This document shows positions 1 through 64,000 of a DNA stretch of 64,000 nucleotides, piece after piece. The translations under genes were made by a program, and so were the position numbers. Position 1 is the stretch's first letter, and the number at the start of each line of letters is the position of its first letter. Origin of the DNA: a virus; the IMG/VR virus record IMGVR_UViG_3300013094_000027, positions 28,019 to 92,018 of that record; one strand, 5' to 3'. Under the pieces are notes generated by a model. That model had not been told where the DNA came from. It did not search any database and was given only the letters and a program-made list of their open reading frames with translations.

Positions 1-46
1 GCACAAACAATCTCTTCAATAGAGCTTACAAAGCTACAAACAATCT

Positions 47-508
47 CTACGAATAAAACAGAGAAATTTCTTTTTCTCTGCGTTTAGTTAAACCATCAAC
101 TACATTGCCTCCTGCATGATTCCATGCCATCCAGGATTGTTTTATTACATCTGGTGTAGCTTCATCGTTTATGTTTCTTGCAAGAGAAGATTTTGCAAAT
201 GCATTGCAACCAATATTATATACAAAACATCCTAACGCATCTATCATATGTTGATTAATATTTGTTTTGATTGTTTTTTGAATGCAAGGTAAGAAATTTT
301 TATTTAAATTGCAAAGTAATATTTGATTAGCGTAATCTTTTGAAATAGCTTTATCTTCTAATGTTACTTTTGTGCCGTCACAATAATAAGTTGATCCGTA
401 TCCTATAGTTGGGATGCCGACTATATCTTTGTAAGGTGCTGCTTTGTATCCTTCACATGAAGCGATTAAGTTAATACAATCTTGTGAAAATTTTAATGTG
501 TTGTCCAT
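47..508 (-). CDS. Endolysin, T4-type lysozyme (GH24 muramidase)
   Basis: A 153-residue protein matching the phage lysozyme fold that cleaves the MurNAc-GlcNAc bond of peptidoglycan. The diagnostic catalytic spacing Glu-8-Asp-5-Thr is present as E19 (CEGYKAAPYKD), D28 and T34, followed by IGYGS. Later lysozyme landmarks are also visible (DALGCFVYNIG and the C-terminal GLTKRREKE). The length is normal for the family and no signal peptide is seen, so export would need a holin. It is the last gene of the long leftward late block. It ends in TAG, and a TAA follows seven codons later. Confidence 0.93.
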   Translation of the reverse strand: MDNTLKFSQDCINLIASCEGYKAAPYKDIVGIPTIGYGSTYYCDGTKVTLEDKAISKDYANQILLCNLNKNFLPCIQKTIKTNINQHMIDALGCFVYNIGCNAFAKSSLARNINDEATPDVIKQSWMAWNHAGGNVVDGLTKRREKEISLFYS

Positions 509-520
509 ATAGTTTTAGTT

Positions 521-1771
521 TTACATTTTTTGAATTTTGTATCCTAGTTTTTGAAGTCTTGCAATTTCTTCGTCTGAAATATCATATTCACCACCAACTT
601 CATATTCTCTTAACATCATACCACCTTGTTGTGCCATCATTTGTGGAGCAAAATAACCTGCATTTTGAAAACCATAAGCACCTGTTGGACCTGTTAAATT
701 CATTTGACCATAACCTTGACCACTGATTCCTATTTCTCCTTTGCTGCCTGGTGTTGGATAATACATGTCGTTTGTTTGACCATGTTGCATTAAATAATTT
801 TGATAGTTGCGTGTTTTTTGATTTTGATTCATCATATAACCAATACCACTAAATAATCCTGCTGCAGAAGCAATTGCCGAAAGACCATAATGAGGATTTG
901 ATTGTTGTCCTGTTTCTTGTTCTGAATCATTACTCATTTGTTGTGGATGTGTTACAGGCATATCGTGCATTGCTGCTTGAGGTATATAAGAAATATTTTG
1001 TTTTTGTCGTGTAACTCCTGGTTGATTTTGACCATAATTAATATTAGGATGATGATAAGGATCATTACCTGTATTATAATTTATTGCTACTGGTGGTGCT
1101 TTTTTTACTGATTCTTCTTCAGAAGTTTCACCACCATCTTCTTTTTTATGGAATCCGTGATGTTTTTTAAATGTTTGTGTAAGTCTCCATTGAGGACTTC
1201 CTTTAGGACAATCATAGTTTGGTGATCCTGGAGTACAACGACCAGGATGTTTAATAGCATCTTGAATCCAATGTCCTCCTTTTTTCATTTCTTCACATTC
1301 AGGACATTCACCACCTTCTTGTTTAAGAGGTTTATATTTTGAAGATTTTTTATATAAAGATTTGCCTGTTCCTTCATCAATCATAGTACCACCTTCTTGA
1401 TAATAACCATTTGTTCCAAGATCATATGTACCTGAATATTGACCACCTTTTTTTAAAGTTTGAGGAACATCGGTATAAGCACCTGATTGTATAGGAAAAG
1501 GTACTTGTGAAGGTCTTTTATTACCAGAACCTCTTTTTTCTATTACATTGCGAAATTTATTATCAATACTTCTATCTTCAGGAAGTGCTTGATTTTGTTC
1601 TACATTTAATTGACCCCCTGCTTTATAAGAAGAATTTGTAGAAGTATCCCATGTATAAGAACCTCCTGTTCTCATATGTGGATAATCTTTAAAAAAAGAT
1701 TCTTTATCTGGATATTTGGAATAAAATTCTTTTTTATTTTTTATTCCTGCTTCTTTCATGAATGGATGCAT
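521..1771 (-). CDS. Virion protein with repeated Gly-Gly motifs (cargo-like)
   Basis: 416 residues of low-complexity, Q/N/G/Y-rich sequence. It carries many short blocks ending in a double glycine: MRTGGSY, YKAGGQL, LKKGGQY, YQEGGTM, KQEGGEC, MKKGGHW, KEDGGET, AQQGGMM, YEVGGEY. A small CPECE cysteine motif and one hydrophobic stretch (SAIASAAGLFSGIGYMM) lie in the second half. The same GG style occurs in the 1425-residue neighbour upstream, so the two probably act together. Position after the muzzle-like gene suggests a virion or ejected protein. The family is not recognised with certainty. Confidence 0.6.
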   Translation of the reverse strand: MHPFMKEAGIKNKKEFYSKYPDKESFFKDYPHMRTGGSYTWDTSTNSSYKAGGQLNVEQNQALPEDRSIDNKFRNVIEKRGSGNKRPSQVPFPIQSGAYTDVPQTLKKGGQYSGTYDLGTNGYYQEGGTMIDEGTGKSLYKKSSKYKPLKQEGGECPECEEMKKGGHWIQDAIKHPGRCTPGSPNYDCPKGSPQWRLTQTFKKHHGFHKKEDGGETSEEESVKKAPPVAINYNTGNDPYHHPNINYGQNQPGVTRQKQNISYIPQAAMHDMPVTHPQQMSNDSEQETGQQSNPHYGLSAIASAAGLFSGIGYMMNQNQKTRNYQNYLMQHGQTNDMYYPTPGSKGEIGISGQGYGQMNLTGPTGAYGFQNAGYFAPQMMAQQGGMMLREYEVGGEYDISDEEIARLQKLGYKIQKM

Positions 1772-1775
1772 ATTA

Positions 1776-4700
1776 TTAAAATTTATTTATTGCTGGATGT
1801 GGATTATATGTACTACGATCAACTTTTTTTTGAGTTCTTCCTTTATATTGTCTTTTTTTAGTATTGGGTAATGCAACAGGTTGTTCATCTTGATTTAACC
1901 AATCATATTGTTGTGGTTGTTGTTGTTCACCACCTTGTTGCTTTATATCACCACCATACTTCTTAGCCCAACCTCTTTCAGTTGGTAGTTTCTTTTCATA
2001 TACAGGCAAAACAAATTGATCAGTATCTTTAGGGCCTTTAAGAACTTTTTGTTTACCTATTGCATCTATAATGGCTACAGGAACTTGTGGGTTATCTAAT
2101 CCTCTAAAAGTTGTTTGTTGTCCATTTCCTGGGAAGTACATTTCATTTCCCATAGTAGGATCATTTAAGCCTATGTATTTTTGAAAATGAGTTAATGGTA
2201 CTGTTGGTCCACCCATTTGTTTTTTAGGTATAGAACCTCCGTATTTATTTTTATTCATAAAAAACTTATCATTTAAAAGATCAGTCATTTTTATAGGTTT
2301 TAAAAATAAATCTTCTGATTTACTTTTATTATACTGATTTACTCCTGCATCATAATCCTCTTTTTTAATAGGAATTCCATTTCTTTTATAAGTAGGTATT
2401 TGTCTAATTTTACCTGATTTTGTTTTATTTTTATTTATATAATATTCATATTGATCTCCATTTACTTTGAAAGATGGTGTTATTTTTTGTTTGTCTGCTT
2501 GAGTTAATGCTCTATCTGGTTGATTATAAGTTCTTCCAAATTCTCCATTATCAAAAGTAGGCTCATGTCTCTCTGTAATTCCTAAATCTTTTAACATTTG
2601 AGGATTGTCAAATCCTAACATTTTTTGTGCCCTTGTATATCCTTTTAGTTGAATAGGCTTCAACTGTTTATTAAAAATATCAGCATCAGAACTATTTAAT
2701 ATTTCATTATACTTTTGAGCATTCCAATCAGGGTGTCCTTCTAAAGCAGATATAAGATTCTCTGGTATACTCTCATCTCTTAAAGGAACTTCTACTTTAT
2801 TACCCCTATATTCATCAATATAGTATTCTGGTTTAAAAGGTTTATCATTAAACCACGCATTTGCTTGTTCTGATTGTAATCTGTCTCTATCTCCTTTGAT
2901 TATATTAAACCTATTTTTAATTTTATCATTAATTGTTTTTAACTGTTCTGATGCTTTTTGATTAGCTTCTAAATATTTAGCTTTATTAGGATCTTCATAT
3001 GGAATATTATATTGACTACCATACTCGTCTGTAACAGTTCTATAGTTTTTAAAGTTTAATTCATGAGGATTAGTTTTTACATTATCCGAAATAATAGGGT
3101 AACCTCTTTCATCTAATTCTTGTCCTACATTATATATAGGAACTGTTTTAGGATCAATCTCTGTAACAAAAGGCATAGGAGTATTACCCTTTGTTTTCTT
3201 TATAGTAGACATTGGGAATCCTCCTGTATAAGGTATGTGTTCTGCTGTTTGTACTATGGGAGCTTCTTTTGCAGCAGCTTTCATATAGTTATATGGGTTA
3301 AACATTTCTCCAATAGTTCCTGCCGTAACTACTTTATCAGCAAAATCTGCTGCAACATTCCATTTGTTTTTAGGGTCTTGCATTTCAGAAGTTACCTGTG
3401 CTTGTTTCTGGAGTTCATCCCAATCTACCATACCATGTTGTTGGGCATATTGATCTCTTACCCATTGGGGAGTATCTTGTGCTTTTTTTATATATGTTGG
3501 TGCAGGAGCATGATAACTTTGTAACCAATCGTTATAACCTAACTCCTGAAGTTGTTTGGCTGATTGATCGTCTCTACTTGGTTGTTTAAGGTAAGGTGTG
3601 GGTAGTGTGCCTCCTGTTTGATATTTTTGTAACCATCCTCCATTTCTTTTCTCTGGTATCCATTGATTCTCCTGTCCTGGTAAAAACCCTCTTTTATAGA
3701 AACCTTCCGGTCTTTCTAAATCATATGAACCTTTTTCTGGGTTAAATTTTGTTTTAGGGGATAACCATTCAGGACCATTGGGATTAAGACTATTAATATC
3801 TACAGGGGATTGCTTTGTGTTGTAATTTATTGGTAAATCTTGAAAAGGTTGATTAGGTTGTTTATTTATATCTATACCTTTTTTGTATAAAATAGGTTGT
3901 ATAGGCTTTTTATATACAACGTTTCCAGCATTATTCCCTTTATTCCTTTCTTCAAAAATAGGTAATATTTTCCTATGTGCTAAATCAGGTGAGCTTTCTG
4001 CATTATTCCAATAATAATTTTTATCTTTGTTTATTAATGCATTTCCTACTTTTTGTAATATTTGATCCTTTCTGTCACCTTCTAAAACAGAAGTACTGTC
4101 TGCTCCTAGTCTATTGTGGTTATTTCTAATTAAATTAACAAAATTATTATACCTTTCTAAATCCTCTTTACTGTCTGCTTTCCTCCAATCTTCTCTAGGA
4201 TTATTATTTAAAAAAGGTATTCTTGTACCAGGCTCAATGCCTTCTAAAGATTCTTGTAATTTTGTATAATTATAAAGATTTAAACTATCATTATAACTTC
4301 TCAATCTTGGGTCATTAGGATCATGAGTTATAATAGGAGGTAATTGACCTCCTTGTTGCATCTTAGATTGTGTATTCTTAGTACTATACTTATCCAGCCA
4401 TCCCATATCAATTATCTTTAAACTTGTTATCGAATGGGTTGATTGATCATCTCTGCTTGGTTGTTTTAGGTAAGGTGTGGGTAGTGTGCCTCCTAATTGT
4501 TTTTTGGGTAATTCTACTCTACGCATCCAATCAACAGGTATAACTTTATCAATACTATCTTGTCTTATTATAGGAGATTTATAAACAGAATTGCCCTTAC
4601 TATCTATGTGCTCAAATTGAATTTTAGACCAATCTATTTTAGGAGAATCTATTGGAGTTGGTAAATATTGTTGTTTAGAAGGTTCTGATTTTTTAGAATT

Positions 4701-6053
4701 ATTTTGTTTTAATTTTTTAATAGATTGTGCGGTTGTAGGTTGTTGTACAGGAAAAGGTATTGTATCTGATACAGTAGTAGTATCAGAAGGTTGTATTTGA
4801 TCATCTCTTTTATCTGTTTGAGTTGTTAGGTATTGTAATGGATTAGTGGGGTGATTAGGGTTATGAAAATCGAAACCTTTTGCAAATAATTCTAATTGTG
4901 CATCTTGTAAATCTCTAGCTATTTGATCGTGTACCCATGTATGAGGATCCAAACTATAATCACTAGGTAAATGATCAGCATTTACACTATAAGTTTTTCC
5001 ACTTTTTGATGTATATGTAGAATTATTTTTTATACCTCCTTGAGAAGGTTTATCTATAAAATCATCGTTAAATAATTTATGTTCAGGCAAAGTATTATCT
5101 CCTACATATTCACCTTCTTCAAATATTGGTTTTTGAAACTGTTGCTTCCATTGATGTTCTGGTTTTAATACACGTTCCCCTCGTTGAAAAGGTTCATACT
5201 GTTTTGAATCTATTTCATCAAACTGTTTTAAATCATTTTTTGCTGTGTTTATTCTATCTTTTATATTATTTAATGTCTTTTGATCCTCTGTTGAAAATTT
5301 TGCTTTTTTTATTTGTTCTATCTCTGTTTGAGATAATTTTCTTGATTTAGGAGTCCCATATAATTTATTAGGTGTACCATCGCTATTAAATGGCTGATCC
5401 CCGAAAATGCTTCCATGAGTGTATTCATTTACTACAGGATTACCATTTTCATCAAATTCTGAAAAATATGGTTTATCTCTATAAAATTGTGCTCCATATT
5501 GGTTTACATGACTAGGTGTAGCAAATTTACCTTCTAAAGGTTTAGGAAAAAAAGAGTTTTGAAATTCGTTACTAACTCCTTTTATAGCCCCTACATCCAT
5601 AAGGGTATTTATAAACTTATTTGGTAAGTTCTGAGTACTGTCTCTAAAATGCTCTAATGTTGCAGTTCTTTTAGCGGCATCTAAATAGGTCATTGGGTTT
5701 AAAACATCTATAGCAGCATCATATTTATTCCTATCTGCCATTCTATTAAAATAATCAGGCAAATTACCATAATCATTATAAAATTGAATAGCAGTCATAG
5801 GATTACGTACAATATCACCAATTTTGTTTATTAAAGGTCTTTTAGGCTGAGAGGGTTGTACCTGCATATTATCCTGTTTGGTTTTCATATCCATTACATT
5901 CAACCATTGAGAATCTAAAGGAGGTAATTTAGGTGCAATATATTTAGTAGGTACTTCTTCTTTTGTACCTCCTTGTTGAAGACGACTTAACAAACCTCCT
6001 TTTTTGTATTTTCCTTTCCATCCTGTCAGATCGAAATATTCATGGTACTTCAT
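1776..6053 (-). CDS. Large virion cargo-like protein with W-K-Y-GG repeats
   Basis: 1425 residues, hydrophilic and rich in K, N, Q, P and D. Short motifs of the form W-(L/A/K)-x-K-Y ending in GG recur: GWKGKYKKGG at the N terminus, GWLDKYSTK and QQGG, GWLQKYQTGG, KNKYGGS, GWAKKYGGD. An 18-residue segment beginning GGTLPTPYLKQPSRDD is present twice, and its DNA (about 3559-3613 and 4439-4494) is nearly identical. This points to internal module duplication. crAss-like phages carry large cargo proteins in this position, which are ejected with the DNA. Assigning this gene to that role is an inference from position and style. Confidence 0.6.
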   Translation of the reverse strand: MKYHEYFDLTGWKGKYKKGGLLSRLQQGGTKEEVPTKYIAPKLPPLDSQWLNVMDMKTKQDNMQVQPSQPKRPLINKIGDIVRNPMTAIQFYNDYGNLPDYFNRMADRNKYDAAIDVLNPMTYLDAAKRTATLEHFRDSTQNLPNKFINTLMDVGAIKGVSNEFQNSFFPKPLEGKFATPSHVNQYGAQFYRDKPYFSEFDENGNPVVNEYTHGSIFGDQPFNSDGTPNKLYGTPKSRKLSQTEIEQIKKAKFSTEDQKTLNNIKDRINTAKNDLKQFDEIDSKQYEPFQRGERVLKPEHQWKQQFQKPIFEEGEYVGDNTLPEHKLFNDDFIDKPSQGGIKNNSTYTSKSGKTYSVNADHLPSDYSLDPHTWVHDQIARDLQDAQLELFAKGFDFHNPNHPTNPLQYLTTQTDKRDDQIQPSDTTTVSDTIPFPVQQPTTAQSIKKLKQNNSKKSEPSKQQYLPTPIDSPKIDWSKIQFEHIDSKGNSVYKSPIIRQDSIDKVIPVDWMRRVELPKKQLGGTLPTPYLKQPSRDDQSTHSITSLKIIDMGWLDKYSTKNTQSKMQQGGQLPPIITHDPNDPRLRSYNDSLNLYNYTKLQESLEGIEPGTRIPFLNNNPREDWRKADSKEDLERYNNFVNLIRNNHNRLGADSTSVLEGDRKDQILQKVGNALINKDKNYYWNNAESSPDLAHRKILPIFEERNKGNNAGNVVYKKPIQPILYKKGIDINKQPNQPFQDLPINYNTKQSPVDINSLNPNGPEWLSPKTKFNPEKGSYDLERPEGFYKRGFLPGQENQWIPEKRNGGWLQKYQTGGTLPTPYLKQPSRDDQSAKQLQELGYNDWLQSYHAPAPTYIKKAQDTPQWVRDQYAQQHGMVDWDELQKQAQVTSEMQDPKNKWNVAADFADKVVTAGTIGEMFNPYNYMKAAAKEAPIVQTAEHIPYTGGFPMSTIKKTKGNTPMPFVTEIDPKTVPIYNVGQELDERGYPIISDNVKTNPHELNFKNYRTVTDEYGSQYNIPYEDPNKAKYLEANQKASEQLKTINDKIKNRFNIIKGDRDRLQSEQANAWFNDKPFKPEYYIDEYRGNKVEVPLRDESIPENLISALEGHPDWNAQKYNEILNSSDADIFNKQLKPIQLKGYTRAQKMLGFDNPQMLKDLGITERHEPTFDNGEFGRTYNQPDRALTQADKQKITPSFKVNGDQYEYYINKNKTKSGKIRQIPTYKRNGIPIKKEDYDAGVNQYNKSKSEDLFLKPIKMTDLLNDKFFMNKNKYGGSIPKKQMGGPTVPLTHFQKYIGLNDPTMGNEMYFPGNGQQTTFRGLDNPQVPVAIIDAIGKQKVLKGPKDTDQFVLPVYEKKLPTERGWAKKYGGDIKQQGGEQQQPQQYDWLNQDEQPVALPNTKKRQYKGRTQKKVDRSTYNPHPAINKF

Positions 6054-9000
6054 TATCTTATACTTTCTTGATTATTAGATTTTGATAAATATAATTGTAA
6101 TCTACTGCCATTAGGGTTATTTTTTTTTAAGAAGATTTTTGCAAATTCTCCTCTGAATTTTTTTCTTTGTATTTGTTCTTTATTATAATTCAAAGCATCA
6201 ATATTTAAAGAAAAATCAACACCGTTATCACTTGTTATAATAGATTGTTGTTGTGCATTTGAATATTCCCCTCTGTCATTAGTAATATCCCAAAATTGTG
6301 ATATTCTGTATTTACGTTCTTTAAATCCATATAGAATATCTATACTTGAAGTATTTACATTTGGATAATTAATTTCTAAATAAGGGTTTGCAGGTTTAGG
6401 ATTTAAATTTAATAATCCACTACATTGCTCATTATTATAAACAATAAGATTATCAAAATTATTATCATATTCTAAAAATCTATCCCATCCATTAGCTTTA
6501 TAAATCCATGTATCTAAATAGTATTCTATGTTTTTTAGAGTTGTAAAATTATTTGGTGCTGTGTTTATAATATATTCAATACTCATTTCATATTGAACAC
6601 CATAATAATTTGCAAATAAATCTGTTCTTTGATTATGTGTCCAAAGTGCATTATTTTTACTTGTTATATTATGATTTCTTGCTGTAATAGAAAAATCAGG
6701 AAACCAACTATGATAACTTAACCAACAATCATTTTTACAATCATAAGAAACTGTCCAAGAGCAATCTTCAAAAAACTGAGTATCTGTAAAAGGAATTGGT
6801 TTTTTAATGCTTTGTTCTGTTCCTAAAGTATCATAAAACAAACCATTACTAAGCTGAATTGCTTTTAAATTAATTGCTTTATAATCTTTTTTAGAAACAT
6901 ATAAAATGTCATTAGTCTCATCATATGAGATCTGCATACCAACACCAGCAATAGGGTTATCATATAAAGGATAATTAGGAAATTGTTGTAATAAATAAGA
7001 AGGCATATATTTTGCAAACCACCATTTAAGACCTTTTGCAGAAATTTCATCTAATGTTTCGCCTTTTCTAAAGACTTTACCCGATGCTTGAGAAACCCAA
7101 AATAAACCATGTGGTGTATTTAAAGCACTATATTTAGACTTAGTATTTCCATAATTAATTCCTTTTTCTGTATTAACTACATTTTGTAAAGGTTGGTTAA
7201 ATAAACCACCGTCACCAATTGTTATTTGCGTTGTAGTTGACTCACCTTGTTCAAGAACTTGAACACCTGTAAATTCTACAGGAGAGGATTCATCCATTAA
7301 AAAGATTGCACCTGTTTTAGAAACAGGTTTTATTGCTCTAACAGGAGTTGTAAAATCATAATAATTATTTGGCAAAAATTGTTTCCAATTATCAATTGTT
7401 AATTCTTCAGTTTGTGGTAAAGAGTATATAACTCGTCTAGGATAATAATTATCACAACTGTAAGCAAGAATAGGATCATAATCATATGATAAAGTTTGAC
7501 CAAATGAAATATATTGAGTATAAAATTTGTTTACAGAAAGCGAATAATCATATTTATAAAAAGGATCTGATTTTATTATGTCTGATCTAAATAATCTACT
7601 TAAATCTGAAAAGCCATAAGGGTCATAAAATTTTTGTGCATCTAAATCACCATAATCTCTAAAGCCTACATTAACATCAGATTCTACATAAAAATCACGT
7701 ACACCATTACAGAACAAATAAAAATTACCTGAATCAACATAAAAAGCAGAACCTAATAAATTATATCCTGTTTGTTCGTTATCTAATCTTCTATAATTAG
7801 AAGCAAAATTTATTAAATGACCCGGCACTTGATAATTATCAATCCAAAAACCAGGATAAGGTACATTTATATAATCACGATAATTATACATGTAATCTTC
7901 AACAACATCAATAAGCCAATCATTAAAAAATAACATTGGATTTTTTTCAGTATATCTGTTTATATATGTATCGCCACCAAAAAGTACTGGTGTAGAAGTT
8001 CCTGTTAAAGGACCATTAGAGATTAATAATTCTTTTACAGAATATATTTGTCCGTATTGTGAAGGCATATTTAATTTCAATCCTGTGTAATAACAAGAAG
8101 TTGAAGTATATGCCTGATTTGTACCACCATTAGGATTTTGTGATATTGTATATCTTGTTACATCTTTTGGTACACCATAATTTGCATCAGGTGCAGGTAA
8201 AGAATTACTAATAGCAAGTGCAACAAAACTATTGCGATACAAATTGTTTATTTCAAAACTGTTAAACATTTGCACCCTACTATCTACATATTGATAATCA
8301 TTTACATTACTAAGAGACCAATTATTATTTCCTAAATATTGATATTCGTTATAATAAGAATGACCGTTAAATTGAGCAGCATATTGTTTTGCCGGTATAA
8401 GACCTTTAATTACTCTATATATTTGTTCTTCTACCATTGCTGTTTGCATAGGCAACATTGCAGCAGCTAATGCTATATTAGCTACTTTATAAGCAACATA
8501 CGCAGCTTCACTAAGAACACCAGTAGCATCTGAAGGATAAGTTATTGGACCACCTATTAATGTTGTCCAAGGCATACTGTCTGTTCCTGTTAATTGAACA
8601 TTATATGAACCTCCTGCAGCAATTCCTGTTATTGTTGAAAAATCTACTAGTAATGCAACAAGTGTAGAAAGAATACTATCAAAATTAGTTGCAACTTTAA
8701 ACATAGGATGTTTATAAGGTGTTTCAAAAATACCTTGTTGCAAACCATAAATTGCCTGATATACTTTTAATTGAGGTGAACCTAAGAAAGGTTTTTCAAA
8801 AACTGTATCTGGTGAATGAAAAGAATAATGTTCAAATAATATATTTTTATTATATGGATAAGCACTTCCGCCACCTAACCAATTATTTGAAGTATTACCG
8901 TTTGTTCCACCTAAAGTTATTTGATTTATATTATATGTTAAATAAGGATCTGGTCGTAAATCATTTGCAGGATAATTTTGAAAAAGTCCAAATTGTTGTG

Positions 9001-10711
9001 ATACACCTGCAACACCTGTACCATATATAGGATATTGGCACATGTTGTTTATTATACCTTTAGCAATAATAGATTTTTGACCTTCTCTAGAGCCTCTAAG
9101 TATTTCATAACCAACAATAGTTGTAATTACATTACCATGATTATCTACTGGAGGTTGTATATTATTAAATTGAACACCAAGTACATTTATATATGCTGAA
9201 TTAGGAGTTCTTGGTGTAAAGTGAGATACTCCTGAAACAGTTTGATCTGGAAATTTATGATGTCTAATAAATTGTCCACATAAATCCCATTCAGGATGTC
9301 CTGCAACATTTGCATTATATACTAAAGGTTGATCTGAAGGATACTGTTCTGTTGATTGCCAATAACCCATTAAACCTGTAACAATCACTACACCACCATC
9401 AGGTAATGTAGAAGTAGCTGTAGATAATATAGAAGCTGTATTTTGTACAGACCAATTTAAATCGGTACTTGCATTATATGCTCTACCGGGTATATGATAA
9501 GAAGCACTTTTATCACCTGTATTATATATCCATCTTATAAAAAAACAATATTGTTCATCTGACATATAACTATAATTATTGCCAGAAAAATATTGTGTTG
9601 TTCCCGGTACTAATGCTGTACCTTGATAATATTTTTCAGGATACTGTACAAGCACCCATTCTGCATTTATTTGATTTGCAAGTGGTTGATAATTAAAATC
9701 AGGTCTTTCACTTATTCCACTACGAATAAGATAATTATTTACAGCCCAAATTGTATCTGATTTTTCAAAATGAGGTGTTTGTAAAGGCAATGTGTTTAAA
9801 CTAACAACAGGTAGCGTTGTATTAATACTATCAATATGAATGGTAGATTCTGTTGTATAATATAATCCTAATTGACGTGCAACTAATTGTCCATTATTAT
9901 AACTTATAATAGCAATGATCATTTCTTCAAAATGAGTAGTGTCTGCATTTTGAATATTTAAAACTAAAGCACCTGCAATATTATTATGGCTAAAAATAGC
10001 TTGAGTATTAGAAAATACTACATAATCAGTAACTTTAATTCCGTTTTGTGCATATGCCAAAGCAACCTGATAAGTACCATTTTCTAAAGTTCCTGCTGTT
10101 TGCGATTTATTTAATGTTATATTAGGAACATTTACTAAAGGAGCTAATTGTATATTATTACAATTTAATACGTCTGTATTTACACAAGTAGTACAAGTTG
10201 TTGGTGGTGTACCTGTAGTAGTACAATTTTGAATCCAAATAAGATTATTTACATTAGAAGTATTTGTATCTACATATCTGTCAGGATTTCTTTTTCCGTC
10301 AGACCAATAAACATTAAAACCACAATCATAATTTCTTCTTGCAGCACCTGTTATAGGATTTGTTGTACTAAAATTAAGGCAAGGACAATTAGAAAATTTT
10401 GTATAAATACAATTATCTGTGTCCACAATACCTATTTCTGAATTACCGCTTATAGTGGGATCTAAAGAAGAGTTATCTGTGCAAAAAACCATCCATAAAG
10501 CTCCATCTAAAGGTATGGCTCCAATTAATTGATATGGTAAATTTACACATAATTGATTAGCACTTTCCGTAGAAAGTGTTAATTGATCACCAGATTGAGT
10601 TGAATTAATAACATTTTTTGCAAAAGTCCACATTTCAGGATTTTGCAAATATGTTACTAAATCTCTATATAAACCTTTAGTGAATTTATTATTTGTTTCT
10701 GGATTAGGCAA
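6053..10711 (-). CDS. Tail muzzle / tail stabilisation-like protein
   Basis: 1552 residues, mostly beta-rich and aromatic/Asn-rich with no obvious coiled coil. The N terminus (PETNNKFTKGLYRDL, then NPEMWTFAKNVINST, QLIGAIPLDGALWMVFCT) has the style of the large crAss-like tail protein first called stabilisation protein and later muzzle, which forms the distal tail opening. Size and position, after the ring proteins and before the cargo-like genes, agree. Its first codons overlap the end of the upstream zincin-like gene by 8 bases, so the two are translationally coupled. Identification rests on resemblance and order. Confidence 0.65.
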   Translation of the reverse strand: MPNPETNNKFTKGLYRDLVTYLQNPEMWTFAKNVINSTQSGDQLTLSTESANQLCVNLPYQLIGAIPLDGALWMVFCTDNSSLDPTISGNSEIGIVDTDNCIYTKFSNCPCLNFSTTNPITGAARRNYDCGFNVYWSDGKRNPDRYVDTNTSNVNNLIWIQNCTTTGTPPTTCTTCVNTDVLNCNNIQLAPLVNVPNITLNKSQTAGTLENGTYQVALAYAQNGIKVTDYVVFSNTQAIFSHNNIAGALVLNIQNADTTHFEEMIIAIISYNNGQLVARQLGLYYTTESTIHIDSINTTLPVVSLNTLPLQTPHFEKSDTIWAVNNYLIRSGISERPDFNYQPLANQINAEWVLVQYPEKYYQGTALVPGTTQYFSGNNYSYMSDEQYCFFIRWIYNTGDKSASYHIPGRAYNASTDLNWSVQNTASILSTATSTLPDGGVVIVTGLMGYWQSTEQYPSDQPLVYNANVAGHPEWDLCGQFIRHHKFPDQTVSGVSHFTPRTPNSAYINVLGVQFNNIQPPVDNHGNVITTIVGYEILRGSREGQKSIIAKGIINNMCQYPIYGTGVAGVSQQFGLFQNYPANDLRPDPYLTYNINQITLGGTNGNTSNNWLGGGSAYPYNKNILFEHYSFHSPDTVFEKPFLGSPQLKVYQAIYGLQQGIFETPYKHPMFKVATNFDSILSTLVALLVDFSTITGIAAGGSYNVQLTGTDSMPWTTLIGGPITYPSDATGVLSEAAYVAYKVANIALAAAMLPMQTAMVEEQIYRVIKGLIPAKQYAAQFNGHSYYNEYQYLGNNNWSLSNVNDYQYVDSRVQMFNSFEINNLYRNSFVALAISNSLPAPDANYGVPKDVTRYTISQNPNGGTNQAYTSTSCYYTGLKLNMPSQYGQIYSVKELLISNGPLTGTSTPVLFGGDTYINRYTEKNPMLFFNDWLIDVVEDYMYNYRDYINVPYPGFWIDNYQVPGHLINFASNYRRLDNEQTGYNLLGSAFYVDSGNFYLFCNGVRDFYVESDVNVGFRDYGDLDAQKFYDPYGFSDLSRLFRSDIIKSDPFYKYDYSLSVNKFYTQYISFGQTLSYDYDPILAYSCDNYYPRRVIYSLPQTEELTIDNWKQFLPNNYYDFTTPVRAIKPVSKTGAIFLMDESSPVEFTGVQVLEQGESTTTQITIGDGGLFNQPLQNVVNTEKGINYGNTKSKYSALNTPHGLFWVSQASGKVFRKGETLDEISAKGLKWWFAKYMPSYLLQQFPNYPLYDNPIAGVGMQISYDETNDILYVSKKDYKAINLKAIQLSNGLFYDTLGTEQSIKKPIPFTDTQFFEDCSWTVSYDCKNDCWLSYHSWFPDFSITARNHNITSKNNALWTHNQRTDLFANYYGVQYEMSIEYIINTAPNNFTTLKNIEYYLDTWIYKANGWDRFLEYDNNFDNLIVYNNEQCSGLLNLNPKPANPYLEINYPNVNTSSIDILYGFKERKYRISQFWDITNDRGEYSNAQQQSIITSDNGVDFSLNIDALNYNKEQIQRKKFRGEFAKIFLKKNNPNGSRLQLYLSKSNNQESIR

Positions 10712-11060
10712 TTTTTATATTTTTTGAAATTAAAAAATTGTATATTTTTTCTGTTATATAACCTACTATATAAGCTTTTGTTTCTTCATCTTTTATAGAT
10801 GAATCATTTAAAATGTGTTCTGTAACATGTAATATCTCATGTGAAATATAATAATTGGTTATATATTTATCTTTTATGATGATAAAATAATCTGCATTTT
10901 TTAAACAAAAAGTTACAGCAGCAGCATCTCCATCATAATCGTGCATTTGTTCATTACGTTTTTTAAGTAATGTTTTTATTTTCTTTTTTATATCTGACAC
11001 TATATAAAAATAAATATCACTTTTTAAAAAGTCTATTTTTATTTTTGTTTGTAGATACAT
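10704..11060 (-). CDS. Small zincin-like protein with HExxH motif
   Basis: 118 residues. The motif HEILH at residues 74-78 is the zinc-metallopeptidase signature. It is followed by acidic residues (KDEETKAYIVGYITEKIY) that could supply a third zinc ligand. A second protein with the same layout (HEICH, then DEAYCYLTSFITEKIY) lies at 48,456-48,821, so the two are paralogues at opposite ends of the late block. No transmembrane segment is seen. Proteolytic activity is not shown by sequence alone. Confidence 0.6.
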   Translation of the reverse strand: MYLQTKIKIDFLKSDIYFYIVSDIKKKIKTLLKKRNEQMHDYDGDAAAVTFCLKNADYFIIIKDKYITNYYISHEILHVTEHILNDSSIKDEETKAYIVGYITEKIYNFLISKNIKIA

Positions 11061-11069
11061 AAAAAATAT

Positions 11070-12071
11070 TTAAAAAGGAAGACTATGATAGTATTGACGA
11101 AAAGCGTCTGTCTGAAATGTTCTATAATATTTTTGATATTGTGCTTCTCTATTTTTTCTAAATACTTGTTGCATTTCTTCAAAATTAGGAGTATTTACAA
11201 TAGATAGTGCTTTTGCTCTTGCTTCTCTTGCTTCAAGTTTTGCTGCTTGATATTTTTGTGCAACTTCTTCACCAAGACTATAATACATTATTTTAAATAC
11301 GTATTCCATCATGGCAGCAATATAATAAAAATTTATTTCAGGATGATCTAAAACAAGTAAATTTCCATCTTCATCTTCTAAAGATCCCTGATAAGAAATA
11401 TATACTTTTCCATGTTTTACTGAAGTATATAGAAATCCGTTTTTTATTTGTGCTGTATGCCTTGCTGTACATTTAGAATTCATTGAATTAGGATCTAAGT
11501 ATGTTTGAGGCAAAATATATAATCTTTCAAAAGAACTATATTCGTATGTATGATGATTCTTTTTAAGAATTACTTTTACATTATTTGTGCCATTTTCACA
11601 TACAGAATAGCAACTTCTTTGAAACCAAGGATCTTGTTCAGGAGTACATGTATTTATAGGATTATCATATGAATCAGAAACACCACATGCATTATCATAT
11701 GTTTTGTTTGGATTCAATTGATTTATATCATAAGTTAACGGTACTTCACAAGAAGTATTTCCTGATAAAAAGACGTTTTCTGTTGTTCTTCCTGCCCAAG
11801 TAATAGGTGTTGTACATCTTTCATGAGTAGTTAACATAGCACCATTAAGAACATAAAAATCTTCAGGCAACTTTGCTATAAAATTATTTATATCTATAAT
11901 AGTTTCTTTGTTTTGATGGATTCTCAAACCCAAATCATAGTTTACTCTTTGAGCAACTTTAATTAATTGAGAAGGTTCAATAAGACCTTCTTCATCTAAA
12001 ACCCTTAGATCAACAAGAACATCATTTAACAAATCATCAAACGTTCTAAATTTTAATTCTAAATTACCCAT
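11070..12071 (-). CDS. Tail ring / connector structural protein
   Basis: 333 residues. It opens with a helical segment (FRTFDDLLNDVLVDLRVLDEEGLIEPSQLIKVAQRVNYDLGLRI) followed by beta-rich sequence, a common plan of crAss-like ring proteins that stack between portal and muzzle. Its C terminus is helical and charged (KYQAAKLEAREARAKAL). It starts one base from the end of the 226-residue neighbour and precedes the zincin-like and muzzle-like genes. The ring assignment is inferred from order and shape. Confidence 0.5.
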   Translation of the reverse strand: MGNLELKFRTFDDLLNDVLVDLRVLDEEGLIEPSQLIKVAQRVNYDLGLRIHQNKETIIDINNFIAKLPEDFYVLNGAMLTTHERCTTPITWAGRTTENVFLSGNTSCEVPLTYDINQLNPNKTYDNACGVSDSYDNPINTCTPEQDPWFQRSCYSVCENGTNNVKVILKKNHHTYEYSSFERLYILPQTYLDPNSMNSKCTARHTAQIKNGFLYTSVKHGKVYISYQGSLEDEDGNLLVLDHPEINFYYIAAMMEYVFKIMYYSLGEEVAQKYQAAKLEAREARAKALSIVNTPNFEEMQQVFRKNREAQYQKYYRTFQTDAFRQYYHSLPF

Positions 12072-12072
12072 T

Positions 12073-12753
12073 TTACTTTAAGTTAGATTTGTTATCGTTA
12101 TCTTGATCTGATTGAATTTGAAGTGTCATTCCCAAACTTTGAAACAAAAGCGACTCAGCTCTGGCTAAAATATAATCTGGAACATTAAATGATATTTGTT
12201 GTCTTGGTAAACATTCTTCTTCAGAGTTACATTTGTATTTAGAAATGTTACCTTCTGTAATTGCTTCTATTCTAACTGCTTTCCAAGAAATATTTGGAAA
12301 ATATAAATAGTCATTCAAATACCAATAATATAATGTTTTATTATATTTAAATGAAGATGATTTAGATATTTTTAAATATCCTGCCGGTGTTATAGGTTGA
12401 AACTCTTCATATCCATCTAAAGATGTAACTGAACGAATCATCCCTCCCCAATAAGCTTCCATAAACAATTCTCCAACAGGATCTTTAGTTCTCATAAAAG
12501 TATATCCTGTTTTTAGTCCTATACAACCCGCTTCTATTCTGTCTACTTCTATTAAAGGAACAACATCTAATGATTGAAAAAGAGCATTAAAAGACATAAG
12601 TCGATTCTTACTATCAAGTTCTTTCATAGTTTGATTAATCCAAGGCTTTAATAAAGCCCAGATTTCCCTGTCAGTAAGAAAAGGATCTTGTTTTACAGCT
12701 TTTAATTTAAAGCGTGTTCTCGACAAAACGTCAGAATACGTTAATTGGCTCAT
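12073..12753 (-). CDS. Tail ring / adaptor-type structural protein
   Basis: 226 residues starting with a helical region (SRTRFKLKAVKQDPFLTDREIWALLKPWINQTMKEL) and continuing as beta-rich sequence with many aromatic residues. This architecture fits the crAss-like tail adaptor or ring proteins and resembles T7-type tail tubular proteins in outline. The start ATG overlaps the upstream TGA stop (ATGA), a classical coupling. The specific ring cannot be assigned. Confidence 0.5.
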   Translation of the reverse strand: MSQLTYSDVLSRTRFKLKAVKQDPFLTDREIWALLKPWINQTMKELDSKNRLMSFNALFQSLDVVPLIEVDRIEAGCIGLKTGYTFMRTKDPVGELFMEAYWGGMIRSVTSLDGYEEFQPITPAGYLKISKSSSFKYNKTLYYWYLNDYLYFPNISWKAVRIEAITEGNISKYKCNSEEECLPRQQISFNVPDYILARAESLLFQSLGMTLQIQSDQDNDNKSNLK

Positions 12754-13316
12754 AAATCAGAATTTAATTTTTGTTGTTTTATTATTTCACGAAGTTTTCT
12801 ATTATGATCTCTAAACAATCGTGATATTCTGCTGTAGTGATCTGCATATAAATACATGTATGGATTTTTTGTAAATGCTTTGGAAGTTTTTTTTGTCATA
12901 GGTCTTCCTGGTTGAAAAGCCCATAATTTAGCATTTTTAAATCTGTACTTAGAAGCATAGTTAGAATAAAATATTTTACACACCCATTCATTAGACTCCC
13001 AATTTTTATAATAAACTTTTCGATTATATTTTTTAGATGTCTGCTCATCAATAGGTTCAAAATCAGCAGATTTGAATTTTCCCAACAATATATAACCTAA
13101 TTGTTCTGGAAGTTCTAAACCATCTCTGGTATTGGCTATTATATCGAGACAAAGAAGGTGAAATATTTTTAAAATATTTTTAACATCTCTAAATGAAAAA
13201 AATAAATCAGGATTATCCTTCTTAAATTTTAAGAAGAAGTCCTGATTTATTGATTTAAAAGTACTATATCTAAATCTGGGTGCTTTTCGATCTGGTTCTC
13301 TATATTGGTTATTCAT
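12750..13316 (-). CDS. Conserved-looking basic phage protein, unknown function
   Basis: 188 residues, strongly basic and aromatic (REPDRKAPRFRYSTFK, FKNAKLWAFQPGRPMTKK, FRDHNRKLREIIKQQK). The compact globular composition and position between metallophosphoesterase and ring genes suggest a tail-assembly or nucleic-acid-contacting role. No catalytic motif is recognised. It is one of few genes in the late block with a TGA stop, which overlaps the next ATG. Confidence 0.55.
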   Translation of the reverse strand: MNNQYREPDRKAPRFRYSTFKSINQDFFLKFKKDNPDLFFSFRDVKNILKIFHLLCLDIIANTRDGLELPEQLGYILLGKFKSADFEPIDEQTSKKYNRKVYYKNWESNEWVCKIFYSNYASKYRFKNAKLWAFQPGRPMTKKTSKAFTKNPYMYLYADHYSRISRLFRDHNRKLREIIKQQKLNSDL

Positions 13317-13368
13317 ATACTAAAATATACGAAAAACCATTTACATTTGCAAAATAAACCTGTTGTGT

Positions 13369-14601
13369 TTAGATTCTTTCTTCAAATTCACAAACCTTGC
13401 CTTTTTCATGATCATATATTGTTGCAACAGCACATCTAATCGAACAAACATAGTTATTATCTTGATGCCATCTATCAGCACCTGTTAAAGAAGGAAGTTG
13501 TTTTACTCTTACACCTTTAATATCTTTTTCCATATAAAAATGCTTATCACCAGTATGTACTTCTTTGTATTTACATTTACCCCAATATTCCCAAAACTCA
13601 GTAGCTAATAGTAAAGGTAATTCATCTATCTTACAATTTCCATGATGATAACCTATTAGAGTATTTCCGTAGATTTTTATTTTTCTGTTTGCAGCAGATC
13701 TATCAAAACAAATGTCAGCGTTTTTTCTAAAATATGCTTCTAAAGCGTGACCTAAGAAAAACTCTTTCATTTTTGCATGATTTCCTTGAACACAAATAAC
13801 ATTTAATTTGTTGCAATGCAATTTCAAAATTTCAATAGCATGTACCAAAACATTAAATCCTACTTCATAAGATTTATCCCATAAACAAATATTATCTTGA
13901 GTATGATTACTTATACTTGTTCCATTTTGGTAATTATCTGAATTAAAAAAGTCATTACCTATAACAAAAGTTATTTCTTCCAAATAATAAGAAGCCACTG
14001 CTTTTTCTAAAAGAGAAAATAATATTTTTATATATTGATCAGCTCTTTGTTGAATTGTTATATTTTCTCCATCCATTTTATCTATATGATAGTCTGCAAT
14101 AGATAATTCTAACATTGTCTTTCTTTTGGAAACATGCTTTTCAACTATATTGAAAAGTGGTTTTTCACTTGGTTTAAATGTTTTAAGAAATTCTTGAAAT
14201 TCTTGAAGTACGTTTTGTTCTTTTGAAATAGCAACTACTTTTGCAGCAGTTAACCATGTATCAGGTTTTCCTGAATTCCATACAGAATATCTGGCAAGTT
14301 TCCATTTTGATTTATCTAACTGAATCAGAGATTCTATTTCTTCTGCTGTTTTTGGTTGAAAAGAACTTTCTATTTTAAATTCAGCAGTACCTTTTTCAAG
14401 ATCTTCTATATAACCTGTTGCAAAACCATTTTTTTGTAATTCAAAATAATTGTCTTCAGCATCAGATTCTTCTTTTTGAAGATTTAAAACTTCTTGTTTT
14501 AAAGAAAGAAATTCTTCTAAACTCATGTTTAATTTTTGTGCAGTTTCAATGTTACTTTTTTTCCATGAAATTGCTTTTGCAACCGTTTCTAATTTAGTCA
14601 T
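13369..14601 (-). CDS. Calcineurin-like metallophosphoesterase with N-terminal HTH-like region
   Basis: 410 residues. The metal-binding set of the metallophosphoesterase fold is complete: DxH at D170/H172 (IADYH), GND at 215-217, GNH at 273-275 (VQGNHAK), H319-H320 (GYHHG) and H354 in HTGDKH. Residues 1-45 (AISWKKSNIETAQKLNMSLEEFLSLK) look like a small helix-turn-helix. The family hydrolyses phosphodiesters or phosphomonoesters, and phage members are often thought to act on nucleic acids. A gap of about 150 bases with a terminator separates it from the fibre gene upstream, so it may begin a new transcript segment. Confidence 0.82.
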   Translation of the reverse strand: MTKLETVAKAISWKKSNIETAQKLNMSLEEFLSLKQEVLNLQKEESDAEDNYFELQKNGFATGYIEDLEKGTAEFKIESSFQPKTAEEIESLIQLDKSKWKLARYSVWNSGKPDTWLTAAKVVAISKEQNVLQEFQEFLKTFKPSEKPLFNIVEKHVSKRKTMLELSIADYHIDKMDGENITIQQRADQYIKILFSLLEKAVASYYLEEITFVIGNDFFNSDNYQNGTSISNHTQDNICLWDKSYEVGFNVLVHAIEILKLHCNKLNVICVQGNHAKMKEFFLGHALEAYFRKNADICFDRSAANRKIKIYGNTLIGYHHGNCKIDELPLLLATEFWEYWGKCKYKEVHTGDKHFYMEKDIKGVRVKQLPSLTGADRWHQDNNYVCSIRCAVATIYDHEKGKVCEFEERI

Positions 14602-14685
14602 TAGTTTTTAGTTTTAAAAATTTTTACAAAACTACATTGATTTTTTATTATAGCAAAATAAATTTTAAAAATTTATTAAAAAATA

Positions 14686-14711
14686 AAGGGAGCCTAAGAA
14701 TAAGCCCCCTT
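14686..14711 (-). terminator. Rho-independent terminator after the beta-helix fibre gene
   Basis: On the minus strand an 8-bp stem (AAGGGGGC pairing with GCTCCCTT, one G-U pair) closes a ten-base loop and is followed by TATTTTTT. It lies just after the stop of the 490-residue fibre gene and before the metallophosphoesterase. Confidence 0.8.
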
Positions 14712-14752
14712 ATAGTTGTACTTAAACCAATAAACGATACAACATTAATATT

Positions 14753-16225
14753 TTAAACAATTTCAACAACATTACCATTTCTCCATAAAGATCCTGAAAC
14801 AAGACCTACAGAAGAAGTAGGTAAGTTGTATATTGTGGGCAAACCATTTATTATGTTATAACTACCTACAGTTCCACTTTGATCACTATAACCTATAGCA
14901 AAACTTGAATTTTGAATACTACATCCAGAATATAAAACACAATTTTGCATGTTCAAATAATTAAACACATTGCTTGATCCTGTATATCTTATTACAGTAT
15001 TGTTGCTAAAACAATTTTGATTTAAATATACATTTTTTAAAACAAAATCATAAGGTATTGGTTGTCCAAAATGCAATGAATCTGTTGTTATTACATTTGA
15101 ATTGGGTATAGCAATATTTAAAAAACAAAGAGGTTGTGTTATTGTAGAACCAAAACTAATACTATGAACATTTTCTATTATAAAAGTATTTAATTTTCCT
15201 GAAACAACGATTACATCGTTATTATAAGCAGAAGCATAAAAACCATTTCTTATGATAACAAAAGAACTTCCAGGATTAACTGTTTCAGTAACATTATGAT
15301 TAAATACATGACCCGATGTATTACCATTATATTTACCGGCAATTAAATCTACACCATAATAAATATAACCTCCATTAAGATCTATTGAAAAAGAACTTCC
15401 TGAATAGTATACACAATCGTTTTGTGAAGAAGAAATTACAGAATTGTTTCCAGATAATTTTATGTGTGTTGAAGGTCTTGCATAACCACTACCTGAAGAA
15501 TTAACAGTATGATTTATTAAAGGAGTACTATTATTATTAGTATTACCATAAATTTGATATGCTTCTATATACATTGATTTGTTGTAAGAAGCAGAAGAAT
15601 AACCTCCGTTATTTCTTAAAAATCCTCCTGTAGAAGTTTGAAAATTTAAATAACCTGTTACTATAAATCCTGCAGCACCATCTGATACACTAGAAGAATC
15701 TATAAAATAGCCTGATCCTGTAAAAGTTACATTTGCTCCATTATAAAATGTCCAATAAGTAGTAGGAATGTAAATGTTGGCTGCTGTACTATATGACCCT
15801 GCCATTACATAAATTCCTGCATTAGCGTGTTGCGGTGAAGAAGTTGTTCCTGATCCAAGAACAGCATTGTATGCCAAATCAATTGTTTTAAAAGGATTTG
15901 CTACAGAACCATCTCCATTGTTAGAATTATTGGAATCAACATAAAATAAATATAGAGGATTATATGTAGCCCCCGAACAAGATCCGCATTGACATATTTT
16001 AGCATCCATTGTGCTAAGAATGGTTTGTAAATCGGTATTTGCAGGTAGCTTTGTGCAACTTAAATATGCTGTTGAAAAAACACAAGGTGTTTGAATCGCA
16101 TCTTCACATATTGTACCTTGACAAGGAATTGTTGCTGGATTTACACAATAATTTGGAGGACAACTGCAATTTGCATTTGCACAACCATTATTATAGTTAT
16201 AATTATTATTTTGACAATTACACAT
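14753..16225 (-). CDS. Fibre or spike with right-handed beta-helix domain and Cys-rich N terminus
   Basis: 490 residues. The first ~100 residues hold many cysteines (MCNCQNN, CANANCSCPPNYC, CQCGSCSG). The segment YVDSNNSNNGDGSVANPFKTIDLAY is the typical entrance of a pectate-lyase-like beta-helix, and G/N/S/T-rich strands fill the rest. Such proteins are usually receptor-binding or depolymerising spikes, or head fibres. No clear catalytic residues are identified. It belongs to the fibre cluster, and its own terminator follows. Confidence 0.65.
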   Translation of the reverse strand: MCNCQNNNYNYNNGCANANCSCPPNYCVNPATIPCQGTICEDAIQTPCVFSTAYLSCTKLPANTDLQTILSTMDAKICQCGSCSGATYNPLYLFYVDSNNSNNGDGSVANPFKTIDLAYNAVLGSGTTSSPQHANAGIYVMAGSYSTAANIYIPTTYWTFYNGANVTFTGSGYFIDSSSVSDGAAGFIVTGYLNFQTSTGGFLRNNGGYSSASYNKSMYIEAYQIYGNTNNNSTPLINHTVNSSGSGYARPSTHIKLSGNNSVISSSQNDCVYYSGSSFSIDLNGGYIYYGVDLIAGKYNGNTSGHVFNHNVTETVNPGSSFVIIRNGFYASAYNNDVIVVSGKLNTFIIENVHSISFGSTITQPLCFLNIAIPNSNVITTDSLHFGQPIPYDFVLKNVYLNQNCFSNNTVIRYTGSSNVFNYLNMQNCVLYSGCSIQNSSFAIGYSDQSGTVGSYNIINGLPTIYNLPTSSVGLVSGSLWRNGNVVEIV

Positions 16226-16236
16226 ATTTATTATTT

Positions 16237-17418
16237 TTAGCTAGATGTTGTTGTAAAAGGAACTGAAGCACATATATAAGGTGCAATACCTGTTACTGTT
16301 GTTGTAACAACAATATTATAAGAAGTAGATCCTGTCAAATTAGTAAATGTTCCTGTGACAGGTAATGAAGGATTGGTATATGTTGCTGTTGCTATACTTG
16401 TTCCACCACTTGCTGCATATAAATTAAGTACATAAGTTACATTAGAAGTTATGTAAGGTGTCAAAGTATACGATACTGACGTATGTGCCGGTGTAGTATT
16501 TAATGCAGGACAATATCCAATATTATTTGTTACAGTAGATAATGTTGTTTTATTACAAGTAAGACCTAGTGTAGAGTTTGTTAAAACAGAAATTACTTTT
16601 ATTGTGTAATTAGATGTTGGTAACAAAGCTGTTCCGGAAATAGGAACATTTAATGGTGAAGTACTATTTGATAAAGTAACCAAATTAATACTTGTAGTAT
16701 ATGAATTTCCTGCAGAATCTGTTACAACAACAGAAGAACCTGTGTCAGAAAATCCTGAAGGAATAAAAGTGTATCCGTCAAAAAACAAATTAATACCTGA
16801 AGTATAACTTATTACTTGAGCAGCAAAATTTATAATTACTTGTGAACAAGTAGGTGTTACAGCATTTAAAGCATTTGTTATTCCTGATCTTGCGTCACAC
16901 AATGTTAACCAAAGATTAGTTAAAGTGTCTGCTACAGTAGCGGGAGAATTTACCCATCCAGGAATTGCACTCATTGAAGATCTTGGATTAGCAAAAGAAC
17001 TTGAACTATTTAAATTAGCACATTCTTTAGTAATAGCTGTAGCTAATGCTGATTGAGAACCTGTTACTCCGACATATGCACACCATACTGATACCATTTC
17101 TGCTAAAACAACATCTATTGTTTGTGTTGTTCCACTATTACCTAAACATAAAGGATTAATTTTAGGAGTAGTATATGGAGCAGTAATACCTGATGTTATA
17201 TTAAAAAGAGTATTTATATTAGTAGTGTTTGTGGCAACTTCGCTACTCAATGTTGTATAGTTAGTAAGTATAGTATTTACTTGTTGCCCAACTAATACTA
17301 AATAACTGTATGGATATAAAGTTTCAACAGGATTTCCATTACTATCATCATAAATTAAATTAGATGGTAATGTTATTAAATTATTAGGAACCCATATAGG
17401 TATAATAGGCTGTGCCAT
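16237..17418 (-). CDS. Fibre-like protein with Ig/FN3-type repeats
   Basis: 393 residues, very rich in T, S, N, V and I. The N-terminal part is helical (VGQQVNTILTNYTTLSSEVATNTTNINTLF). The C-terminal half contains beta-strand-rich segments like fibronectin-type or Ig-like domains (TFTNLTGSTSYNIVVTTTVTG). Similar proteins decorate heads or tails and bind surface glycans. Function is inferred from composition and cluster position. Confidence 0.5.
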   Translation of the reverse strand: MAQPIIPIWVPNNLITLPSNLIYDDSNGNPVETLYPYSYLVLVGQQVNTILTNYTTLSSEVATNTTNINTLFNITSGITAPYTTPKINPLCLGNSGTTQTIDVVLAEMVSVWCAYVGVTGSQSALATAITKECANLNSSSSFANPRSSMSAIPGWVNSPATVADTLTNLWLTLCDARSGITNALNAVTPTCSQVIINFAAQVISYTSGINLFFDGYTFIPSGFSDTGSSVVVTDSAGNSYTTSINLVTLSNSTSPLNVPISGTALLPTSNYTIKVISVLTNSTLGLTCNKTTLSTVTNNIGYCPALNTTPAHTSVSYTLTPYITSNVTYVLNLYAASGGTSIATATYTNPSLPVTGTFTNLTGSTSYNIVVTTTVTGIAPYICASVPFTTTSS

Positions 17419-17431
17419 AATTATTATTTAT

Positions 17432-17785
17432 TTAATTTGTTTCTAAAGAAGTACCTGCAACTAATTGATTTACAGTATTTTGTAATGCTGTGATATTTTG
17501 ATTTGCCGTGCAAATAGCATTTACAATTATTTGTAAAACATCATTTAAATTTGTAGGATTTTGACAAGAAGGACATGGTGTATAAATACAAGAAAGATTC
17601 AAAGTACTTAAATTCAATAATCCTTGAATATAACACGTTTCTTGTCCTATTTTTAATAAAACATCACTTACTGTATCTCCATTGCATATATTAATGCATG
17701 GTATGGAATTACCATTATAAGTAACACAATTTGATCCTTCAACAGATCCACAACGAGTTGATTTATTAGGAATTATCGGTTCCAT
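17432..17785 (-). CDS. Small Cys-containing fibre-associated protein
   Basis: 117 residues starting MEPIIPNKSTRCGS. This internal ATG was chosen over a start 54 bases upstream because the longer form would run far into the preceding membrane-protein gene. The remaining overlap of 20 bases is ordinary. Cysteine motifs (CVTYNGNSIPCINIC, CIYTPCPSC) resemble those at the N terminus of the 490-residue fibre, so the two may share an attachment region. The C terminus is helical (ALQNTVNQLV). Confidence 0.5.
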   Translation of the reverse strand: MEPIIPNKSTRCGSVEGSNCVTYNGNSIPCINICNGDTVSDVLLKIGQETCYIQGLLNLSTLNLSCIYTPCPSCQNPTNLNDVLQIIVNAICTANQNITALQNTVNQLVAGTSLETN

Positions 17786-18026
17786 CTGTAGTTTGTTTTT
17801 GCCAATGAAAAAATTGACAAATAAAATAAATTCCACCATTTGCAGAACCTATAATATTTGCTATTAATAATCTTAAATGTTCTGATATGTATTCAGAAAG
17901 ATTTGGTGATACAACCATCAACCATATTCCACTTATTGCCATAATTATACGATAAATAAGTTTAATTGATGATGGTGTTTCGGCATTAAATGCTTCTTTT
18001 GAAAAGTCTAATTTAATATTAGCCAT
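17766..18026 (-). CDS. Small membrane protein, holin candidate
   Basis: 86 residues. One or two hydrophobic segments are visible (LIYRIIMAISGIWLMVV and LLIANIIGSANGGIYFICQFF), followed by a short polar tail. Size and topology fit a class II holin. The upstream gene is also a small membrane protein with a coiled coil, so the pair could be a holin/antiholin or holin/spanin-like unit. The only recognised endolysin gene is 17 kb away at the end of the same transcription direction. Confidence 0.45.
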   Translation of the reverse strand: MANIKLDFSKEAFNAETPSSIKLIYRIIMAISGIWLMVVSPNLSEYISEHLRLLIANIIGSANGGIYFICQFFHWQKQTTDGTDNS

Positions 18027-18300
18027 GTTTGTAAGTTTCTATTGAAGTTACTCTTTTATCTATATGTTTGACAAATTCTTCAAGATCGTTTACTTTATCT
18101 AATACATTAAGTAATTTTTCATCATTTTTACCCATATGTATTAAAAGATCCCGAATATCTTTGTTCATTTCTTTTATTTCTTTGTTTGTGTTATCTTGGC
18201 TTTTTTTAATTCCGTTTAAAATAAAAATAGCCCATGTTCCAAGAAATGATAGTGTTATTCCAATTATAGCAATAATGCTTTCAGAACTTAAATTTGTCAT
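18019..18300 (-). CDS. N-terminal membrane anchor with coiled coil (XhlA-like; lysis accessory?)
   Basis: 93 residues. A single hydrophobic helix (SIIAIIGITLSFLGTWAIFIL) is followed by a charged coiled coil (KKSQDNTNKEIKEMNKDIRDLL, then KVNDLEEFVKHIDKRVTSIET). This plan is typical of XhlA-type hemolysin-associated proteins and of some spanins. It overlaps the next membrane gene by 8 bases, so the two are coupled. A lysis role is an inference. Confidence 0.5.
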   Translation of the reverse strand: MTNLSSESIIAIIGITLSFLGTWAIFILNGIKKSQDNTNKEIKEMNKDIRDLLIHMGKNDEKLLNVLDKVNDLEEFVKHIDKRVTSIETYKHG

Positions 18301-18341
18301 TTTAATATTGTTTGTATTTTATAAATTTGTTGTGTTTATTA

Positions 18342-19973
18342 TTATAAAATAAAAGCTTTAGCTGATTGCATTGCAGAAGAACTTAAATTATTCCAATTCA
18401 AAGTATTAGAAAGTGTAGGATTTCCAAAATCCCATATAGTTTGTCCTACTGATGAATTTATATCTGTTGCATTAACATAGCAAACTAATTGTGTAGCACC
18501 TTGAGAAAGAACAAGATTTGCTTGTGTTCCTGGGGTTGATGCATTTAATGTTATACTTTTTAAATTTGTACCATTTAAGGTTAAATTTGTATTAACTGTA
18601 TAAGTAACACTCGATTGTAAGGTTACTGTCATCATGCCTGATGGTACTATTGTTGGAATGTAAGTAAATGTACCTACATTAAATCCTGCCGTTCCAGAAA
18701 AAGTTACTGACCAATTACCACCTGATGTAGGAACTACTGTTGTTAATGTTGTTGCAGTTAATGTGCTATTTATTGTGACACCTATAGTTCCACCAGAAGC
18801 TAAATATACAGCATTCCATGAAATACCTGATGTATTTAAAACTACTGGGTATGTTGGTGTTGTTGTCAAAGATAAAGTTGAACCTGTTGTAACAACAGTA
18901 CCAGCAGTATAAGTAATATATTGAGTTATTGAATTGTATGTACTATTAAATATGAATGTTTGACCACTTTGAAATGTAACTGTTCCAGTTGTATTTATAG
19001 TAAATGAAGCAGCACCAAACCCTCCAGAATTTGAAGTTCCCATAGAAATAGTACCTGTACCACAATAAACCCATGCTGTAGTTCCTATTATACAAGGATT
19101 ACCAAGATTTGTACCCAAAGCAATATTACCATTCAAATACATGGTGTAGCCATTTAAAGTAGTAGTAACACTTGCAGCAAATGTGCAGTTTGTTACTGCA
19201 CAAAGATTACTTGATAAAGTTATTGTACCACCACCAAATGTTACAGTTCCTGGATTGCAACCAGATGTATTTGTTGTTGAGTTTGAATTAGAAGAGTTTA
19301 AATTAAGAGTGCATGTACCAGATATGTTTAAAGTATTTGTAAATACAACTGTTCCAGAAACATAAGTGAAAGTGCAAGAAGACAAATTAATCCCAAAAGA
19401 AGAACATGTAAAAGTGCCAGAACCTGCTGCTATTTGAACAGTCATAGAAGTAAACTTATTAGTAAAACTACTTACTGATGACCCAGAACCATAAATATAT
19501 GTTGATGATCCTGTTATTACAACTTGTGATAATCCTTGTGATGTTAATGTACCACCATTTACTGTTATAGATGTTGCACTTAAAAATAAAGTTCCTGATA
19601 CTGTTAAACTATCGGAAATTGTAATCGTAATACCTGTTGTATTGCAATAAATTTGGTTTGTCCAAACTTTTCCATTTGATGTTATCGTTGAGTTTGTGTT
19701 GATAGCAAGATAACCACTACCTGAACTTGTCATACTTGTCCCTAATGTGATATTACCTGAAACAGTTAAGTTGTTAGTAAAAGTTATGTTGTGTGTATAG
19801 TTTGTAAAATCAACATTGTTACATACGGATGCTACGTTAACTGTACATGCTGGACTAGATGATGTAAACGTAGCGGTATTACCATCTGTTGCAGTAGGGA
19901 CTACTCCTAAAGACCAATTAGTAGACACATTCCAGTTAGAATTGGTTGTTCCTGTAAAATTGTTGGCAGCCAT
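18342..19973 (-). CDS. Adhesin-like beta-helix fibre protein
   Basis: 543 residues almost entirely of T, S, N, G and V with regular hydrophobic strands, as in autotransporter-type beta-solenoids. The opening (FTGTTNSNWNVSTNWSLGVVPTATDGNTATF) is typical of repetitive bacterial surface adhesins. The protein lacks charged residues in most of its length. It probably is a fibre or head-decoration protein that contacts host or mucosal glycans. Confidence 0.55.
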   Translation of the reverse strand: MAANNFTGTTNSNWNVSTNWSLGVVPTATDGNTATFTSSSPACTVNVASVCNNVDFTNYTHNITFTNNLTVSGNITLGTSMTSSGSGYLAINTNSTITSNGKVWTNQIYCNTTGITITISDSLTVSGTLFLSATSITVNGGTLTSQGLSQVVITGSSTYIYGSGSSVSSFTNKFTSMTVQIAAGSGTFTCSSFGINLSSCTFTYVSGTVVFTNTLNISGTCTLNLNSSNSNSTTNTSGCNPGTVTFGGGTITLSSNLCAVTNCTFAASVTTTLNGYTMYLNGNIALGTNLGNPCIIGTTAWVYCGTGTISMGTSNSGGFGAASFTINTTGTVTFQSGQTFIFNSTYNSITQYITYTAGTVVTTGSTLSLTTTPTYPVVLNTSGISWNAVYLASGGTIGVTINSTLTATTLTTVVPTSGGNWSVTFSGTAGFNVGTFTYIPTIVPSGMMTVTLQSSVTYTVNTNLTLNGTNLKSITLNASTPGTQANLVLSQGATQLVCYVNATDINSSVGQTIWDFGNPTLSNTLNWNNLSSSAMQSAKAFIL

Positions 19974-19977
19974 TTAA

Positions 19978-20229
19978 TTAAATTGTTCCTGTTTGCCCTA
20001 TAAATGTAGTTGTATTTAAAAGATTAGTTAAAGCAGCAACAGTATTAAGTTCATTTTGAATAGATTGTCCTCTTGCAATAACAGCGTTTATTACATCATT
20101 TTGAGTTTGTGGACTAAAAATAGCAACCACTACACCACTTTGTAAAGTACCATCATTTAATGTATAGTCTACTGTTACATTTAAACTATTTGAACTAACT
20201 TGTTGTTGTCCTGTGATTGTATATGTCAT
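19978..20229 (-). CDS. Small fibre-cluster protein, unknown
   Basis: 83 residues with a beta-rich N terminus (YTITGQQQVSSNSLNVTVDYTL) and a helical end (AVIARGQSIQNELNTVAALTNLL). It lies four bases from the next fibre gene on each side and is likely co-translated. No family is recognised; a chaperone or small subunit of a fibre is possible. Confidence 0.45.
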   Translation of the reverse strand: MTYTITGQQQVSSNSLNVTVDYTLNDGTLQSGVVVAIFSPQTQNDVINAVIARGQSIQNELNTVAALTNLLNTTTFIGQTGTI

Positions 20230-20232
20230 ATA

Positions 20233-22491
20233 TTATGATTTAGTTCCTGTAATTTCTACTGTTACATTTTGTACGGTTGTAGCAGATGTAACATAAAATA
20301 AAATAATAGTTCCTGATGATATGGCTGTTGTAGTCCATCCTGAAACAGAAGCATTAGCTGACGAAGCTGATGATAATGTTGGAGCATTACCTGATCCAAC
20401 TAAAGATGTTCCTGAACTATTTCTAACGTCTACTACTATAGATCCTGATAATAAACCCGATGATCCTATAGACACAATATTCCACCCTGTAATTGTCATT
20501 GCATATGGAACAGTTATTGCAACAGCATATCCTGTATTTATAACACCTCCTGATCCTAATAATGATGCACCAAAACCACCAATGGCATTAGATGTATTCA
20601 TGTAAGCAATATCCCAAGCAGATGATGTATTACCAGAAGTGGATAAACAAGTAGCAACAACTTGTGAATTATATGCAATAGATTGTAAAGCAACTCCTGT
20701 ATAGGATTGTAAATAAATAGTTGTACCAGATGTACAATTACTCATTACTAAAAATGATTGCCCTACTGTTAGAGTAGAAGTATCTGGTAATTGTACAATT
20801 TGATTTGTACTACCAGAAAATACTGTAAAATATGGAGAAGCAGATGTTAATAGTGTTGTACCTGAAGTTACTGCTATTTGTTGTATACCTGATATAAAGT
20901 TGTTGGCAAAATGATTTTTGTTAGTGTCCCAGGTAGTTAATGTATTGGCTGCAGGAGTGTAAGAATACCCTAATGCCTGATAAGGAGATGCCGTACTTCC
21001 TGATGTATTAGCAAGCACACTATTGGCTGATATAGGAGTAAGCCCTATAGTACCTGTAGAAGTTATTGGGCCTCCTGTAATACCATTATTAGTGGCAATA
21101 TTAGTAACACCTACATTAAGTGTAGCCCATTGAGGAGTAACACCATTTGATATAAGAGTTTGCCCTGATGTGCCTATAGCAAGATTAGTGAATAAACCTC
21201 CGCTATTATAGTATATATCTCCATTAGCATCTCCACCTAAAGCAAGTCCTATTTTAGGACCAAAATAAGCTCCTGTTGCCCACGTACCTGTATTAATAGT
21301 ACCAACAGTATTTATAGAGGTTTGTCCTACATAACCAGAATCTATTGAAATAACTTTAGTGGTTCCTGAAGTTGTTACATCTATCTGTAAGGTTGTTCCT
21401 GATATAGAGGATATATAATCTGTTCCAGGAGTTGCTGCAACTAATTGACCAGAACCATTTGCTTTTATAAGAGAAGATAAAACAGAATTTTGAGCTAAAT
21501 ATCCATTTACTGTTAATCCTGCTGTTCCCCAGGTAGAAGAAGACGTTCCTGAAATAAAACTATCCCATTGACCGGCAGAAAAAGAGGCTGATTGTAAAAT
21601 TACAGTAGCATATCCTCCAGAAGGAATTGTAATTAATATCCCTCCTCCATATTGTTGTATTACAAGATTTCCTGTAGCGTTATTATTAAAAATATATGTC
21701 GCTCCTACAAGAATAGTAGTTGCATTAGGAAGTACTATAGTAGTGGTTGTAGGAGCACCACTTTGTGCAACCCATATTTGACCACTATAAGAATTTAAAT
21801 TTGTTGTTGATCCTCCGGCAACTCCTGTAATAGTGGGTGCAAATAAATTAGCAGACATTATTCCAGAAAATGAACCACCAGTACCGTATAATTCTCCTGT
21901 AAGTGTTCCTCCTGATAAAGGTAAATAGTTACCTAAAGCTGAAGAATAATTTGGGATATTTAAAACATTACTTATTAAAGTTGAAGGTCCTGTTGTACCA
22001 GATGTAGTAAGTGTCAAAGTACTTCCACTTCCAAAAACATCTGAAAGACCTATTAAATATTGTATAGGTACTTGCATCCATTTACCTAAAGAAGTATATA
22101 TTACAGACGCACCTTGATTAAAATTAGTTAATCCACTACCGAGATCTTGTGATCCTGAAACAGATATTCTATAAACAGAATTTAAAGTACCTGTAGAATT
22201 TGAAAGATGTGGTATATTTAAATTTGCATTCCAATCTCCTAAAAAATTATAAGGACTTGTTCCTAAATATAAACTAACAAGATCTAAAGTATAGAGTATT
22301 GGTTCTGCTTGCCAAGTACCACCTGAAGTATATATTATACTTTGATTTTGTAAATAACTAGTTAAACCAGAACCTAAATCTCTTGAATAAGAGTTTATAA
22401 TATTATAAGTATCTCCTACCGTCCCTACACCATTTATAAGGACAGGATTATTTGCAATAGGGTCCCAATTTCCTTTATAGTTTAAAGACAT
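20233..22491 (-). CDS. Large tail or head fibre protein
   Basis: 752 residues of repetitive, uncharged, G/S/T/N-rich sequence. The N terminus holds two copies of a ~75-residue module (NYKGNWDPIANNPVLINGVGTVGDTY and FLGDWNANLNIPHLSNSTGTLNSVY, each followed by DLGSGLT and a W-Q/M tail). Modules of this kind form fibre shafts in many phages. The C-terminal part (SLLGSGGVINTGYAVAITVPYAMTITGWNIVS) looks like a jelly-roll tip. It is the longest fibre gene of the cluster. Confidence 0.6.
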   Translation of the reverse strand: MSLNYKGNWDPIANNPVLINGVGTVGDTYNIINSYSRDLGSGLTSYLQNQSIIYTSGGTWQAEPILYTLDLVSLYLGTSPYNFLGDWNANLNIPHLSNSTGTLNSVYRISVSGSQDLGSGLTNFNQGASVIYTSLGKWMQVPIQYLIGLSDVFGSGSTLTLTTSGTTGPSTLISNVLNIPNYSSALGNYLPLSGGTLTGELYGTGGSFSGIMSANLFAPTITGVAGGSTTNLNSYSGQIWVAQSGAPTTTTIVLPNATTILVGATYIFNNNATGNLVIQQYGGGILITIPSGGYATVILQSASFSAGQWDSFISGTSSSTWGTAGLTVNGYLAQNSVLSSLIKANGSGQLVAATPGTDYISSISGTTLQIDVTTSGTTKVISIDSGYVGQTSINTVGTINTGTWATGAYFGPKIGLALGGDANGDIYYNSGGLFTNLAIGTSGQTLISNGVTPQWATLNVGVTNIATNNGITGGPITSTGTIGLTPISANSVLANTSGSTASPYQALGYSYTPAANTLTTWDTNKNHFANNFISGIQQIAVTSGTTLLTSASPYFTVFSGSTNQIVQLPDTSTLTVGQSFLVMSNCTSGTTIYLQSYTGVALQSIAYNSQVVATCLSTSGNTSSAWDIAYMNTSNAIGGFGASLLGSGGVINTGYAVAITVPYAMTITGWNIVSIGSSGLLSGSIVVDVRNSSGTSLVGSGNAPTLSSASSANASVSGWTTTAISSGTIILFYVTSATTVQNVTVEITGTKS

Positions 22492-22493
22492 TA

Positions 22494-22832
22494 TTATAAA
22501 TAAATATAAGAAAGATTTGTGCTTCCTGAAACAGAAGTTGTATTATTGTAATTAACTGTTATTCCACTTGAACTTGGTATAGAAGCCGTTACCTCAATAC
22601 CATACTTTTGAGATTGCACAATACTTATCATTGGTTGATAAGACAAAGGTATTGTTGTTACACCTGTAGTACCTGATGCATATACTAAAGAATATAATCC
22701 TATATTTGGTACAAATTGTGCAATGCCATTTAAAGCTGTATTTAAAGATGCTCCTGTAATACTATTTGTTCCATTAGTATTAACATACGCATTTAAATAA
22801 GCAACAACAGCAGATAAGTTAGAAAAAGTCAT
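22494..22832 (-). CDS. Small fibre-cluster protein
   Basis: 112 residues: a short helical start (TFSNLSAVVAYLNAYVNTNGTNSITGASLNTALNGIAQFVP) followed by a beta-rich end. It is directly upstream of the 752-residue fibre with a two-base gap. The sequence style is that of a fibre adaptor or head-fibre subunit, but no family is recognised. Confidence 0.45.
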   Translation of the reverse strand: MTFSNLSAVVAYLNAYVNTNGTNSITGASLNTALNGIAQFVPNIGLYSLVYASGTTGVTTIPLSYQPMISIVQSQKYGIEVTASIPSSSGITVNYNNTTSVSGSTNLSYIYL

Positions 22833-22835
22833 AAG

Positions 22836-23183
22836 TTATTTAAAAAAATCGTTATTAAAATCATTGTTAAAATCTCCCGATAAAGTATATGTGCAAATAG
22901 TAGGTTGTAAACAAACATGCAATTGTATAAAAGGATATGTAGGAATACTATTTGTACCAGATTGTATTTTTATACAATTTTTTGGTTGATATGATAAAGT
23001 ACATTCGTTACAACAGTCACTTTCTTGTTGATATTCCAATAATTTTTTTTGAAACCAAACTATTTCTGGATCTTTTATATTACAGTTAAGTTCAATACCC
23101 CATATTGATTTATAGGCTATTTTTTTAAATGTATTACAAAAACTACTTATAATTTCATCTTTATGTTGTAAAAAATTTACCAC
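22836..23183 (-). CDS. Small Cys-containing structural-cluster protein
   Basis: 115 residues starting with GTG, whose bases overlap the TAG stop of the upstream zinc-ribbon gene. The first half is helical and aromatic, the middle holds CCNEC, and the end is a short D/N/F-rich repeat (SGDFNNDFNNDFFK). Function unknown; it probably interacts with a fibre or virion component. Confidence 0.45.
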   Translation of the reverse strand: MVNFLQHKDEIISSFCNTFKKIAYKSIWGIELNCNIKDPEIVWFQKKLLEYQQESDCCNECTLSYQPKNCIKIQSGTNSIPTYPFIQLHVCLQPTICTYTLSGDFNNDFNNDFFK

Positions 23184-23335
23184 TATTGTTTGTTTTGCTG
23201 TTGAATCATTTTTTCTTGTTGAATTTTTGCTTCATATTCTTGAAGACAAGTATTACAACAACGTTGACCATTTGATGCAACCCTTTCTTGACATCCACAA
23301 GAAAGAGGTCTTTGACAATTGTTACATTTTTTCAT
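23183..23335 (-). CDS. Small zinc-ribbon-like protein
   Basis: 50 residues: cysteine pairs CNNC, CGC, and RCCNTC within the first 31 residues, then a Q/E/K helix. The pattern KCNNCQRPLSCGCQ is typical of small treble-clef or ribbon zinc proteins found beside fibre genes of Bacteroidota phages. Its leader carries the AAAACCAATAAT motif seen before several genes here. The stop codon overlaps the GTG of the next gene. It is short, but the coding signal is clear. Confidence 0.6.
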   Translation of the reverse strand: MKKCNNCQRPLSCGCQERVASNGQRCCNTCLQEYEAKIQQEKMIQQQNKQ

Positions 23336-23357
23336 ATTATTGGTTTTAAATTTAATC

Positions 23358-23753
23358 TTATACTTGTGCTACTAAAAGGTAAATATCTACAGAACCTTGT
23401 GTTGCAGCATTTAAATTTGCAGAAGTAGAAGTTGCTGTAGCATATATTGTTGTTGCAACACTCATACTTTCAATACCTGTGTTTGTAGCAGGTGTTAAAG
23501 TAGCTCCTGTAAAAACGGTTTGTGCTGAAAGATACTTACTATAATTTCCAACAGTACCTATAGAAATAGTATAATTACTAATACTACCTCCTGAAAAAGT
23601 TGTTGTTGGATTTAACAAACAACCCATTATTACAGATCCTGCCGGTAAAGTATATCCTGTACTAACATTATTTGTTAAAGAAGCAGCAGAAAAATTACTA
23701 TACTTTAAAGTAGCTATTTTTTGCCATTGTGGAACTGTAGGTAAATGAGACAT
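23358..23753 (-). CDS. Head-fibre or decoration-like beta protein
   Basis: 131 residues beginning SHLPTVPQWQKIATLKYSNFS and continuing as beta strands with almost no charge. The strand pattern and size fit small trimeric decoration or head-fibre proteins. It lies in the fibre cluster, between a zinc-ribbon gene and another small fibre gene. The assignment is an inference. Confidence 0.45.
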   Translation of the reverse strand: MSHLPTVPQWQKIATLKYSNFSAASLTNNVSTGYTLPAGSVIMGCLLNPTTTFSGGSISNYTISIGTVGNYSKYLSAQTVFTGATLTPATNTGIESMSVATTIYATATSTSANLNAATQGSVDIYLLVAQV

Positions 23754-23762
23754 ATTTATATT

Positions 23763-24200
23763 TTATAATATCCAATAATTAGAGCCATCACTTTGAAAAC
23801 TATAAGCAGCATAAGTAGTATTTGTTGTTATTGAGCTACTACCATCTATATTTCCACTTACAGTATTTATTATTAAATTATTTGTTCCTGCAATAAGTTT
23901 TATATCAAACATCAAACCTGTTGCAGAAGAAGCTGAAGGTAATGTTATTGTTACAGCACCAGAAGTAGTGTTTACAAGAATAGTTCCATCTGAAAGTTGT
24001 ACATTATAATTACTTGTTTTTGTACTTATATTGTATTCAATAGCTCCTTGAAAATATTGTGTTCCAGTCCAAACATTATTATTTGAAGTTAAAAGATTTA
24101 AATTACCACGTAATTGATTTATGTTAAACACACACCAATTTACTTGATTTCCTAAATCAAGATACCCTACTGCACCTGCTGGTAAAAAATTATTAGGCAT
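23763..24200 (-). CDS. Small fibre protein with beta-sandwich-like tip
   Basis: 145 residues. The segment LSDGTILVNTTSGAVTITLPSASSATGLMFDIKLIAGTNNLIINTV is typical of phage fibre shaft/tip domains, and the protein ends in GSNYWIL. A short Trp-containing N terminus (NQVNWCVFNINQLRG) may dock to the virion. Confidence 0.55.
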   Translation of the reverse strand: MPNNFLPAGAVGYLDLGNQVNWCVFNINQLRGNLNLLTSNNNVWTGTQYFQGAIEYNISTKTSNYNVQLSDGTILVNTTSGAVTITLPSASSATGLMFDIKLIAGTNNLIINTVSGNIDGSSSITTNTTYAAYSFQSDGSNYWIL

Positions 24201-24210
24201 TATTTATAAT

Positions 24211-24759
24211 TTAACAAAAGTGACAACCTTGACTTAATTCTTCAACTTTTTTTTGAGCGTATCTATATATTTCAACTCCTTCTTCATATTGATGTTTGTC
24301 TTCAACAAGATGTTTTGCTGTTTCAATATGATTTTCAAGTAATTGCAATTGTCTTAAAACAGTCAATGTTTCATTAGTAGGATCACACGGTTTATTGTTT
24401 ACCCAACAAAGGACTTTATACCATGCGTTTTTAAGTTGTGTAATACGCAATTGTTTGTATTCAACAAATACTTGACTATTTGGACTAACAGAATATCTAT
24501 AGTTATAGATACCATCAGGCAATGTCGGACATGTAAAATTACAGTTACCTACAAATCCTAAATCACATGCATTTAAAAATAATCTAAATCCAGAAGATAG
24601 ATTTGTAAATACTGTAGCAGTACTAAACCCAGGAGGTGTTATTTCCAAAGTATTGCAACTTACAGGAATAAAAGTACTATAGATAGAACTATCTTCTACC
24701 TTTAATATTCCTTCATTAGTTGAATAAGGAAATTCTAAAAATAATTTATGTCGCTCCAC
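24211..24759 (-). CDS. Conserved-looking virion-associated protein
   Basis: 182 residues with GTG as start. The first 120 residues are beta-rich with scattered cysteines (CNTLEITPPG, ACDLGFVGNCNFTCPTLPDGIY). The last 60 form a long helix with ETLTVLRQLQLLENHIETAKHLVEDKHQYEEGVEIY and a CHFC end. It is first after the terminator that closes the 461-residue structural gene. It could be a fibre-attachment subunit. Confidence 0.5.
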   Translation of the reverse strand: MERHKLFLEFPYSTNEGILKVEDSSIYSTFIPVSCNTLEITPPGFSTATVFTNLSSGFRLFLNACDLGFVGNCNFTCPTLPDGIYNYRYSVSPNSQVFVEYKQLRITQLKNAWYKVLCWVNNKPCDPTNETLTVLRQLQLLENHIETAKHLVEDKHQYEEGVEIYRYAQKKVEELSQGCHFC

Positions 24760-24799
24760 AATAAAATATATGAAATTTTTTCAACAAAACCAAATTAAG

Positions 24800-24836
24800 A
24801 AAAAAAGCCCCAAATCCTTTTGGAATTCAGGGCTCT
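24800..24836 (-). terminator. Strong terminator after the abundant structural gene
   Basis: On the minus strand the stem AGCCC..GAATTCC / GGATTT..GGGCT (small internal mismatches) is followed by seven T residues. It separates the 461-residue structural gene from the fibre cluster and would reduce fibre expression relative to it. Confidence 0.85.
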
Positions 24837-24854
24837 TTTAAGAAAAATTATAAA

Positions 24855-26240
24855 TTAGAAACTTTCTAAGATTACAGTGTTACCTGCAGAAGAAAGTGAG
24901 TTTGCAATAATATTGGTAAAGTTTGTAGTTGATGTTCCTGTTGGTACATAAAATACTGCTTCCCATACACGAGCATTATCAGCAGGTTTAGGATTGAAGT
25001 CATCAGTGTTTAGATAACGAATGTGGATTTCATCATATGCTCCAGAAAGATTCACATTTGCAAGAACCACATCGTCTTCTATTTGACGCATCCTGAACAT
25101 GTCAATTTCATAACCATCAGGGAAGTTTTCCATCAAATACCTACGATATAAAACCCAATCCCTTGCTACAAATTGTCCCAAACCAGATGCTTGTTGAACT
25201 GTTTGAGTTGTAACAACCATGTTTGGTACTGATGTATTAATAGTAGTTGTTACTTGACAAGGATCTGATTGTAAACCATCATCCATACGAAGAGATGCAT
25301 AAATCAAAAGAGCATCTACATAGTAGTAATCTGAAGGAGTGAAAGTACAAGTATTAAATACTGTATCAACATAAGCTGTTTGCAATTGTAAACCAACAGT
25401 GATTGTTGGAATAGTTGTTGCATTTGTACTTGGTACATATGCACCTACTGTTGCAGCACCACTACCAGCAGCTACTGAACCATAAGTTGCACCACCTGCA
25501 ACACCAGGAGCACTAATAGAAACATCATATGCTGAGAATACTTGTGCAACGTTTCCTGTATTATAAGTATAAGTTCCAGAACCTGTAGTACCTGTAGTAG
25601 ATCCATTGATAAATACAGCAGGATAGAACATTGTTGACAAGATAGGATCTTGTTTGATATAATCAGACCATTGCAACATTACTGTTACAGGATCTACCAA
25701 TTGACCTGTACAACCTGATTGACAGTTACCACCGCAACAGCCAGTCCAAGCTTCAGCATCACGATAAACTTCATGACCAAAAACCCTCAATGCTGCTTCA
25801 CCCTTTGCTTCAAGCAACAACCTATAATAAGTACCACACTGGAAAGTAGGTCCTACTAAAGCTGTAGATCCGCTAGTTGTTTGATTCCAACCAACAGAAA
25901 TTACCATCGGTGCAGCAGATACTGCTGATTTTTTCCAAAAACGTTTGATACCACTAATCGGAATACGATGTGTTTTATCAGACATTTTCATACCACCTAT
26001 ACCAGGGGCAATAGCATCTTTAGTATGATACGATCCTTCGACAATTATAATATCACTTGTAGTGCTTTGACCAACACCTACAGAAGAACCTATAATACTA
26101 TTACGAACAGTAAATACACCAAGTTGACCTGGGGTTGTAATTGAAGTAGTACTAGTAAGACCTGAAGAAGCCATTAAAATAGTACCACCTGAAGTTGCAG
26201 GAAGAAATACTTCCCGAAAAGCACGAGTTCCGTAAGACAT
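24855..26240 (-). CDS. Abundant virion structural protein (tail or capsid-associated)
   Basis: 461 residues, globular, with balanced composition. Cysteine cluster CCGGNCQSGC lies near residue 170. Readable segments include GIGGMKMSDKTHRIPISGIKRFWKK near the start and NFPDGYEIDMFRMRQIEDDVVLANVNLSGAYDEIHIRYLNTDDFNPKP near the end. The codon choice appears more selective than in neighbouring fibre genes, and a strong terminator follows directly, both signs of high expression. An auxiliary capsid or tail-hub role is possible; I cannot name the family. Confidence 0.5.
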   Translation of the reverse strand: MSYGTRAFREVFLPATSGGTILMASSGLTSTTSITTPGQLGVFTVRNSIIGSSVGVGQSTTSDIIIVEGSYHTKDAIAPGIGGMKMSDKTHRIPISGIKRFWKKSAVSAAPMVISVGWNQTTSGSTALVGPTFQCGTYYRLLLEAKGEAALRVFGHEVYRDAEAWTGCCGGNCQSGCTGQLVDPVTVMLQWSDYIKQDPILSTMFYPAVFINGSTTGTTGSGTYTYNTGNVAQVFSAYDVSISAPGVAGGATYGSVAAGSGAATVGAYVPSTNATTIPTITVGLQLQTAYVDTVFNTCTFTPSDYYYVDALLIYASLRMDDGLQSDPCQVTTTINTSVPNMVVTTQTVQQASGLGQFVARDWVLYRRYLMENFPDGYEIDMFRMRQIEDDVVLANVNLSGAYDEIHIRYLNTDDFNPKPADNARVWEAVFYVPTGTSTTNFTNIIANSLSSAGNTVILESF

Positions 26241-26258
26241 GTTTATTTAATTTTTAAT

Positions 26259-26960
26259 TTAAGTATTTGTATTTTCGTTTTGTGTTAAACGCTGTTGTGT
26301 ATTTTGCATTTCTAGATCTCCAGAAATGATAGAGGCAGCTTCCTCTACAAGAAGTTCAATAACAGAATCTCTAAATTCACATTCAACGTCTGTTAAAGAT
26401 ATTAAACCTGTTTCAGTATCAGTACAACCTTGAAATTGCACACTTATAGGTTTTCTATAGTAAATTACTTCAGGATCAACTATTTCAAACTGATTGTTTG
26501 TATAAATCCTAACCTTGTTTCCAAAAAAAGTGACTATTGTTTCAGCCCATTCAAAATTTGGATTTTTGTTAGGATCTTTTAAAATTATATCTATATCTGA
26601 TTCTTCAGCTATATAAGTAACTAATTTTCTTGGGGGACAGCAATCATTTTTTGCAAATGCTGAAATTCGTGCAAAAACAATATAATCATTTGGAAAATCA
26701 CAAGATTCATAATATAAACCTTTATTGGTATAAGTGTCTTTCCAAGTAACAAGTAAATTTTGTAAATCAGCTATTACTTGTGAATCAGATTCTCGACCAG
26801 CCCTTTTTTGATTTATTCCATTTATTTGTCTTCTAACAAATTGTCTTTGAGCTTTATTAAAAGCTTCTTGAATTTGCCAACACTGAATGTTATCGTAGTC
26901 TTCACTATCAAGTTTATTCAGTCTTTGTTTGACTTTGAGTTGAAGTAAAGTATTATTCAC
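26259..26960 (-). CDS. Portal-proximal ring / head-tail connector protein
   Basis: 233 residues. The helical N terminus (KVKQRLNKLDSEDYDNIQCWQIQEAFNKAQRQFVRRQING) followed by SQVIADLQNLLVTWKD resembles the first ring or adaptor protein of crAss-like phages. The centre is beta-rich with PNDYIVFARISAF and YYRKPISVQF. It lies between the capsid region and the abundant structural gene, as expected for a connector. Confidence 0.58.
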   Translation of the reverse strand: MNNTLLQLKVKQRLNKLDSEDYDNIQCWQIQEAFNKAQRQFVRRQINGINQKRAGRESDSQVIADLQNLLVTWKDTYTNKGLYYESCDFPNDYIVFARISAFAKNDCCPPRKLVTYIAEESDIDIILKDPNKNPNFEWAETIVTFFGNKVRIYTNNQFEIVDPEVIYYRKPISVQFQGCTDTETGLISLTDVECEFRDSVIELLVEEAASIISGDLEMQNTQQRLTQNENTNT

Positions 26961-26971
26961 AATCAGTTATA

Positions 26972-28039
26972 TTAGTTATTCATTTCTTGATCAACTTTCT
27001 TTTGCAGTCTTTTTAAAATATCTGCATTAAGAGGATTTTTAAGATAAGAAGCAACCTCTTCATTTGTACGTCCTACAGGAATAGAATCTTCCATAAAATA
27101 AATAGTTCCTGTACGAGTGGCTTTATCTTCCATTTTATAATCTAAGAAGCGGTATTTAGTTGCGCATTTGATAATTGCATTAATACTCAAATCTTCCATT
27201 GGCATATTACAAAGATCTAAAAACCTTTGAGCAGCCATTCTTTTATTTTTTTCCCAAAGTTCGCCATCAATACCTCTATCCATATTAAGATATACAATAT
27301 CTGCTGGTGTAGACCTTTTGTATTGTGTTGGATCAGGATCAAAATTGCGTGCTACAATAAACAACTTTTCAAGATTTTCATCACGCAAAGCATCCAATTT
27401 AGATTTTGCTTTATTTACTATTTTACGATATTCTGTATTAATAGCAGCAGTATTTTCTAATTTATCTAAATAAAACTTGGGAGGATTCATATAAGGCCAG
27501 TTATAAGCATCTTCTAAAGATGAAGCCACAAGAGCCCTATAACCACCTGCACGAATCGCACGTTCAATTAGAATATCCATTGGATTGTTCATATCTAAAA
27601 ACATTCCTGATTTAGATAATTGCAATGTAAAACCTTGAGGATATTCTTTATCATTACCCCAAAAAGCTATGTTAGTAGGAGCTAGTTCTTTGCATTGTTC
27701 CCAAAAACTTTTGTTCTTAAAAGAAGGGTCTATTTCATCACCTCCAAAAAGCAGATAATGTACATGTGCAACAGTCTCACGAATATCTTTCCTTGCTGCT
27801 TCCCTTTCTTTTTCAGAAAGTTTTAAAATTTCCGGTGCTGTTTCATCTAATCCATTTACTGCTTTAAATGTAGCAGGTGTTGTTAATGTTCCAGGAGTAA
27901 CTTCTTTAATAAAAAGTGTATCTTTTTGTACGGCTTCATCAAAAATAGAAATACCATAATTTTCAAGTCCTGAATTACTAATGTTTGGATTTACAAAACA
28001 TTTAATTGCTACGTTAGAACGTACTTTTTCTTTTAACAT
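26972..28039 (-). CDS. Conserved-looking structural-block protein, unknown
   Basis: 355 residues, mainly helical, soluble. Features include KLSEKEREAARKDIRETVAHVHYLLFGG and FIVARNFDPDPTQYKRSTPADIVYLNMDRGIDGELWEKNKRMAAQRFLDLCNMP. No catalytic motif is recognised. The leader carries AAAACCAATAAAAT. Position just after the capsid and a small membrane protein suggests a head or connector role. Confidence 0.5.
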   Translation of the reverse strand: MLKEKVRSNVAIKCFVNPNISNSGLENYGISIFDEAVQKDTLFIKEVTPGTLTTPATFKAVNGLDETAPEILKLSEKEREAARKDIRETVAHVHYLLFGGDEIDPSFKNKSFWEQCKELAPTNIAFWGNDKEYPQGFTLQLSKSGMFLDMNNPMDILIERAIRAGGYRALVASSLEDAYNWPYMNPPKFYLDKLENTAAINTEYRKIVNKAKSKLDALRDENLEKLFIVARNFDPDPTQYKRSTPADIVYLNMDRGIDGELWEKNKRMAAQRFLDLCNMPMEDLSINAIIKCATKYRFLDYKMEDKATRTGTIYFMEDSIPVGRTNEEVASYLKNPLNADILKRLQKKVDQEMNN

Positions 28040-28079
28040 ATTTTATTGGTTTTAAGTAGATATTTAAGAAAATGTGATG

Positions 28080-28307
28080 TTATATTTTATTCACATCATT
28101 TTTTATTTCTTTTGCAACAGATTCTACATTAGAGACATCTGATTTAATAGTACTAATAGTAGAATTGTATGTGTTAGATATTTTTGATTCTGTATTTTCA
28201 ACATCTTCAATATACTCACCGGCAACTGCTTTTGCATGAACATTGCCAAGAATTATGAGTATAATAATAGAAGCTATTAAAATAAAACCTACAATGTATG
28301 CTATCAT
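28080..28307 (-). CDS. Small membrane-anchored helical protein
   Basis: 75 residues: an N-terminal hydrophobic helix (IVGFILIASIIILIILGNV) then a polar, amphipathic coiled segment (VENTESKISNTYNSTISTIKSDVSNVESVAKEI). It sits between capsid and the 355-residue gene. A virion membrane-contact or ejection factor is possible; no family is recognised. Confidence 0.55.
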   Translation of the reverse strand: MIAYIVGFILIASIIILIILGNVHAKAVAGEYIEDVENTESKISNTYNSTISTIKSDVSNVESVAKEIKNDVNKI

Positions 28308-28430
28308 AATGTGATTTTTTTTAATTGTGATTGATTTAGTACACTAATAAGATACGATTTATTTCTGAAAATACCTAATTAGAAAACTATTTATTAAAAT
28401 ATTGTTAATAATCCGATGAATATTTTTGGA

Positions 28431-30116
28431 TTATAAGCTGAACCCGGTGATTGGATTTTTCATAACTATTTTCAACACTTTCGTTGGATCTTTAACCCAA
28501 ATTGCTTTGTGTGGTTGACGCATAAATACTTTATAACCAAAGTCACCACCGTTTGATTGGAAACCAGTAGTACGTCCCATATAGTCCATATTACCGTTTT
28601 CATACCACCAACGCAAGTTGCTATCCCAAGCTTTTTCAAGCAAGAAAATGTTATCGTTAGTATTATCTGTAATATCGAAAATCAAGAATGAATAAGAAGA
28701 AAGATTAAAACCATTGATCTTTGGATTTTCAATATCGTTATTGTTTACATTATCAAATGCAGGGTTCAAAACAAAATTTACATTTGCCAAGAAAGGAATA
28801 ACGAAACCTGTAAATGCATAACCAAAGTTAAGATTCATTGCTTCGATACGACCACCACCAGCAGCATTGCTTGTTACAGCACCAAGCTCGTGAGCATTCA
28901 ATACAAGACCTGAGTTAACTGTTGATTTTTGAATTGCTTCGTTAATCAACTTCATACCACCCATACCTGTTTGTACTATGATCTTACGTTGTGGATCTGG
29001 ACCTTTAAATTCAATTTTACCATTGTAAAAATTGAACAATTCGGCTTTAAACATATCAAGAGTAAAGTTACCAAAATTGTAAATTCTCTTATAGTTATTA
29101 TCAAGTTGTTTCCACAAACCTGTAGAAAGACGAACTGAATCAGCACCATCACGTTGAGAAAGGATACCACCTTTACCCCACATCAATTGATATTCAATAT
29201 CATGAGATATTTGTGCAAGACATTTAGCTTCGATTGAAGTTACAAATGTACGAGACAAACGGCCTTCTTCCATTTGTTTTTTAGCCCAACCTGTACCATT
29301 ACGTTTAATGGCTTCTTGAATATTTGGAATTGAAGGATCAGCACCCCAATCAAGCCATTTCCATATTTCTGTAACCAGTGATTCACCTTTAGCATTCATA
29401 CCACCTTTCATCATCAAATCTAACTTACCGTCAATTTGAAAAGAAGCATGAGCATCTGATTGACCTACATAGTTATAAAATTCACGATAACCACCACGCA
29501 ATTCACCAAGATCATTGTATTGTGTACCATATTCACCAATAGTAGAACCTGCTGAGAATATCTTAGTACCAGGTGTAACATATTGATTATTCAAATAATA
29601 TGTACCATTGGTTGTGGTAGGACCTGTACCAAGTGTAGAACCTGCGTTGTTTACAAGTTTTACTGTGTACAACCAACCTTCACCTTGTTGAATAATAGGT
29701 TCTGAAGTAACGTACATTTCAAGACCGTTGTACTTATCATAAGTGATAAGAGAACCATGACCAAATGCACGTTTGTTTAACAAAATTTGAAATGCCTGAC
29801 CATCAGCACCTTTAGTAGTATTTGAAGGCTGAACATCATACAAAATGTATGGAAGTTCTTGTACAATAGGTAATTGCCATTTGTAACGACCTTGATAGTC
29901 TTCTACTTTCTTTACATTTTTGCCTCCAAAACTAGACATTTGATAAATAGGCATTTCTACCTTTTGTGTCATAGCCCAAAGATCTACAGGACCCATATCA
30001 TCTGGTCCGGCATCTTTCATAAAATTACGAAGGTGAAAAGAATCAATGTTTGATCCATCTAAACGATATTGGGTGTCACGTAAAAACACGCCATTATTCA
30101 AGCTCGGTGTTGCCAT
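28431..30116 (-). CDS. Major capsid protein (HK97-like, crAss type)
   Basis: 561 residues. The order portal, scaffold-like, this gene, and the long mixed alpha/beta composition fit the crAss-like HK97-fold capsid protein. Readable stretches include IDSFHLRNFMKDAGPDDMG, the possible E-loop region, FGHGSLITYDKY, QMEEGRLSRTFVTSIEAKCLAQISHDIEYQLMWGKGGI, and a C-terminal FGYKVFMRQPHKAIWVKDPTK. Codon use is cleaner than in the fibre genes, as for an abundant protein. A weak hairpin (ATAATCC/GGATTAT) lies at the 3' end. Confidence 0.8.
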   Translation of the reverse strand: MATPSLNNGVFLRDTQYRLDGSNIDSFHLRNFMKDAGPDDMGPVDLWAMTQKVEMPIYQMSSFGGKNVKKVEDYQGRYKWQLPIVQELPYILYDVQPSNTTKGADGQAFQILLNKRAFGHGSLITYDKYNGLEMYVTSEPIIQQGEGWLYTVKLVNNAGSTLGTGPTTTNGTYYLNNQYVTPGTKIFSAGSTIGEYGTQYNDLGELRGGYREFYNYVGQSDAHASFQIDGKLDLMMKGGMNAKGESLVTEIWKWLDWGADPSIPNIQEAIKRNGTGWAKKQMEEGRLSRTFVTSIEAKCLAQISHDIEYQLMWGKGGILSQRDGADSVRLSTGLWKQLDNNYKRIYNFGNFTLDMFKAELFNFYNGKIEFKGPDPQRKIIVQTGMGGMKLINEAIQKSTVNSGLVLNAHELGAVTSNAAGGGRIEAMNLNFGYAFTGFVIPFLANVNFVLNPAFDNVNNNDIENPKINGFNLSSYSFLIFDITDNTNDNIFLLEKAWDSNLRWWYENGNMDYMGRTTGFQSNGGDFGYKVFMRQPHKAIWVKDPTKVLKIVMKNPITGFSL

Positions 30117-30153
30117 ATTTTATTTTTTATTTACTTATTTGTTTATTTAATTA

Positions 30154-31416
30154 TTATCTTGAGAAAGGGTTTACAGGACGTGTTATTTTTGTGGCTCGTG
30201 ATGCATTTCCTCCATCATCAAATGATACAGATGATGACCTGTCACCTTGAGTTGTTTTCAACTTGCGTGCTGTTTCTTCTGCTTTAGCATTTGCACCTTT
30301 TTTAATTAAAGCTGCCTCATAACTTTCTTCATCTTGAAGAAGCCATAATACTTTAGCAATTTTTTGATAATTAGGTTCTTGATATTGATATTTTTCTAAC
30401 AAATGACCTAACATATTGGTGTTTCCACCAGAAATAGATTTGTAATTTGCATTTACAAGTCCATTATAAAGATTAGATTGTGTCTTAGAATCTATTTTAA
30501 TTCCTCCAATTTCTGAAGGTTTTAAAGCTTCGTATACATTTTGAACATATTGTTCAGCAGCTTTTCTGCGTTGTTCTGCAAATTGTTTTTGTTCTTCAAT
30601 TTGAGATTGAACATATTGTTCTTTTATTTTGTCCAATTTAGGTTTAAATTGAACAGCTTTTTTATCTATTAAATTAAGATCTTCCCACTCTTCGACTTGA
30701 TTCCGCACTTCTTCTTCAGTCCAATCAGCATAAGCATTTCTTAAATATTCAGAAACAATTTCTTTTTGATCTGATTCTTTAGAAGGATCTAGATCTTTTA
30801 TTTCTTGTACTTCGCCAAGTGCTTTGTATAAACCTTTTAAATCAGTACCACCGTTTGCAATATATTCGTAAGCAAGTTTAAAATCTTCAGGAAGCATATT
30901 ATAGAATTGAGTCGGAACTTCTTTCTTAATATTATCTTCTTTTAGTTTTAAATTTTCGTCTATTAATACATTAAGATCTTTGTTACTTAATTTTGAAAGA
31001 TATTCATCAATTGGTAACTTTTCATCATAATCATCAAAAGTTACAAAATCTTTAGATTCTATTTTATCTTTGATGTATTCAACAAGAGCCGACTTATCAG
31101 TTTTAGGTTTTCCTGTTGTGACTGGACGATCATCTACTGGTGCAGATCCATTATGTTCTGTTACAATAGAATTTAAAAGATCATCTTGTTGAGATTTTGC
31201 AGAATTACTAGTGTCTGGAGTTTTTACATCTTCAGGATTTTTTGCATCAGGAGTTTTTGTTGTGTCTTCTGTAGCATCAGGATCAAAATTAAAATCATCT
31301 GTTTGTCGTTTAAAAACAGATGATTGTGGTGGTGTTACCACATTTCCTCCACCAATTATCGGAAATCCATCAACATCAACTTCGATTTCTTGAAGATTTG
31401 TTTTATTTTCAGCCAT
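30154..31416 (-). CDS. Putative scaffolding protein
   Basis: 420 residues when started at the ATG giving MAENKTNLQEIEVDVDG; a start 54 bases further upstream exists but the chosen ATG has the AAACCAAT leader. The protein is acidic and low-complexity at first (DATEDTTKTPDAKNPEDVKTPDTS) and then strongly helical and coiled-coil (LDKIKEQYVQSQIEEQKQFAEQRRKAAEQYVQNVYEAL). Such composition directly between portal and capsid is typical of scaffolds. No protease triad is seen. Confidence 0.65.
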   Translation of the reverse strand: MAENKTNLQEIEVDVDGFPIIGGGNVVTPPQSSVFKRQTDDFNFDPDATEDTTKTPDAKNPEDVKTPDTSNSAKSQQDDLLNSIVTEHNGSAPVDDRPVTTGKPKTDKSALVEYIKDKIESKDFVTFDDYDEKLPIDEYLSKLSNKDLNVLIDENLKLKEDNIKKEVPTQFYNMLPEDFKLAYEYIANGGTDLKGLYKALGEVQEIKDLDPSKESDQKEIVSEYLRNAYADWTEEEVRNQVEEWEDLNLIDKKAVQFKPKLDKIKEQYVQSQIEEQKQFAEQRRKAAEQYVQNVYEALKPSEIGGIKIDSKTQSNLYNGLVNANYKSISGGNTNMLGHLLEKYQYQEPNYQKIAKVLWLLQDEESYEAALIKKGANAKAEETARKLKTTQGDRSSSVSFDDGGNASRATKITRPVNPFSR

Positions 31417-31558
31417 AAAATATTGGTTTGTTACTAGTTTTTGGTAGGAATCAGTTATACTTACTGACAATTATAATATACTAAAAAAACTTGTCAAATG
31501 TATTTTTTAAATAAAAAATTATAATTTCTTTTACAGATATAACTAATACTTGATCTTT

Positions 31559-34303
31559 TTATTTATTTTTTGATTGTTTACTTGCTGCTGTACGTTTAAT
31601 ATGAAGTTCTTCTCTTGTACGCATGTTTTCAGCATCAATCTTTTTTTGTTGTAATTCACGATCTTTTTGACGATCTTGTATTTCGTTGTAATGCTTTTCA
31701 CGATCAAAATTCATTTGATCTGTCCATTGTTGTTGTTGTTGTAAATTCTTTTGTGCGTCTTGATAAGCACTTTCACTTACATCAGGAGACATTGTTGTTG
31801 CAGCACGACCAGAAGATACTATTTCGGCAATTAATATTTTAGCTTGTCGTTCCTTTTCATTTTGAATATCTTGATGATCCCACTCCATTTGTTTTAATTT
31901 TTCTTCTTGAGCAAGTTCTTCTTGATGTTGTTGTTGTTGCTGTTGCAATTCTTGTTCTTTTTCTTTTTGTAATCTTGCTTCAATTTCACTGATTTTATCA
32001 TTTAATTCTGCAAGATCTTCTACTTGACGAATTTTTGTAATATCAGGAAGAGTTGCTCCCATAGTATTATTTACTAAAAGAACTTGTTGTATATCTTTTA
32101 AGATTTGACGAGCATTAACATTTACCATAGGAAATATGTTAAGATCTCGTAATAAAAGTTTTGTGCCGTCTATATTAAATTGAATTTTTTGATTACTTGT
32201 TGTAGTATATTGTAAAGATACGCTTGGGTTTTTAGATTGATAATATTGAGCCAGTTCTGTTCTCATTTGATGCACTCTAGGCATTAAATAATCACAATGT
32301 TCAATAAATTGCATTTCTGTTTGATCATAACTCCTTCTAATAGATTCTTCATATTCTTTAGCAGAAGTTTCTTGACCTATAGGTTGTCCCATTCTATTTG
32401 CATTAAATCCTATAGAAGCTAAACCTTGCTGTTGAAAAAATGAAAATAGTTGCATTCGTGATTCAAGTCGTTTATATTGACTTAAATCTATTTGTTGATA
32501 ATGTTGAAAATTAATATTTCCACCTCTTTCAGACAAGTTTTGCAAAGAAGTATCCATTGGTAAAAAACCAAATTGTTTCATTGCTGTGTAAGCTTGTTGA
32601 TAAGGATTCATACCCCAATCTTCTCCCAACGAATGTTTTGGTAAAGCGTTTTGGTCAAATAATACTACAGGCCCTATTTCATCAACAAGAATATCTAATA
32701 TACCATTACCTACAGTATTCATACCTATTTGATAAGGCATTAATTTTGCAATCATTGGTACAGAAACAGTATTTCTATCACCAAAAACAGCACCCTCAAC
32801 AGGTAGTTTTACACCATAAAAATTATTATCACCTTTAAATTGAAAAGGTAATCTGCCAGGTTTATTTTTTGTAACACCTATGTACATAGGTTGCATACCT
32901 CCAGGGTTATTCATACCCCACCATGCCGGTCTATTAGGTCCTATTTTTATACCGCCATATACGTCATTGATCCAAAACCAATCTATGTGTTCACCATATG
33001 TTAGATTGTATTTTGTTTTTTCTTTATATACAGATGTGTCATAAACAGGTTTATCTGTTATTTTATAAAATTCATCTACAATATCTTCATTTGGTATGCC
33101 GTCAGGACCTATTTTTATAAGATGTCCAATTTTCCTAGCTGATTTCCAATAAATTGTAGAAACTCGCATTAGATTTGAATTACCAAAATCTTGCAAATCT
33201 TCAGAACCTAATAAAATAGTTTGTACAATATCTCCATTATTATATGCAATATCGTATTTAGAAATAAATTGTCTGTATGCTAAACCAGGCATTTGTACAT
33301 TCCATTCATGATCTCTTGACGCATCATAATATGAACCATCAGGATTTACGTTTCCTAAAAGATACCCTGCAGCACGTATTGGATAAATAGCTTCAACATT
33401 ACGAATTTGTTCTTCAGTCATTATCCAACCATACTTATCTATAATATCTGAAGCAGACATCAGATCTATATAACCTATCCAATTAGATTGTGATAACCAA
33501 CGTCTATCAGGTGATTTATGATAAAATGCTTGTAAAGGATTCCAAAGCTCTATTTCATAATCATCCTCTTTCATTTTAAAATGCCAGAATTCACAATCAA
33601 AAATAAGTTTGTCTCGAAACGCCCTTTCTTCTAGTTCATCAAAATGAAACCTCCTCATATCCACTTCCATTTGATGTTGAGCCCATTCCACATAAATATT
33701 TCTGTATCCTGTTCTATACCATTGTTGTAAATTAGGAAGTTGTTTTAAAGCGTCTGGTTGTAATTGTTGTTGTACTTGAGGATCATTTAAATTTTGACCA
33801 AGTTCTTGCAATTTTTGCATTGTTTTAAACTCAGCATCAGCAAGTAATATTTGTTCTAATTTATTTTGTTTATCTTCTTCCATTTCAGAAGTAGACTCAT
33901 CATCTATAGCAGTAAACATCAATTTTGTTTGACGCTTGCTAAATTCTGTTCTAAAAGAATCTATAATAGAAGGTATCCAAGGAAAAAATCGCAACTCTAA
34001 TAGATTTTGAGAATTATCCATTAAAGATTCGACCATATCTGAATTTATATTCTGTGGTCCTACAATATAATCTTGTCTATCAATAATACCTTTTGCAGCT
34101 TTTTCCCAACGCAATAACTTAGGAGCTCTCCTTTGAAGTTGTTTGATACCTTGCCATTCAAAAAAATCCATGCACCAACCAAGCCATTGTTCATCCTTTT
34201 CATTTTCAGGAATCATCTGCAGGGGTTGCACGAGGACGCCCATTCGATTATAAGAAGCCTTGGTCCCTTTTTTCAAATCTAAAGCATTGAGAATGCGTGC
34301 CAT
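31559..34303 (-). CDS. Portal protein
   Basis: 914 residues, the size expected for crAss-like portals. Typical segments are the N-terminal clip/wing region (KLLRWEKAAKGIIDRQDYIV, FRTEFSKRQTKLMFTAID) and a helical crown. Residues after ~770 form a Gln-rich coiled coil (EKEQELQQQQQQHQEELAQEEK, later QKNLQQQQQW). It forms the dodecameric DNA gate at the capsid vertex. It lies after the terminase region and before the scaffold gene, as in other tailed phages. Confidence 0.8.
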   Translation of the reverse strand: MARILNALDLKKGTKASYNRMGVLVQPLQMIPENEKDEQWLGWCMDFFEWQGIKQLQRRAPKLLRWEKAAKGIIDRQDYIVGPQNINSDMVESLMDNSQNLLELRFFPWIPSIIDSFRTEFSKRQTKLMFTAIDDESTSEMEEDKQNKLEQILLADAEFKTMQKLQELGQNLNDPQVQQQLQPDALKQLPNLQQWYRTGYRNIYVEWAQHQMEVDMRRFHFDELEERAFRDKLIFDCEFWHFKMKEDDYEIELWNPLQAFYHKSPDRRWLSQSNWIGYIDLMSASDIIDKYGWIMTEEQIRNVEAIYPIRAAGYLLGNVNPDGSYYDASRDHEWNVQMPGLAYRQFISKYDIAYNNGDIVQTILLGSEDLQDFGNSNLMRVSTIYWKSARKIGHLIKIGPDGIPNEDIVDEFYKITDKPVYDTSVYKEKTKYNLTYGEHIDWFWINDVYGGIKIGPNRPAWWGMNNPGGMQPMYIGVTKNKPGRLPFQFKGDNNFYGVKLPVEGAVFGDRNTVSVPMIAKLMPYQIGMNTVGNGILDILVDEIGPVVLFDQNALPKHSLGEDWGMNPYQQAYTAMKQFGFLPMDTSLQNLSERGGNINFQHYQQIDLSQYKRLESRMQLFSFFQQQGLASIGFNANRMGQPIGQETSAKEYEESIRRSYDQTEMQFIEHCDYLMPRVHQMRTELAQYYQSKNPSVSLQYTTTSNQKIQFNIDGTKLLLRDLNIFPMVNVNARQILKDIQQVLLVNNTMGATLPDITKIRQVEDLAELNDKISEIEARLQKEKEQELQQQQQQHQEELAQEEKLKQMEWDHQDIQNEKERQAKILIAEIVSSGRAATTMSPDVSESAYQDAQKNLQQQQQWTDQMNFDREKHYNEIQDRQKDRELQQKKIDAENMRTREELHIKRTAASKQSKNK

Positions 34304-34325
34304 ATATATGATATATTTTTATTAA

Positions 34326-35189
34326 TTAAATTAATTTTAAATTTGTTTTATTTTTATTTAAACCTTTCAATTGTTTATATAAACACATATATTTATATCC
34401 AAGTTTATTACTTGCATCTTGAATTGATTCAAATATTTCTTGCGTATCTATATTAATAACTTTATCACCATTTTTATTTAGTGAATTTTTAATACCCTCT
34501 TTTATTTTATTTCTAATTTCTTCGGTAAATATTTTGTTTTTACCCGCAACCCTCATTTTTTCTATAGTTTCAAGAGATCGTTTTTTACCTAACCAATTTC
34601 CAGGTTTTCCTAATTTAGCCTTTGAGAGTTTTTCTTTATGTTCTTTAGATAGTTGTTTGCCTTTAAGTTTTTCTGCAATTTTATTTTTGGTTTCTTCAGA
34701 TTTTGTCTTACCAAATTGTGGATGATTTTCACCAGAATTGATTTTAGATAAATATTTCTTAAATTCTTCTGTATTTTTAGGTTTTCCCAATTGTGACTTC
34801 CTACTTTTTTCTCTTGATTCGAGTGTTACAATATGTCCTTTAAGAGCTTTAGATTGTTTTTCACGAGTTTCTTTTGTAGGTTTGTATCCAAGACTGCCTT
34901 CGCCACCATCTGTTAAATTTGCTAAAGTTCCTATACCTAAATCTATTCTTTCATAAAGTTTTATAAATTCAATTTCTTTAAGTTTTGCTTCCTCAAAAGA
35001 TAAATCTTCTAACATTATTTCTACTTCGTAGTTTCCATTATTTTTAGCAACTATCTTTTTCCAAATATCATTTCTACCTACTTTACAATAGGCACGAGAT
35101 TTCTTCTTTCCTAATCCCACATAAAACACTTCATCCTTATCAGGTCTGATGTGTCTGTAGAGTATGTATTTATTTTCTTCTTTATTCAT
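34326..35189 (-). CDS. GIY-YIG homing endonuclease with NUMOD3 repeats
   Basis: 287 residues. The N-terminal catalytic domain reads YILYRHIRPDKDEVFYVGLG, a GIY-YIG variant (YRH..YVG), followed by R32AYCK, an E in the EAKLKEIEFIKLY helix, and NLTDGGEG. Residues ~100-240 hold DNA-binding NUMOD3 modules (ETREKQSKALKG, SGENHPQFGKTKSEETKNKIAEKLKG, KEKLSKAKLGKPGNWLGKKRS). The C terminus (INIDTQEIFESIQDASNKLG) is a NUMOD1-like helix-turn-helix. It is free-standing, between terminase and portal. The first ATG overlaps the upstream stop. Confidence 0.9.
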   Translation of the reverse strand: MNKEENKYILYRHIRPDKDEVFYVGLGKKKSRAYCKVGRNDIWKKIVAKNNGNYEVEIMLEDLSFEEAKLKEIEFIKLYERIDLGIGTLANLTDGGEGSLGYKPTKETREKQSKALKGHIVTLESREKSRKSQLGKPKNTEEFKKYLSKINSGENHPQFGKTKSEETKNKIAEKLKGKQLSKEHKEKLSKAKLGKPGNWLGKKRSLETIEKMRVAGKNKIFTEEIRNKIKEGIKNSLNKNGDKVINIDTQEIFESIQDASNKLGYKYMCLYKQLKGLNKNKTNLKLI

Positions 35190-35565
35190 TGATTTCTCCT
35201 AAATTATGTACATCTATTATCATACCGTTTTTAACAGCATTTTCCAAATCTTCTTTTGACATAAATGAATTTCCCCCAATAACTGTTATTTGTTCTAATT
35301 CTGATTCTGTCAATTTATGCATTCCATACAAAAAATTTGAAGGACAATATTCAAATTCAGAAACAGATCCGTCTGATGATTGTGATACAATAGGCGTACA
35401 TGTTTTTGGTCTTTCTAAAGGAAAAGCACTTTCTCCATCTTCATTACGAATTCTTTCTTCAGAATAGATAATGCGCTGTATTTCAAAAATTTTTTTAGAA
35501 AATGAATGATTTATTTCTTCAAGGTCTGTTAACAGTTTTTTAACGTATTCTTTGTTATTAATCAT
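35182..35565 (-). CDS. Small protein after terminase, unknown
   Basis: 127 residues. The N-terminal half is helical (INNKEYVKKLLTDLEEINHSFSKKIFEIQRIIYSEE). The C-terminal half contains SKEDLENAVKNGMIIDVHN. The stop overlaps the endonuclease start (ATGAATAA). It might be a small terminase-associated or host-directed protein. No family is recognised. Confidence 0.5.
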   Translation of the reverse strand: MINNKEYVKKLLTDLEEINHSFSKKIFEIQRIIYSEERIRNEDGESAFPLERPKTCTPIVSQSSDGSVSEFEYCPSNFLYGMHKLTESELEQITVIGGNSFMSKEDLENAVKNGMIIDVHNLGEINE

Positions 35566-35576
35566 AATTATTAATT

Positions 35577-37862
35577 TTAACGAAAGTTTTTAAATCCAAA
35601 AGCAGGTTTTGACCAAGGATTCACCTTTTTAGTTTGTTCAGGTCCCATTATAAATGTACGTAATTTATTTGGTTTGTCCAAATCTTTTATTTTTTCTACT
35701 GTTTTTCTAAAACCTCTGTTTGCATTTTCTATTGTTACAAAAGCAACTAATGCTGCAAAAGCAACTAATCTGTCATAGTTTCCTTTTTCATCGTCATATT
35801 CTTGCATTTCACGTAAAAGCATTATATCAGGAATACGCTCTACTCCATAAATTGTTTTAACTACTTCACCATTTTCTTTAGTAATAGTGTCTAATTCTTC
35901 TTTTAAATAGTTTATAACATATGAAAGCAAATGTAAAAAAACAGGAGTTGAATTTTTCCAGCCATATTCTTGAAAAGTTTCAGATACTCCTTTCATATCT
36001 TTGTTAAAAGACAAAAGCCTTTCTCTTGAAACCAATCTATGTTGTTTTCTTCTATGTTGCATATATGTAATAAACTCAGATACGTTTGCTTCACATATAA
36101 TTTGTGCGTTGTAAAGATCACTCATCATTTCTAACAACTCATGAGTTTTCTTTAAATCATCATATCTTCCACACCACGAGGCAACAATTTTACCACGTTC
36201 TAAAAAAGTTTCAACATTATTTCCTTCTATTTTAGTTAGTTCAGAATCTGTTTTATAAACATATGTTGAACATAAAGATTCTGAACTAACAGAGCGACCT
36301 TCTTTAACAGGATCGACAGACATATAATAAGTACCCCAATCAGCATTTGCTTTTATAGGACGTTCGTAAATACAAACAACACTTGTTTTGTCTTCTAAAG
36401 ATCTTATTTTGTTTCCTAATATACTTATAGGAGATTTATGTGTTGATTTTATTTCAACATTACCATCTTTATCTCTTACAAGATTTACAGTTTCTATTGG
36501 GTAATTATGTTCTTCTATTCTTAGAATTTGTGCATTTATTAAATTTAATGGAAATTTTGATTCTTTTCTATAAGCAAATGCTTCATGTATATTTATAGGT
36601 TTTTGTGAAATACGTAATTGATATTTTTCTGGAGACAATCCTTTTTTCCATTCTTTTCTTTCTTTAAGAATAGCTTCTAAAGAGCCTATATTATAATCAA
36701 AATTTTCAATTCCTCTTTTAATACAGTTTTCTTTTATATCTTCTATTTGTTGTTTTGTCGGAGTGTCTATAATAGAATTTCCATAACGATCTATATATGG
36801 AAACATAGACCATTGTTCAGGAATAAATAATCCAGCATATCCTACAGTACCTTTATCGTCTAATAAATCTGTTTCTACAGCATAAATTGAATTTGGTATA
36901 GGATTTAAAATCATTTCTTTTAATGGTTTACATTGATCCAAATCACCAACAGATCCTGCAGCAATAAACAATCCTGTAGTTATCATACCACTTGATAATG
37001 CTGGACGAATAAATTCGTATGTTGTATCCATTTTTGGGGCAATTCCTGCCTCTTCATGATAAAATATAGATATATTACCACCCACACCTGCTGTAGGATC
37101 CTTTTCAAAAGAATGTCCTATTATAGTAGATTGATTTCCTTGATATACATCTTTATCTCCAATACGAATTTTTTGACGTTGTTGCCATGTTAAAACTTTA
37201 TCAGGATCTGATTCTCGATACCAACCTGTATTTTTATTTAAAAAGTTTTTATATTCATTTAAAAATTTCCATGCTCCTTTTTCATTTATATAATCTTTAA
37301 GAGAAGCACCCATTTTTAAAGTTTGTCCTTTTTCAAACCAATATCTATTTATTAGTTTTGCTGCTTTCATATAAGTATTGCCCCATTGTCTCTTCTTAAG
37401 CTCTGCAGCATGTTTGTAATGTAACTCAGCTAAAAGTTCATATAAATGTGCATGATATTGACTATCCCATATTTCAGGAAAATCATATGCTTTTTTTTCT
37501 TTATCGTATATTGGCAAAAAGTTTATCCAAAAATAATAATCTCTTGTTAGATACCATTTTTTGCCATACTTATTAATAAATATTACACCATTTCTACATT
37601 TTGATTTTTCTGAAAGAATAAATTCATTTTCTAAAGCACCCCAATAATTTATCCAATCTTTTGAATTTTCGGGAGAAATAGTATATATTTTTTCTTTATT
37701 AAATTTTTTTGCCTGTTCATTAAAATAAAAAGTAGTTTCATCAAATTCATATTCACCTGGCTTTTTAAAAACAGATAATACAAAAGTTTTAAATTCTTCT
37801 CTTGTTTGAAATACCGTAGTATCCCATTTACCATTATTCCAAGTAGGTACTTCTATAAACAT
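35577..37862 (-). CDS. Terminase large subunit
   Basis: 761 residues. The ATPase part shows a deviant Walker A region at 156-164 (KKRQWGNTY, lacking the GKS/T end), and Walker B at 264-271 (ISIFYHEE). The RNase H-like nuclease has D517 (YYMSVDP), E591 (QIICEAN) and D697 (NYDRLVAF). These are the three metal-binding acids that cut concatemeric DNA. The enzyme docks on the portal and packages DNA into the prohead. The altered Walker A is common in some terminase lineages but is worth checking. Confidence 0.88.
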   Translation of the reverse strand: MFIEVPTWNNGKWDTTVFQTREEFKTFVLSVFKKPGEYEFDETTFYFNEQAKKFNKEKIYTISPENSKDWINYWGALENEFILSEKSKCRNGVIFINKYGKKWYLTRDYYFWINFLPIYDKEKKAYDFPEIWDSQYHAHLYELLAELHYKHAAELKKRQWGNTYMKAAKLINRYWFEKGQTLKMGASLKDYINEKGAWKFLNEYKNFLNKNTGWYRESDPDKVLTWQQRQKIRIGDKDVYQGNQSTIIGHSFEKDPTAGVGGNISIFYHEEAGIAPKMDTTYEFIRPALSSGMITTGLFIAAGSVGDLDQCKPLKEMILNPIPNSIYAVETDLLDDKGTVGYAGLFIPEQWSMFPYIDRYGNSIIDTPTKQQIEDIKENCIKRGIENFDYNIGSLEAILKERKEWKKGLSPEKYQLRISQKPINIHEAFAYRKESKFPLNLINAQILRIEEHNYPIETVNLVRDKDGNVEIKSTHKSPISILGNKIRSLEDKTSVVCIYERPIKANADWGTYYMSVDPVKEGRSVSSESLCSTYVYKTDSELTKIEGNNVETFLERGKIVASWCGRYDDLKKTHELLEMMSDLYNAQIICEANVSEFITYMQHRRKQHRLVSRERLLSFNKDMKGVSETFQEYGWKNSTPVFLHLLSYVINYLKEELDTITKENGEVVKTIYGVERIPDIMLLREMQEYDDEKGNYDRLVAFAALVAFVTIENANRGFRKTVEKIKDLDKPNKLRTFIMGPEQTKKVNPWSKPAFGFKNFR

Positions 37863-37873
37863 GTTTATTTATT

Positions 37874-38491
37874 TTAAGGTATAAAATTTTCAGTATGCCG
37901 ATTGTATCCTATATGGTAGCAACTAGTATTTAAAGAAGAAACTACTTTATAATTAAATTTTTTACTATGTTGCATACAATCAAACTCTTCTCCAAATTCT
38001 TGCAATCCGTTTGGAAACATTTTTAAATAATCTGATTTATATCTTAAACCAGGATTCCAAGAATATCCATTCCATTCTTGCCAAATCGGTAAAGAACCGT
38101 CCTCATTACATTTATGAGGTGTATCCCATGAATGTCTTACCCATACCTGATTAATAGTTTTATCTTTCATTATAGACAAAGAATCTTCTATAAATCCTGG
38201 TCTATCAAATTCCCAATCGTCTTCTAAGTGAAAAATATATTCATTAGAAGCATTTGTAAAAAGAATATCTAGTGATTTAGATAATCCAATATGATTGTTG
38301 TGAAAAATTTTAAATTTATCACCGTATAAATCATATAGTTCTTTTGCTATAGCACTATTTCCTGAATCATCAGTCATTAAAAATTCAGCAATCGGATATG
38401 TATTATATTTAAAAAAACTATCTAATGTTCTTTTAAGTAAATCCAATCTTGCACATGTTGTTATTGTTACTGTTATTGGTATGTTATTCAT
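37874..38491 (-). CDS. Glycosyltransferase, GT-A fold (family 2-like)
   Basis: 205 residues starting MNNIPITVTITTCARLDLLKRTLDSFFKYN. The start was chosen because it overlaps the previous stop (ATGAATAA); an upstream in-frame ATG would enter the neighbour further. The nucleotide-binding opening and the LEDDWEF motif (a DxD-like site) are typical of GT2 enzymes, which move a sugar from a nucleotide donor to an acceptor. It is first after terminase in the sugar-transfer block. Confidence 0.7.
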   Translation of the reverse strand: MNNIPITVTITTCARLDLLKRTLDSFFKYNTYPIAEFLMTDDSGNSAIAKELYDLYGDKFKIFHNNHIGLSKSLDILFTNASNEYIFHLEDDWEFDRPGFIEDSLSIMKDKTINQVWVRHSWDTPHKCNEDGSLPIWQEWNGYSWNPGLRYKSDYLKMFPNGLQEFGEEFDCMQHSKKFNYKVVSSLNTSCYHIGYNRHTENFIP

Positions 38492-39191
38492 GTAAAATAA
38501 ATTTTGGATTAACAAATTCTCTTATTCCGTCTAAATTTGTATCTATTGGTGTTCTATTATATATGTGAATTTTTGTTGCTTTGATAGGTAATGTTTCAAT
38601 CATAAATAAATTAGATGTAGAAACAGTATGAATTTCTTCAGCATTTTCTATAATTTTACTCCAATCAAGCAATGTATATCCCGGAATATTTGTCATATAA
38701 ACTTTATTTGCAAAATCATTTTCAAGATTAATATCTATTTTACCACCACTAAAATATTCATTAATTAAAATATAAGGTTCTTGTAAATTTAACAAGTTAT
38801 ATAATAAATTTTCTTTTTGAAAATTCCTATTCCATTTTAATGTTTTCCAAAGATCTGTTGATAAATTTAATAATCTGTATTTATCTAACATTGTGTGTAA
38901 TTGATCACTACAATCATATTTACTTGAAAGATTTCTAACTATTGGATTTGCAAATCTTAAAGGTAAAAACTGCATACCATCATACTCTCCAAAAGAATCT
39001 TTTTCAAAATCAATAGGATATTGACTAGTTTTTTTAAATTGTATATAAGGAATATATTCTTGTATCCAATAAAATTCGTCATGAATTACCCAAATTACTT
39101 CAGAATTATCTTTTTCAATAAGGTGTCTTGCTAACGGTTCACAAAAAAGAATGTCACCTAAACCTCTTGGTTGATTTATCAAATATCTCAT
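38484..39191 (-). CDS. Glycosyltransferase family 9-like (heptosyltransferase-like) protein
   Basis: 235 residues. The start MRYLINQPRGLGDILFCEPLARHL matches the opening of ADP-heptose:LPS heptosyltransferase-type GT-B enzymes. The later half (TNIPGYTLLDWSKIIENAEEIHTVSTSNLFMIETLPIKATKIHIYN) resembles their donor-binding end. It is short for a full two-domain enzyme, so the acceptor domain may be reduced. Confidence 0.6.
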   Translation of the reverse strand: MRYLINQPRGLGDILFCEPLARHLIEKDNSEVIWVIHDEFYWIQEYIPYIQFKKTSQYPIDFEKDSFGEYDGMQFLPLRFANPIVRNLSSKYDCSDQLHTMLDKYRLLNLSTDLWKTLKWNRNFQKENLLYNLLNLQEPYILINEYFSGGKIDINLENDFANKVYMTNIPGYTLLDWSKIIENAEEIHTVSTSNLFMIETLPIKATKIHIYNRTPIDTNLDGIREFVNPKFILHE

Positions 39192-39193
39192 AT

Positions 39194-39682
39194 TTAAAAT
39201 TTTTCAGCAACAATCATAAAAGAATTATTCAAATCTTCTCCAGAAAAAAATATATTTGTATAATTATTATCTTTTAAATAATCGTTTAAAATTTCTGGAG
39301 TCAATATATTAACATGTTTTCTGTTATACCAAGGTCGCCAATATGTTTGACTATATGCCGGAAGATACAAAAATAATATACCGCCTGATTTAAGTTTTTG
39401 TCCCCAATAATTTAAATGAGAAACCCAATCTGGCAGATGTTCTAAACAATGTGAACTAAATATGTAATCTAAATTTTCATACGGAAAATTCAAAGAATCA
39501 TATTCTGTAAAAGCAGGATCTACAGGGTTTGCTCCCGGAAACATCCATTCTTTTTTTGCACATCCAATATCAACACCATAACCTTTACAAAAATGTAAAG
39601 CATATGGTATCGCAAATTGTGATGCATTTCCTTTAGATTGAAATAAAGGATAATTTTTTTCTTTGTGTTTTATTAGTTCCAT
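39194..39682 (-). CDS. SAM-dependent methyltransferase
   Basis: 162 residues, with motif I as GYGVDIGCAKKEW, the acidic-loop region NPVDPAFTEYDSLNFPYENLDYIFSSHCLEHLPDW, and post-motif LKSGGILFLYLPAYS. This is a compact class I methyltransferase of the type found in sugar biosynthesis clusters. Being inside the glycosyltransferase run, it probably methylates a sugar rather than DNA. Confidence 0.7.
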   Translation of the reverse strand: MELIKHKEKNYPLFQSKGNASQFAIPYALHFCKGYGVDIGCAKKEWMFPGANPVDPAFTEYDSLNFPYENLDYIFSSHCLEHLPDWVSHLNYWGQKLKSGGILFLYLPAYSQTYWRPWYNRKHVNILTPEILNDYLKDNNYTNIFFSGEDLNNSFMIVAEKF

Positions 39683-40378
39683 TTATCTTATAATTTTATA
39701 ATTTTCATCAGTTAAACTCCTTCTATAACCTTCTCTAATGTCATTTTCTTCTGCTAAATAATGATTTCCCCAACCTTGTTTTTTATTTAATTCACTTAAT
39801 CTTGATTTACTATTTCTATATTTTTGAACTAAATATTCTTCATTAATTGCTTTCATATGATAAAGTTTAAAAAAAGAATTACATTTTTTAATATTTCCTA
39901 TAGGGTTACAAAAATGAGCACCGACAGTATAATTAATTTCTTTAATATCTTTTGGAGAAAAGATGCAATATTTATCTTCAGAAACAAGTCTATGCCCTCT
40001 ATTTATTTGTAAAGGATTTTGTGTTCCATCACCTACCATATTCCAACCTTCACATTGAACAATAGTATTTCCTTTTAATTCATCTAAATTGATTTCTATA
40101 AATTCATCACAATCAATTACTATTACAAAATCAGATTTAGAATTTTTCCAAATATTGTTTTTAAATTCTAATAACAAGTCGTCTCTTATTTCACCACCTG
40201 TTTCATATACTCCTAAATTACATTTTAATTTTTTAATAACATTTATGGTATCGTCTGTTGAACCATTGTCATAAAAATTAAATATAATATTATTATTTGT
40301 TTTTTGTTTGTAAAACTCAACCAAATAAGGTATTAAATATTCTTCATTATAAACTGGACAAAATAGTTCAAAAGTCAT
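39683..40378 (-). CDS. Glycosyltransferase (cassette copy 2, gene B)
   Basis: 231 residues: FELFCPVYNEEYLIPYLVEFYKQ, then FYDNGSTDDT and VIVIDCDEFIEI (the DxD site). It is a clear paralogue of the 228-residue gene at 40,950-41,636; the openings and DNGSTD and DCDE motifs match. The two lie in alternating pairs with another paralogous type, so a two-gene cassette was duplicated in tandem. The product probably adds sugars to a phage or host glycan. Confidence 0.72.
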   Translation of the reverse strand: MTFELFCPVYNEEYLIPYLVEFYKQKTNNNIIFNFYDNGSTDDTINVIKKLKCNLGVYETGGEIRDDLLLEFKNNIWKNSKSDFVIVIDCDEFIEINLDELKGNTIVQCEGWNMVGDGTQNPLQINRGHRLVSEDKYCIFSPKDIKEINYTVGAHFCNPIGNIKKCNSFFKLYHMKAINEEYLVQKYRNSKSRLSELNKKQGWGNHYLAEENDIREGYRRSLTDENYKIIR

Positions 40379-40953
40379 TAGTTATGAATTGTTAAAATGT
40401 TAGCGATTTTTGTTTGATTTTTAAACAAATCAAGTTGAATTCCTTTTTGTAACGTCAACCAATCTGCACAATATTCTTGAGGATGTGGTATAGAAATTTG
40501 TTTTGCTATAGAAGTTTTTAAACAAAAGTTTCCCCAATCAATATAATTTTGTTGTAATTTAACATCCAATGGTTCGTATCCTGAAAGATGGTTGATGGAA
40601 TCCCACATGCAAATATCTGCGTTTGTTTCTTGTAATCTTTCAATTATAAGTTTTGTTGCCCAAGATAAAAAATAATCTTGAATAGATGTTTGTATGACAA
40701 AATCTGTATTTACGTATTCTAATGCTGCAACTCGATTATATGTACCATAACATCCTGTATCTATATCTGAATATAAATACATAATTCTGGGATCTTTATA
40801 TAACTTTACCCAATTTTCTATATCTAAATTAGGTCCGTTATGAATAACAATAAGTTTCCAGTTTGGATTTTCTTGCATAATAAGTGAATCCACAAGAACT
40901 CTGTTTGATAATATTTCATTAAATGCCGGGGCTATGAAAGTAACACCTATCAT
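40378..40953 (-). CDS. Glycosyltransferase family 2-like (cassette copy 2, gene A)
   Basis: 191 residues: GVTFIAPAFNEILSNRVLVDSL, NPNWKLIVIHNGPN, DTGCYGTYNRVAALEYV, and SIPHPQEYCADWL. It is a paralogue of the 193-residue gene at 41,636-42,217 (GVTFIVICYKEYWE, NPNWKIIIWHDGPN, NINHPEEYCGDGM). Start and stop codons touch those of its neighbours. Confidence 0.68.
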   Translation of the reverse strand: MIGVTFIAPAFNEILSNRVLVDSLIMQENPNWKLIVIHNGPNLDIENWVKLYKDPRIMYLYSDIDTGCYGTYNRVAALEYVNTDFVIQTSIQDYFLSWATKLIIERLQETNADICMWDSINHLSGYEPLDVKLQQNYIDWGNFCLKTSIAKQISIPHPQEYCADWLTLQKGIQLDLFKNQTKIANILTIHN

Positions 40954-41636
40954 AAAATTTCTTGTCTTTGAGTTATTCTAAGATTATGAAAATCAGTTAT
41001 TTCTTGAATAGTCATGTTATAATGATTTCCCCAACCGTTTTCTTTATTAATAGAACTTAATCTTTTTTTAGATTCTTCAAATTTTTTAATCATGTAATCT
41101 AAAGAATAAGGTTTTACATGAAATAGTCTGAAATCTTTTTCAGGATACATTAATAATCCTTCAGGATTGCAATCGTGTGAACCTATAGTATAGTTAATCT
41201 CTTTAATATACTTTGGTGAAAACACACAGGTTTTATCTTCAGGTATATGTCTTACTCCGTATTTTAAATTTGCAAGATCATTATTTTCAATCATATCCCA
41301 ACCTTCACTTTTAACAATAGTTACGTTTGACAAAACATTAGGGTTTATTTCCACCCATTCATCGCAATCTATTATTATTACAAAGTCTGCTTTTGAACCT
41401 TTCCAAACGTTATTTTTAAATTTAATTAAATAATCATCTCTTATTTCATTATTTGTATTAAATGTTCCTACATTACAATCATTTCTTTTTAAAATATCGA
41501 CAGTATTGTCTGTAGAACCGTTATCATAAAAATTAAATATAATACCATGCTCTCTTAATACTTTTTTGTAAAAATCTATTGTGTGTTGTATAATAATTTC
41601 TTCATTATATACAGGGCAAAATAATTCAAATACCAT
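40950..41636 (-). CDS. Glycosyltransferase (cassette copy 1, gene B)
   Basis: 228 residues with FELFCPVYNEEIIIQHTIDFYKK, FYDNGSTDNTVDIL, and FVIIIDCDEWVEI. The paralogue is at 39,683-40,378. The C-terminal region (FRLFHVKPYSLDYMIKKFEESKKRLSSINKENGWGNHYN) also matches the paralogue (KNSKSRLSELNKKQGWGNHYL), so duplication covers the full gene. Confidence 0.72.
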   Translation of the reverse strand: MVFELFCPVYNEEIIIQHTIDFYKKVLREHGIIFNFYDNGSTDNTVDILKRNDCNVGTFNTNNEIRDDYLIKFKNNVWKGSKADFVIIIDCDEWVEINPNVLSNVTIVKSEGWDMIENNDLANLKYGVRHIPEDKTCVFSPKYIKEINYTIGSHDCNPEGLLMYPEKDFRLFHVKPYSLDYMIKKFEESKKRLSSINKENGWGNHYNMTIQEITDFHNLRITQRQEIL

Positions 41637-42217
41637 TAGTTTTTTATATTTAATATTATTGGTAATTTATATTGTGTTGTTATCAATCCTGATTTAAAAC
41701 AGTCTTCTACAAACATACCATCCCCACAGTATTCTTCAGGATGATTTATATTTACTTTTCTGGCAATTTCTGTTTTAATAACAAAATTAGACCAGTCTAT
41801 AAAATTAACTTTAGGATACGAATTTAATACAAAATAATTTGCAGAATGATGAATTACATTCCAATATATAAAGTCAATATCATGTTGTAATATAGTATCT
41901 ACTGTAATTGGTACATAATATTCTTGAATAGTTGTTTGGATCACATATTTGGTATCCACTATTTCTAAAGCTTTTTTTCTATTATATGCACCCCATGCAC
42001 CTAAATTGGTATCGTTTTCTATATACTTAATTCTGTCGTCTACAAAACTTTCTACAACCTTTTTTAATTCTGGATTTGGGCCGTCATGCCATATAATTAT
42101 TTTCCAATTAGGATTTGTTTGACAAAGCATCATACCTATAAACATATAGGCTTCCCAATATTCTTTATAACAAATAACAATAAAAGTAACACCGTCTTTT
42201 AATTTTTGTGCATCCAT
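41636..42217 (-). CDS. Glycosyltransferase family 2-like (cassette copy 1, gene A)
   Basis: 193 residues. The sugar-nucleotide-binding opening GVTFIVICYKEYW, IIIWHDGPNPELKKVV, NLGAWGAYNRKKALEIV and INHPEEYCGDGMFVED are typical of small GT2 enzymes. It is the first gene of the upstream copy of the duplicated pair. Confidence 0.68.
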   Translation of the reverse strand: MDAQKLKDGVTFIVICYKEYWEAYMFIGMMLCQTNPNWKIIIWHDGPNPELKKVVESFVDDRIKYIENDTNLGAWGAYNRKKALEIVDTKYVIQTTIQEYYVPITVDTILQHDIDFIYWNVIHHSANYFVLNSYPKVNFIDWSNFVIKTEIARKVNINHPEEYCGDGMFVEDCFKSGLITTQYKLPIILNIKN

Positions 42218-42888
42218 TTTAAATAATTTTGTTTATATATAGAAAATTCTTCAGTAGCATTTTCTAAAAAATAAAGTTCTTCTTTAGAAAGAGAATTAAA
42301 GTTCGTATACCAAGGAATGTGATTTGATGTAAAATTTCCGGCAACCCTTAAAGCATTATAATTAAAAGGAATGTTGGGATCAAAAACAGCTAACGAAGAA
42401 TCAATCATTCCTTGATATATTTCGTATTTTCTATGTGGTATTTTTTTTATCCAGTATACCTCTTCTATTTGTTTGATAGAAGAAGTCATTTCATTTTTAG
42501 GTAAATCTTTTATATTTATAGATAATCCTACTTTATCAAATTTAAATTCTTTTGAAAGTTTTATTAATGTTTCTACAAATGTTTTTGGAATATTAGGATT
42601 TAATTCTATATCAGATTCAGTATAAACAACATAAGAATGATTTTTTAATTTGTTGATATAACCGCTTTTCCACAAACATTTGTTGCCATAATTTGTATCA
42701 AACATTTCTATTTTAAGATTTGGCTTAGATTTTAAACTCATATACCAATCTAATAGAGGAAGATAAGTGCTTGCATTATCTAATATAATTATATTGTTAT
42801 ATCCAAGATTTGTTAAATCTTTATATAATTTTCTTGTTGTAGATAATCTATTATAATTATTTATTATGATAGGTATGTCTGTAAACAT
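42199..42888 (-). CDS. Glycosyltransferase family 2-like protein
   Basis: 229 residues: DIPIIINNYNRLSTTRKLYKDLTNLGYNNIIILDNAST, FDTNYGNKCLW and YTESDIELNPN. These fit a GT-A enzyme with a displaced DxD (ESD). The 5' end is adjacent to phoH and the 3' end overlaps the next glycosyltransferase by 19 bases. Confidence 0.65.
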   Translation of the reverse strand: MFTDIPIIINNYNRLSTTRKLYKDLTNLGYNNIIILDNASTYLPLLDWYMSLKSKPNLKIEMFDTNYGNKCLWKSGYINKLKNHSYVVYTESDIELNPNIPKTFVETLIKLSKEFKFDKVGLSINIKDLPKNEMTSSIKQIEEVYWIKKIPHRKYEIYQGMIDSSLAVFDPNIPFNYNALRVAGNFTSNHIPWYTNFNSLSKEELYFLENATEEFSIYKQNYLKWMHKN

Positions 42889-43571
42889 TAATTTGAATTA
42901 TGATTTCTATAAGTTTCTATAATCATTTTAACAAGTTCGTCACGATGGTTGTTTTTTAATTCCACCAGTTTAACTCCAGGTAATTTACTTATTTCTTTAC
43001 AAACAAAATCAAATCCTGATTCACGTTCATGTTTTAAATCACATTGTTCAATATCACCACAAAAAATGATTTTAGCTCCTTTACACAATCTTGTAAGAAT
43101 AAGTTTCATTTGATTGTGTTTTATATTTTGTGCCTCATCTACAACAACAATTGTGCTTTCATAAAAATTATGACCTCTTAAAAAGCCAATAGGTTTTATG
43201 TCTATGCTTCCTTTTTCAAGAAGATTTTTAATGGTTGTATCGTGCTTATATATGTGTTCCATACATTCTGTTAAAGGTGCAATGTATGGTTCTAATTTAG
43301 AATCAATATTTCCCGGTAAAAATCCAAGTTCTTCTTCTGCGGTAATAGTAGCTCTGGTAAGAATTATTTTTTCTATTTCATTATTGAACAACATATCTAA
43401 AGCAGTATTTACTGCAACAGATGTTTTTCCAGAACCAGGCTCTCCTTTTAAAATTGTAATTTTGCTTTCACGAATAACTCTTTTTGCTTCTTTTTGCTCG
43501 TCATCCAATTGAATTTGAAACTTCACTGGATTTTTAAGTTTTCTTTTTGATGAACTTTGATTTTCTTCCAT
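42888..43571 (-). CDS. phoH: PhoH-family ATPase
   Basis: 227 residues, a single P-loop domain. Walker A is GEPGSGKT at 43-50 and Walker B VVVDEAQN at 142-149, with FCGDIEQCDLK as a further conserved stretch. PhoH-like proteins are common phage auxiliary genes of uncertain role, related to RNA helicase-type or phosphate-stress ATPases. It sits in the middle of the sugar-transfer cluster. The length equals the phage-type single-domain form. Confidence 0.9.
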   Translation of the reverse strand: MEENQSSSKRKLKNPVKFQIQLDDEQKEAKRVIRESKITILKGEPGSGKTSVAVNTALDMLFNNEIEKIILTRATITAEEELGFLPGNIDSKLEPYIAPLTECMEHIYKHDTTIKNLLEKGSIDIKPIGFLRGHNFYESTIVVVDEAQNIKHNQMKLILTRLCKGAKIIFCGDIEQCDLKHERESGFDFVCKEISKLPGVKLVELKNNHRDELVKMIIETYRNHNSN

Positions 43572-43572
43572 T

Positions 43573-44076
43573 TTAGTTTTTATTAGTTAAATGATATAAT
43601 ATTGGGTATTTTGTTCCTAATCTTATAAATCCTTTTGGATAAAAATTATCTCCTTCATAATTCATTTCTTTAATTACATGAGGATCAAAAATACAAAATT
43701 TATCTTTATTGTGATTTCTTTTTTCTAAATTTAAATTCTGTATACTATCTATATCGTATCCTTTTGTACACACAATAGAACAGTTAACAAAGATTTTAAA
43801 ATCAACATCTATAAATTCATTTACATCACAAAGTATTACACAATCACATCCTGTATTTTTCCAACATTCGTTTTTCCATTGATCTTTAGTAAGATATAAA
43901 TCATTAAAATTCTTAATATTACAATTATTTTTAATAGCAATATCTTTTGTTTGATCTGTAGAGTTTATATCCCATATATAAAACCTTACATCAGGAATTC
44001 TTTTTTTATAAAATTCTATAAAAAAAGGAAGTATTGCTTCGTCATTACAAGTTGTTGTAAATACAGATATGTTCAT
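43573..44076 (-). CDS. Short glycosyltransferase-like protein (third cassette-B relative)
   Basis: 167 residues: ISVFTTTCNDEAILPFFIEFYKKRIPDVRFYIWDINSTDQT and ILCDVNEFIDV. The order of motifs matches the two ~230-residue paralogues, but the DxD became DVNE and the C-terminal region is shorter. It may have reduced or changed activity. Confidence 0.6.
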   Translation of the reverse strand: MNISVFTTTCNDEAILPFFIEFYKKRIPDVRFYIWDINSTDQTKDIAIKNNCNIKNFNDLYLTKDQWKNECWKNTGCDCVILCDVNEFIDVDFKIFVNCSIVCTKGYDIDSIQNLNLEKRNHNKDKFCIFDPHVIKEMNYEGDNFYPKGFIRLGTKYPILYHLTNKN

Positions 44077-44450
44077 TAAGAAATAATATAATCAGTTATT
44101 TTTGTTAAAAACGAATTTGCTTCAGAAATTTTTTCAAAATAAACTACTATTGAAATATTAGTTCCACTAATAGGAATTATTACAGAATATACTTGTTTTT
44201 TAGAATCTTCTCCTATCATATATTCTGAAGAAAGAGATGCACCAACTAAAGATTCTTTTTTATAAATATCTTTATCTGCAGCACGGTATTGAATATGCTC
44301 TGGTTCACCATCATTAATCACAATGATTTGTTCTACGTCATAATCATGACAATATACTAATTTGTGATCATGCAATTCTATGTAACATTTTTTTATGTTC
44401 TTTGCATTTTCTCCCGGAATCTCAATTATTTTAATATCTATTTTTTCCAT
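44076..44450 (-). CDS. Hypothetical protein
   Basis: 124 residues, mixed alpha/beta, no membrane segment. The central part (EDSKKQVYSVIIPISGTNISIVVYFEKISEANSFLTKIT) suggests a small PH- or roadblock-like fold, but this is only an impression. Co-transcribed with the sugar-transfer genes. Confidence 0.45.
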   Translation of the reverse strand: MEKIDIKIIEIPGENAKNIKKCYIELHDHKLVYCHDYDVEQIIVINDGEPEHIQYRAADKDIYKKESLVGASLSSEYMIGEDSKKQVYSVIIPISGTNISIVVYFEKISEANSFLTKITDYIIS

Positions 44451-44461
44451 ATATTTTTTGT

Positions 44462-44974
44462 TTAAACTATTGTGTTATGTCTTCCACCTCTTACTTGTAA
44501 GTTTATTTCTTCCATAAAGGCTTTATATCCTTCATTATATGCTTTTTCAAGGTTAGGCAGATCTTTTAAAGTATCTCTGTAATCTTTATTATTACCGTCT
44601 TTACCAGAGTAAACTTTATTGTTATCTAAGTAATCTTTAATGTTATCTAATGCTTTTTTTCCACTTAACCATAATCTGTAAGCAGGTAATTCAAACAACT
44701 TTTTACATTTAGTTAATGCTTCCTGAATTAAATCATCTTCTGTTGAAAAGTCTGAATTAATGTCATTTAAAATTGTATCTTCACGATCTGCTTCTTTTAT
44801 TGCTAAATACGGATTATCATCAGGATTCCAAGAACACATGTATTGTAAATAAGCAAATATTTTACAATAGTTATCTGGATAATTATCTATAATTGTTTTT
44901 AACCACTCAATTGTATAACAATGAGGTGTTGGTGTTACAGTATCGTTTTGAATGTCAAATAACTTTATATACAT
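44462..44974 (-). CDS. Hypothetical protein with C-terminal arginine/glycine tail
   Basis: 170 residues, mainly helical with many D, N, Y and K. The helix CKIFAYLQYMCSWNPDDNPYLAIKEADRED and the C terminus LQVRGGRHNTIV stand out. Similar-size proteins occur in the crAss-like block before terminase, so a virion-assembly role is possible. No motif is recognised. Confidence 0.5.
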   Translation of the reverse strand: MYIKLFDIQNDTVTPTPHCYTIEWLKTIIDNYPDNYCKIFAYLQYMCSWNPDDNPYLAIKEADREDTILNDINSDFSTEDDLIQEALTKCKKLFELPAYRLWLSGKKALDNIKDYLDNNKVYSGKDGNNKDYRDTLKDLPNLEKAYNEGYKAFMEEINLQVRGGRHNTIV

Positions 44975-44975
44975 A

Positions 44976-45194
44976 TTATTCTTTTATTGTTTTTAAAACA
45001 ATTTTGTCTTTTACATAAGTATAGAAAATTACTTCATCAATTTTAAAAAGTAATCCTTGATGAATTGTTTTCTTTCCTAAGAAATGTTCTTTTAATTTTT
45101 GCGGATTATAGTCAAGCATGTTTTCTTTAAGATCTATTGTCCAATAGTCAAAACTATCTTGAATTGCCACTTGTTCTACGTTAATGTCCAACAT
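44976..45194 (-). CDS. Small hypothetical protein
   Basis: 72 residues: DINVEQVAIQDSFDYWTIDLKENMLDYNPQKLKEHFLGKKTIHQG then a beta end. It is one base from both neighbours, so it is part of the operon. Function unknown. Confidence 0.5.
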   Translation of the reverse strand: MLDINVEQVAIQDSFDYWTIDLKENMLDYNPQKLKEHFLGKKTIHQGLLFKIDEVIFYTYVKDKIVLKTIKE

Positions 45195-45195
45195 T

Positions 45196-46269
45196 TTAAT
45201 TTGTTATTAAGTGTTTAAAAATTTGATACCTACTTAAAGCCCATGTTCTTAATTCATATTTTTCACGAACTTTTTCTGCTAATTGTTTGCCCAAAGTTAC
45301 ACATTCTTTTGGATTTTTTATACAAAATTTTATATTTTCTATCCAATTTTCCCACATAATTCCGGGATAATCTTTTAGTTCTGAATACGGCAATACGTTT
45401 GAAACAATACAAGGTAATTCTCTTGTAGCTGCTTCAATAATTTTTAATTCAGATTTATATTGATTGAATTCGTTTTTAACAAGCGGGATTAATACAACAT
45501 CTGCAACATCATAGAAAGTCATATGTTGTTGTAAAGGTCTTGTATTTAGTATTTCAAAAGATTTTGTTTTTGCAAAAATAGAAGCCATTTTATCCCATTC
45601 ACAATGTTTGTTTGGTAAAGGATCAAATCCTGCTAAAACAAAAGTGGCGTTATTTGTTATTGATTGATCACCGCCAATACGTTGAAATTTATTAGCAAGT
45701 AGTCTTACATCAGGAAAATGGGTTGATCCACACGCATAAAGAAAACGCATTTTTCTATTTGGATCTGGAAGCATTATGTGTTCTTTTCTAAAGTATTGTT
45801 CTTCAAAAGGAACTGCATTAGGGATTACAATACAGTTTTTATTTATAGTTAAAACTTTTTTTCTTAAAATTTCTGTTGTGACTAAAACAAGGTCTGCTAT
45901 TTTAATATTATCCTCTATTTTTTTAGCAAAGTCTCCTAAAGCCCATATTTTACTCATTGGATGCAAAGTATTTAATTCCCAATAGTCATCCAAATCAATT
46001 ACGATTTTAGTTCCTTTTTCTTTTTGTTCTTTGATCCATTGTGCATCTTTATTAGGAACATCTCTATTAAAGAAAATTATATCAGGTTCAAATTCAGGTA
46101 TTTCTGAAACAAACCCTGTTAAGTTATTTGATTGTGCCAGTTTCATGTCATCAGGAAAAAACAATTTAAATTTATCTTTGTTTTGTTCCCAAGGCATATA
46201 TTCAACAGGAAGAACACATCTGTAATAACAACATCCGTTATTTGGTTTAACTATTACTGCTACTTTCAT
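45196..46269 (-). CDS. Glycosyltransferase family 4-like, GT-B fold
   Basis: 357 residues. The first half has KVAVIVKPNNGCCYYRCVLPVEYM and IVIDLDDYWELN. The second has RFLYACGSTHFPDVRLLANKF, then the donor-binding signature KIIEAATRELPCIVSNVLPYSEL. The enzyme would use a nucleotide sugar donor. It is the largest member of the sugar-transfer block. The first codons overlap the nuclease gene stop. Confidence 0.72.
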   Translation of the reverse strand: MKVAVIVKPNNGCCYYRCVLPVEYMPWEQNKDKFKLFFPDDMKLAQSNNLTGFVSEIPEFEPDIIFFNRDVPNKDAQWIKEQKEKGTKIVIDLDDYWELNTLHPMSKIWALGDFAKKIEDNIKIADLVLVTTEILRKKVLTINKNCIVIPNAVPFEEQYFRKEHIMLPDPNRKMRFLYACGSTHFPDVRLLANKFQRIGGDQSITNNATFVLAGFDPLPNKHCEWDKMASIFAKTKSFEILNTRPLQQHMTFYDVADVVLIPLVKNEFNQYKSELKIIEAATRELPCIVSNVLPYSELKDYPGIMWENWIENIKFCIKNPKECVTLGKQLAEKVREKYELRTWALSRYQIFKHLITN

Positions 46270-47072
46270 TTAATGGTTTTAAGATATTTTAATATTGCTA
46301 TTACTTCGTCTTTTAAATAAGGTAATTCATAAAGATCTATTTTTTCTACAATAGGTTCATTATTTGAATCTCTATCATAAATAGGGTATCCATTTTGATC
46401 ATAATCTATAATCTTAAAAATAACATGTTGAATTGTTAATCCACCAAATTTTAAATTAGGATTATGTTTTAAAATAATATACATGTATATACTTAGCTGT
46501 ATATTATAATGATTCAATTTATGATCATCCATGTGATTTAAAGGGGCGAGTAATTTTTTTGTTATTCCTTGCCAATTAGTATATGCTTCTGTTGTAAGAT
46601 TAGCATTCGTTTTAAAATCTAAAATAAATACTTTATTCTTACGTACTTCTACTAAATCTGATTGACCACAAATACCAGCACTTTTTAAATAAACAAGATG
46701 CTCAGGATAAATAGTATTGTTTTGTAATTTTTGATCAGGAGCATGTTTTTCAAAATCTTTAATTATAGGTCGTACTATATTACAAATATCTCCTTCTCTT
46801 TCTATTGAGTTTAAATTACAAATTTGATCTTCTCTTTGTTTATGATACCAATTACCTAAAGTAATAGAATCCTTATTTACTTGTTGCCAAATGGTTTTTA
46901 TTTCTTCAGGTGTTTTACCATACCATTTAGATTTTTTATTTTTTGAAGCTTTTAAAGCAGCACTTTCTGCATCGAAAGGTTCTTCAAATAATTTGCAAAC
47001 AGACGTTACGGAAATCCATTTTGTGTTATCTTCTGAAGAATATTTATGATCTTCTTCTGTAAATTTTACCAT
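46266..47072 (-). CDS. PD-(D/E)XK nuclease, Cas4/RecB-like
   Basis: 268 residues when started at MVKFTEEDHKYSS. This start overlaps the previous stop (ATGGTAA) and is preferred to one 39 bases upstream. The catalytic core appears as GQSDLVEVRKNKVFILDFKTN (D..DxK), preceded by SITLGNWYHKQRE, the usual E/H-containing helix. A nuclease of this type is conserved beside the IHF-like and zinc-ribbon genes in crAss-like phages. Function in DNA repair, recombination or end processing is likely. Confidence 0.78.
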   Translation of the reverse strand: MVKFTEEDHKYSSEDNTKWISVTSVCKLFEEPFDAESAALKASKNKKSKWYGKTPEEIKTIWQQVNKDSITLGNWYHKQREDQICNLNSIEREGDICNIVRPIIKDFEKHAPDQKLQNNTIYPEHLVYLKSAGICGQSDLVEVRKNKVFILDFKTNANLTTEAYTNWQGITKKLLAPLNHMDDHKLNHYNIQLSIYMYIILKHNPNLKFGGLTIQHVIFKIIDYDQNGYPIYDRDSNNEPIVEKIDLYELPYLKDEVIAILKYLKTIK

Positions 47073-47347
47073 AAAGGTTGTTTGTTTAAAGTAATTAAAG
47101 AACATTTGCAATCTTTACAAGAAGTCATTGTTTTACTTAAACACCCACAAACACCACAAGATTCTTTTCCAGGTATAAAGGCATTTATTGACTCTCCTTT
47201 AGGATCATAATAACCACATTTGTTTGTTCTACAAATAGCAAGCCTTTCTTTAGACAACTTTTTTATTTCTTTAGAACCAAAAAAGTAATTATAAACACCT
47301 TCTGCAATTTCTTTACGATTGTTCCAAAGTTCCGTTATTCTCTTCAT
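47066..47347 (-). CDS. Zinc-ribbon protein of the crAss-like conserved cluster
   Basis: 93 residues: a helical start (RITELWNNRKEIAEGVYNYFFGS) and cysteine pairs CRTNKC, CGVCGC and CKDCKC. This arrangement is typical of a small double zinc ribbon found between IHF-like and nuclease genes in related phages. It may be a transcription or DNA-repair cofactor. Confidence 0.65.
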   Translation of the reverse strand: MKRITELWNNRKEIAEGVYNYFFGSKEIKKLSKERLAICRTNKCGYYDPKGESINAFIPGKESCGVCGCLSKTMTSCKDCKCSLITLNKQPLW

Positions 47348-47717
47348 AATATCCTCGTTTTTTAATATAAAATTCTTTTCTTCGTTCTCTATCTTTTTTA
47401 TAGAGATCTTGTATTTTGTTAACTCTTTCTAATTCTGAACTAACACCGTCAATAATCCTTTCTTTTCTATAACTATCTTCTTTCTTTTCCAGATGCCTTA
47501 GAATTTGTTCATACGTAGTTTTTTGATCTTTTAAAGTACGTTCTTTTACATAGAATGAACCAAAATTATCAATCTCTATTTTCTTATGCCGAAGATTTGA
47601 AAGATTTTCTCTAATATACTTATAAAAGTAAGTAATCACTTTATCACAATCTTTTTCAGAAAATTGTGTTTCTTTTGCAACTTCTTTTATAAGAGTCTTT
47701 GCTTTAATTGGGGTCAA
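47313..47717 (-). CDS. IHF/HU-like DNA-binding protein
   Basis: 134 residues. The opening TPIKAKTLIKEVAKETQFSEKDCDKVITYFYKYIRENLSNLRHKKIEIDNFGSFYVKER matches the HU/IHF dimer fold, including the conserved (I/V)xxxFGxF strand. The DNA-binding arm (after residue ~62) is replaced by a charged helical tail. The start codon is TTG and it overlaps the upstream stop, suggesting coupled translation. A small IHF-like subunit is characteristic of crAss-like phages. Confidence 0.75.
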   Translation of the reverse strand: MTPIKAKTLIKEVAKETQFSEKDCDKVITYFYKYIRENLSNLRHKKIEIDNFGSFYVKERTLKDQKTTYEQILRHLEKKEDSYRKERIIDGVSSELERVNKIQDLYKKDRERRKEFYIKKRGYYEENNGTLEQS

Positions 47718-48135
47718 TGCACAAAAATTGATAGTTAATTAAAACATTATTATCAGGGTAAATTTCTATTTCAGGATTAATTAAAACACTAAGATTACTT
47801 TTGTTTTTACCTTCTCTTTTAATAAGTTGTAATTCATACAATTTATCTACAGCATTTCTTGCACTTTGTAAAGAGTTAAAAATATGTTCAAAAGCTTTAG
47901 TTTCTCCTTTGTGTTTTTTTATTTTTACTCCGGCACTGGAATTTGTATTAACAAGAAGTTCACAAAATTTAGTAAGTTTTGTTTTACCAACAATAGACAA
48001 CAAAACCAATAAATCTAAATCAGCATTGGTGATTTGAATATTTCTTAAAAAGCACCAAGTAATCATTTGGAATTTAACTGAATTCCATCTAGATATTCTT
48101 TGACGTAAAGGTATTTGTTTAACTACTGCTTTCAT
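47704..48135 (-). CDS. Winged-helix-like phage protein
   Basis: 143 residues: WCFLRNIQITNADLDLLVLLSIVGKTKLTKFCELLV, then SLQSARNAVDKLYELQLIKREGKNKSNLSVLINPEIEI. This is the layout of a wHTH module (helix-helix-recognition helix-wing). It lies beside the IHF-like gene, and both may organise late gene DNA or transcription. Confidence 0.6.
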   Translation of the reverse strand: MKAVVKQIPLRQRISRWNSVKFQMITWCFLRNIQITNADLDLLVLLSIVGKTKLTKFCELLVNTNSSAGVKIKKHKGETKAFEHIFNSLQSARNAVDKLYELQLIKREGKNKSNLSVLINPEIEIYPDNNVLINYQFLCIDPN

Positions 48136-48350
48136 TAATCTTGGTTTTTTAAATTTTCTTTAGAATCAGATTGTTCTTTAGAATACATTTCTTCTAATTT
48201 AGAAATTGCCATTGCTTCATTGGCTTTGGCAAGAAACATTTTTGTTCTAAGTTCTTGCAATTCTGTTTGCAAACTTTGTAACTCAATAGCCTCCTTTAAA
48301 TTAGCTATAATTTCTTGACGAGTAAAAGTCTTTTGTTCTGTTTGTTCCAT
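48135..48350 (-). CDS. Small coiled-coil protein
   Basis: 71 residues, nearly all helical: ANLKEAIELQSLQTELQELRTKMFLAKANEAMAISKLEEMY. The leader has AAAAACCAATATTTGT. It could be a dimeric cofactor for the neighbouring DNA-binding proteins. No family is recognised. Confidence 0.55.
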   Translation of the reverse strand: MEQTEQKTFTRQEIIANLKEAIELQSLQTELQELRTKMFLAKANEAMAISKLEEMYSKEQSDSKENLKNQD

Positions 48351-48455
48351 TTTACAAATATTGGTTTTTAAAACTTTCTTTAATCTTATAATACAATATA
48401 CTAAATTAGTTTAAACAATCCAAGAAAAATGTTATTGTTAACATAAACATAACAT

Positions 48456-48821
48456 TTATAATTGTGCATAAATTTTCTCAGTAATAAAAGAAGTAAGATA
48501 ACAATATGCTTCATCAGATCCACAATTATTAGAAATCTTCATTCCTACTTCTCTAAGAACAGAAATAACAATATGGCAAATTTCATGAGAAAGTGCCGAA
48601 ATATGTCGTGCATCTTTTTTCCAACTTCGCATTCTTATAAGTCCTACATTATTATTCCATAATACATATTTTGCATAAGCTTTTTCGCAAAGCACGGCAT
48701 GTTGTAAATTAGCAACCCTAAACTTTTTAAGATACCTAAAAAGACATTCATCAGTTTCATTAACAGAAACAACTATAGTAAAAGGATAAATACCAAGATC
48801 AAAATAAAAGTGTTTAGACAT
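48456..48821 (-). CDS. Small zincin-like protein with HExxH motif (first late gene)
   Basis: 121 residues with HEICH at 79-83 and DEAYCYLTSFITEKIY near the end. It parallels the 118-residue protein at 10,704-11,060, which has HEILH and an identical ITEKIY ending. It is the promoter-proximal gene of the leftward block; a TAnnTTTG box lies just upstream. Its role may be in host takeover or processing, but activity is not proven. Confidence 0.62.
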   Translation of the reverse strand: MSKHFYFDLGIYPFTIVVSVNETDECLFRYLKKFRVANLQHAVLCEKAYAKYVLWNNNVGLIRMRSWKKDARHISALSHEICHIVISVLREVGMKISNNCGSDEAYCYLTSFITEKIYAQL

Positions 48822-48836
48822 AAATAATATTTTTTA

Positions 48837-48844
48837 CAAAGATA
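48837..48844 (-). promoter_or_regulatory. Promoter -7 box for the leftward block
   Basis: TATCTTTG on the minus strand matches the Bacteroidota housekeeping sigma -7 consensus TAnnTTTG and lies 16 bases before the ATG of the first late gene. A clear TTTG -33 element is not seen at the usual distance. Confidence 0.55.
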
Positions 48845-48889
48845 CAGAAAATTTTTATTTTTTGTAAATTTTTTTTGATGTGATTGAGG

Positions 48890-48957
48890 GTGGTGAGTGT
48901 AGCCATCAGTTCTACGCCCCATCGAAATTATTGGGGAATAACCCCCTATAACAAATT
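48890..48957 (+). promoter_or_regulatory. Structured 5' leader of the GC-rich small gene
   Basis: Two exclusive hairpins are possible: CCCCA (about 48,918) with TGGGG (about 48,931), or that same GGGG with the following CCCC five bases away. An earlier GTAG/CTAC stem precedes them. Such switching leaders often control transcription or translation. The structured part ends about 20 bases before the ATG. Confidence 0.45.
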
Positions 48958-48970
48958 AAATCCAAAAAAA

Positions 48971-49246
48971 ATGGAATTGAAATTAACAGAAACCGCAAAT
49001 GGCGGTTGTACTTGCATCGCTGAATTGGACGGTGTAAAAACTCGTTGCTTCTTCAGGACATCCGACCCAGCAAAGGTTAAGGCGGCAATCATGTCGGGAC
49101 AATACACTGTCTCTCCATGTACGTATGAACCAGACCTCAACAACGATGTTGAGGAAGTACGCAACTATTCTCGTGTCATCAACGTTAACGTTGACGAAAC
49201 GAAGGTCAAGGCTACACGCATTGAGCGTGAAATTGCTGCAATGTAA
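48971..49246 (+). CDS. Small protein with outlying base composition, probably highly expressed
   Basis: 91 residues, MELKLTETANGGCTCIAELD at the start, mixed alpha/beta, no membrane segment. The ATG at 48,971 has an A-rich leader (CCAAAAAAA) and was preferred to an upstream in-frame ATG at 48,884 that would consume the structured leader. The gene uses GTC, AAC, CGT, CTC and GGC codons far more than neighbours, so its GC content is clearly higher. A strong terminator follows. It is the first rightward gene. Function unknown. Confidence 0.7.
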   Translation: MELKLTETANGGCTCIAELDGVKTRCFFRTSDPAKVKAAIMSGQYTVSPCTYEPDLNNDVEEVRNYSRVINVNVDETKVKATRIEREIAAM

Positions 49247-49254
49247 TTATGATG

Positions 49255-49290
49255 ACAAGGGGCTGCTACGGCAGCCCTCTTGTTATTTTA
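49255..49290 (+). terminator. Very stable intrinsic terminator
   Basis: ACAAG and GGGCTGC pair across a TACG tetraloop with GCAGCCC and CTTGT (one bulged T), followed by TATTTTA. The tetraloop is of the stable UNCG class on RNA level (UACG). Confidence 0.88.
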
Positions 49291-49306
49291 GGGTGGGTGG
49301 GTAGGG
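49291..49306 (+). other. G-quadruplex motif
   Basis: GGGTGGGTGGGTAGGG has four G3 runs with loops of 1, 1 and 2 bases, among the most stable G4 topologies. It is an extreme outlier in this AT-rich genome. A small inverted repeat (GTGTA/TACAC) follows. Confidence 0.85.
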
Positions 49307-49331
49307 TGTACAATACACAAACCATTCTTGT

Positions 49332-49398
49332 TTCTCTTATGTTCTCTTATGTTCTTAAGAAGATATTAGTTGCCTTTGAGTAATAAAAAAATCTTCTT
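49332..49398 (+). repeat. Short direct repeats and an inverted repeat
   Basis: TTCTCTTATG occurs twice in tandem (49,332 and 49,342). It is followed by the perfect 8-base arms AAGAAGAT (49,357) and ATCTTCTT (49,391) around a 26-base loop. This may be a regulator site or a weak terminator before the next small gene. Confidence 0.5.
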
Positions 49399-49448
49399 TT
49401 GGATGTTGTTATATAATATATAGGTGTAGATCTTTAAAAAGAAATTAT

Positions 49449-49622
49449 ATGATTAATCTTGTTTGCATCCTATTTATTGCAATCTTTGCAATAATAGTTT
49501 TAAATGTCAATATAAACAAAAAGAACATTATTTTTATCTTTTTGTTTGTCTTATTTATGATTGTGTTCATTCTGTTCTTAAGTAACAGATTTGAATGCGA
49601 TGATCTTATTTGTGTTATATAA
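49449..49622 (+). CDS. Small two-helix membrane protein
   Basis: 57 residues with two hydrophobic helices (VCILFIAIFAIIVLNV and IIFIFLFVLFMIVFILFL) joined by a short KK linker, and an acidic cysteine-containing end (FECDDLICVI). It could be an early host-membrane or superinfection-exclusion protein. Leader is A-rich (AAAAAGAAATTAT). Confidence 0.5.
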   Translation: MINLVCILFIAIFAIIVLNVNINKKNIIFIFLFVLFMIVFILFLSNRFECDDLICVI

Positions 49623-49637
49623 CAATTTTAACACAAA

Positions 49638-49741
49638 TGTTAAAGGTTTTAACAGTATTTGCATGATTTTGTAAATTTCCCTCTTAGGAGATTTTAAATT
49701 TTACAAGGCAAAACACATAAAAACTGTTAAATTCTTTAACA
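49638..49741 (+). ncRNA. Nested long hairpin (candidate structured RNA)
   Basis: Three tiers pair in order: TGTTAAAG (49,638) with CTTTAACA (49,734); TTTAACAGT (49,648) with ACTGTTAAA (49,723); TTGTAAATTT (49,669) with AAATTTTACAA (49,696), one bulge. A further outer copy TTTTAACATTTG at 49,755 offers an alternative closing arm. The region is non-coding. Function unknown: antisense regulator, processing site or replication signal are options. Confidence 0.6.
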
Positions 49742-49769
49742 AATAGAGAATTCATTTTAACATTTGGCA

Positions 49770-49961
49770 TTAGATTAGAGTTATTTTTAAATCTAATTTG
49801 TATCCACACAGATGCAAAATAGTTTCTAACTCTTCTAAAGAGATTGATTTGGTATTACTCAACATATAACAGATCTTTCTTCTGCTGCAATGCATTTTGT
49901 TTGCTAACTCTTCTTGAGTAAAATGTTCTTTAATAAGATCTTTTAAACAGAATGTGCAAAT
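49770..49961 (-). CDS. Small HTH (Xre-like) reading frame without standard start
   Basis: A minus-strand frame encodes CLKDLIKEHFTQEELANKMH followed by CSRRKICYMLSNTKSISLE and a short tail ending LDLKITLI. TQEELA...SRRKICYMLS...ISLEELETIL is the pattern of a Xre-type DNA-binding domain. There is no ATG, GTG or TTG before the domain, and the frame opens at 50,000 after a TAG. ATT at 49,961 is a possible start, or the gene is decayed. It faces a palindromic operator about 35 bases away, as expected for autoregulation. Confidence 0.5.
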   Translation of the reverse strand: MCTFCLKDLIKEHFTQEELANKMHCSRRKICYMLSNTKSISLEELETILHLCGYKLDLKITLI

Positions 49962-49988
49962 TTTCTCGGAAAAAAATGAAATTTGTGC

Positions 49989-49996
49989 TATATTTG
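49989..49996 (+). promoter_or_regulatory. Promoter -7 box TATATTTG
   Basis: A perfect TAnnTTTG sequence directly followed by a palindrome. The -33 position holds TTTTC, not TTTG. It would drive the 24-residue peptide gene at 50,059. Confidence 0.55.
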
Positions 49997-50012
49997 TGAA
50001 CTATTAGTTCAC
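49996..50012. promoter_or_regulatory. Palindromic operator overlapping the promoter
   Basis: GTGAACTATTAGTTCAC is a perfect inverted repeat with 7-base arms and a 3-base centre. Its first base is the last base of the -7 box, so a bound dimer would cover the transcription start. The neighbouring divergent HTH frame is the natural candidate binder. Confidence 0.7.
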
Positions 50013-50058
50013 ATACAATATCCAAACAATCTTTTAAACAACAAAAAAACTGTATTTT

Positions 50059-50133
50059 ATGTATACATTACTTGCGATAATCTTTTTGATAGTCTGGTAT
50101 TTCTATAATGAGGTGCATGATGTTCATAACTAA
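50059..50133 (+). CDS. 24-residue hydrophobic peptide
   Basis: MYTLLAIIFLIVWYFYNEV, then HDVHN: one transmembrane helix with a charged tail. Leader A-rich (AACAAAAAAACTGTATTTT). The peptide resembles type I toxin peptides in size and topology. It lies behind an operator-controlled promoter opposite an HTH frame. A T-rich stretch with a weak hairpin (about 50,153-50,208) follows. Confidence 0.5.
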   Translation: MYTLLAIIFLIVWYFYNEVHDVHN

Positions 50134-50244
50134 TTGTTAATCAATTGTAATAAAGAGGGTGAAAATGGTGTATTTAACCACTCTTACCTTATTTTTCTCT
50201 TTTTTTTTCGCTCAATCTCCAAAATTTTTTTGGGCGAATATAAC

Positions 50245-50266
50245 TAATTAGACATTTGTCTAATTA
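50245..50266. promoter_or_regulatory. Perfect palindrome with 10-base arms
   Basis: TAATTAGACA, a two-base centre TT, and TGTCTAATTA. It resembles a repressor operator of a dimeric HTH protein. The arms differ from those of the operator at 49,996, so a second regulator is implied. Confidence 0.6.
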
Positions 50267-50401
50267 TCTAACTATCTAAATCATATTGTTTCTTTTATAT
50301 CTTATATGATATAGATTGATGCTAAAAAGATATAGTTGCCGGAATTTTAAAAAAAACTAATGAATCCGCTTTATATTAGGTTTGTACAAATCTATTGTAA
50401 A

Positions 50402-50465
50402 TTTGTTTGCATAATACATCATAAGGTTATAATTGTTTTACTATTTAGTTTGTTTGCATAATACA
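50402..50465 (+). repeat. 17-base direct repeat, two copies 47 bases apart
   Basis: TTTGTTTGCATAATACA occurs at 50,402-50,418 and at 50,449-50,465 without mismatch, and the bases in between are unrelated. The spacing and TTTG start suggest duplicated promoter elements or activator sites. Confidence 0.7.
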
Positions 50466-50541
50466 CTGTTCTTGTAGTGCTATTAGGTCTATAGTTCATT
50501 ATACTATAGGTTTAGGTCCTTTGCGATGCTCAAAAACAAAT

Positions 50542-50571
50542 CCCACATATAGGTACAGTTAGTACTGTGGG
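50542..50571 (+). promoter_or_regulatory. Hairpin sequestering a GTG start
   Basis: CCCACA pairs with TGTGGG, and inside it GTAC pairs with GTAC around AGTTA. The closing G is the first base of the GTG start at 50,571. Ribosome access probably depends on this fold. Confidence 0.55.
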
Positions 50572-50954
50572 TGAATACAGTGACAACGACAACATTTTGT
50601 TTGTTTGATGGCAGGCATGAACTACCATCTAATTCAGGAGCTATATTTAGCTCCTTTGACTTCTCTTCTAATAGAGGAGTAAGGACTATTAACTTTGAGA
50701 AGTTGATAGGATTACTGGATAATAATAGTCCAGTAAATTTGATAGTGACAGGTCTCACTCCTGCACTTGTAGAAGTCCTAACAGAAGTAACTCAGCGAGT
50801 TACTCTAGGAACATATGAGGGGGGAATGCCTTTGGCGGAATTCAATTTACTTCATTTTAATCCTAATACCAAGGATTATTGGAAGCAAAGAATTCCATTG
50901 AGAATTTCTGATGGAGATTACTATGCTGGGTTTTATCCAGAATGGAATGATTGA
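50571..50954 (+). CDS. Conserved-looking small soluble protein
   Basis: 127 residues with GTG start. Readable motifs are FDGRHELPSNSGAIFSSFDF near the start, VNLIVTGLTPALVEVL in the centre, and LLHFNPNTKDYWKQRIPL near the end. The pattern looks like a defined globular family, but I cannot name it. Codon use differs a little from the late block (AGG, CTA, GGG). A terminator follows directly, so this gene is a single transcription unit. Confidence 0.62.
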   Translation: MNTVTTTTFCLFDGRHELPSNSGAIFSSFDFSSNRGVRTINFEKLIGLLDNNSPVNLIVTGLTPALVEVLTEVTQRVTLGTYEGGMPLAEFNLLHFNPNTKDYWKQRIPLRISDGDYYAGFYPEWND

Positions 50955-50959
50955 GTATT

Positions 50960-50991
50960 AGAGAGTGTTATTCATTTAGCACTCTCTTTTT
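50960..50991 (+). terminator. Intrinsic terminator
   Basis: AGAGAGTG and CACTCTCT form an 8-bp stem with a 12-base loop and are followed by TTTTT. Confidence 0.88.
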
Positions 50992-50999
50992 AATTAATT

Positions 51000-51600
51000 G
51001 CGTGAATTCAAAATTTACCCTAGCTTTTATGGGTAGTTTGTAAAAGTGGTGTGTCAAGATCCATGCTAAGAGGTGACTAGTCCTCTTACTTTTTATCTTT
51101 GCTCTCATATTGCCAAGTAATAGTAGTTTGCTATTACTTCTTATCTCTTAAGGAGTAAGGTATTATACTTATTCCTTATATCTCACATGTTTTGTCTTCG
51201 ATATTATGTTACTACAACGAAAGAGAAGAAGTTCCATACCACAGGGTAGATTAATATATCCTAGTGAAGCTCTAATAATAGGCTTTTGAGTAAATCTAGC
51301 AATTAGTAAGACTAGATTGAAAGTTGTGCTGTATATTGTAAGGAGTGAAAAAAAGATGAGGGGCGGCAATCCCAAAACTCTGAATTATATGATGTTCTCC
51401 TTAAGAAGAACTATTCACATATAACTTGTATGGTAAGACTTATTATAACTTATACAATGTATGTATTTGGAAAGATAGTCTGGAGTTAAATCGTTCTCCA
51501 CAACTACAACGATTCTTAGGTTTTGATAGTTAAACTGGTGTTACCTGGAAACTATTATAATGGGATGATGTTTGAGAGCAATCATCCCATTATTTTTATT
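51000..51600 (+). ncRNA. Candidate large ornate non-coding RNA A
   Basis: 600 bases without a credible gene, bounded by terminators. Consecutive stems: TACCC/GGGTA (51,016); TAAGAGG/CCTCTTA (51,067); a 9-bp AAGTAATAG/CTATTACTT (51,115); a 10-bp AAGGAGTAAG/CTTATTCCTT (51,150); AATCTAG/CTAGATT (51,293); AAGGAG/CTCCTT (51,340/51,397) enclosing GAG-GGG/CCC-CTC; TTGTAT/ATACAA (51,426); AATCGTT/AACGATT (51,489); and a 12-bp terminator stem. The density of perfect stems far exceeds chance. Size, phage setting and end terminator resemble GOLLD/ROOL-type RNAs, but no known family is recognised. Confidence 0.65.
51558..51600 (+). terminator. Strong terminator ending RNA A
   Basis: TAATGGGATGAT pairs with ATCATCCCATTA (12 bp) around an 11-base loop, followed by TTTTTATT. 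Confidence 0.9.
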
Positions 51601-51720
51601 AACTCTTTTATGTTCCTTCAATAGAGTATAAAGAATTGTAAATAAAAGCTCTTATATAGAGTGTATGTGAGGCATGGTAGCGCAACTTATATTGTTTAAC
51701 TTTTTTAAAATCAATTTTTT

Positions 51721-52074
51721 ATGCGTAATTTATTAATGTTATTGGCTTCTATTAATGTAGCTCATAATTCCTCTATTACTATAGGTTTATTAGGTAATGG
51801 AGAAGTTCAAGTTGAAGAATTGGGCAATATGCCTACAAATTATCAATTTGAAGAGGAAGATATTTCAAACCTTAAAGCCTGTTTACAAAGAATTGTAGAC
51901 TACATGGAGAAAGATGAGAGATTATCCTATGTTGAATGGATGGGCAATTCTGGTGTGTTTATTGAAGGATTGGGCAGTGATATTTCTCCTGTTAAATCTG
52001 AAGCATTAAATACAGGACATATTTATTATGCTGTCATTCGTTTGAAAGAATTATTAGCTGAATTACCTGCGTAA
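51721..52074 (+). CDS. Hypothetical protein
   Basis: 117 residues, acidic. The centre (YQFEEEDISNLKACLQRIVDYMEKDERLSYVEWMG) is helical, and the C terminus (TGHIYYAVIRLKELLAELPA) too. No motif is recognised. The leader TTTTTTAAAATCAATTTTTT is AT-only, as in other early genes here. Confidence 0.5.
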   Translation: MRNLLMLLASINVAHNSSITIGLLGNGEVQVEELGNMPTNYQFEEEDISNLKACLQRIVDYMEKDERLSYVEWMGNSGVFIEGLGSDISPVKSEALNTGHIYYAVIRLKELLAELPA

Positions 52075-52128
52075 GTAATACATTTAGTTAACCATACTAT
52101 ATTATATGCTTATACTTTACTATATTTA

Positions 52129-52198
52129 ATATCTATAGTAATAGCTGGAGGTATAAAAAACTATATTCGCTCAATATAAAGGCTATTACTATAGATAT
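52129..52198 (+). ncRNA. Perfect 17-bp hairpin with inner stem
   Basis: ATATCTATAGTAATAGC (52,129-52,145) and its exact complement (52,182-52,198) enclose 36 bases. These contain an SD-like GGAGG and an inner TATATT/AATATA stem. It lies between two small genes, without a T tail, so it is a processing site or regulatory RNA rather than a terminator. Confidence 0.7.
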
Positions 52199-52271
52199 AT
52201 TAAAGAGTTTCTGATGAATCTTTGAAAATTAAGACGAAATATAATATATATCAAACTCAAAAAAAAGTTTT

Positions 52272-52565
52272 ATGAAATACATTTATGTTGCTTGGACAGA
52301 TAATGTTCAAATGTTTATGGAATATCCTTGGTTTGAAGAAGAGGCAATTCTTAATATAGATTCTGATTCGGATTACCTTATTCCTGAAGATCGTTATAAT
52401 GAAGTAATGGACGACCTAAAACAACAAGAAGGACTTCAATTACTTATTAAAGCTGCTAATTTGATAGCAACTATTAAATCTGAAGAAGGTAAAGAAAACT
52501 TTGACGACAACTTGGAAAATGAAATTGCTACTTATATAGCAAAACATAAAGTTTTAGATTTTTAG
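52272..52565 (+). CDS. Small acidic hypothetical protein
   Basis: 97 residues starting KYIYVAWTDNVQMFMEYPWFEEEA, then helical (LKQQEGLQLLIKAANLIATIK) and ending YIAKHKVLDF. Strong negative charge and small size are common for phage host-takeover or DNA-mimic proteins, though nothing specific is recognised. The leader is AAAAAAAAGTTTT. Confidence 0.5.
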   Translation: MKYIYVAWTDNVQMFMEYPWFEEEAILNIDSDSDYLIPEDRYNEVMDDLKQQEGLQLLIKAANLIATIKSEEGKENFDDNLENEIATYIAKHKVLDF

Positions 52566-53111
52566 TTTCTTTATATAGCTTGAATGTTACTTAGAACATT
52601 ACTATTTTTCATCTTGGGTTCTGTGAAGATAATATCAATGCAAATCTTTAAATAATTTTAACCCAAAAAGAATCTTCTGTAGCAGAAAAATAACAATTGA
52701 TTAAAGAGTCAAAAAACAGAATGATAAACTATGCTTGGACTCATAGTAAACATTTTTGTACCTATTCCAAGATAGGTTTGAGTAGATTATCCATTGAGAG
52801 ATAATTCTCGGAGTATATTTTTTGTAATAATCTTACTTCCCAGGTGAGGGAAACATAAATATACTCTTAAATAAATTATTTAATGAATAAAACTGTCTGT
52901 AGTAATAACAATAGATGCAACCGAACAATGATCTTCTTTGGGATACGGAATTAGAATAACCTGAGTTAACGAGTGAAGCGACCACATTAAAAGCCGAAAG
53001 TTATTTTTACTACAGCAGTTTTATTTATTATTAAAGTCATTCCAGGAGACTTAAAAATCGAGTTCTGAAGAGACTGGAACGAAATATCATTATCAACTCA
53101 AACAAATAATT
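52566..53111 (+). ncRNA. Candidate large structured non-coding RNA B
   Basis: 546 bases without a reading frame. Ordered stems: AATGTT/AACATT (52,583); TTGGGTT/AACCCAA (52,614/52,660) enclosing AAGAT/ATCTT; ACTATG/CATAGT (52,728); ACCTAT/ATAGGT (52,760); ATTATC/GATAAT (52,786); 10-bp GAGTATATTT/AAATATACTC (52,811/52,857) enclosing TTCCC/GGGAA; 19-bp stem with one bulged T (52,886-52,905 with 53,007-53,025) around ~100 bases; TTCCAG/CTGGAA (53,040/53,074). This is a second ornate RNA, or two adjoining ones. No obvious end terminator is seen. Confidence 0.65.
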
Positions 53112-53324
53112 ATGCGTACTTATTACATTACTGAACAGTTTGTCTATGCTTCTTTAGAAGATAGTACAGCTATAATGTTACCTGGTAACATGCTTCGTTT
53201 TAATGCTGATGTGTTTGCAAATGCACATTATAGAAATCCTGGTGTTGACAACTTATTAGGTATGAAGGTTAAAGACAATGTTATAACTGTTATACATTGT
53301 GAAACACCTTCTATTGCCTTTTAA
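53112..53324 (+). CDS. Small hypothetical protein
   Basis: 70 residues, beta-rich (YYITEQFVYASLEDSTAIMLPGNMLRF, VKDNVITVIHCETPS). It starts right after the structured gap with leader CAACTCAAACAAATAATT. Function unknown. Confidence 0.45.
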   Translation: MRTYYITEQFVYASLEDSTAIMLPGNMLRFNADVFANAHYRNPGVDNLLGMKVKDNVITVIHCETPSIAF

Positions 53325-53432
53325 TGTTCTTTTGAGTTACTCTGAACAGATAGAAATATCTTAGTAGGAGTAATTTATATTCTTGGTATTAACCTTTTGG
53401 TGCTTTAAGTTAACCATTATTAATTTATTCTT

Positions 53433-53633
53433 ATGAAAAAAAAAGCTTTAATATTACTAATAGATCTTTACAGACAAGATGCTTACATACAGGAGAGAGA
53501 AAATTATGATTCAAATATTGTTAAGTATCTTTTAAGTAAAAAACTAATAATTGATAAAAAAATTACCAATTGTGGTGTCTTATTCGGTTTAACTGAAAAA
53601 GGCACAAAATTATACGAAAGTATAGATATTTAA
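53433..53633 (+). CDS. Small winged-helix-like protein
   Basis: 66 residues: KKKALILLIDLYRQDAYIQE, then YLLSKKLIIDKKITNCGVLFGLTEKGTKLYESI. The last part is the wing and LTEKG turn typical of MarR/PadR-like wHTH domains. It could be an early regulator. Confidence 0.5.
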   Translation: MKKKALILLIDLYRQDAYIQERENYDSNIVKYLLSKKLIIDKKITNCGVLFGLTEKGTKLYESIDI

Positions 53634-53707
53634 GTTACTAATGTTTAGCAGAGTTCAAATAACTTTAATCTATAAGGATAATAGAATTATAGTATTATGA
53701 TATAAAG

Positions 53708-53784
53708 TAACTACCATAGAAAAAGTGTGTGGTGTAACAAAATTGCACTATGGTCATACACGCTATGGTAGTTATTTTATTTTT
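53708..53784 (+). promoter_or_regulatory. 12-bp hairpin with T-rich tail
   Basis: TAACTACCATAG (53,708) pairs with CTATGGTAGTTA (53,763), loop 43 bases, and TTTTATTTTT follows. A second CTATGG inside the loop (53,748) gives an alternative fold with CCATAG. The site may be a terminator or attenuator before the next gene. Confidence 0.6.
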
Positions 53785-53806
53785 AAAACAATTTAAAAAC
53801 ACAAAT

Positions 53807-53998
53807 ATGAAACATGTTTACATTGTAAGAGTAGAAATGCTCACAGCAAATGGTTTGCAACCTTTTATGCAAACAAAAGTTTTTGAAACTATTTCGGATG
53901 CACAACAATACCAAGAATCAGTAAATGCAGATGAATATTATAAAAAGCTAAATGCATTTGCTTTTTTGGAAATTGGGGCTTTTATTGAAGAAAATTAA
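53807..53998 (+). CDS. Small hypothetical protein
   Basis: 63 residues when started at MKHVYIVRVEMLTANGLQPF. An upstream ATG at 53,750 lies inside the hairpin and is less likely. Central QTKVFETISDAQQYQESVNA resembles a short alpha/beta fold. Function unknown. Confidence 0.5.
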   Translation: MKHVYIVRVEMLTANGLQPFMQTKVFETISDAQQYQESVNADEYYKKLNAFAFLEIGAFIEEN

Positions 53999-54035
53999 AA
54001 CTATAGGAGTTATATTAATTAAAACATTAAATGAA

Positions 54036-54461
54036 ATGGGATACATAGAAAGTCTTAAAGCAGCAGGTGCTAAAATTATTAGCTCTAAATTTACAGGTTC
54101 TTACCAAGGATCTTGGGGTGCTATTGTTGAATACAATGGTGAAAAAATATTAATTACAAGCAGTTATGGTAGCTGCAGTTTTTGTGATACTTTTGAAAGT
54201 GAATTTGATTATATATCACAACCTTATATTCAAGAAGGTAAGTATATGTCGAGTAATAGTTATGAAGAAATTACAAAAGAAGAATACGAAAAAGAAGAAG
54301 CCTATTATAATGAAAAATTGGCTAATTTTGGTAGAAATTATTTAAGAAATCCTGCTACTAAAACCGATATTGAAAATTATTTAAAAGCTCTAAATAAAGA
54401 TGATTGGTTTGATTCTGAAGAAGCAGAGCTTTATGAATGGGCTATGAGTTATTTTGAATAA
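54036..54461 (+). CDS. Hypothetical protein with SYGSCSFCD motif
   Basis: 141 residues from MGYIESLKAAGAKIISSKF. The start was set at 54,036 since an upstream start would overlap the previous gene by 47 bases. The segment SWGAIVEYNGEKILITSSYGSCSFCDTFESEF is beta-rich with two close cysteines, and the rest is acidic and helical (EEITKEEYEKEEAYYNEKLANFG). No family name can be given. Confidence 0.5.
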   Translation: MGYIESLKAAGAKIISSKFTGSYQGSWGAIVEYNGEKILITSSYGSCSFCDTFESEFDYISQPYIQEGKYMSSNSYEEITKEEYEKEEAYYNEKLANFGRNYLRNPATKTDIENYLKALNKDDWFDSEEAELYEWAMSYFE

Positions 54462-54477
54462 ATCAAATCGTTGTAAT

Positions 54478-54636
54478 ATGAAAAAGATAGGTATTTCATT
54501 AAACATTGCATTTCTTTTGTGCATTGTTATAATGGCAAAAAGAAATGATTGGACAGTTATTATTTGTTCAGGAATAAGTGCAGCAATAGTAAAATTATGT
54601 GATTTTGCTTTGTATTATAAATTGTATAACGATTAA
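54478..54636 (+). CDS. Small membrane protein
   Basis: 52 residues from MKKIGISLNIAFLLCIVIMA, with a second hydrophobic helix (VIICSGISAAIVKLCDFALYY). The start at 54,478 follows an A/T-rich leader. Probably inserted in the host membrane. Unknown. Confidence 0.45.
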   Translation: MKKIGISLNIAFLLCIVIMAKRNDWTVIICSGISAAIVKLCDFALYYKLYND

Positions 54637-54649
54637 AAACAAAAAACAT

Positions 54650-54916
54650 ATGACAAAGTGTATTGTATTAGGAGCAACTCCTAAAGATGTAAAAAAGAAA
54701 CCTATTGAATTACTGAAGATAGTAGATTCAATTTCTGAAAACGGTGAAATTCAAATAAATCAATTCCGTAATGATGTTTCTATATGGGATAATGTAGAAT
54801 TGGTTTGCCGTAAAAAAGGTAATTATAGTCTTGACATAATATTTGCCTACGATGATCATAATCGTGATATGGGACGTCTTTATTTAGGGCATTGGAATGA
54901 TGGTGTAGTGGAATAA
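54650..54916 (+). CDS. Hypothetical protein
   Basis: 88 residues from MTKCIVLGATPKDVKKKPIE. The end DIIFAYDDHNRDMGRLYLGHWNDGVV is distinctive and beta-rich. The start was chosen after the leader AAAAACAAAAAACAT. Function unknown. Confidence 0.5.
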   Translation: MTKCIVLGATPKDVKKKPIELLKIVDSISENGEIQINQFRNDVSIWDNVELVCRKKGNYSLDIIFAYDDHNRDMGRLYLGHWNDGVVE

Positions 54917-55096
54917 ATGTCTTTTGGTTGTGAGTGACTGTTAAACTATTAAATGCGTTTGTTACATATGCAAAGTTTAAAGACTTAGCATATGCTTTAG
55001 CTTGGTTTATATGTGGAACTCTCATTTTTGATAATAACACTCTATAAGAGTGATGTGAATATAATTTATCTTTTAACACATAAAAAAACACAAATC

Positions 55097-56404
55097 ATGT
55101 TTAAAAACAATATTGTAGTGCCGGGTGGCATTAAAAAACCTAAATTTACTCCCAAAAACATAATTTCTCTTAAAGATAATGAAGTTTTTGTTTTTGGATC
55201 AAATCTTGCAGGAATGCATGGTGCAGGTGCTGCAAAAACAGCATTACAATGGGGTGCACAAATGAAAAAAGGTATTGGTCATTTTGGTCAAACATATGCA
55301 CTCCCTACTAAAGATAAAAATATTAAAACATTATCTTTAAATGAAATTAAAGTTTATGTTGATCAATTTATACAGTATGTAAAAGAAAATCAATACAAAC
55401 ATTTTCTTTTAACAGAAATTGGTTGTGGTTTAGCTGGTCTTACTTATGAACAAGTCGCACCTTTGTTTGTAAACATTCTTACATGTTCTAATATTTCTAT
55501 TCCAGAACCTTTTTGGGATATTATTAAACCTGTAATAAAAGGATATAAAGTTACAGCCCCTGATGGAAGTTGTCGTAACTATTTGTTTGAAGTAGGAAAA
55601 GAATATCAATATGACGGTCAAATAAAAATATGCAATAGTGGGTTTCATTTTTGTATAAAACCTTCTCATTGTTTTTTTTATTATAATTTTGATTCAAATA
55701 ATAAAGTATTTGAAGTTGAAAGTATAGGTGAGTATCAAACACATGATAAAGATAGCAAAATTTGTACAGGAAATCTTCGTATTGTTAGACAGATAGAGTG
55801 GTATGAAGTGTTGTCTATTTCAAATGAAGGAAATAATAATACTGGATATTCTAACACAGGTGATAATAACATAGGTAACTGGAACACAGGTTACAGTAAC
55901 ACAGGTAACTGCAACACAGGTAACAGGAACACAGGTGACAGTAACACAGGTAACAGGAACACAGGTAACAGTAACACAGGTAACAGTAACACAGGTGACA
56001 GTAACACAGGTGACAGTAACACAGGTTACAGTAACAACGGAAATAGACAATCTGGAGCTTTTTGTACTGGTGAACCTGCTTTTACATTATTTAATAAACC
56101 TGCTAAAACTACTTGTAATGATTTTTTAAATAGCAAAGTTTGGAATATTATTTGTAATCATGTTGATACTAAATTATGGGTTTCTGAAAGTTTAATGACT
56201 GATGAAGAAAAAAAGATTCATTATGGTTATAAAACTTGTGGAGGGTTTTATAGAGATATACCTTATAAACAAGCTTTTACAAATATGTGGCACAATCTTT
56301 CTAAACAAGACAAAAAAGAATTTACTTCTTTAGAAAATTTTGATGCAAAAATATTTGAAGAAATAACAGGTGTAGATGTTACAAAAGAAAAAGATCTTTT
56401 GTAA
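55097..56404 (+). CDS. Fusion of macro-like domain, DUF7666-like domain and pentapeptide-type repeats
   Basis: 435 residues in three parts. Residues ~25-150 form a macro-like (ADP-ribose-binding type) domain: VFVFGSNLAGMHGAGAA, FGQTYALPTKD, LTEIGCGLAG. Residues ~155-245 (GYKVTAPDGSCRNYLFEVGK, KICNSGFHFC, FYYNFDS, VFEVESIGEY) resemble DUF7666. Residues ~255-320 are N-T-G-x-(S/N/R) repeats like MPTR/pentapeptide type 2, encoded by ~14 tandem 15-base units. The C terminus is helical. The start at 55,097 has a CACAAATC leader. Nucleotide or ADP-ribose handling is a guess. Confidence 0.7.
   Translation: MFKNNIVVPGGIKKPKFTPKNIISLKDNEVFVFGSNLAGMHGAGAAKTALQWGAQMKKGIGHFGQTYALPTKDKNIKTLSLNEIKVYVDQFIQYVKENQYKHFLLTEIGCGLAGLTYEQVAPLFVNILTCSNISIPEPFWDIIKPVIKGYKVTAPDGSCRNYLFEVGKEYQYDGQIKICNSGFHFCIKPSHCFFYYNFDSNNKVFEVESIGEYQTHDKDSKICTGNLRIVRQIEWYEVLSISNEGNNNTGYSNTGDNNIGNWNTGYSNTGNCNTGNRNTGDSNTGNRNTGNSNTGNSNTGDSNTGDSNTGYSNNGNRQSGAFCTGEPAFTLFNKPAKTTCNDFLNSKVWNIICNHVDTKLWVSESLMTDEEKKIHYGYKTCGGFYRDIPYKQAFTNMWHNLSKQDKKEFTSLENFDAKIFEEITGVDVTKEKDLL
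55831..56046 (+). repeat. 15-base tandem repeat array (AACACAGGTRACAGK)
   Basis: About fourteen copies in frame with the protein repeats; the array is open in other frames on both strands, too. Copies at the edges have diverged (AATACTGGATATTCT), and the middle is nearly uniform, which suggests recent expansion by slippage. Confidence 0.9.
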
Positions 56405-56437
56405 AAAATATTGAGTGTTTTATACATTCAATTGGTA

Positions 56438-56510
56438 AACCAAGTAGCTTTAATTGGTAGAGCCTCGGATTGTATCGGAGAGGTTAGAAGTTCGAGTCTT
56501 CTCTTGGTTT
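56438..56510 (+). tRNA. tRNA-Thr (TGT) candidate
   Basis: A 73-base cloverleaf: acceptor AACCAAG/CTTGGTT (7 of 7 pairs), D stem GCTT/GAGC, anticodon stem CTCGG/CGGAG with one G-G mismatch and loop ATTGTAT, variable loop AGGTT, and T arm AGAAG-TTCGAGT-CTTCT (5 of 5). The anticodon by position is TGT (Thr, codon ACA). Position 26 appears missing. A shift of the loop would read GTA (Tyr), which fits less. CCA is not encoded. Confidence 0.8.
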
Positions 56511-56564
56511 CTCTTTAAAATGGTTAATTAATTTGTTTTTGTAAACTTTAAAATTTAAAAATTT

Positions 56565-56708
56565 ATGGAATCAAACGCTTATGAAAGAGGTTATGAAGCT
56601 TATAAAGCTGGAGCCTCTATTGATGACAATCCTTACCGTTACTCCACTGAAGAATATCAAGAGTGGATGTGGGGATATTGTGATGCCTTAACTGAATCAG
56701 ATAATTAA
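56565..56708 (+). CDS. Small RMF-like protein
   Basis: 47 residues: ESNAYERGYEAYKAGASIDD, NPYRYSTEEYQEWMWGYCDA. The pattern Y-x-x-G-Y-x-A-x-x-x-G...NPY...W-x-x-G-x-x-D-A is that of ribosome modulation factor-like small proteins, which are frequent in phages. It lies just after the tRNA, and a terminator follows. Confidence 0.65.
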   Translation: MESNAYERGYEAYKAGASIDDNPYRYSTEEYQEWMWGYCDALTESDN

Positions 56709-56736
56709 AATTTTACATGTTTGTGTTTTTTGAGTT

Positions 56737-56770
56737 AACCCTGCGATAGCATCAAAGGGTTTTTTATTTT
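56737..56770 (+). terminator. Intrinsic terminator
   Basis: AACCCT/AGGGTT stem with a 13-base loop and TTTTT tail ends the transcription unit with the tRNA and RMF-like gene. Confidence 0.82.
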
Positions 56771-56778
56771 AAACACAT

Positions 56779-57037
56779 ATGTGGTTGTTCTGTTTTTGAT
56801 AAAAATGATCAACCTCTAACTGATAATAATGAAAGTTGGAAAACTCCAAAAAAAGATGGTTTAAACTGTTTAAAATTTAAGTGCATAATAAATGTAATAG
56901 GAAAGGTCACCCGCAAAGAGATAGCAGACGGCAGGGGAGGTATTACTGCTTATACCACTTTCTCATTACATTCTATTAGATCTCTAAAAAGAGGTTTAGA
57001 TTCTTTAGCAAAGCTCAAACTTAAAAAAAACCAATAA
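56779..57037 (+). pseudogene. Frameshifted small gene
   Basis: The frame ending at 57,037 encodes a coherent 80-residue sequence (VFDKNDQPLTDNNESWKTPK, CLKFKCIINVIGKVTRKEIA, TTFSLHSIRSLKRGLDSLAK), but has no start codon. An ATG at 56,779 (MWLFCF then TGA) lies in the neighbouring frame. A one-base slip in TTTTT (56,792-56,796) would join them. It is either a true frameshift, programmed slippage, or an assembly error. Confidence 0.5.
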
Positions 57038-57039
57038 TT

Positions 57040-57234
57040 ATGGTACACAAAACAGTTTTTATGCAAGACAGGCCTGTTATTACTTCAATAACAGAAGATC
57101 AAACAAGAGACAAGAGAAATGAAGCTGTCAGACTTTCTTATCTCAAAAAATCTTTGAGTCCTCAAAGAAACATAGTATTAAATGGACAAAATTGCAAAAA
57201 TCCATTTGAAATGCTAGGGGTAATTATGAAGTAA
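57040..57234 (+). CDS. Small hypothetical protein
   Basis: 64 residues, basic (VHKTVFMQDRPVITSITEDQ, RDKRNEAVRLSYLKKSLSPQ). Its ATG follows the previous stop by two bases, with leader AAAAACCAATAATT, the motif seen before late genes. Unknown. Confidence 0.5.
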   Translation: MVHKTVFMQDRPVITSITEDQTRDKRNEAVRLSYLKKSLSPQRNIVLNGQNCKNPFEMLGVIMK

Positions 57235-57297
57235 TGCATTTAATGCCTGAAATACATATGTAAAGTAGGGCATTTTAACAATTTTAAAAACTAAAAC

Positions 57298-57432
57298 ATG
57301 AAAAAAGTAGTTCCAATTTACACGTTTGATGAAGACAACAATTTTGTACAAATAGGAGAAAAAGAAATTACTCCTGAAGAAAATGTAAAATTAATAACAA
57401 CACTTCCTTCATGGGATTTTATTGAAGATTAA
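57298..57432 (+). CDS. Very small hypothetical protein
   Basis: 44 residues: KKVVPIYTFDEDNNFVQIGE, then KEITPEENVKLITTLPSWDF. The codon pattern and leader (AAAACTAAAAC) support coding. Acidic, no motif. Confidence 0.5.
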   Translation: MKKVVPIYTFDEDNNFVQIGEKEITPEENVKLITTLPSWDFIED

Positions 57433-57493
57433 AATTATTTGATTTACATATACCTATAAACCTTATCTTTTTTGTTAATTAAAAAAAATAATT

Positions 57494-57781
57494 ATGAAAC
57501 ATGCAATAGTAGCCGGATTAAGTTATAAGGCAATGAATAACCTCCGATGGAAATTGATAGATGATGGGTACACTACAACTCTTGCGCCCTGTAAAGATTT
57601 CTTTGAACTCAATGAGCTTACAGTACATCAATGTCAACTATTAGACATACAAAGACTATGTGCTATCATGGATGAAGGAGTAATGGAATTACATCTCATA
57701 TCAGATTGGCAACAATCAAAAGAAGCCACTCTTTTAAGAGATATTGCTATTAGAGTTGGAATATTAGTTGTTTATTATTAA
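57494..57781 (+). CDS. DUF4406-like protein (nucleoside deoxyribosyltransferase-type fold)
   Basis: 95 residues. The C-terminal HLISDWQQSKEATLLRDIAIRVGI corresponds to the phage DUF4406 pattern (L-P-x-W-Q-x-S-x-G-A...E...A...G). The N terminus is altered: VAGLSYKAMNNLRWKLIDDG replaces the usual YIAGP. The family is related to nucleoside 2-deoxyribosyltransferases. The tmRNA promoter overlaps its end. Confidence 0.55.
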   Translation: MKHAIVAGLSYKAMNNLRWKLIDDGYTTTLAPCKDFFELNELTVHQCQLLDIQRLCAIMDEGVMELHLISDWQQSKEATLLRDIAIRVGILVVYY

Positions 57782-57786
57782 TTTTG
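57756..57786 (+). promoter_or_regulatory. Bacteroidota-type promoter for the tmRNA
   Basis: TTG (57,756), 20 bases, then TAATTTTG (57,779-57,786), matching the -33/-7 pattern TTTG-N19-21-TAnnTTTG. The tmRNA 5' end at 57,797 lies at the expected distance. Confidence 0.68.
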
Positions 57787-57796
57787 CAAAAAACAA

Positions 57797-58157
57797 GGGC
57801 CCATAAGGTTTTGACGGCAAAATGTAAGTATGATTGGCGTGTAAGGACAAGGATATCGTCCTTTAAATAAAGGTATTCAACAATAAATGTAGCTAAAACA
57901 GCAACACAAAGACAAGAAGAAGGTGCACGTATTATCAATATGTGCTTTGCTAATGCACCAATTGCTATAGCAGCCTAATTTCAAAAGACATATTCAAGTC
58001 TTTAAAAGTGAATAGTGGATAATACAGAACAGCTATACACAATGGCCGATAAGCAGTTCAAAACGCATACCTGAAGACAGCAGGAATAAAATTAGTCATG
58101 GTAGTAACTCCCAAGTTAGACATAATTGAGACCTGAGTTCGACTCTCAGCAGGTCCA
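57797..58157 (+). ncRNA. ssrA: Transfer-messenger RNA (tmRNA)
   Basis: The 5' part has GGGCCC..AAGGTTTTGACGG, matching the conserved tmRNA start (GG-x-TTxGACGG). The 3' part carries a perfect T arm (CTGAG, TTCGACT, CTCAG) and GGTCC pairing with the 5' GGGCC. A PK1-like hairpin (AAGGAC/GTCCTT) precedes the resume codon GCT at 57,892. The tag frame of 28 codons begins AKTATQRQEE and ends NAPIAIAA, then TAA at 57,976. Further hairpins (AAAGAC/GTCTTT) follow. The acceptor stem appears imperfect in its inner two pairs. It would rescue stalled ribosomes and tag nascent proteins. Confidence 0.88.
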
Positions 58158-58192
58158 CTACTACAGCCAATTGGTTGGAGTATTCACCAAAT

Positions 58193-58230
58193 ATACCCTA
58201 CATTGAGTAAGAACAGTGTAGGGTATTTTC
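58193..58230 (+). terminator. Terminator after the tmRNA
   Basis: ATACCCTACA pairs with TGTAGGGTAT (10 bp) around a 14-base loop and is followed by TTTC. It ends the tmRNA transcript. Confidence 0.87.
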
Positions 58231-58249
58231 ATTTCACACACATCTGCTA

Positions 58250-58257
58250 TATCTTTG
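58250..58257 (+). promoter_or_regulatory. Promoter -7 box TATCTTTG
   Basis: Matches TAnnTTTG, directly after the tmRNA terminator and 43 bases before the next start codon. No good -33 TTTG is seen. Confidence 0.5.
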
Positions 58258-58299
58258 TTTCTCTTTATTTCTTTAACAATTAAAAACAAATCAAAAATT

Positions 58300-58890
58300 A
58301 TGGTAACACAATATAACAAAGAATACTTCCTTACTCATAGAGGTTGTTATTCAGCAGAAAAAATGGCAGGATTATGTGATAATAATCCACATTCCAATAT
58401 TCAGGAATTTCTGAATTGGGACATATCAATAAAAGATAAGTTCTATTTTGTAAGAAATTATACAGAACTAACAATAAAACAAAAACAGTTATTTGCACTA
58501 ATGTGTGCTAAAGTATCATTGGAGATATATGAAAATAAATATCCTAATGATAAAAGAGTACGTGAATGTATAGAAGCAACTGAGCAGTTTTTGGATGGAA
58601 AAATAACAAAAGAAGATTTATTAATAAAAAGAAATGCTGCTGCTGATGCTGCTGCTGCTGCTTATGCTGCTGCTTATGCTGCTGCTGCTGATGCTGCTGC
58701 TGCTTATGCTGCTGCTGATGCTGCTGTTTATGCTGCTGCTTATGCTGCTGATGCTGATGCTGCTGTTTATGCTGCTGCTTATGCTGCTGATGCTGCTGCT
58801 TATGCTGCTGATGCTGCTACTTATGCTCCTAAATATATAAATAACCTTCTCAATGCATTAAAAGAATTTTGTAAAGTTCATAAAAATTAA
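58300..58890 (+). CDS. Ala-rich repeat protein of the putative Imm-5-like family
   Basis: 196 residues. The first ~110 are a normal domain (TELTIKQKQLFALMCAKVSL, RVRECIEATEQFLDGKITKE). Then follow ~65 residues of A, D and Y (AAADAAAYAA) forming a helix-repeat stretch, and a short end (KYINNLLNALKEFCKVHKN). The phrase RxCIEATxxFLDGxI before Ala/Tyr repeats is typical of a widespread phage and bacterial family annotated as putative immunity protein. The start at 58,300 follows AATCAAAAATT. Confidence 0.68.
   Translation: MVTQYNKEYFLTHRGCYSAEKMAGLCDNNPHSNIQEFLNWDISIKDKFYFVRNYTELTIKQKQLFALMCAKVSLEIYENKYPNDKRVRECIEATEQFLDGKITKEDLLIKRNAAADAAAAAYAAAYAAAADAAAAYAAADAAVYAAAYAADADAAVYAAAYAADAAAYAADAATYAPKYINNLLNALKEFCKVHKN
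58637..58820 (+). repeat. GCT-triplet repeat tract
   Basis: Almost uninterrupted GCT codons broken by GAT and TAT encode the Ala-rich part. A CAG/CTG-type triplet repeat of this length is prone to slippage, and length change in threes would keep the frame. Confidence 0.92.
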
Positions 58891-58917
58891 ATTCATTAAT
58901 TAAAACAAATCAAAACT

Positions 58918-59184
58918 ATGGCATACTCAGTAAAAATGCAATCAGGTACTATATTTACCTGACATATAGGACAAACATTACCACTAAGGGTAATAGAATC
59001 TATAGATAGTGTTACTTTTCTACAGGCTGATGGGCATGAATTAGAGCATATAGTGGACCAGTATCAATGTGGTGGGCAAAGAGCTAATACAGCTACATAC
59101 TGTTATTCTATACCAATACCAATGGATAAACGTGTAGTAACTCGGTATGGTGATATAGCTAAAACAATTATTGCAAATCTTTAA
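58918..59184 (+). pseudogene. Small gene interrupted by an in-frame TGA
   Basis: An 88-residue frame starting MAYSVKMQSGTIFT with TGA as codon 15 (58,960) and continuing coherently (HIGQTLPLRVIESIDSVTFL, QYQCGGQRANTATYCYSIPI) to TAA. Tryptophan at the stop would fit (TWH), since TGG to TGA is one change. The leader matches neighbouring genes, so the start is right. Either nonsense mutation, sequence error or stop recoding. Confidence 0.6.
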
Positions 59185-59214
59185 TCAATTCACACAAACT
59201 AAATCTCAACAATA

Positions 59215-59280
59215 ATGAACGAATCAACTACAGAACAAATAGAAGAGTTACCTAATCGGGACTTCATGGAAGAATTATAG
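59215..59280 (+). CDS. 21-residue short reading frame
   Basis: MNESTTEQIEELPNRDFMEE, then L and TAG. It has the TCTCAACA leader shared with genes at 59,321 and 59,878. Very short, perhaps a truncated remnant. Confidence 0.35.
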   Translation: MNESTTEQIEELPNRDFMEEL

Positions 59281-59320
59281 GCACACAAATATTATTCATT
59301 AATTAAAATCTCAACACAAG

Positions 59321-59595
59321 ATGCAAGCAACCTTCACTGTAGAAGAAATAAGAACATATCTGCAATCACAAGGTAGTTTTGGTGATGCAGTATACAATCT
59401 CTCAGCGCCTGCAATTATACAAGCCAATATGCCAATTTATAAGGACTTTATAAGGAAAATGAGGCGTATAAAGAAGGTGTAGAAGAATTCAGACCGGGCA
59501 CAAAATGCCGAAATCCATATTATGAGTATTGTCATGAATTTAAAGAATACAAAGCAGGTTGGTTATGGGCTCAGGAAAAAGCTGGTGATCTGTAA
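59321..59595 (+). pseudogene. Frameshifted RMF-like gene
   Basis: The first frame (MQATFTVEEIRTYLQSQGSF...NMPIYKD) stops at 59,482. The end frame (YKENEAYKEGVEEFRPGTKC, PYYEYCHEFKEYKAGWLWAQ) runs to 59,595 and has clear RMF-like character. A one-base shift near 59,441-59,452, where TATAAGGA is repeated, would join both parts into one ~90-residue protein. Confidence 0.6.
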
Positions 59596-59627
59596 TATTA
59601 AATTCACAAAATAATAAATTGTAAAAT

Positions 59628-59843
59628 ATGAAACACACAAAATTAACAAGATTTATTATCATACTAATTGTTATTGCAGGAATAGTACTTGATATACTAG
59701 GGTATGTTGTATGTAAAAGTATTGTGCTCAACATCTCAGATGTTTTGAGAGGAGTAGTAACATTGGGCTGCAGCATAATAACAGTAATAGTGGTATATAT
59801 TGTACTAAGGTATTTTGATCTCATCAGGTTAAATCAAATGTAA
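59628..59843 (+). CDS. Small two-helix membrane protein
   Basis: 71 residues with hydrophobic helices FIIILIVIAGIVLDILGYVV and GVVTLGCSIITVIVVYIVL. It may act on the host envelope. No family recognised. Confidence 0.5.
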   Translation: MKHTKLTRFIIILIVIAGIVLDILGYVVCKSIVLNISDVLRGVVTLGCSIITVIVVYIVLRYFDLIRLNQM

Positions 59844-59877
59844 ATAATTATTCATCAAATCAAAAAACATCTCAACA

Positions 59878-60720
59878 ATGAAAAAGACAGTAACAATAGT
59901 AACTATACCTTTGGGTAAAGAAAGCATACCTAAAAACAGTATTGTAAAATGCGTTTCGGAATTTAGTAATGTAATAAAAGTAGGAGATATATTCATTGTG
60001 GATTGTTCTATTGATAAACAAGACGATGAATATAAATCTTTAGAAGCACAACAATTACTTGTACTTAGTGATGATGAGATACTGGAAGGAGATTTTTGTA
60101 CTCTATTAGATGGTTTTGGTAATGTAATTCTTGGTAATCCTCAAAAGTATAATCCCGATGAAGGACATGTACTTAATAAAGGATTGAAAAAAACTATTGC
60201 AGCATATCCTACCATAGATGGAGTATTACCAATATCAAGAGAAACAATACAGGAATGGATAGATAGTGGTACACCCAAAGAAGGTGTTGTTGAATTTGAA
60301 TTAGTAAGACCCTGTGATTTAAGGGACGATCAGCCTGAAAAAGAAGATAAATTATTTACATCTTTTAAAATTAACCCTAAAGGTAATGTACTATTAGAGT
60401 TTAGTGAACCTATTAAACCAGAAAAAAAAGCAGATATTCTAATACAATCTTCTAAAGGAGAAAGTATCGAAGAAGTCGCTGAAGAGTATGGTCATTCTAA
60501 AAGTTATTATCCAGATGTAATAAAAGAATATTATGATGCTTTCAAAGCAGGTGCAAAATGGAAAGAAAAACAATTAGCAGACGAAGCTATTGAATTTGCT
60601 AATTGGTTAATAAATAAAAAATATATTATTCATAAAGATCATTGGATGAGAATTGAGGATGGTGAAATAAAATATTATTCAAGTGAACAATTATACGAAA
60701 TATGGAACTCAAGAAAATAG
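59878..60720 (+). CDS. Hypothetical protein of a SDDEI-motif phage family
   Basis: 280 residues. The N-terminal beta-rich domain (TVTIVTIPLGKESIPKNSIV, LLVLSDDEILEGDFC) is shared with the gene at 62,795 (YLISDDEITKNNWC). The C terminus holds an AFKAGAKWKEKQLADEA module, also shared. Such SDDEI...W proteins are numerous in Bacteroidota phages, with no known function. It ends in TAG overlapping the next start by 19 bases. Confidence 0.6.
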   Translation: MKKTVTIVTIPLGKESIPKNSIVKCVSEFSNVIKVGDIFIVDCSIDKQDDEYKSLEAQQLLVLSDDEILEGDFCTLLDGFGNVILGNPQKYNPDEGHVLNKGLKKTIAAYPTIDGVLPISRETIQEWIDSGTPKEGVVEFELVRPCDLRDDQPEKEDKLFTSFKINPKGNVLLEFSEPIKPEKKADILIQSSKGESIEEVAEEYGHSKSYYPDVIKEYYDAFKAGAKWKEKQLADEAIEFANWLINKKYIIHKDHWMRIEDGEIKYYSSEQLYEIWNSRK

Positions 60721-61010
60721 AGGATGCATCTGCAAAATGGATTACTGAGTATCATTCCAGTGAAAATGATAAGGATTTAACTAATTTATGCGTAGCTCAG
60801 TTTACTCCTTATTTTAAAGCAGGTGTTGAATGGATCAATTCAATAAACTCAGAGGAGAAATCAACAGTTAAATGGATTCTTAAATTAGAAATAAGGTATG
60901 ATATCTCAAGTAACTATGTATGTAGTTTATATAAAACAAGTTATTATACTTCCTCAGTTTATTCTATAAGATTTGATGAATCTGATGATATGTTCTCAGT
61001 TATTAGATGA
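60702..61010 (+). CDS. Small protein with KW..F-KAGVEW module
   Basis: 102 residues. ASAKWITEYHSSENDKDLTN, LCVAQFTPYFKAGVEWI matches the C terminus of the 62,795 gene (AKKWITDYHGYDDEDKLLGL, CISQFTPYFKAGAKW). The rest is beta-rich (KWILKLEIRYDISSNYVCSL). It is a stand-alone version of the module. Stop TGA. Confidence 0.52.
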   Translation: MELKKIEDASAKWITEYHSSENDKDLTNLCVAQFTPYFKAGVEWINSINSEEKSTVKWILKLEIRYDISSNYVCSLYKTSYYTSSVYSIRFDESDDMFSVIR

Positions 61011-61060
61011 ATTAAATCCGTATTAGATATTTATAAATCAATTAAAACAACTTTAAATTT

Positions 61061-61309
61061 ATGACTGACTTTTATATATTAACTACTCTTGCAATGACAA
61101 TGAATTCTGAAGAATTAGTTGATGACTTATCTAATGAAAAGCATTTATCATGGTACAAATCCCTTAGATTGAATCAGAAGATAAATATGAGGTCCTTAGC
61201 TAAAGAAATAACTGGATTCGATTTTAATAGTCTTATAAGAATCTTCGGATTCAGACAATCCATCGGACTTATACATCAAAAATTAATTATTGAAGGATTT
61301 AACGTTTAA
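61061..61309 (+). CDS. Small hypothetical protein
   Basis: 82 residues, helical. The stretch KINMRSLAKEITGFDFNSLIRIFGFRQSI could be an HTH-like fold, but it is not certain. No other motif. Confidence 0.5.
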   Translation: MTDFYILTTLAMTMNSEELVDDLSNEKHLSWYKSLRLNQKINMRSLAKEITGFDFNSLIRIFGFRQSIGLIHQKLIIEGFNV

Positions 61310-61321
61310 AATCTATATATT

Positions 61322-62200
61322 ATGTTTGACATATTCAAGACTAAGATAACTAAAGAAAGAACTGAGCAGGTTATTCCAGTCAATAAAGAAACTAAGATAA
61401 CTAAGAAGGTTATTATGAATAAGGTACCTGAAAAAGTAATATCTATTGCAGAAATGCATGAAGATTTTTATTCTAAAATAAATGAAGATATTGCATTAAT
61501 TGAATCTTACATACCTAGTAAAATAGAAGTTACGAATAAAGAAAAAGAGAAATATAATGTCTTAAGAAATCTTGGATTTAGAAATGAAGATGTAGTAATT
61601 CATGAACAAAAACTTCAATTATATTATACTAATAAATATGAGGAGTTAAAAAGATCGTCAATTAAAACTTTGATGTTATCTATGAAACAGAAATATCCTC
61701 ATTATAAGTTTATTACTATAGAATCCTTATTTTCATTATGTAATAAATATAAGTTAGTGATAGGAAGACCTGATAATTTCCTAGGTACTATCCCTGATAA
61801 GTCTGTTAAAGATTTATCTAATTTTAAAGTAGATAATGAGGATAAAGCTGTTGAAGATAATAAGGGGCTGCTATGTAGAGAATTTAATAATATATACCCT
61901 TCTTTAGCTTCTAACTTAAGAATAGCTGCTCATGATTCTTTATTTAGGGAAGATTCTCGTAATATATTAATGCATCCTATAAATGTTGAGGATGTGTTAC
62001 GAGTTTCAAATATAGAAAAAGATCCTATAGTATTTCAACCCGTAGAAATGAAATTTAAAACTGATTTTATGATAGATTCAAAAGGTTCATATATTGATCG
62101 TAACCCTCCTTATTCATTTACTCAGGTAGGATTTTTGATAATAACTGCGTGGGGTGATGAAGCTCATGACTCAAATGCTATAAATGAAAAAATGAATTAA
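61322..62200 (+). CDS. Hypothetical protein
   Basis: 292 residues, K/E/N-rich. The central part is helical (EKYNVLRNLGFRNEDVVIHEQKLQLYYTNKYEEL), the later part has beta strands (VIGRPDNFLGTIPDKSVKDL, PPYSFTQVGFLIITAWGDEA). It resembles a soluble intracellular protein. I recognise no family. Confidence 0.5.
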   Translation: MFDIFKTKITKERTEQVIPVNKETKITKKVIMNKVPEKVISIAEMHEDFYSKINEDIALIESYIPSKIEVTNKEKEKYNVLRNLGFRNEDVVIHEQKLQLYYTNKYEELKRSSIKTLMLSMKQKYPHYKFITIESLFSLCNKYKLVIGRPDNFLGTIPDKSVKDLSNFKVDNEDKAVEDNKGLLCREFNNIYPSLASNLRIAAHDSLFREDSRNILMHPINVEDVLRVSNIEKDPIVFQPVEMKFKTDFMIDSKGSYIDRNPPYSFTQVGFLIITAWGDEAHDSNAINEKMN

Positions 62201-62203
62201 CCT

Positions 62204-62380
62204 ATGTTAAAAGTAAATAAATCATCTAGAATGATTCCAGCATTTATAACTAATAAATCCAAGACAGTTGCATCTAATATCGATTTTATGACGTCTGTAT
62301 TTTCAAATACTTATAAAGTTTATAGTAATAGTTTATTAGATGCAGCACTTCAAATAAATAAGAAATCACAACAAAAATAA
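62204..62380 (+). pseudogene. 5' part of a gene split by TAA
   Basis: 58 residues (LKVNKSSRMIPAFITNKSKT, LLDAALQINKKSQQK), then TAA. The frame continues without break as QEEQEGQD into the ATG at 62,405. The Gln/Glu linker around the stop suggests that TAA arose from CAA, AAA or GAA. Confidence 0.5.
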
Positions 62381-62404
62381 CAAGAAGAACAAGAAGGACA
62401 AGAT

Positions 62405-62593
62405 ATGTCCAATATTGAAGGATTGAAAAAATCATTTATTGGATTTCTCTCTGCTAAAAATTCTAAATTAAATAAATCATTATATATTGAATATAATAAC
62501 TTACTTAATAATACTAACTTCGTACCATTTATACCAGCTAAAAGTAGAAAATTACGTACTCGATTTATTTATAGATTTAATAAAAACTTATGA
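62405..62593 (+). CDS. 3' part of the split gene, or separate small basic protein
   Basis: 62 residues from MSNIEGLKKSFIGFLSAKNS, basic end (PAKSRKLRTRFIYRFNKNL). It is in frame with the previous reading frame 24 bases upstream. It may be translated alone by reinitiation. Confidence 0.45.
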   Translation: MSNIEGLKKSFIGFLSAKNSKLNKSLYIEYNNLLNNTNFVPFIPAKSRKLRTRFIYRFNKNL

Positions 62594-62793
62594 CTAACGA
62601 TGAAATAATTAAAGAAAGAACAAAAAATAACCTTTCTATTCCTACTGATGAAGAAATAGAAGAGAAAGCAGAACAAGATTGGAATAATAATAATTATCCT
62701 GAAATCCAGTATAAGGGTCAGGATAAAATAAGGCATCATAGAATATTTTCTAAAGGATACAATCAGGCATTAAAAGATCTAAATTTAAAATGA
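62590..62793 (+). CDS. Small charged protein (RMF-like end)
   Basis: 67 residues; TDEEIEEKAEQDWNNNNYPE, then KGQDKIRHHRIFSKGYNQAL. The FxxGYNQAL end is like the G-Y-x-A element of RMF-type or F-xx-G-xx-W phage modules. Start and stop overlap neighbours (TTATGA, TGATATGG). Confidence 0.48.
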   Translation: MTNDEIIKERTKNNLSIPTDEEIEEKAEQDWNNNNYPEIQYKGQDKIRHHRIFSKGYNQALKDLNLK

Positions 62794-62794
62794 T

Positions 62795-63540
62795 ATGGAA
62801 TCAAAAAAAGTTAAAGTAATTTTATTACCTACTGGTAAAGATGGTTGGAATAAAGGTGATATATTAAAATGTACAGGAGAATCACCTGCTAAACATCGTA
62901 AAGAACATATAAGTTTATCAATTGAAGGATGTGAAGTTTATTCTAATCTTACTATTATGTATAAAGCTCATTATATGTATCTTATCAGTGATGATGAGAT
63001 AACAAAAAATAATTGGTGTTATGATCCTGAATCAGATAATGGACTTGTGAAATGTATGATGAATGGTATAGATTCCTATTATAATAAATATGGGAAACTC
63101 ATTATTGCTACAAACAATCCTGACCTTGTAGCAGATGGTGTACCACGCATTAATGCATTAGATCTTAAATGGTGGGTAGATAATAGCTGTCTTGAAGAAG
63201 TGTCTCTTATGATGGAAGAATATGATCATTATAGCGGTCCTTTTGGAACAGATTGTAGTTTAAGGTTACGTCTTAATCTCTTAAATGAGGTGAAGTTTGT
63301 TAAGCCTAAAGTGCCTTTAAAAATTGATTCTGATGTAAGTATTAATCATCAAAAAGAAACTGTTGAGGAAGCTGCTAAAAAATGGATTACTGATTATCAT
63401 GGGTATGATGATGAAGATAAATTACTTGGCTTATGTATAAGTCAATTTACTCCATATTTCAAAGCAGGTGCAAAATGGAAAGAAAACAATTAGCAGACGA
63501 AGCTATATTGTTTGCTGAATGGGTAAATTGTAATAATTAG
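62795..63540 (+). pseudogene. SDDEI-family gene with single-base frameshift near the end
   Basis: The uninterrupted frame (to 63,493) gives 232 residues with LLPTGKDGWNKGDILKCTGE, YLISDDEITKNNWC and AGAKWKENN. Its DNA at 63,458-63,506 matches 60,541-60,590 of the paralogue except for one A lost from AAAAA. Restoring it continues KQLADEAILFAEWVNCNN to TAG at 63,540. Confidence 0.62.
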
Positions 63541-63613
63541 CTGTGGATTAGCAGGATATGAGCCTAAAGATATTGCGCCAATAACCTTTATGCCAGACTT
63601 CACATACGCATGA
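63527..63613 (+). pseudogene. 3' remnant of a macro-domain gene
   Basis: A short frame ISCGLAGYEPKDIAPITFMP, ending DFTYA and TGA. CGLAGYEPKDIAP is the C-terminal signature of the same macro-like domain that starts the 55,097 fusion (CGLAGLTYEQVAPLF). No start exists; the upstream part has been replaced by the end of the previous gene. Confidence 0.6.
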
Positions 63614-63684
63614 ACTACATAACCGTTCGTTTCAAAACAATGAACTAATAAAAAATTTTTCAAAATCAAAATAAACTGCAAAAA

Positions 63685-64000
63685 ATGAACACAGAAAAAA
63701 TTAATATCGAAGAAGTAATCGGCTACAAAGGATTCGATGTTAACCTAAAGTGCAGAGACATGCAATATGTCATAGGGGAAACACACGAAATGCCCAAAGA
63801 TAAGATACTTAGTGTATGCCCAGAAAATGAAAATGAAGGTGGTCTTCATTTTTGTGAAAACCCACTTGATGTATTTTGGTACTATGAACCGGCAATAAGC
63901 AGGTTTGCGGAAGTTAAAAGCGTAGGAGATGTAAAAAGAAAATCAGACGATTCAGATACAAAGATAGCAACAACAAAGTTGCATGTATCGGTTGAATTGA
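63685..64000 (+). CDS. DUF7666-like protein, cut by the window edge
   Basis: At least 105 residues: EEVIGYKGFDVNLKCRD, GETHEMP, GGLHFCENPLDVFWYYEP, RFAEVKSVGD, DSDTKIATTKLHVSVEL. The order GYK...C...G-hHFC..P-x-x-x-x-x-Y...EV...KIxT matches the second domain of the fusion at 55,097. The 3' end lies outside. Confidence 0.68.
   Translation, partial: MNTEKINIEEVIGYKGFDVNLKCRDMQYVIGETHEMPKDKILSVCPENENEGGLHFCENPLDVFWYYEPAISRFAEVKSVGDVKRKSDDSDTKIATTKLHVSVEL

Follow-up and report, generated by a model that had tools for sequence, protein, structure and literature searches.

Phage-borne tmRNA genes have reportedly been described in mycobacteriophage Bxz1 and its relatives, in Bacillus phage G, in Streptomyces phage Starbow and its relatives and in the OM43 phage Melnitz. 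As the initial annotation of the DNA studied here had stated, they were known beforehand, being present in 402 of 18,146 phage genomes (PMC9004378), and a tmRNA database holds 79 unique phage sequences and gives 10 amino acids as the commonest tag length (PMC11915505). Among bacteria, the ssrA tag of the Mollicute Mesoplasma florum is long and is read by Lon (PMC9382460, PMC8138137). For crAss-like phages none had been described according to that annotation, and our search agrees with it: no paper on a Crassvirales tmRNA was found, subscription papers and supplements lying outside the search, and in the open texts on Crassvirales, supplements excluded, the term was met only in the names and descriptions of annotation software. 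Nor was a paper on tags of the type described below found in the open literature, again without supplements; phage tmRNAs as such are known, and it is the tag family that is likely new.

The window, that is, the whole stretch of DNA analysed, makes up the final 64 kb of an IMG/VR viral record 92,018 bp in length. The phage is crAss-like, as its major capsid protein matches the Crass_capsid profile (PF23898, E 3e-24), so that the placing of a one-piece phage tmRNA in this group stands; its TerL is phrog_6681, and its portal relatives are 43-81% identical. The ssrA-like gene, supported by its sequence, its relatives and the covariation in 23 members, covers 361 nt on the plus strand, as do all parts of it given below, and runs from G1 at 57797 to the discriminator A73 at 58157, the 3' CCA not being encoded; the initial annotation had thus placed a real gene correctly to the base. 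The 5' strand of the acceptor stem, GGGCCCA (57797-57803), forms five of seven pairs with the 3' strand CAGGUCC, which together with A73 occupies 58150-58157 and was placed by relatives and covariation. The pairs are G1-C72, G2-C71, G3-U70, C4-G69 and C5-G68, and the two mismatches, C6/A67 and A7/C66, are peculiar to the window among members whose 3' end can be read. G3-U70 is the alanine identity element and implies alanylation. A D-loop-like motif, GGUUUUGACGG (57807-57817), has counterparts of the form GG..UUUGAC or UUUGAUC in relatives and is not followed by a canonical anticodon arm, and ARAGORN finds no tRNA at the site. The T arm, CUGAG-UUCGACU-CUCAG (58133-58149), has a perfect 5-bp stem and a UUCGACU loop.

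Between these two ends of the molecule, the pseudoknot PK1 (57843-57878) consists of a 6-bp stem 1, AAGGAC/GUCCUU (57843-57848 with 57858-57863), and a 7-bp stem 2, GGAUAUC/GGUAUUC (57851-57857 with 57872-57878), and ends 10-13 nt before the resume codon, GUA or GCU. The tag frame, (V)AKTATQRQEEGARIINMCFANAPIAIAA followed by UAA (57889-57978, stop at 57976-57978), is open, lacks a start codon and ends in APIAIAA-UAA. The frame first proposed, with the resume codon GCT at 57892-57894, was correct, and its start is perhaps one codon late: in the relatives L154 and L217 ARAGORN puts the start of the tag at GTA, and by homology with them the window tag may begin at GTA 57889-57891 and have 29 codons. 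Downstream of the tag, PK2 (AAAGAC/GUCUUU with UAUUCA/UGAAUA, 57984-58014) was proposed by inspection, and PK3, PK4 and P2 are not established. PK1 alone is matched in 81 of 3000 dinucleotide shuffles (p ~0.03) and PK2 in 114 of 3000 (p ~0.04), and because these values are no lower the window by itself is suggestive and relatives are needed.

The gene lies in a region of small genes. A 95-aa ORF without family match (57494-57781, plus strand) ends 15 nt before it and is probably a co-transcribed neighbour, and a terminator-like hairpin (58193-58226, plus strand) stands 36 nt downstream, where one such hairpin was seen against 0.8 expected by chance. Directly after the tmRNA, the ORF at 58297-58890 carries a long alanine-rich ADAAAAYAAA repeat, and its Pfam match to Imm5 probably reflects composition. 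Further upstream, the ORF at 55085-56404 combines DUF7666, pentapeptide repeats and an N-terminal match to phosphatase-like phage families, the N-terminal stretch being possibly a macrodomain. A 47-aa ORF (56565-56708) adjoining the tRNA-Thr gene (56438-56511), 1.1 kb upstream of the tmRNA, matches ribosome modulation factor above the cut-off (PF04957, 35.1 bits); among 22 phage records it was present in the window phage only, and its membership in a conserved tmRNA module was consequently rejected.

Standard finders overlook the gene. In the window ARAGORN reports tRNA-Thr only, and the Rfam search returns no tmRNA at the gathering score; below it, RF00023 matches only the T arm, at 16 bits where the cut-off is 47, and this match was rejected as proof, since bacterial genomes contain tRNAs with similar scores. 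The check originally proposed, by these same two programs, would thus have spoken against the gene, and in the light of the relatives both outcomes are false negatives. The cut-off is a threshold of detection and not a biological feature, and the relative L128, for comparison, scores 75.9. Also among members of the family with their 5' end present, 31 in number, the tag reading of ARAGORN is correct in no more than 14. As the program fails on over half of these tmRNAs, by misreading or missing them, phage tmRNAs are undercounted, those of Crassvirales included.

The decisive evidence for the tmRNA is comparative. RF00023 was searched for in 43 records, of which 41 were viral and two were bacterial genomes with portal genes of crAss-like type; apart from the bacterial tmRNAs, the search returned full-length ones in two crAss-like phages. 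One of these, L128, was found by the RNA model and not by its tag, which ARAGORN reads as DHQAIGAKIINMAFANARVAVAA; its GAKIINMAFANARVAVAA stands against GARIINMCFANAPIAIAA in the window, and the two tags have GA[KR]IINM[AC]FANA..[VI]A[VI]AA in common. When a 26-base degenerate pattern for IINMxFANA was run over IMG/VR, all 12 stretches returned lay within tmRNAs, and a looser pattern, GAxIINMxF, added 21 loci. A scan in which either isoleucine could be replaced by other hydrophobic residues gave 29 stretches, 27 of them tmRNAs already known and all with Ile-Ile; the other two (L227 and L228) are unrelated and not tmRNAs. Together, these three pattern scans and the Rfam search added 33 phage loci with a tag of the same type. 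The RNA has diverged so far that blastn with the window tmRNA as query found no match among phages. Among the matches to a structural pattern first applied to viral contigs, true tmRNAs were limited to L002 and L010, with a tag of another kind (class II, below). In the two closest crAss relatives, 71-81% identical in TerL and portal, no tmRNA was detectable, and the tmRNA is therefore an accessory gene.

In the 23 distinct tRNA-like domains of the family, 98.6% of acceptor and T-stem cells are paired, covariation scores 0.707, the shuffles giving 0.144 (0 of 500 reaching the observed value), and G1-C72, G2-C71 and G3-U70 are invariant in all 23; the material consists of metagenomic contigs, whose related sequences are not independent. 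In L152 both PK1 stems, read by hand, show compensatory changes (AAGCAC/GUGCUU and GGAUAUA/UGUAUUC), and the same locus has an expanded PK1 region, with about 72 nt inserted between the strands; an automatic search for PK1 across the members was too strict and missed most. The T loop varies as well, reading GGCAGUG without the UUCGA motif in L151 and being interrupted in L201, L207, L208, L214, L219 and L225. Rfam identifies the insert of L201 (1158-1385) as a group I intron (98 bits), and by eye those of the other five resemble it. Such inserts are already known from bacterial tmRNAs, and here they are among the reasons why finders miss these phage tmRNAs.

The window tag, (V)AKTATQRQEE-GARIINMCFAN-APIAIAA, has 28-29 residues, against 9-10 in nearly all Bacteroidota tags read, and the earlier remark on its unusual length is borne out. 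Its core, RQExGAxIINM[A/C]FAN (QEEGARIINMCFAN, 57913-57954), is common to the 33 other phage loci, most members conforming to [SA]RQE[EI]GAxIINM[AC]FAN[AV]..A[VLMI]AA. The end AIAA had been taken as a possible sign of diversion from ClpXP, a reading that the relatives do not support, for their tags end mostly in A-[V/L/M/I]-A-A, including AVAA, AMAA and, in several, plain ALAA; AIAA is not special, and the end keeps the usual character of a predicted degradation signal. It is the conserved core upstream of this end that is the odd part of the tag. As the scans had fixed part of the motif, selection was assessed on codons outside it, where pN/pS among 29 distinct members is 0.42, a descriptive value as the members are related; likewise descriptively, the ratio is 0.23 in the two codons after the Phe, 0.31 in the last four codons and 0.71 in the four upstream codons. 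The window and L159, a locus from the same phage as L128 and hence a pair independent of the scans, differ with pS 0.69 and pN 0.19 over 18 codons. Synonymous change dominates, and therefore the tag peptide is conserved. An amphipathic helix in the core was rejected, scoring not above shuffled tags, and a search for the tag among solved structures gave no match.

Long tags extend beyond this family. Scanning a single viral collection independently of the tag, by a motif of the 3' domain, gave 99 stretches, and tags were examined in the 80 loci returned. Three were cut at a contig end, two were unreadable, and in the remaining 75 the tag is long without exception; the prevailing view of phage tmRNAs has been that of rare oddities whose tags are ordinary. 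By their cores, 11 of the 75 belong to class I, the type of the window, 62 to class II (...STMTFDDLMAFVGADYALAA, among L229-L297, on dozens of contigs of up to 181 kb) and two to class III (...EGEAILASIF...), a further class III tag occurring in a crAss-like phage (G028/L129). The RNA 3' domains are common to the three classes and the cores are different. Several phage lineages might thus use a few discrete long tag types as phage-specific degradation or targeting signals, reprogramming what becomes of unfinished proteins during infection by way of a factor, of host or phage origin, that recognises the core, a generalisation that we put forward tentatively, as it is rather more doubtful than probable.

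Class I is found in records with the Crass capsid (n = 8: the window, G023, G061, G062, G063, G461, G467 and G473) and in records with the T4-like Gp23 (n = 3: G057, G060 and G470), and because of this double occurrence the gene either passed from one lineage to another or persisted in phages that share hosts. In Bacteroidota, the presumed host phylum, assigned from the crAss-like affiliation alone, the core is absent from all 396 genomes sampled. An ordinary tmRNA of their own is present in 60 of 61 genomes, and 29 of 30 tags read by ARAGORN have 9-10 aa, the other being an evident miscall; the comparison with host tags suggested at the outset therefore sets the phage tag apart. In 50,697 INPHARED phage records, tblastn with class I and II tags gave no match, a positive control of similar length returning 87 records. 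As otherwise unrelated phages have the core in common and none of the Bacteroidota sampled has it, a tag of their own for incomplete proteins appears to have evolved among phages. SmpB was not found in 22 phage records, many of them partial, and for that reason the phage tmRNA most likely uses that of the host; that the SmpB of a phage tmRNA comes from the host is established tmRNA biology.

What the gene does can be proposed from its sequence. We consider it probable that this is a phage-owned, one-piece tmRNA performing trans-translation with host factors and adding a two-part tag that contains a probable recognition core. Working with host SmpB, alanyl-tRNA synthetase and ribosomes, it would rescue, during infection, ribosomes stalled on broken or stop-less mRNAs, arising for example from host defence or phage nucleases, and would add 28-29 residues to the unfinished protein; the freeing of ribosomes in infection, which the initial annotation had suggested, is plausible. 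The first part of the tag would be the phage-specific core RQExGAxIINMxFAN, maintained by selection that acts on the peptide, and the second the C-terminal A-x-A-A, of the kind read by ClpXP and related proteases, as it resembles the LAA-type end that ClpXP recognises (PMC9382460). The core is most likely a putative docking site for a protease or adaptor, which would alter the manner or the place of degradation of the tagged proteins. What is inferred here comprises the charging of the RNA, its activity in tagging, the timing and the part played by the core. Against this explanation stand the two acceptor mismatches particular to the window, the Rfam score far below the cut-off, the lack of an established P2, PK3 and PK4, and the two closest crAss relatives without a detectable tmRNA.

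Other explanations share parts of this evidence. An RNA that titrates SmpB or blocks host trans-translation as a decoy, like that of mycobacteriophage DS6A, would fit the imperfect acceptor stem of the window and has parallels in the DS6A-type RNA, which inhibits tmRNA (PMC4131195, PMC11915505), and in a crAss-like relative with a 78-nt RNA that consists of a tRNA-like domain only (L130). A decoy needs no tag, however, and here the frame, the stop and A-x-A-A are conserved with mostly synonymous change, so that this reading is less likely, and we hold it to be unlikely overall. The RNA of L130 (1501-1578; record G043, 87,949 bp, with a crAss-like portal) is itself a mini-tmRNA with G3-U70 and no tag, which matches RF00023 with 34.8 bits (E 5e-13), heads a tRNA array and resembles the inhibitory DS6A RNA. 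The acceptor mismatches, together with the failure of ARAGORN and Rfam, might instead indicate a decaying, non-functional copy in the window phage alone, but its tag frame is open with core and end conserved, its T arm is perfect, PK1 and the proposed PK2 are intact and a terminator-like hairpin is present; we regard decay as very unlikely.

It is also conceivable that the core is conserved for the RNA, through structure or ribosome docking, and not for the peptide, since in the predicted fold of the window a strong hairpin (GCACGUAUU/AAUAUGUGC) overlaps it. Yet third codon positions vary, most of the other members lack the hairpin, and the three classes join common 3' domains to different cores, all of which makes this reading highly improbable. 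To the chance capture or transduction of a host tmRNA without any phage-specific role we give no more credence: phages are known to integrate at ssrA, and pieces of the gene occur in prophages (PMC9004378), but the core is missing from the Bacteroidota sampled, whose tags are almost all 9-10 aa, and the same long tag recurs across crAss-like and T4-like phages with diverged RNA, so that capture is already disfavoured. The occurrence of the class I tag in crAss-like and T4-like phages, and not in the sampled genomes of the presumed host phylum, makes the old question of why phages carry a rescue RNA a testable one.

Compared with known systems, the window gene has the layout of the bacterial one-piece tmRNA (RF00023; Bacteroidota tags such as GENNYALAA and ANDYSYAMAA), with a tRNA-like domain bearing G3-U70, PK1, a tag frame, a candidate pseudoknot downstream and an A-x-A-A tag end, and the encoded CCA is absent also from an inspected host gene (L126). 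It differs from that RNA in being phage-borne, in falling below the Rfam cut-off and in its tag of 28-29 residues with a conserved core in place of 9-10. A phage-borne ssrA is common to the window and to Bxz1, phage G, Starbow and Melnitz; Starbow and its relatives, however, have a short 13-aa tag (ANSNVASAYALAA), and the RNA of Melnitz is in two pieces. The RNA of DS6A is likewise phage-encoded, but it is a tRNA-like domain without a tag, whereas the window has a conserved tag of 28-29 codons. For the role that we propose for the core, the nearest precedent is the tag of M. florum, long and suited to a different protease; that tag, however, ends in NYAFA and is encoded on a bacterial chromosome, whereas the phage tags keep A-x-A-A.
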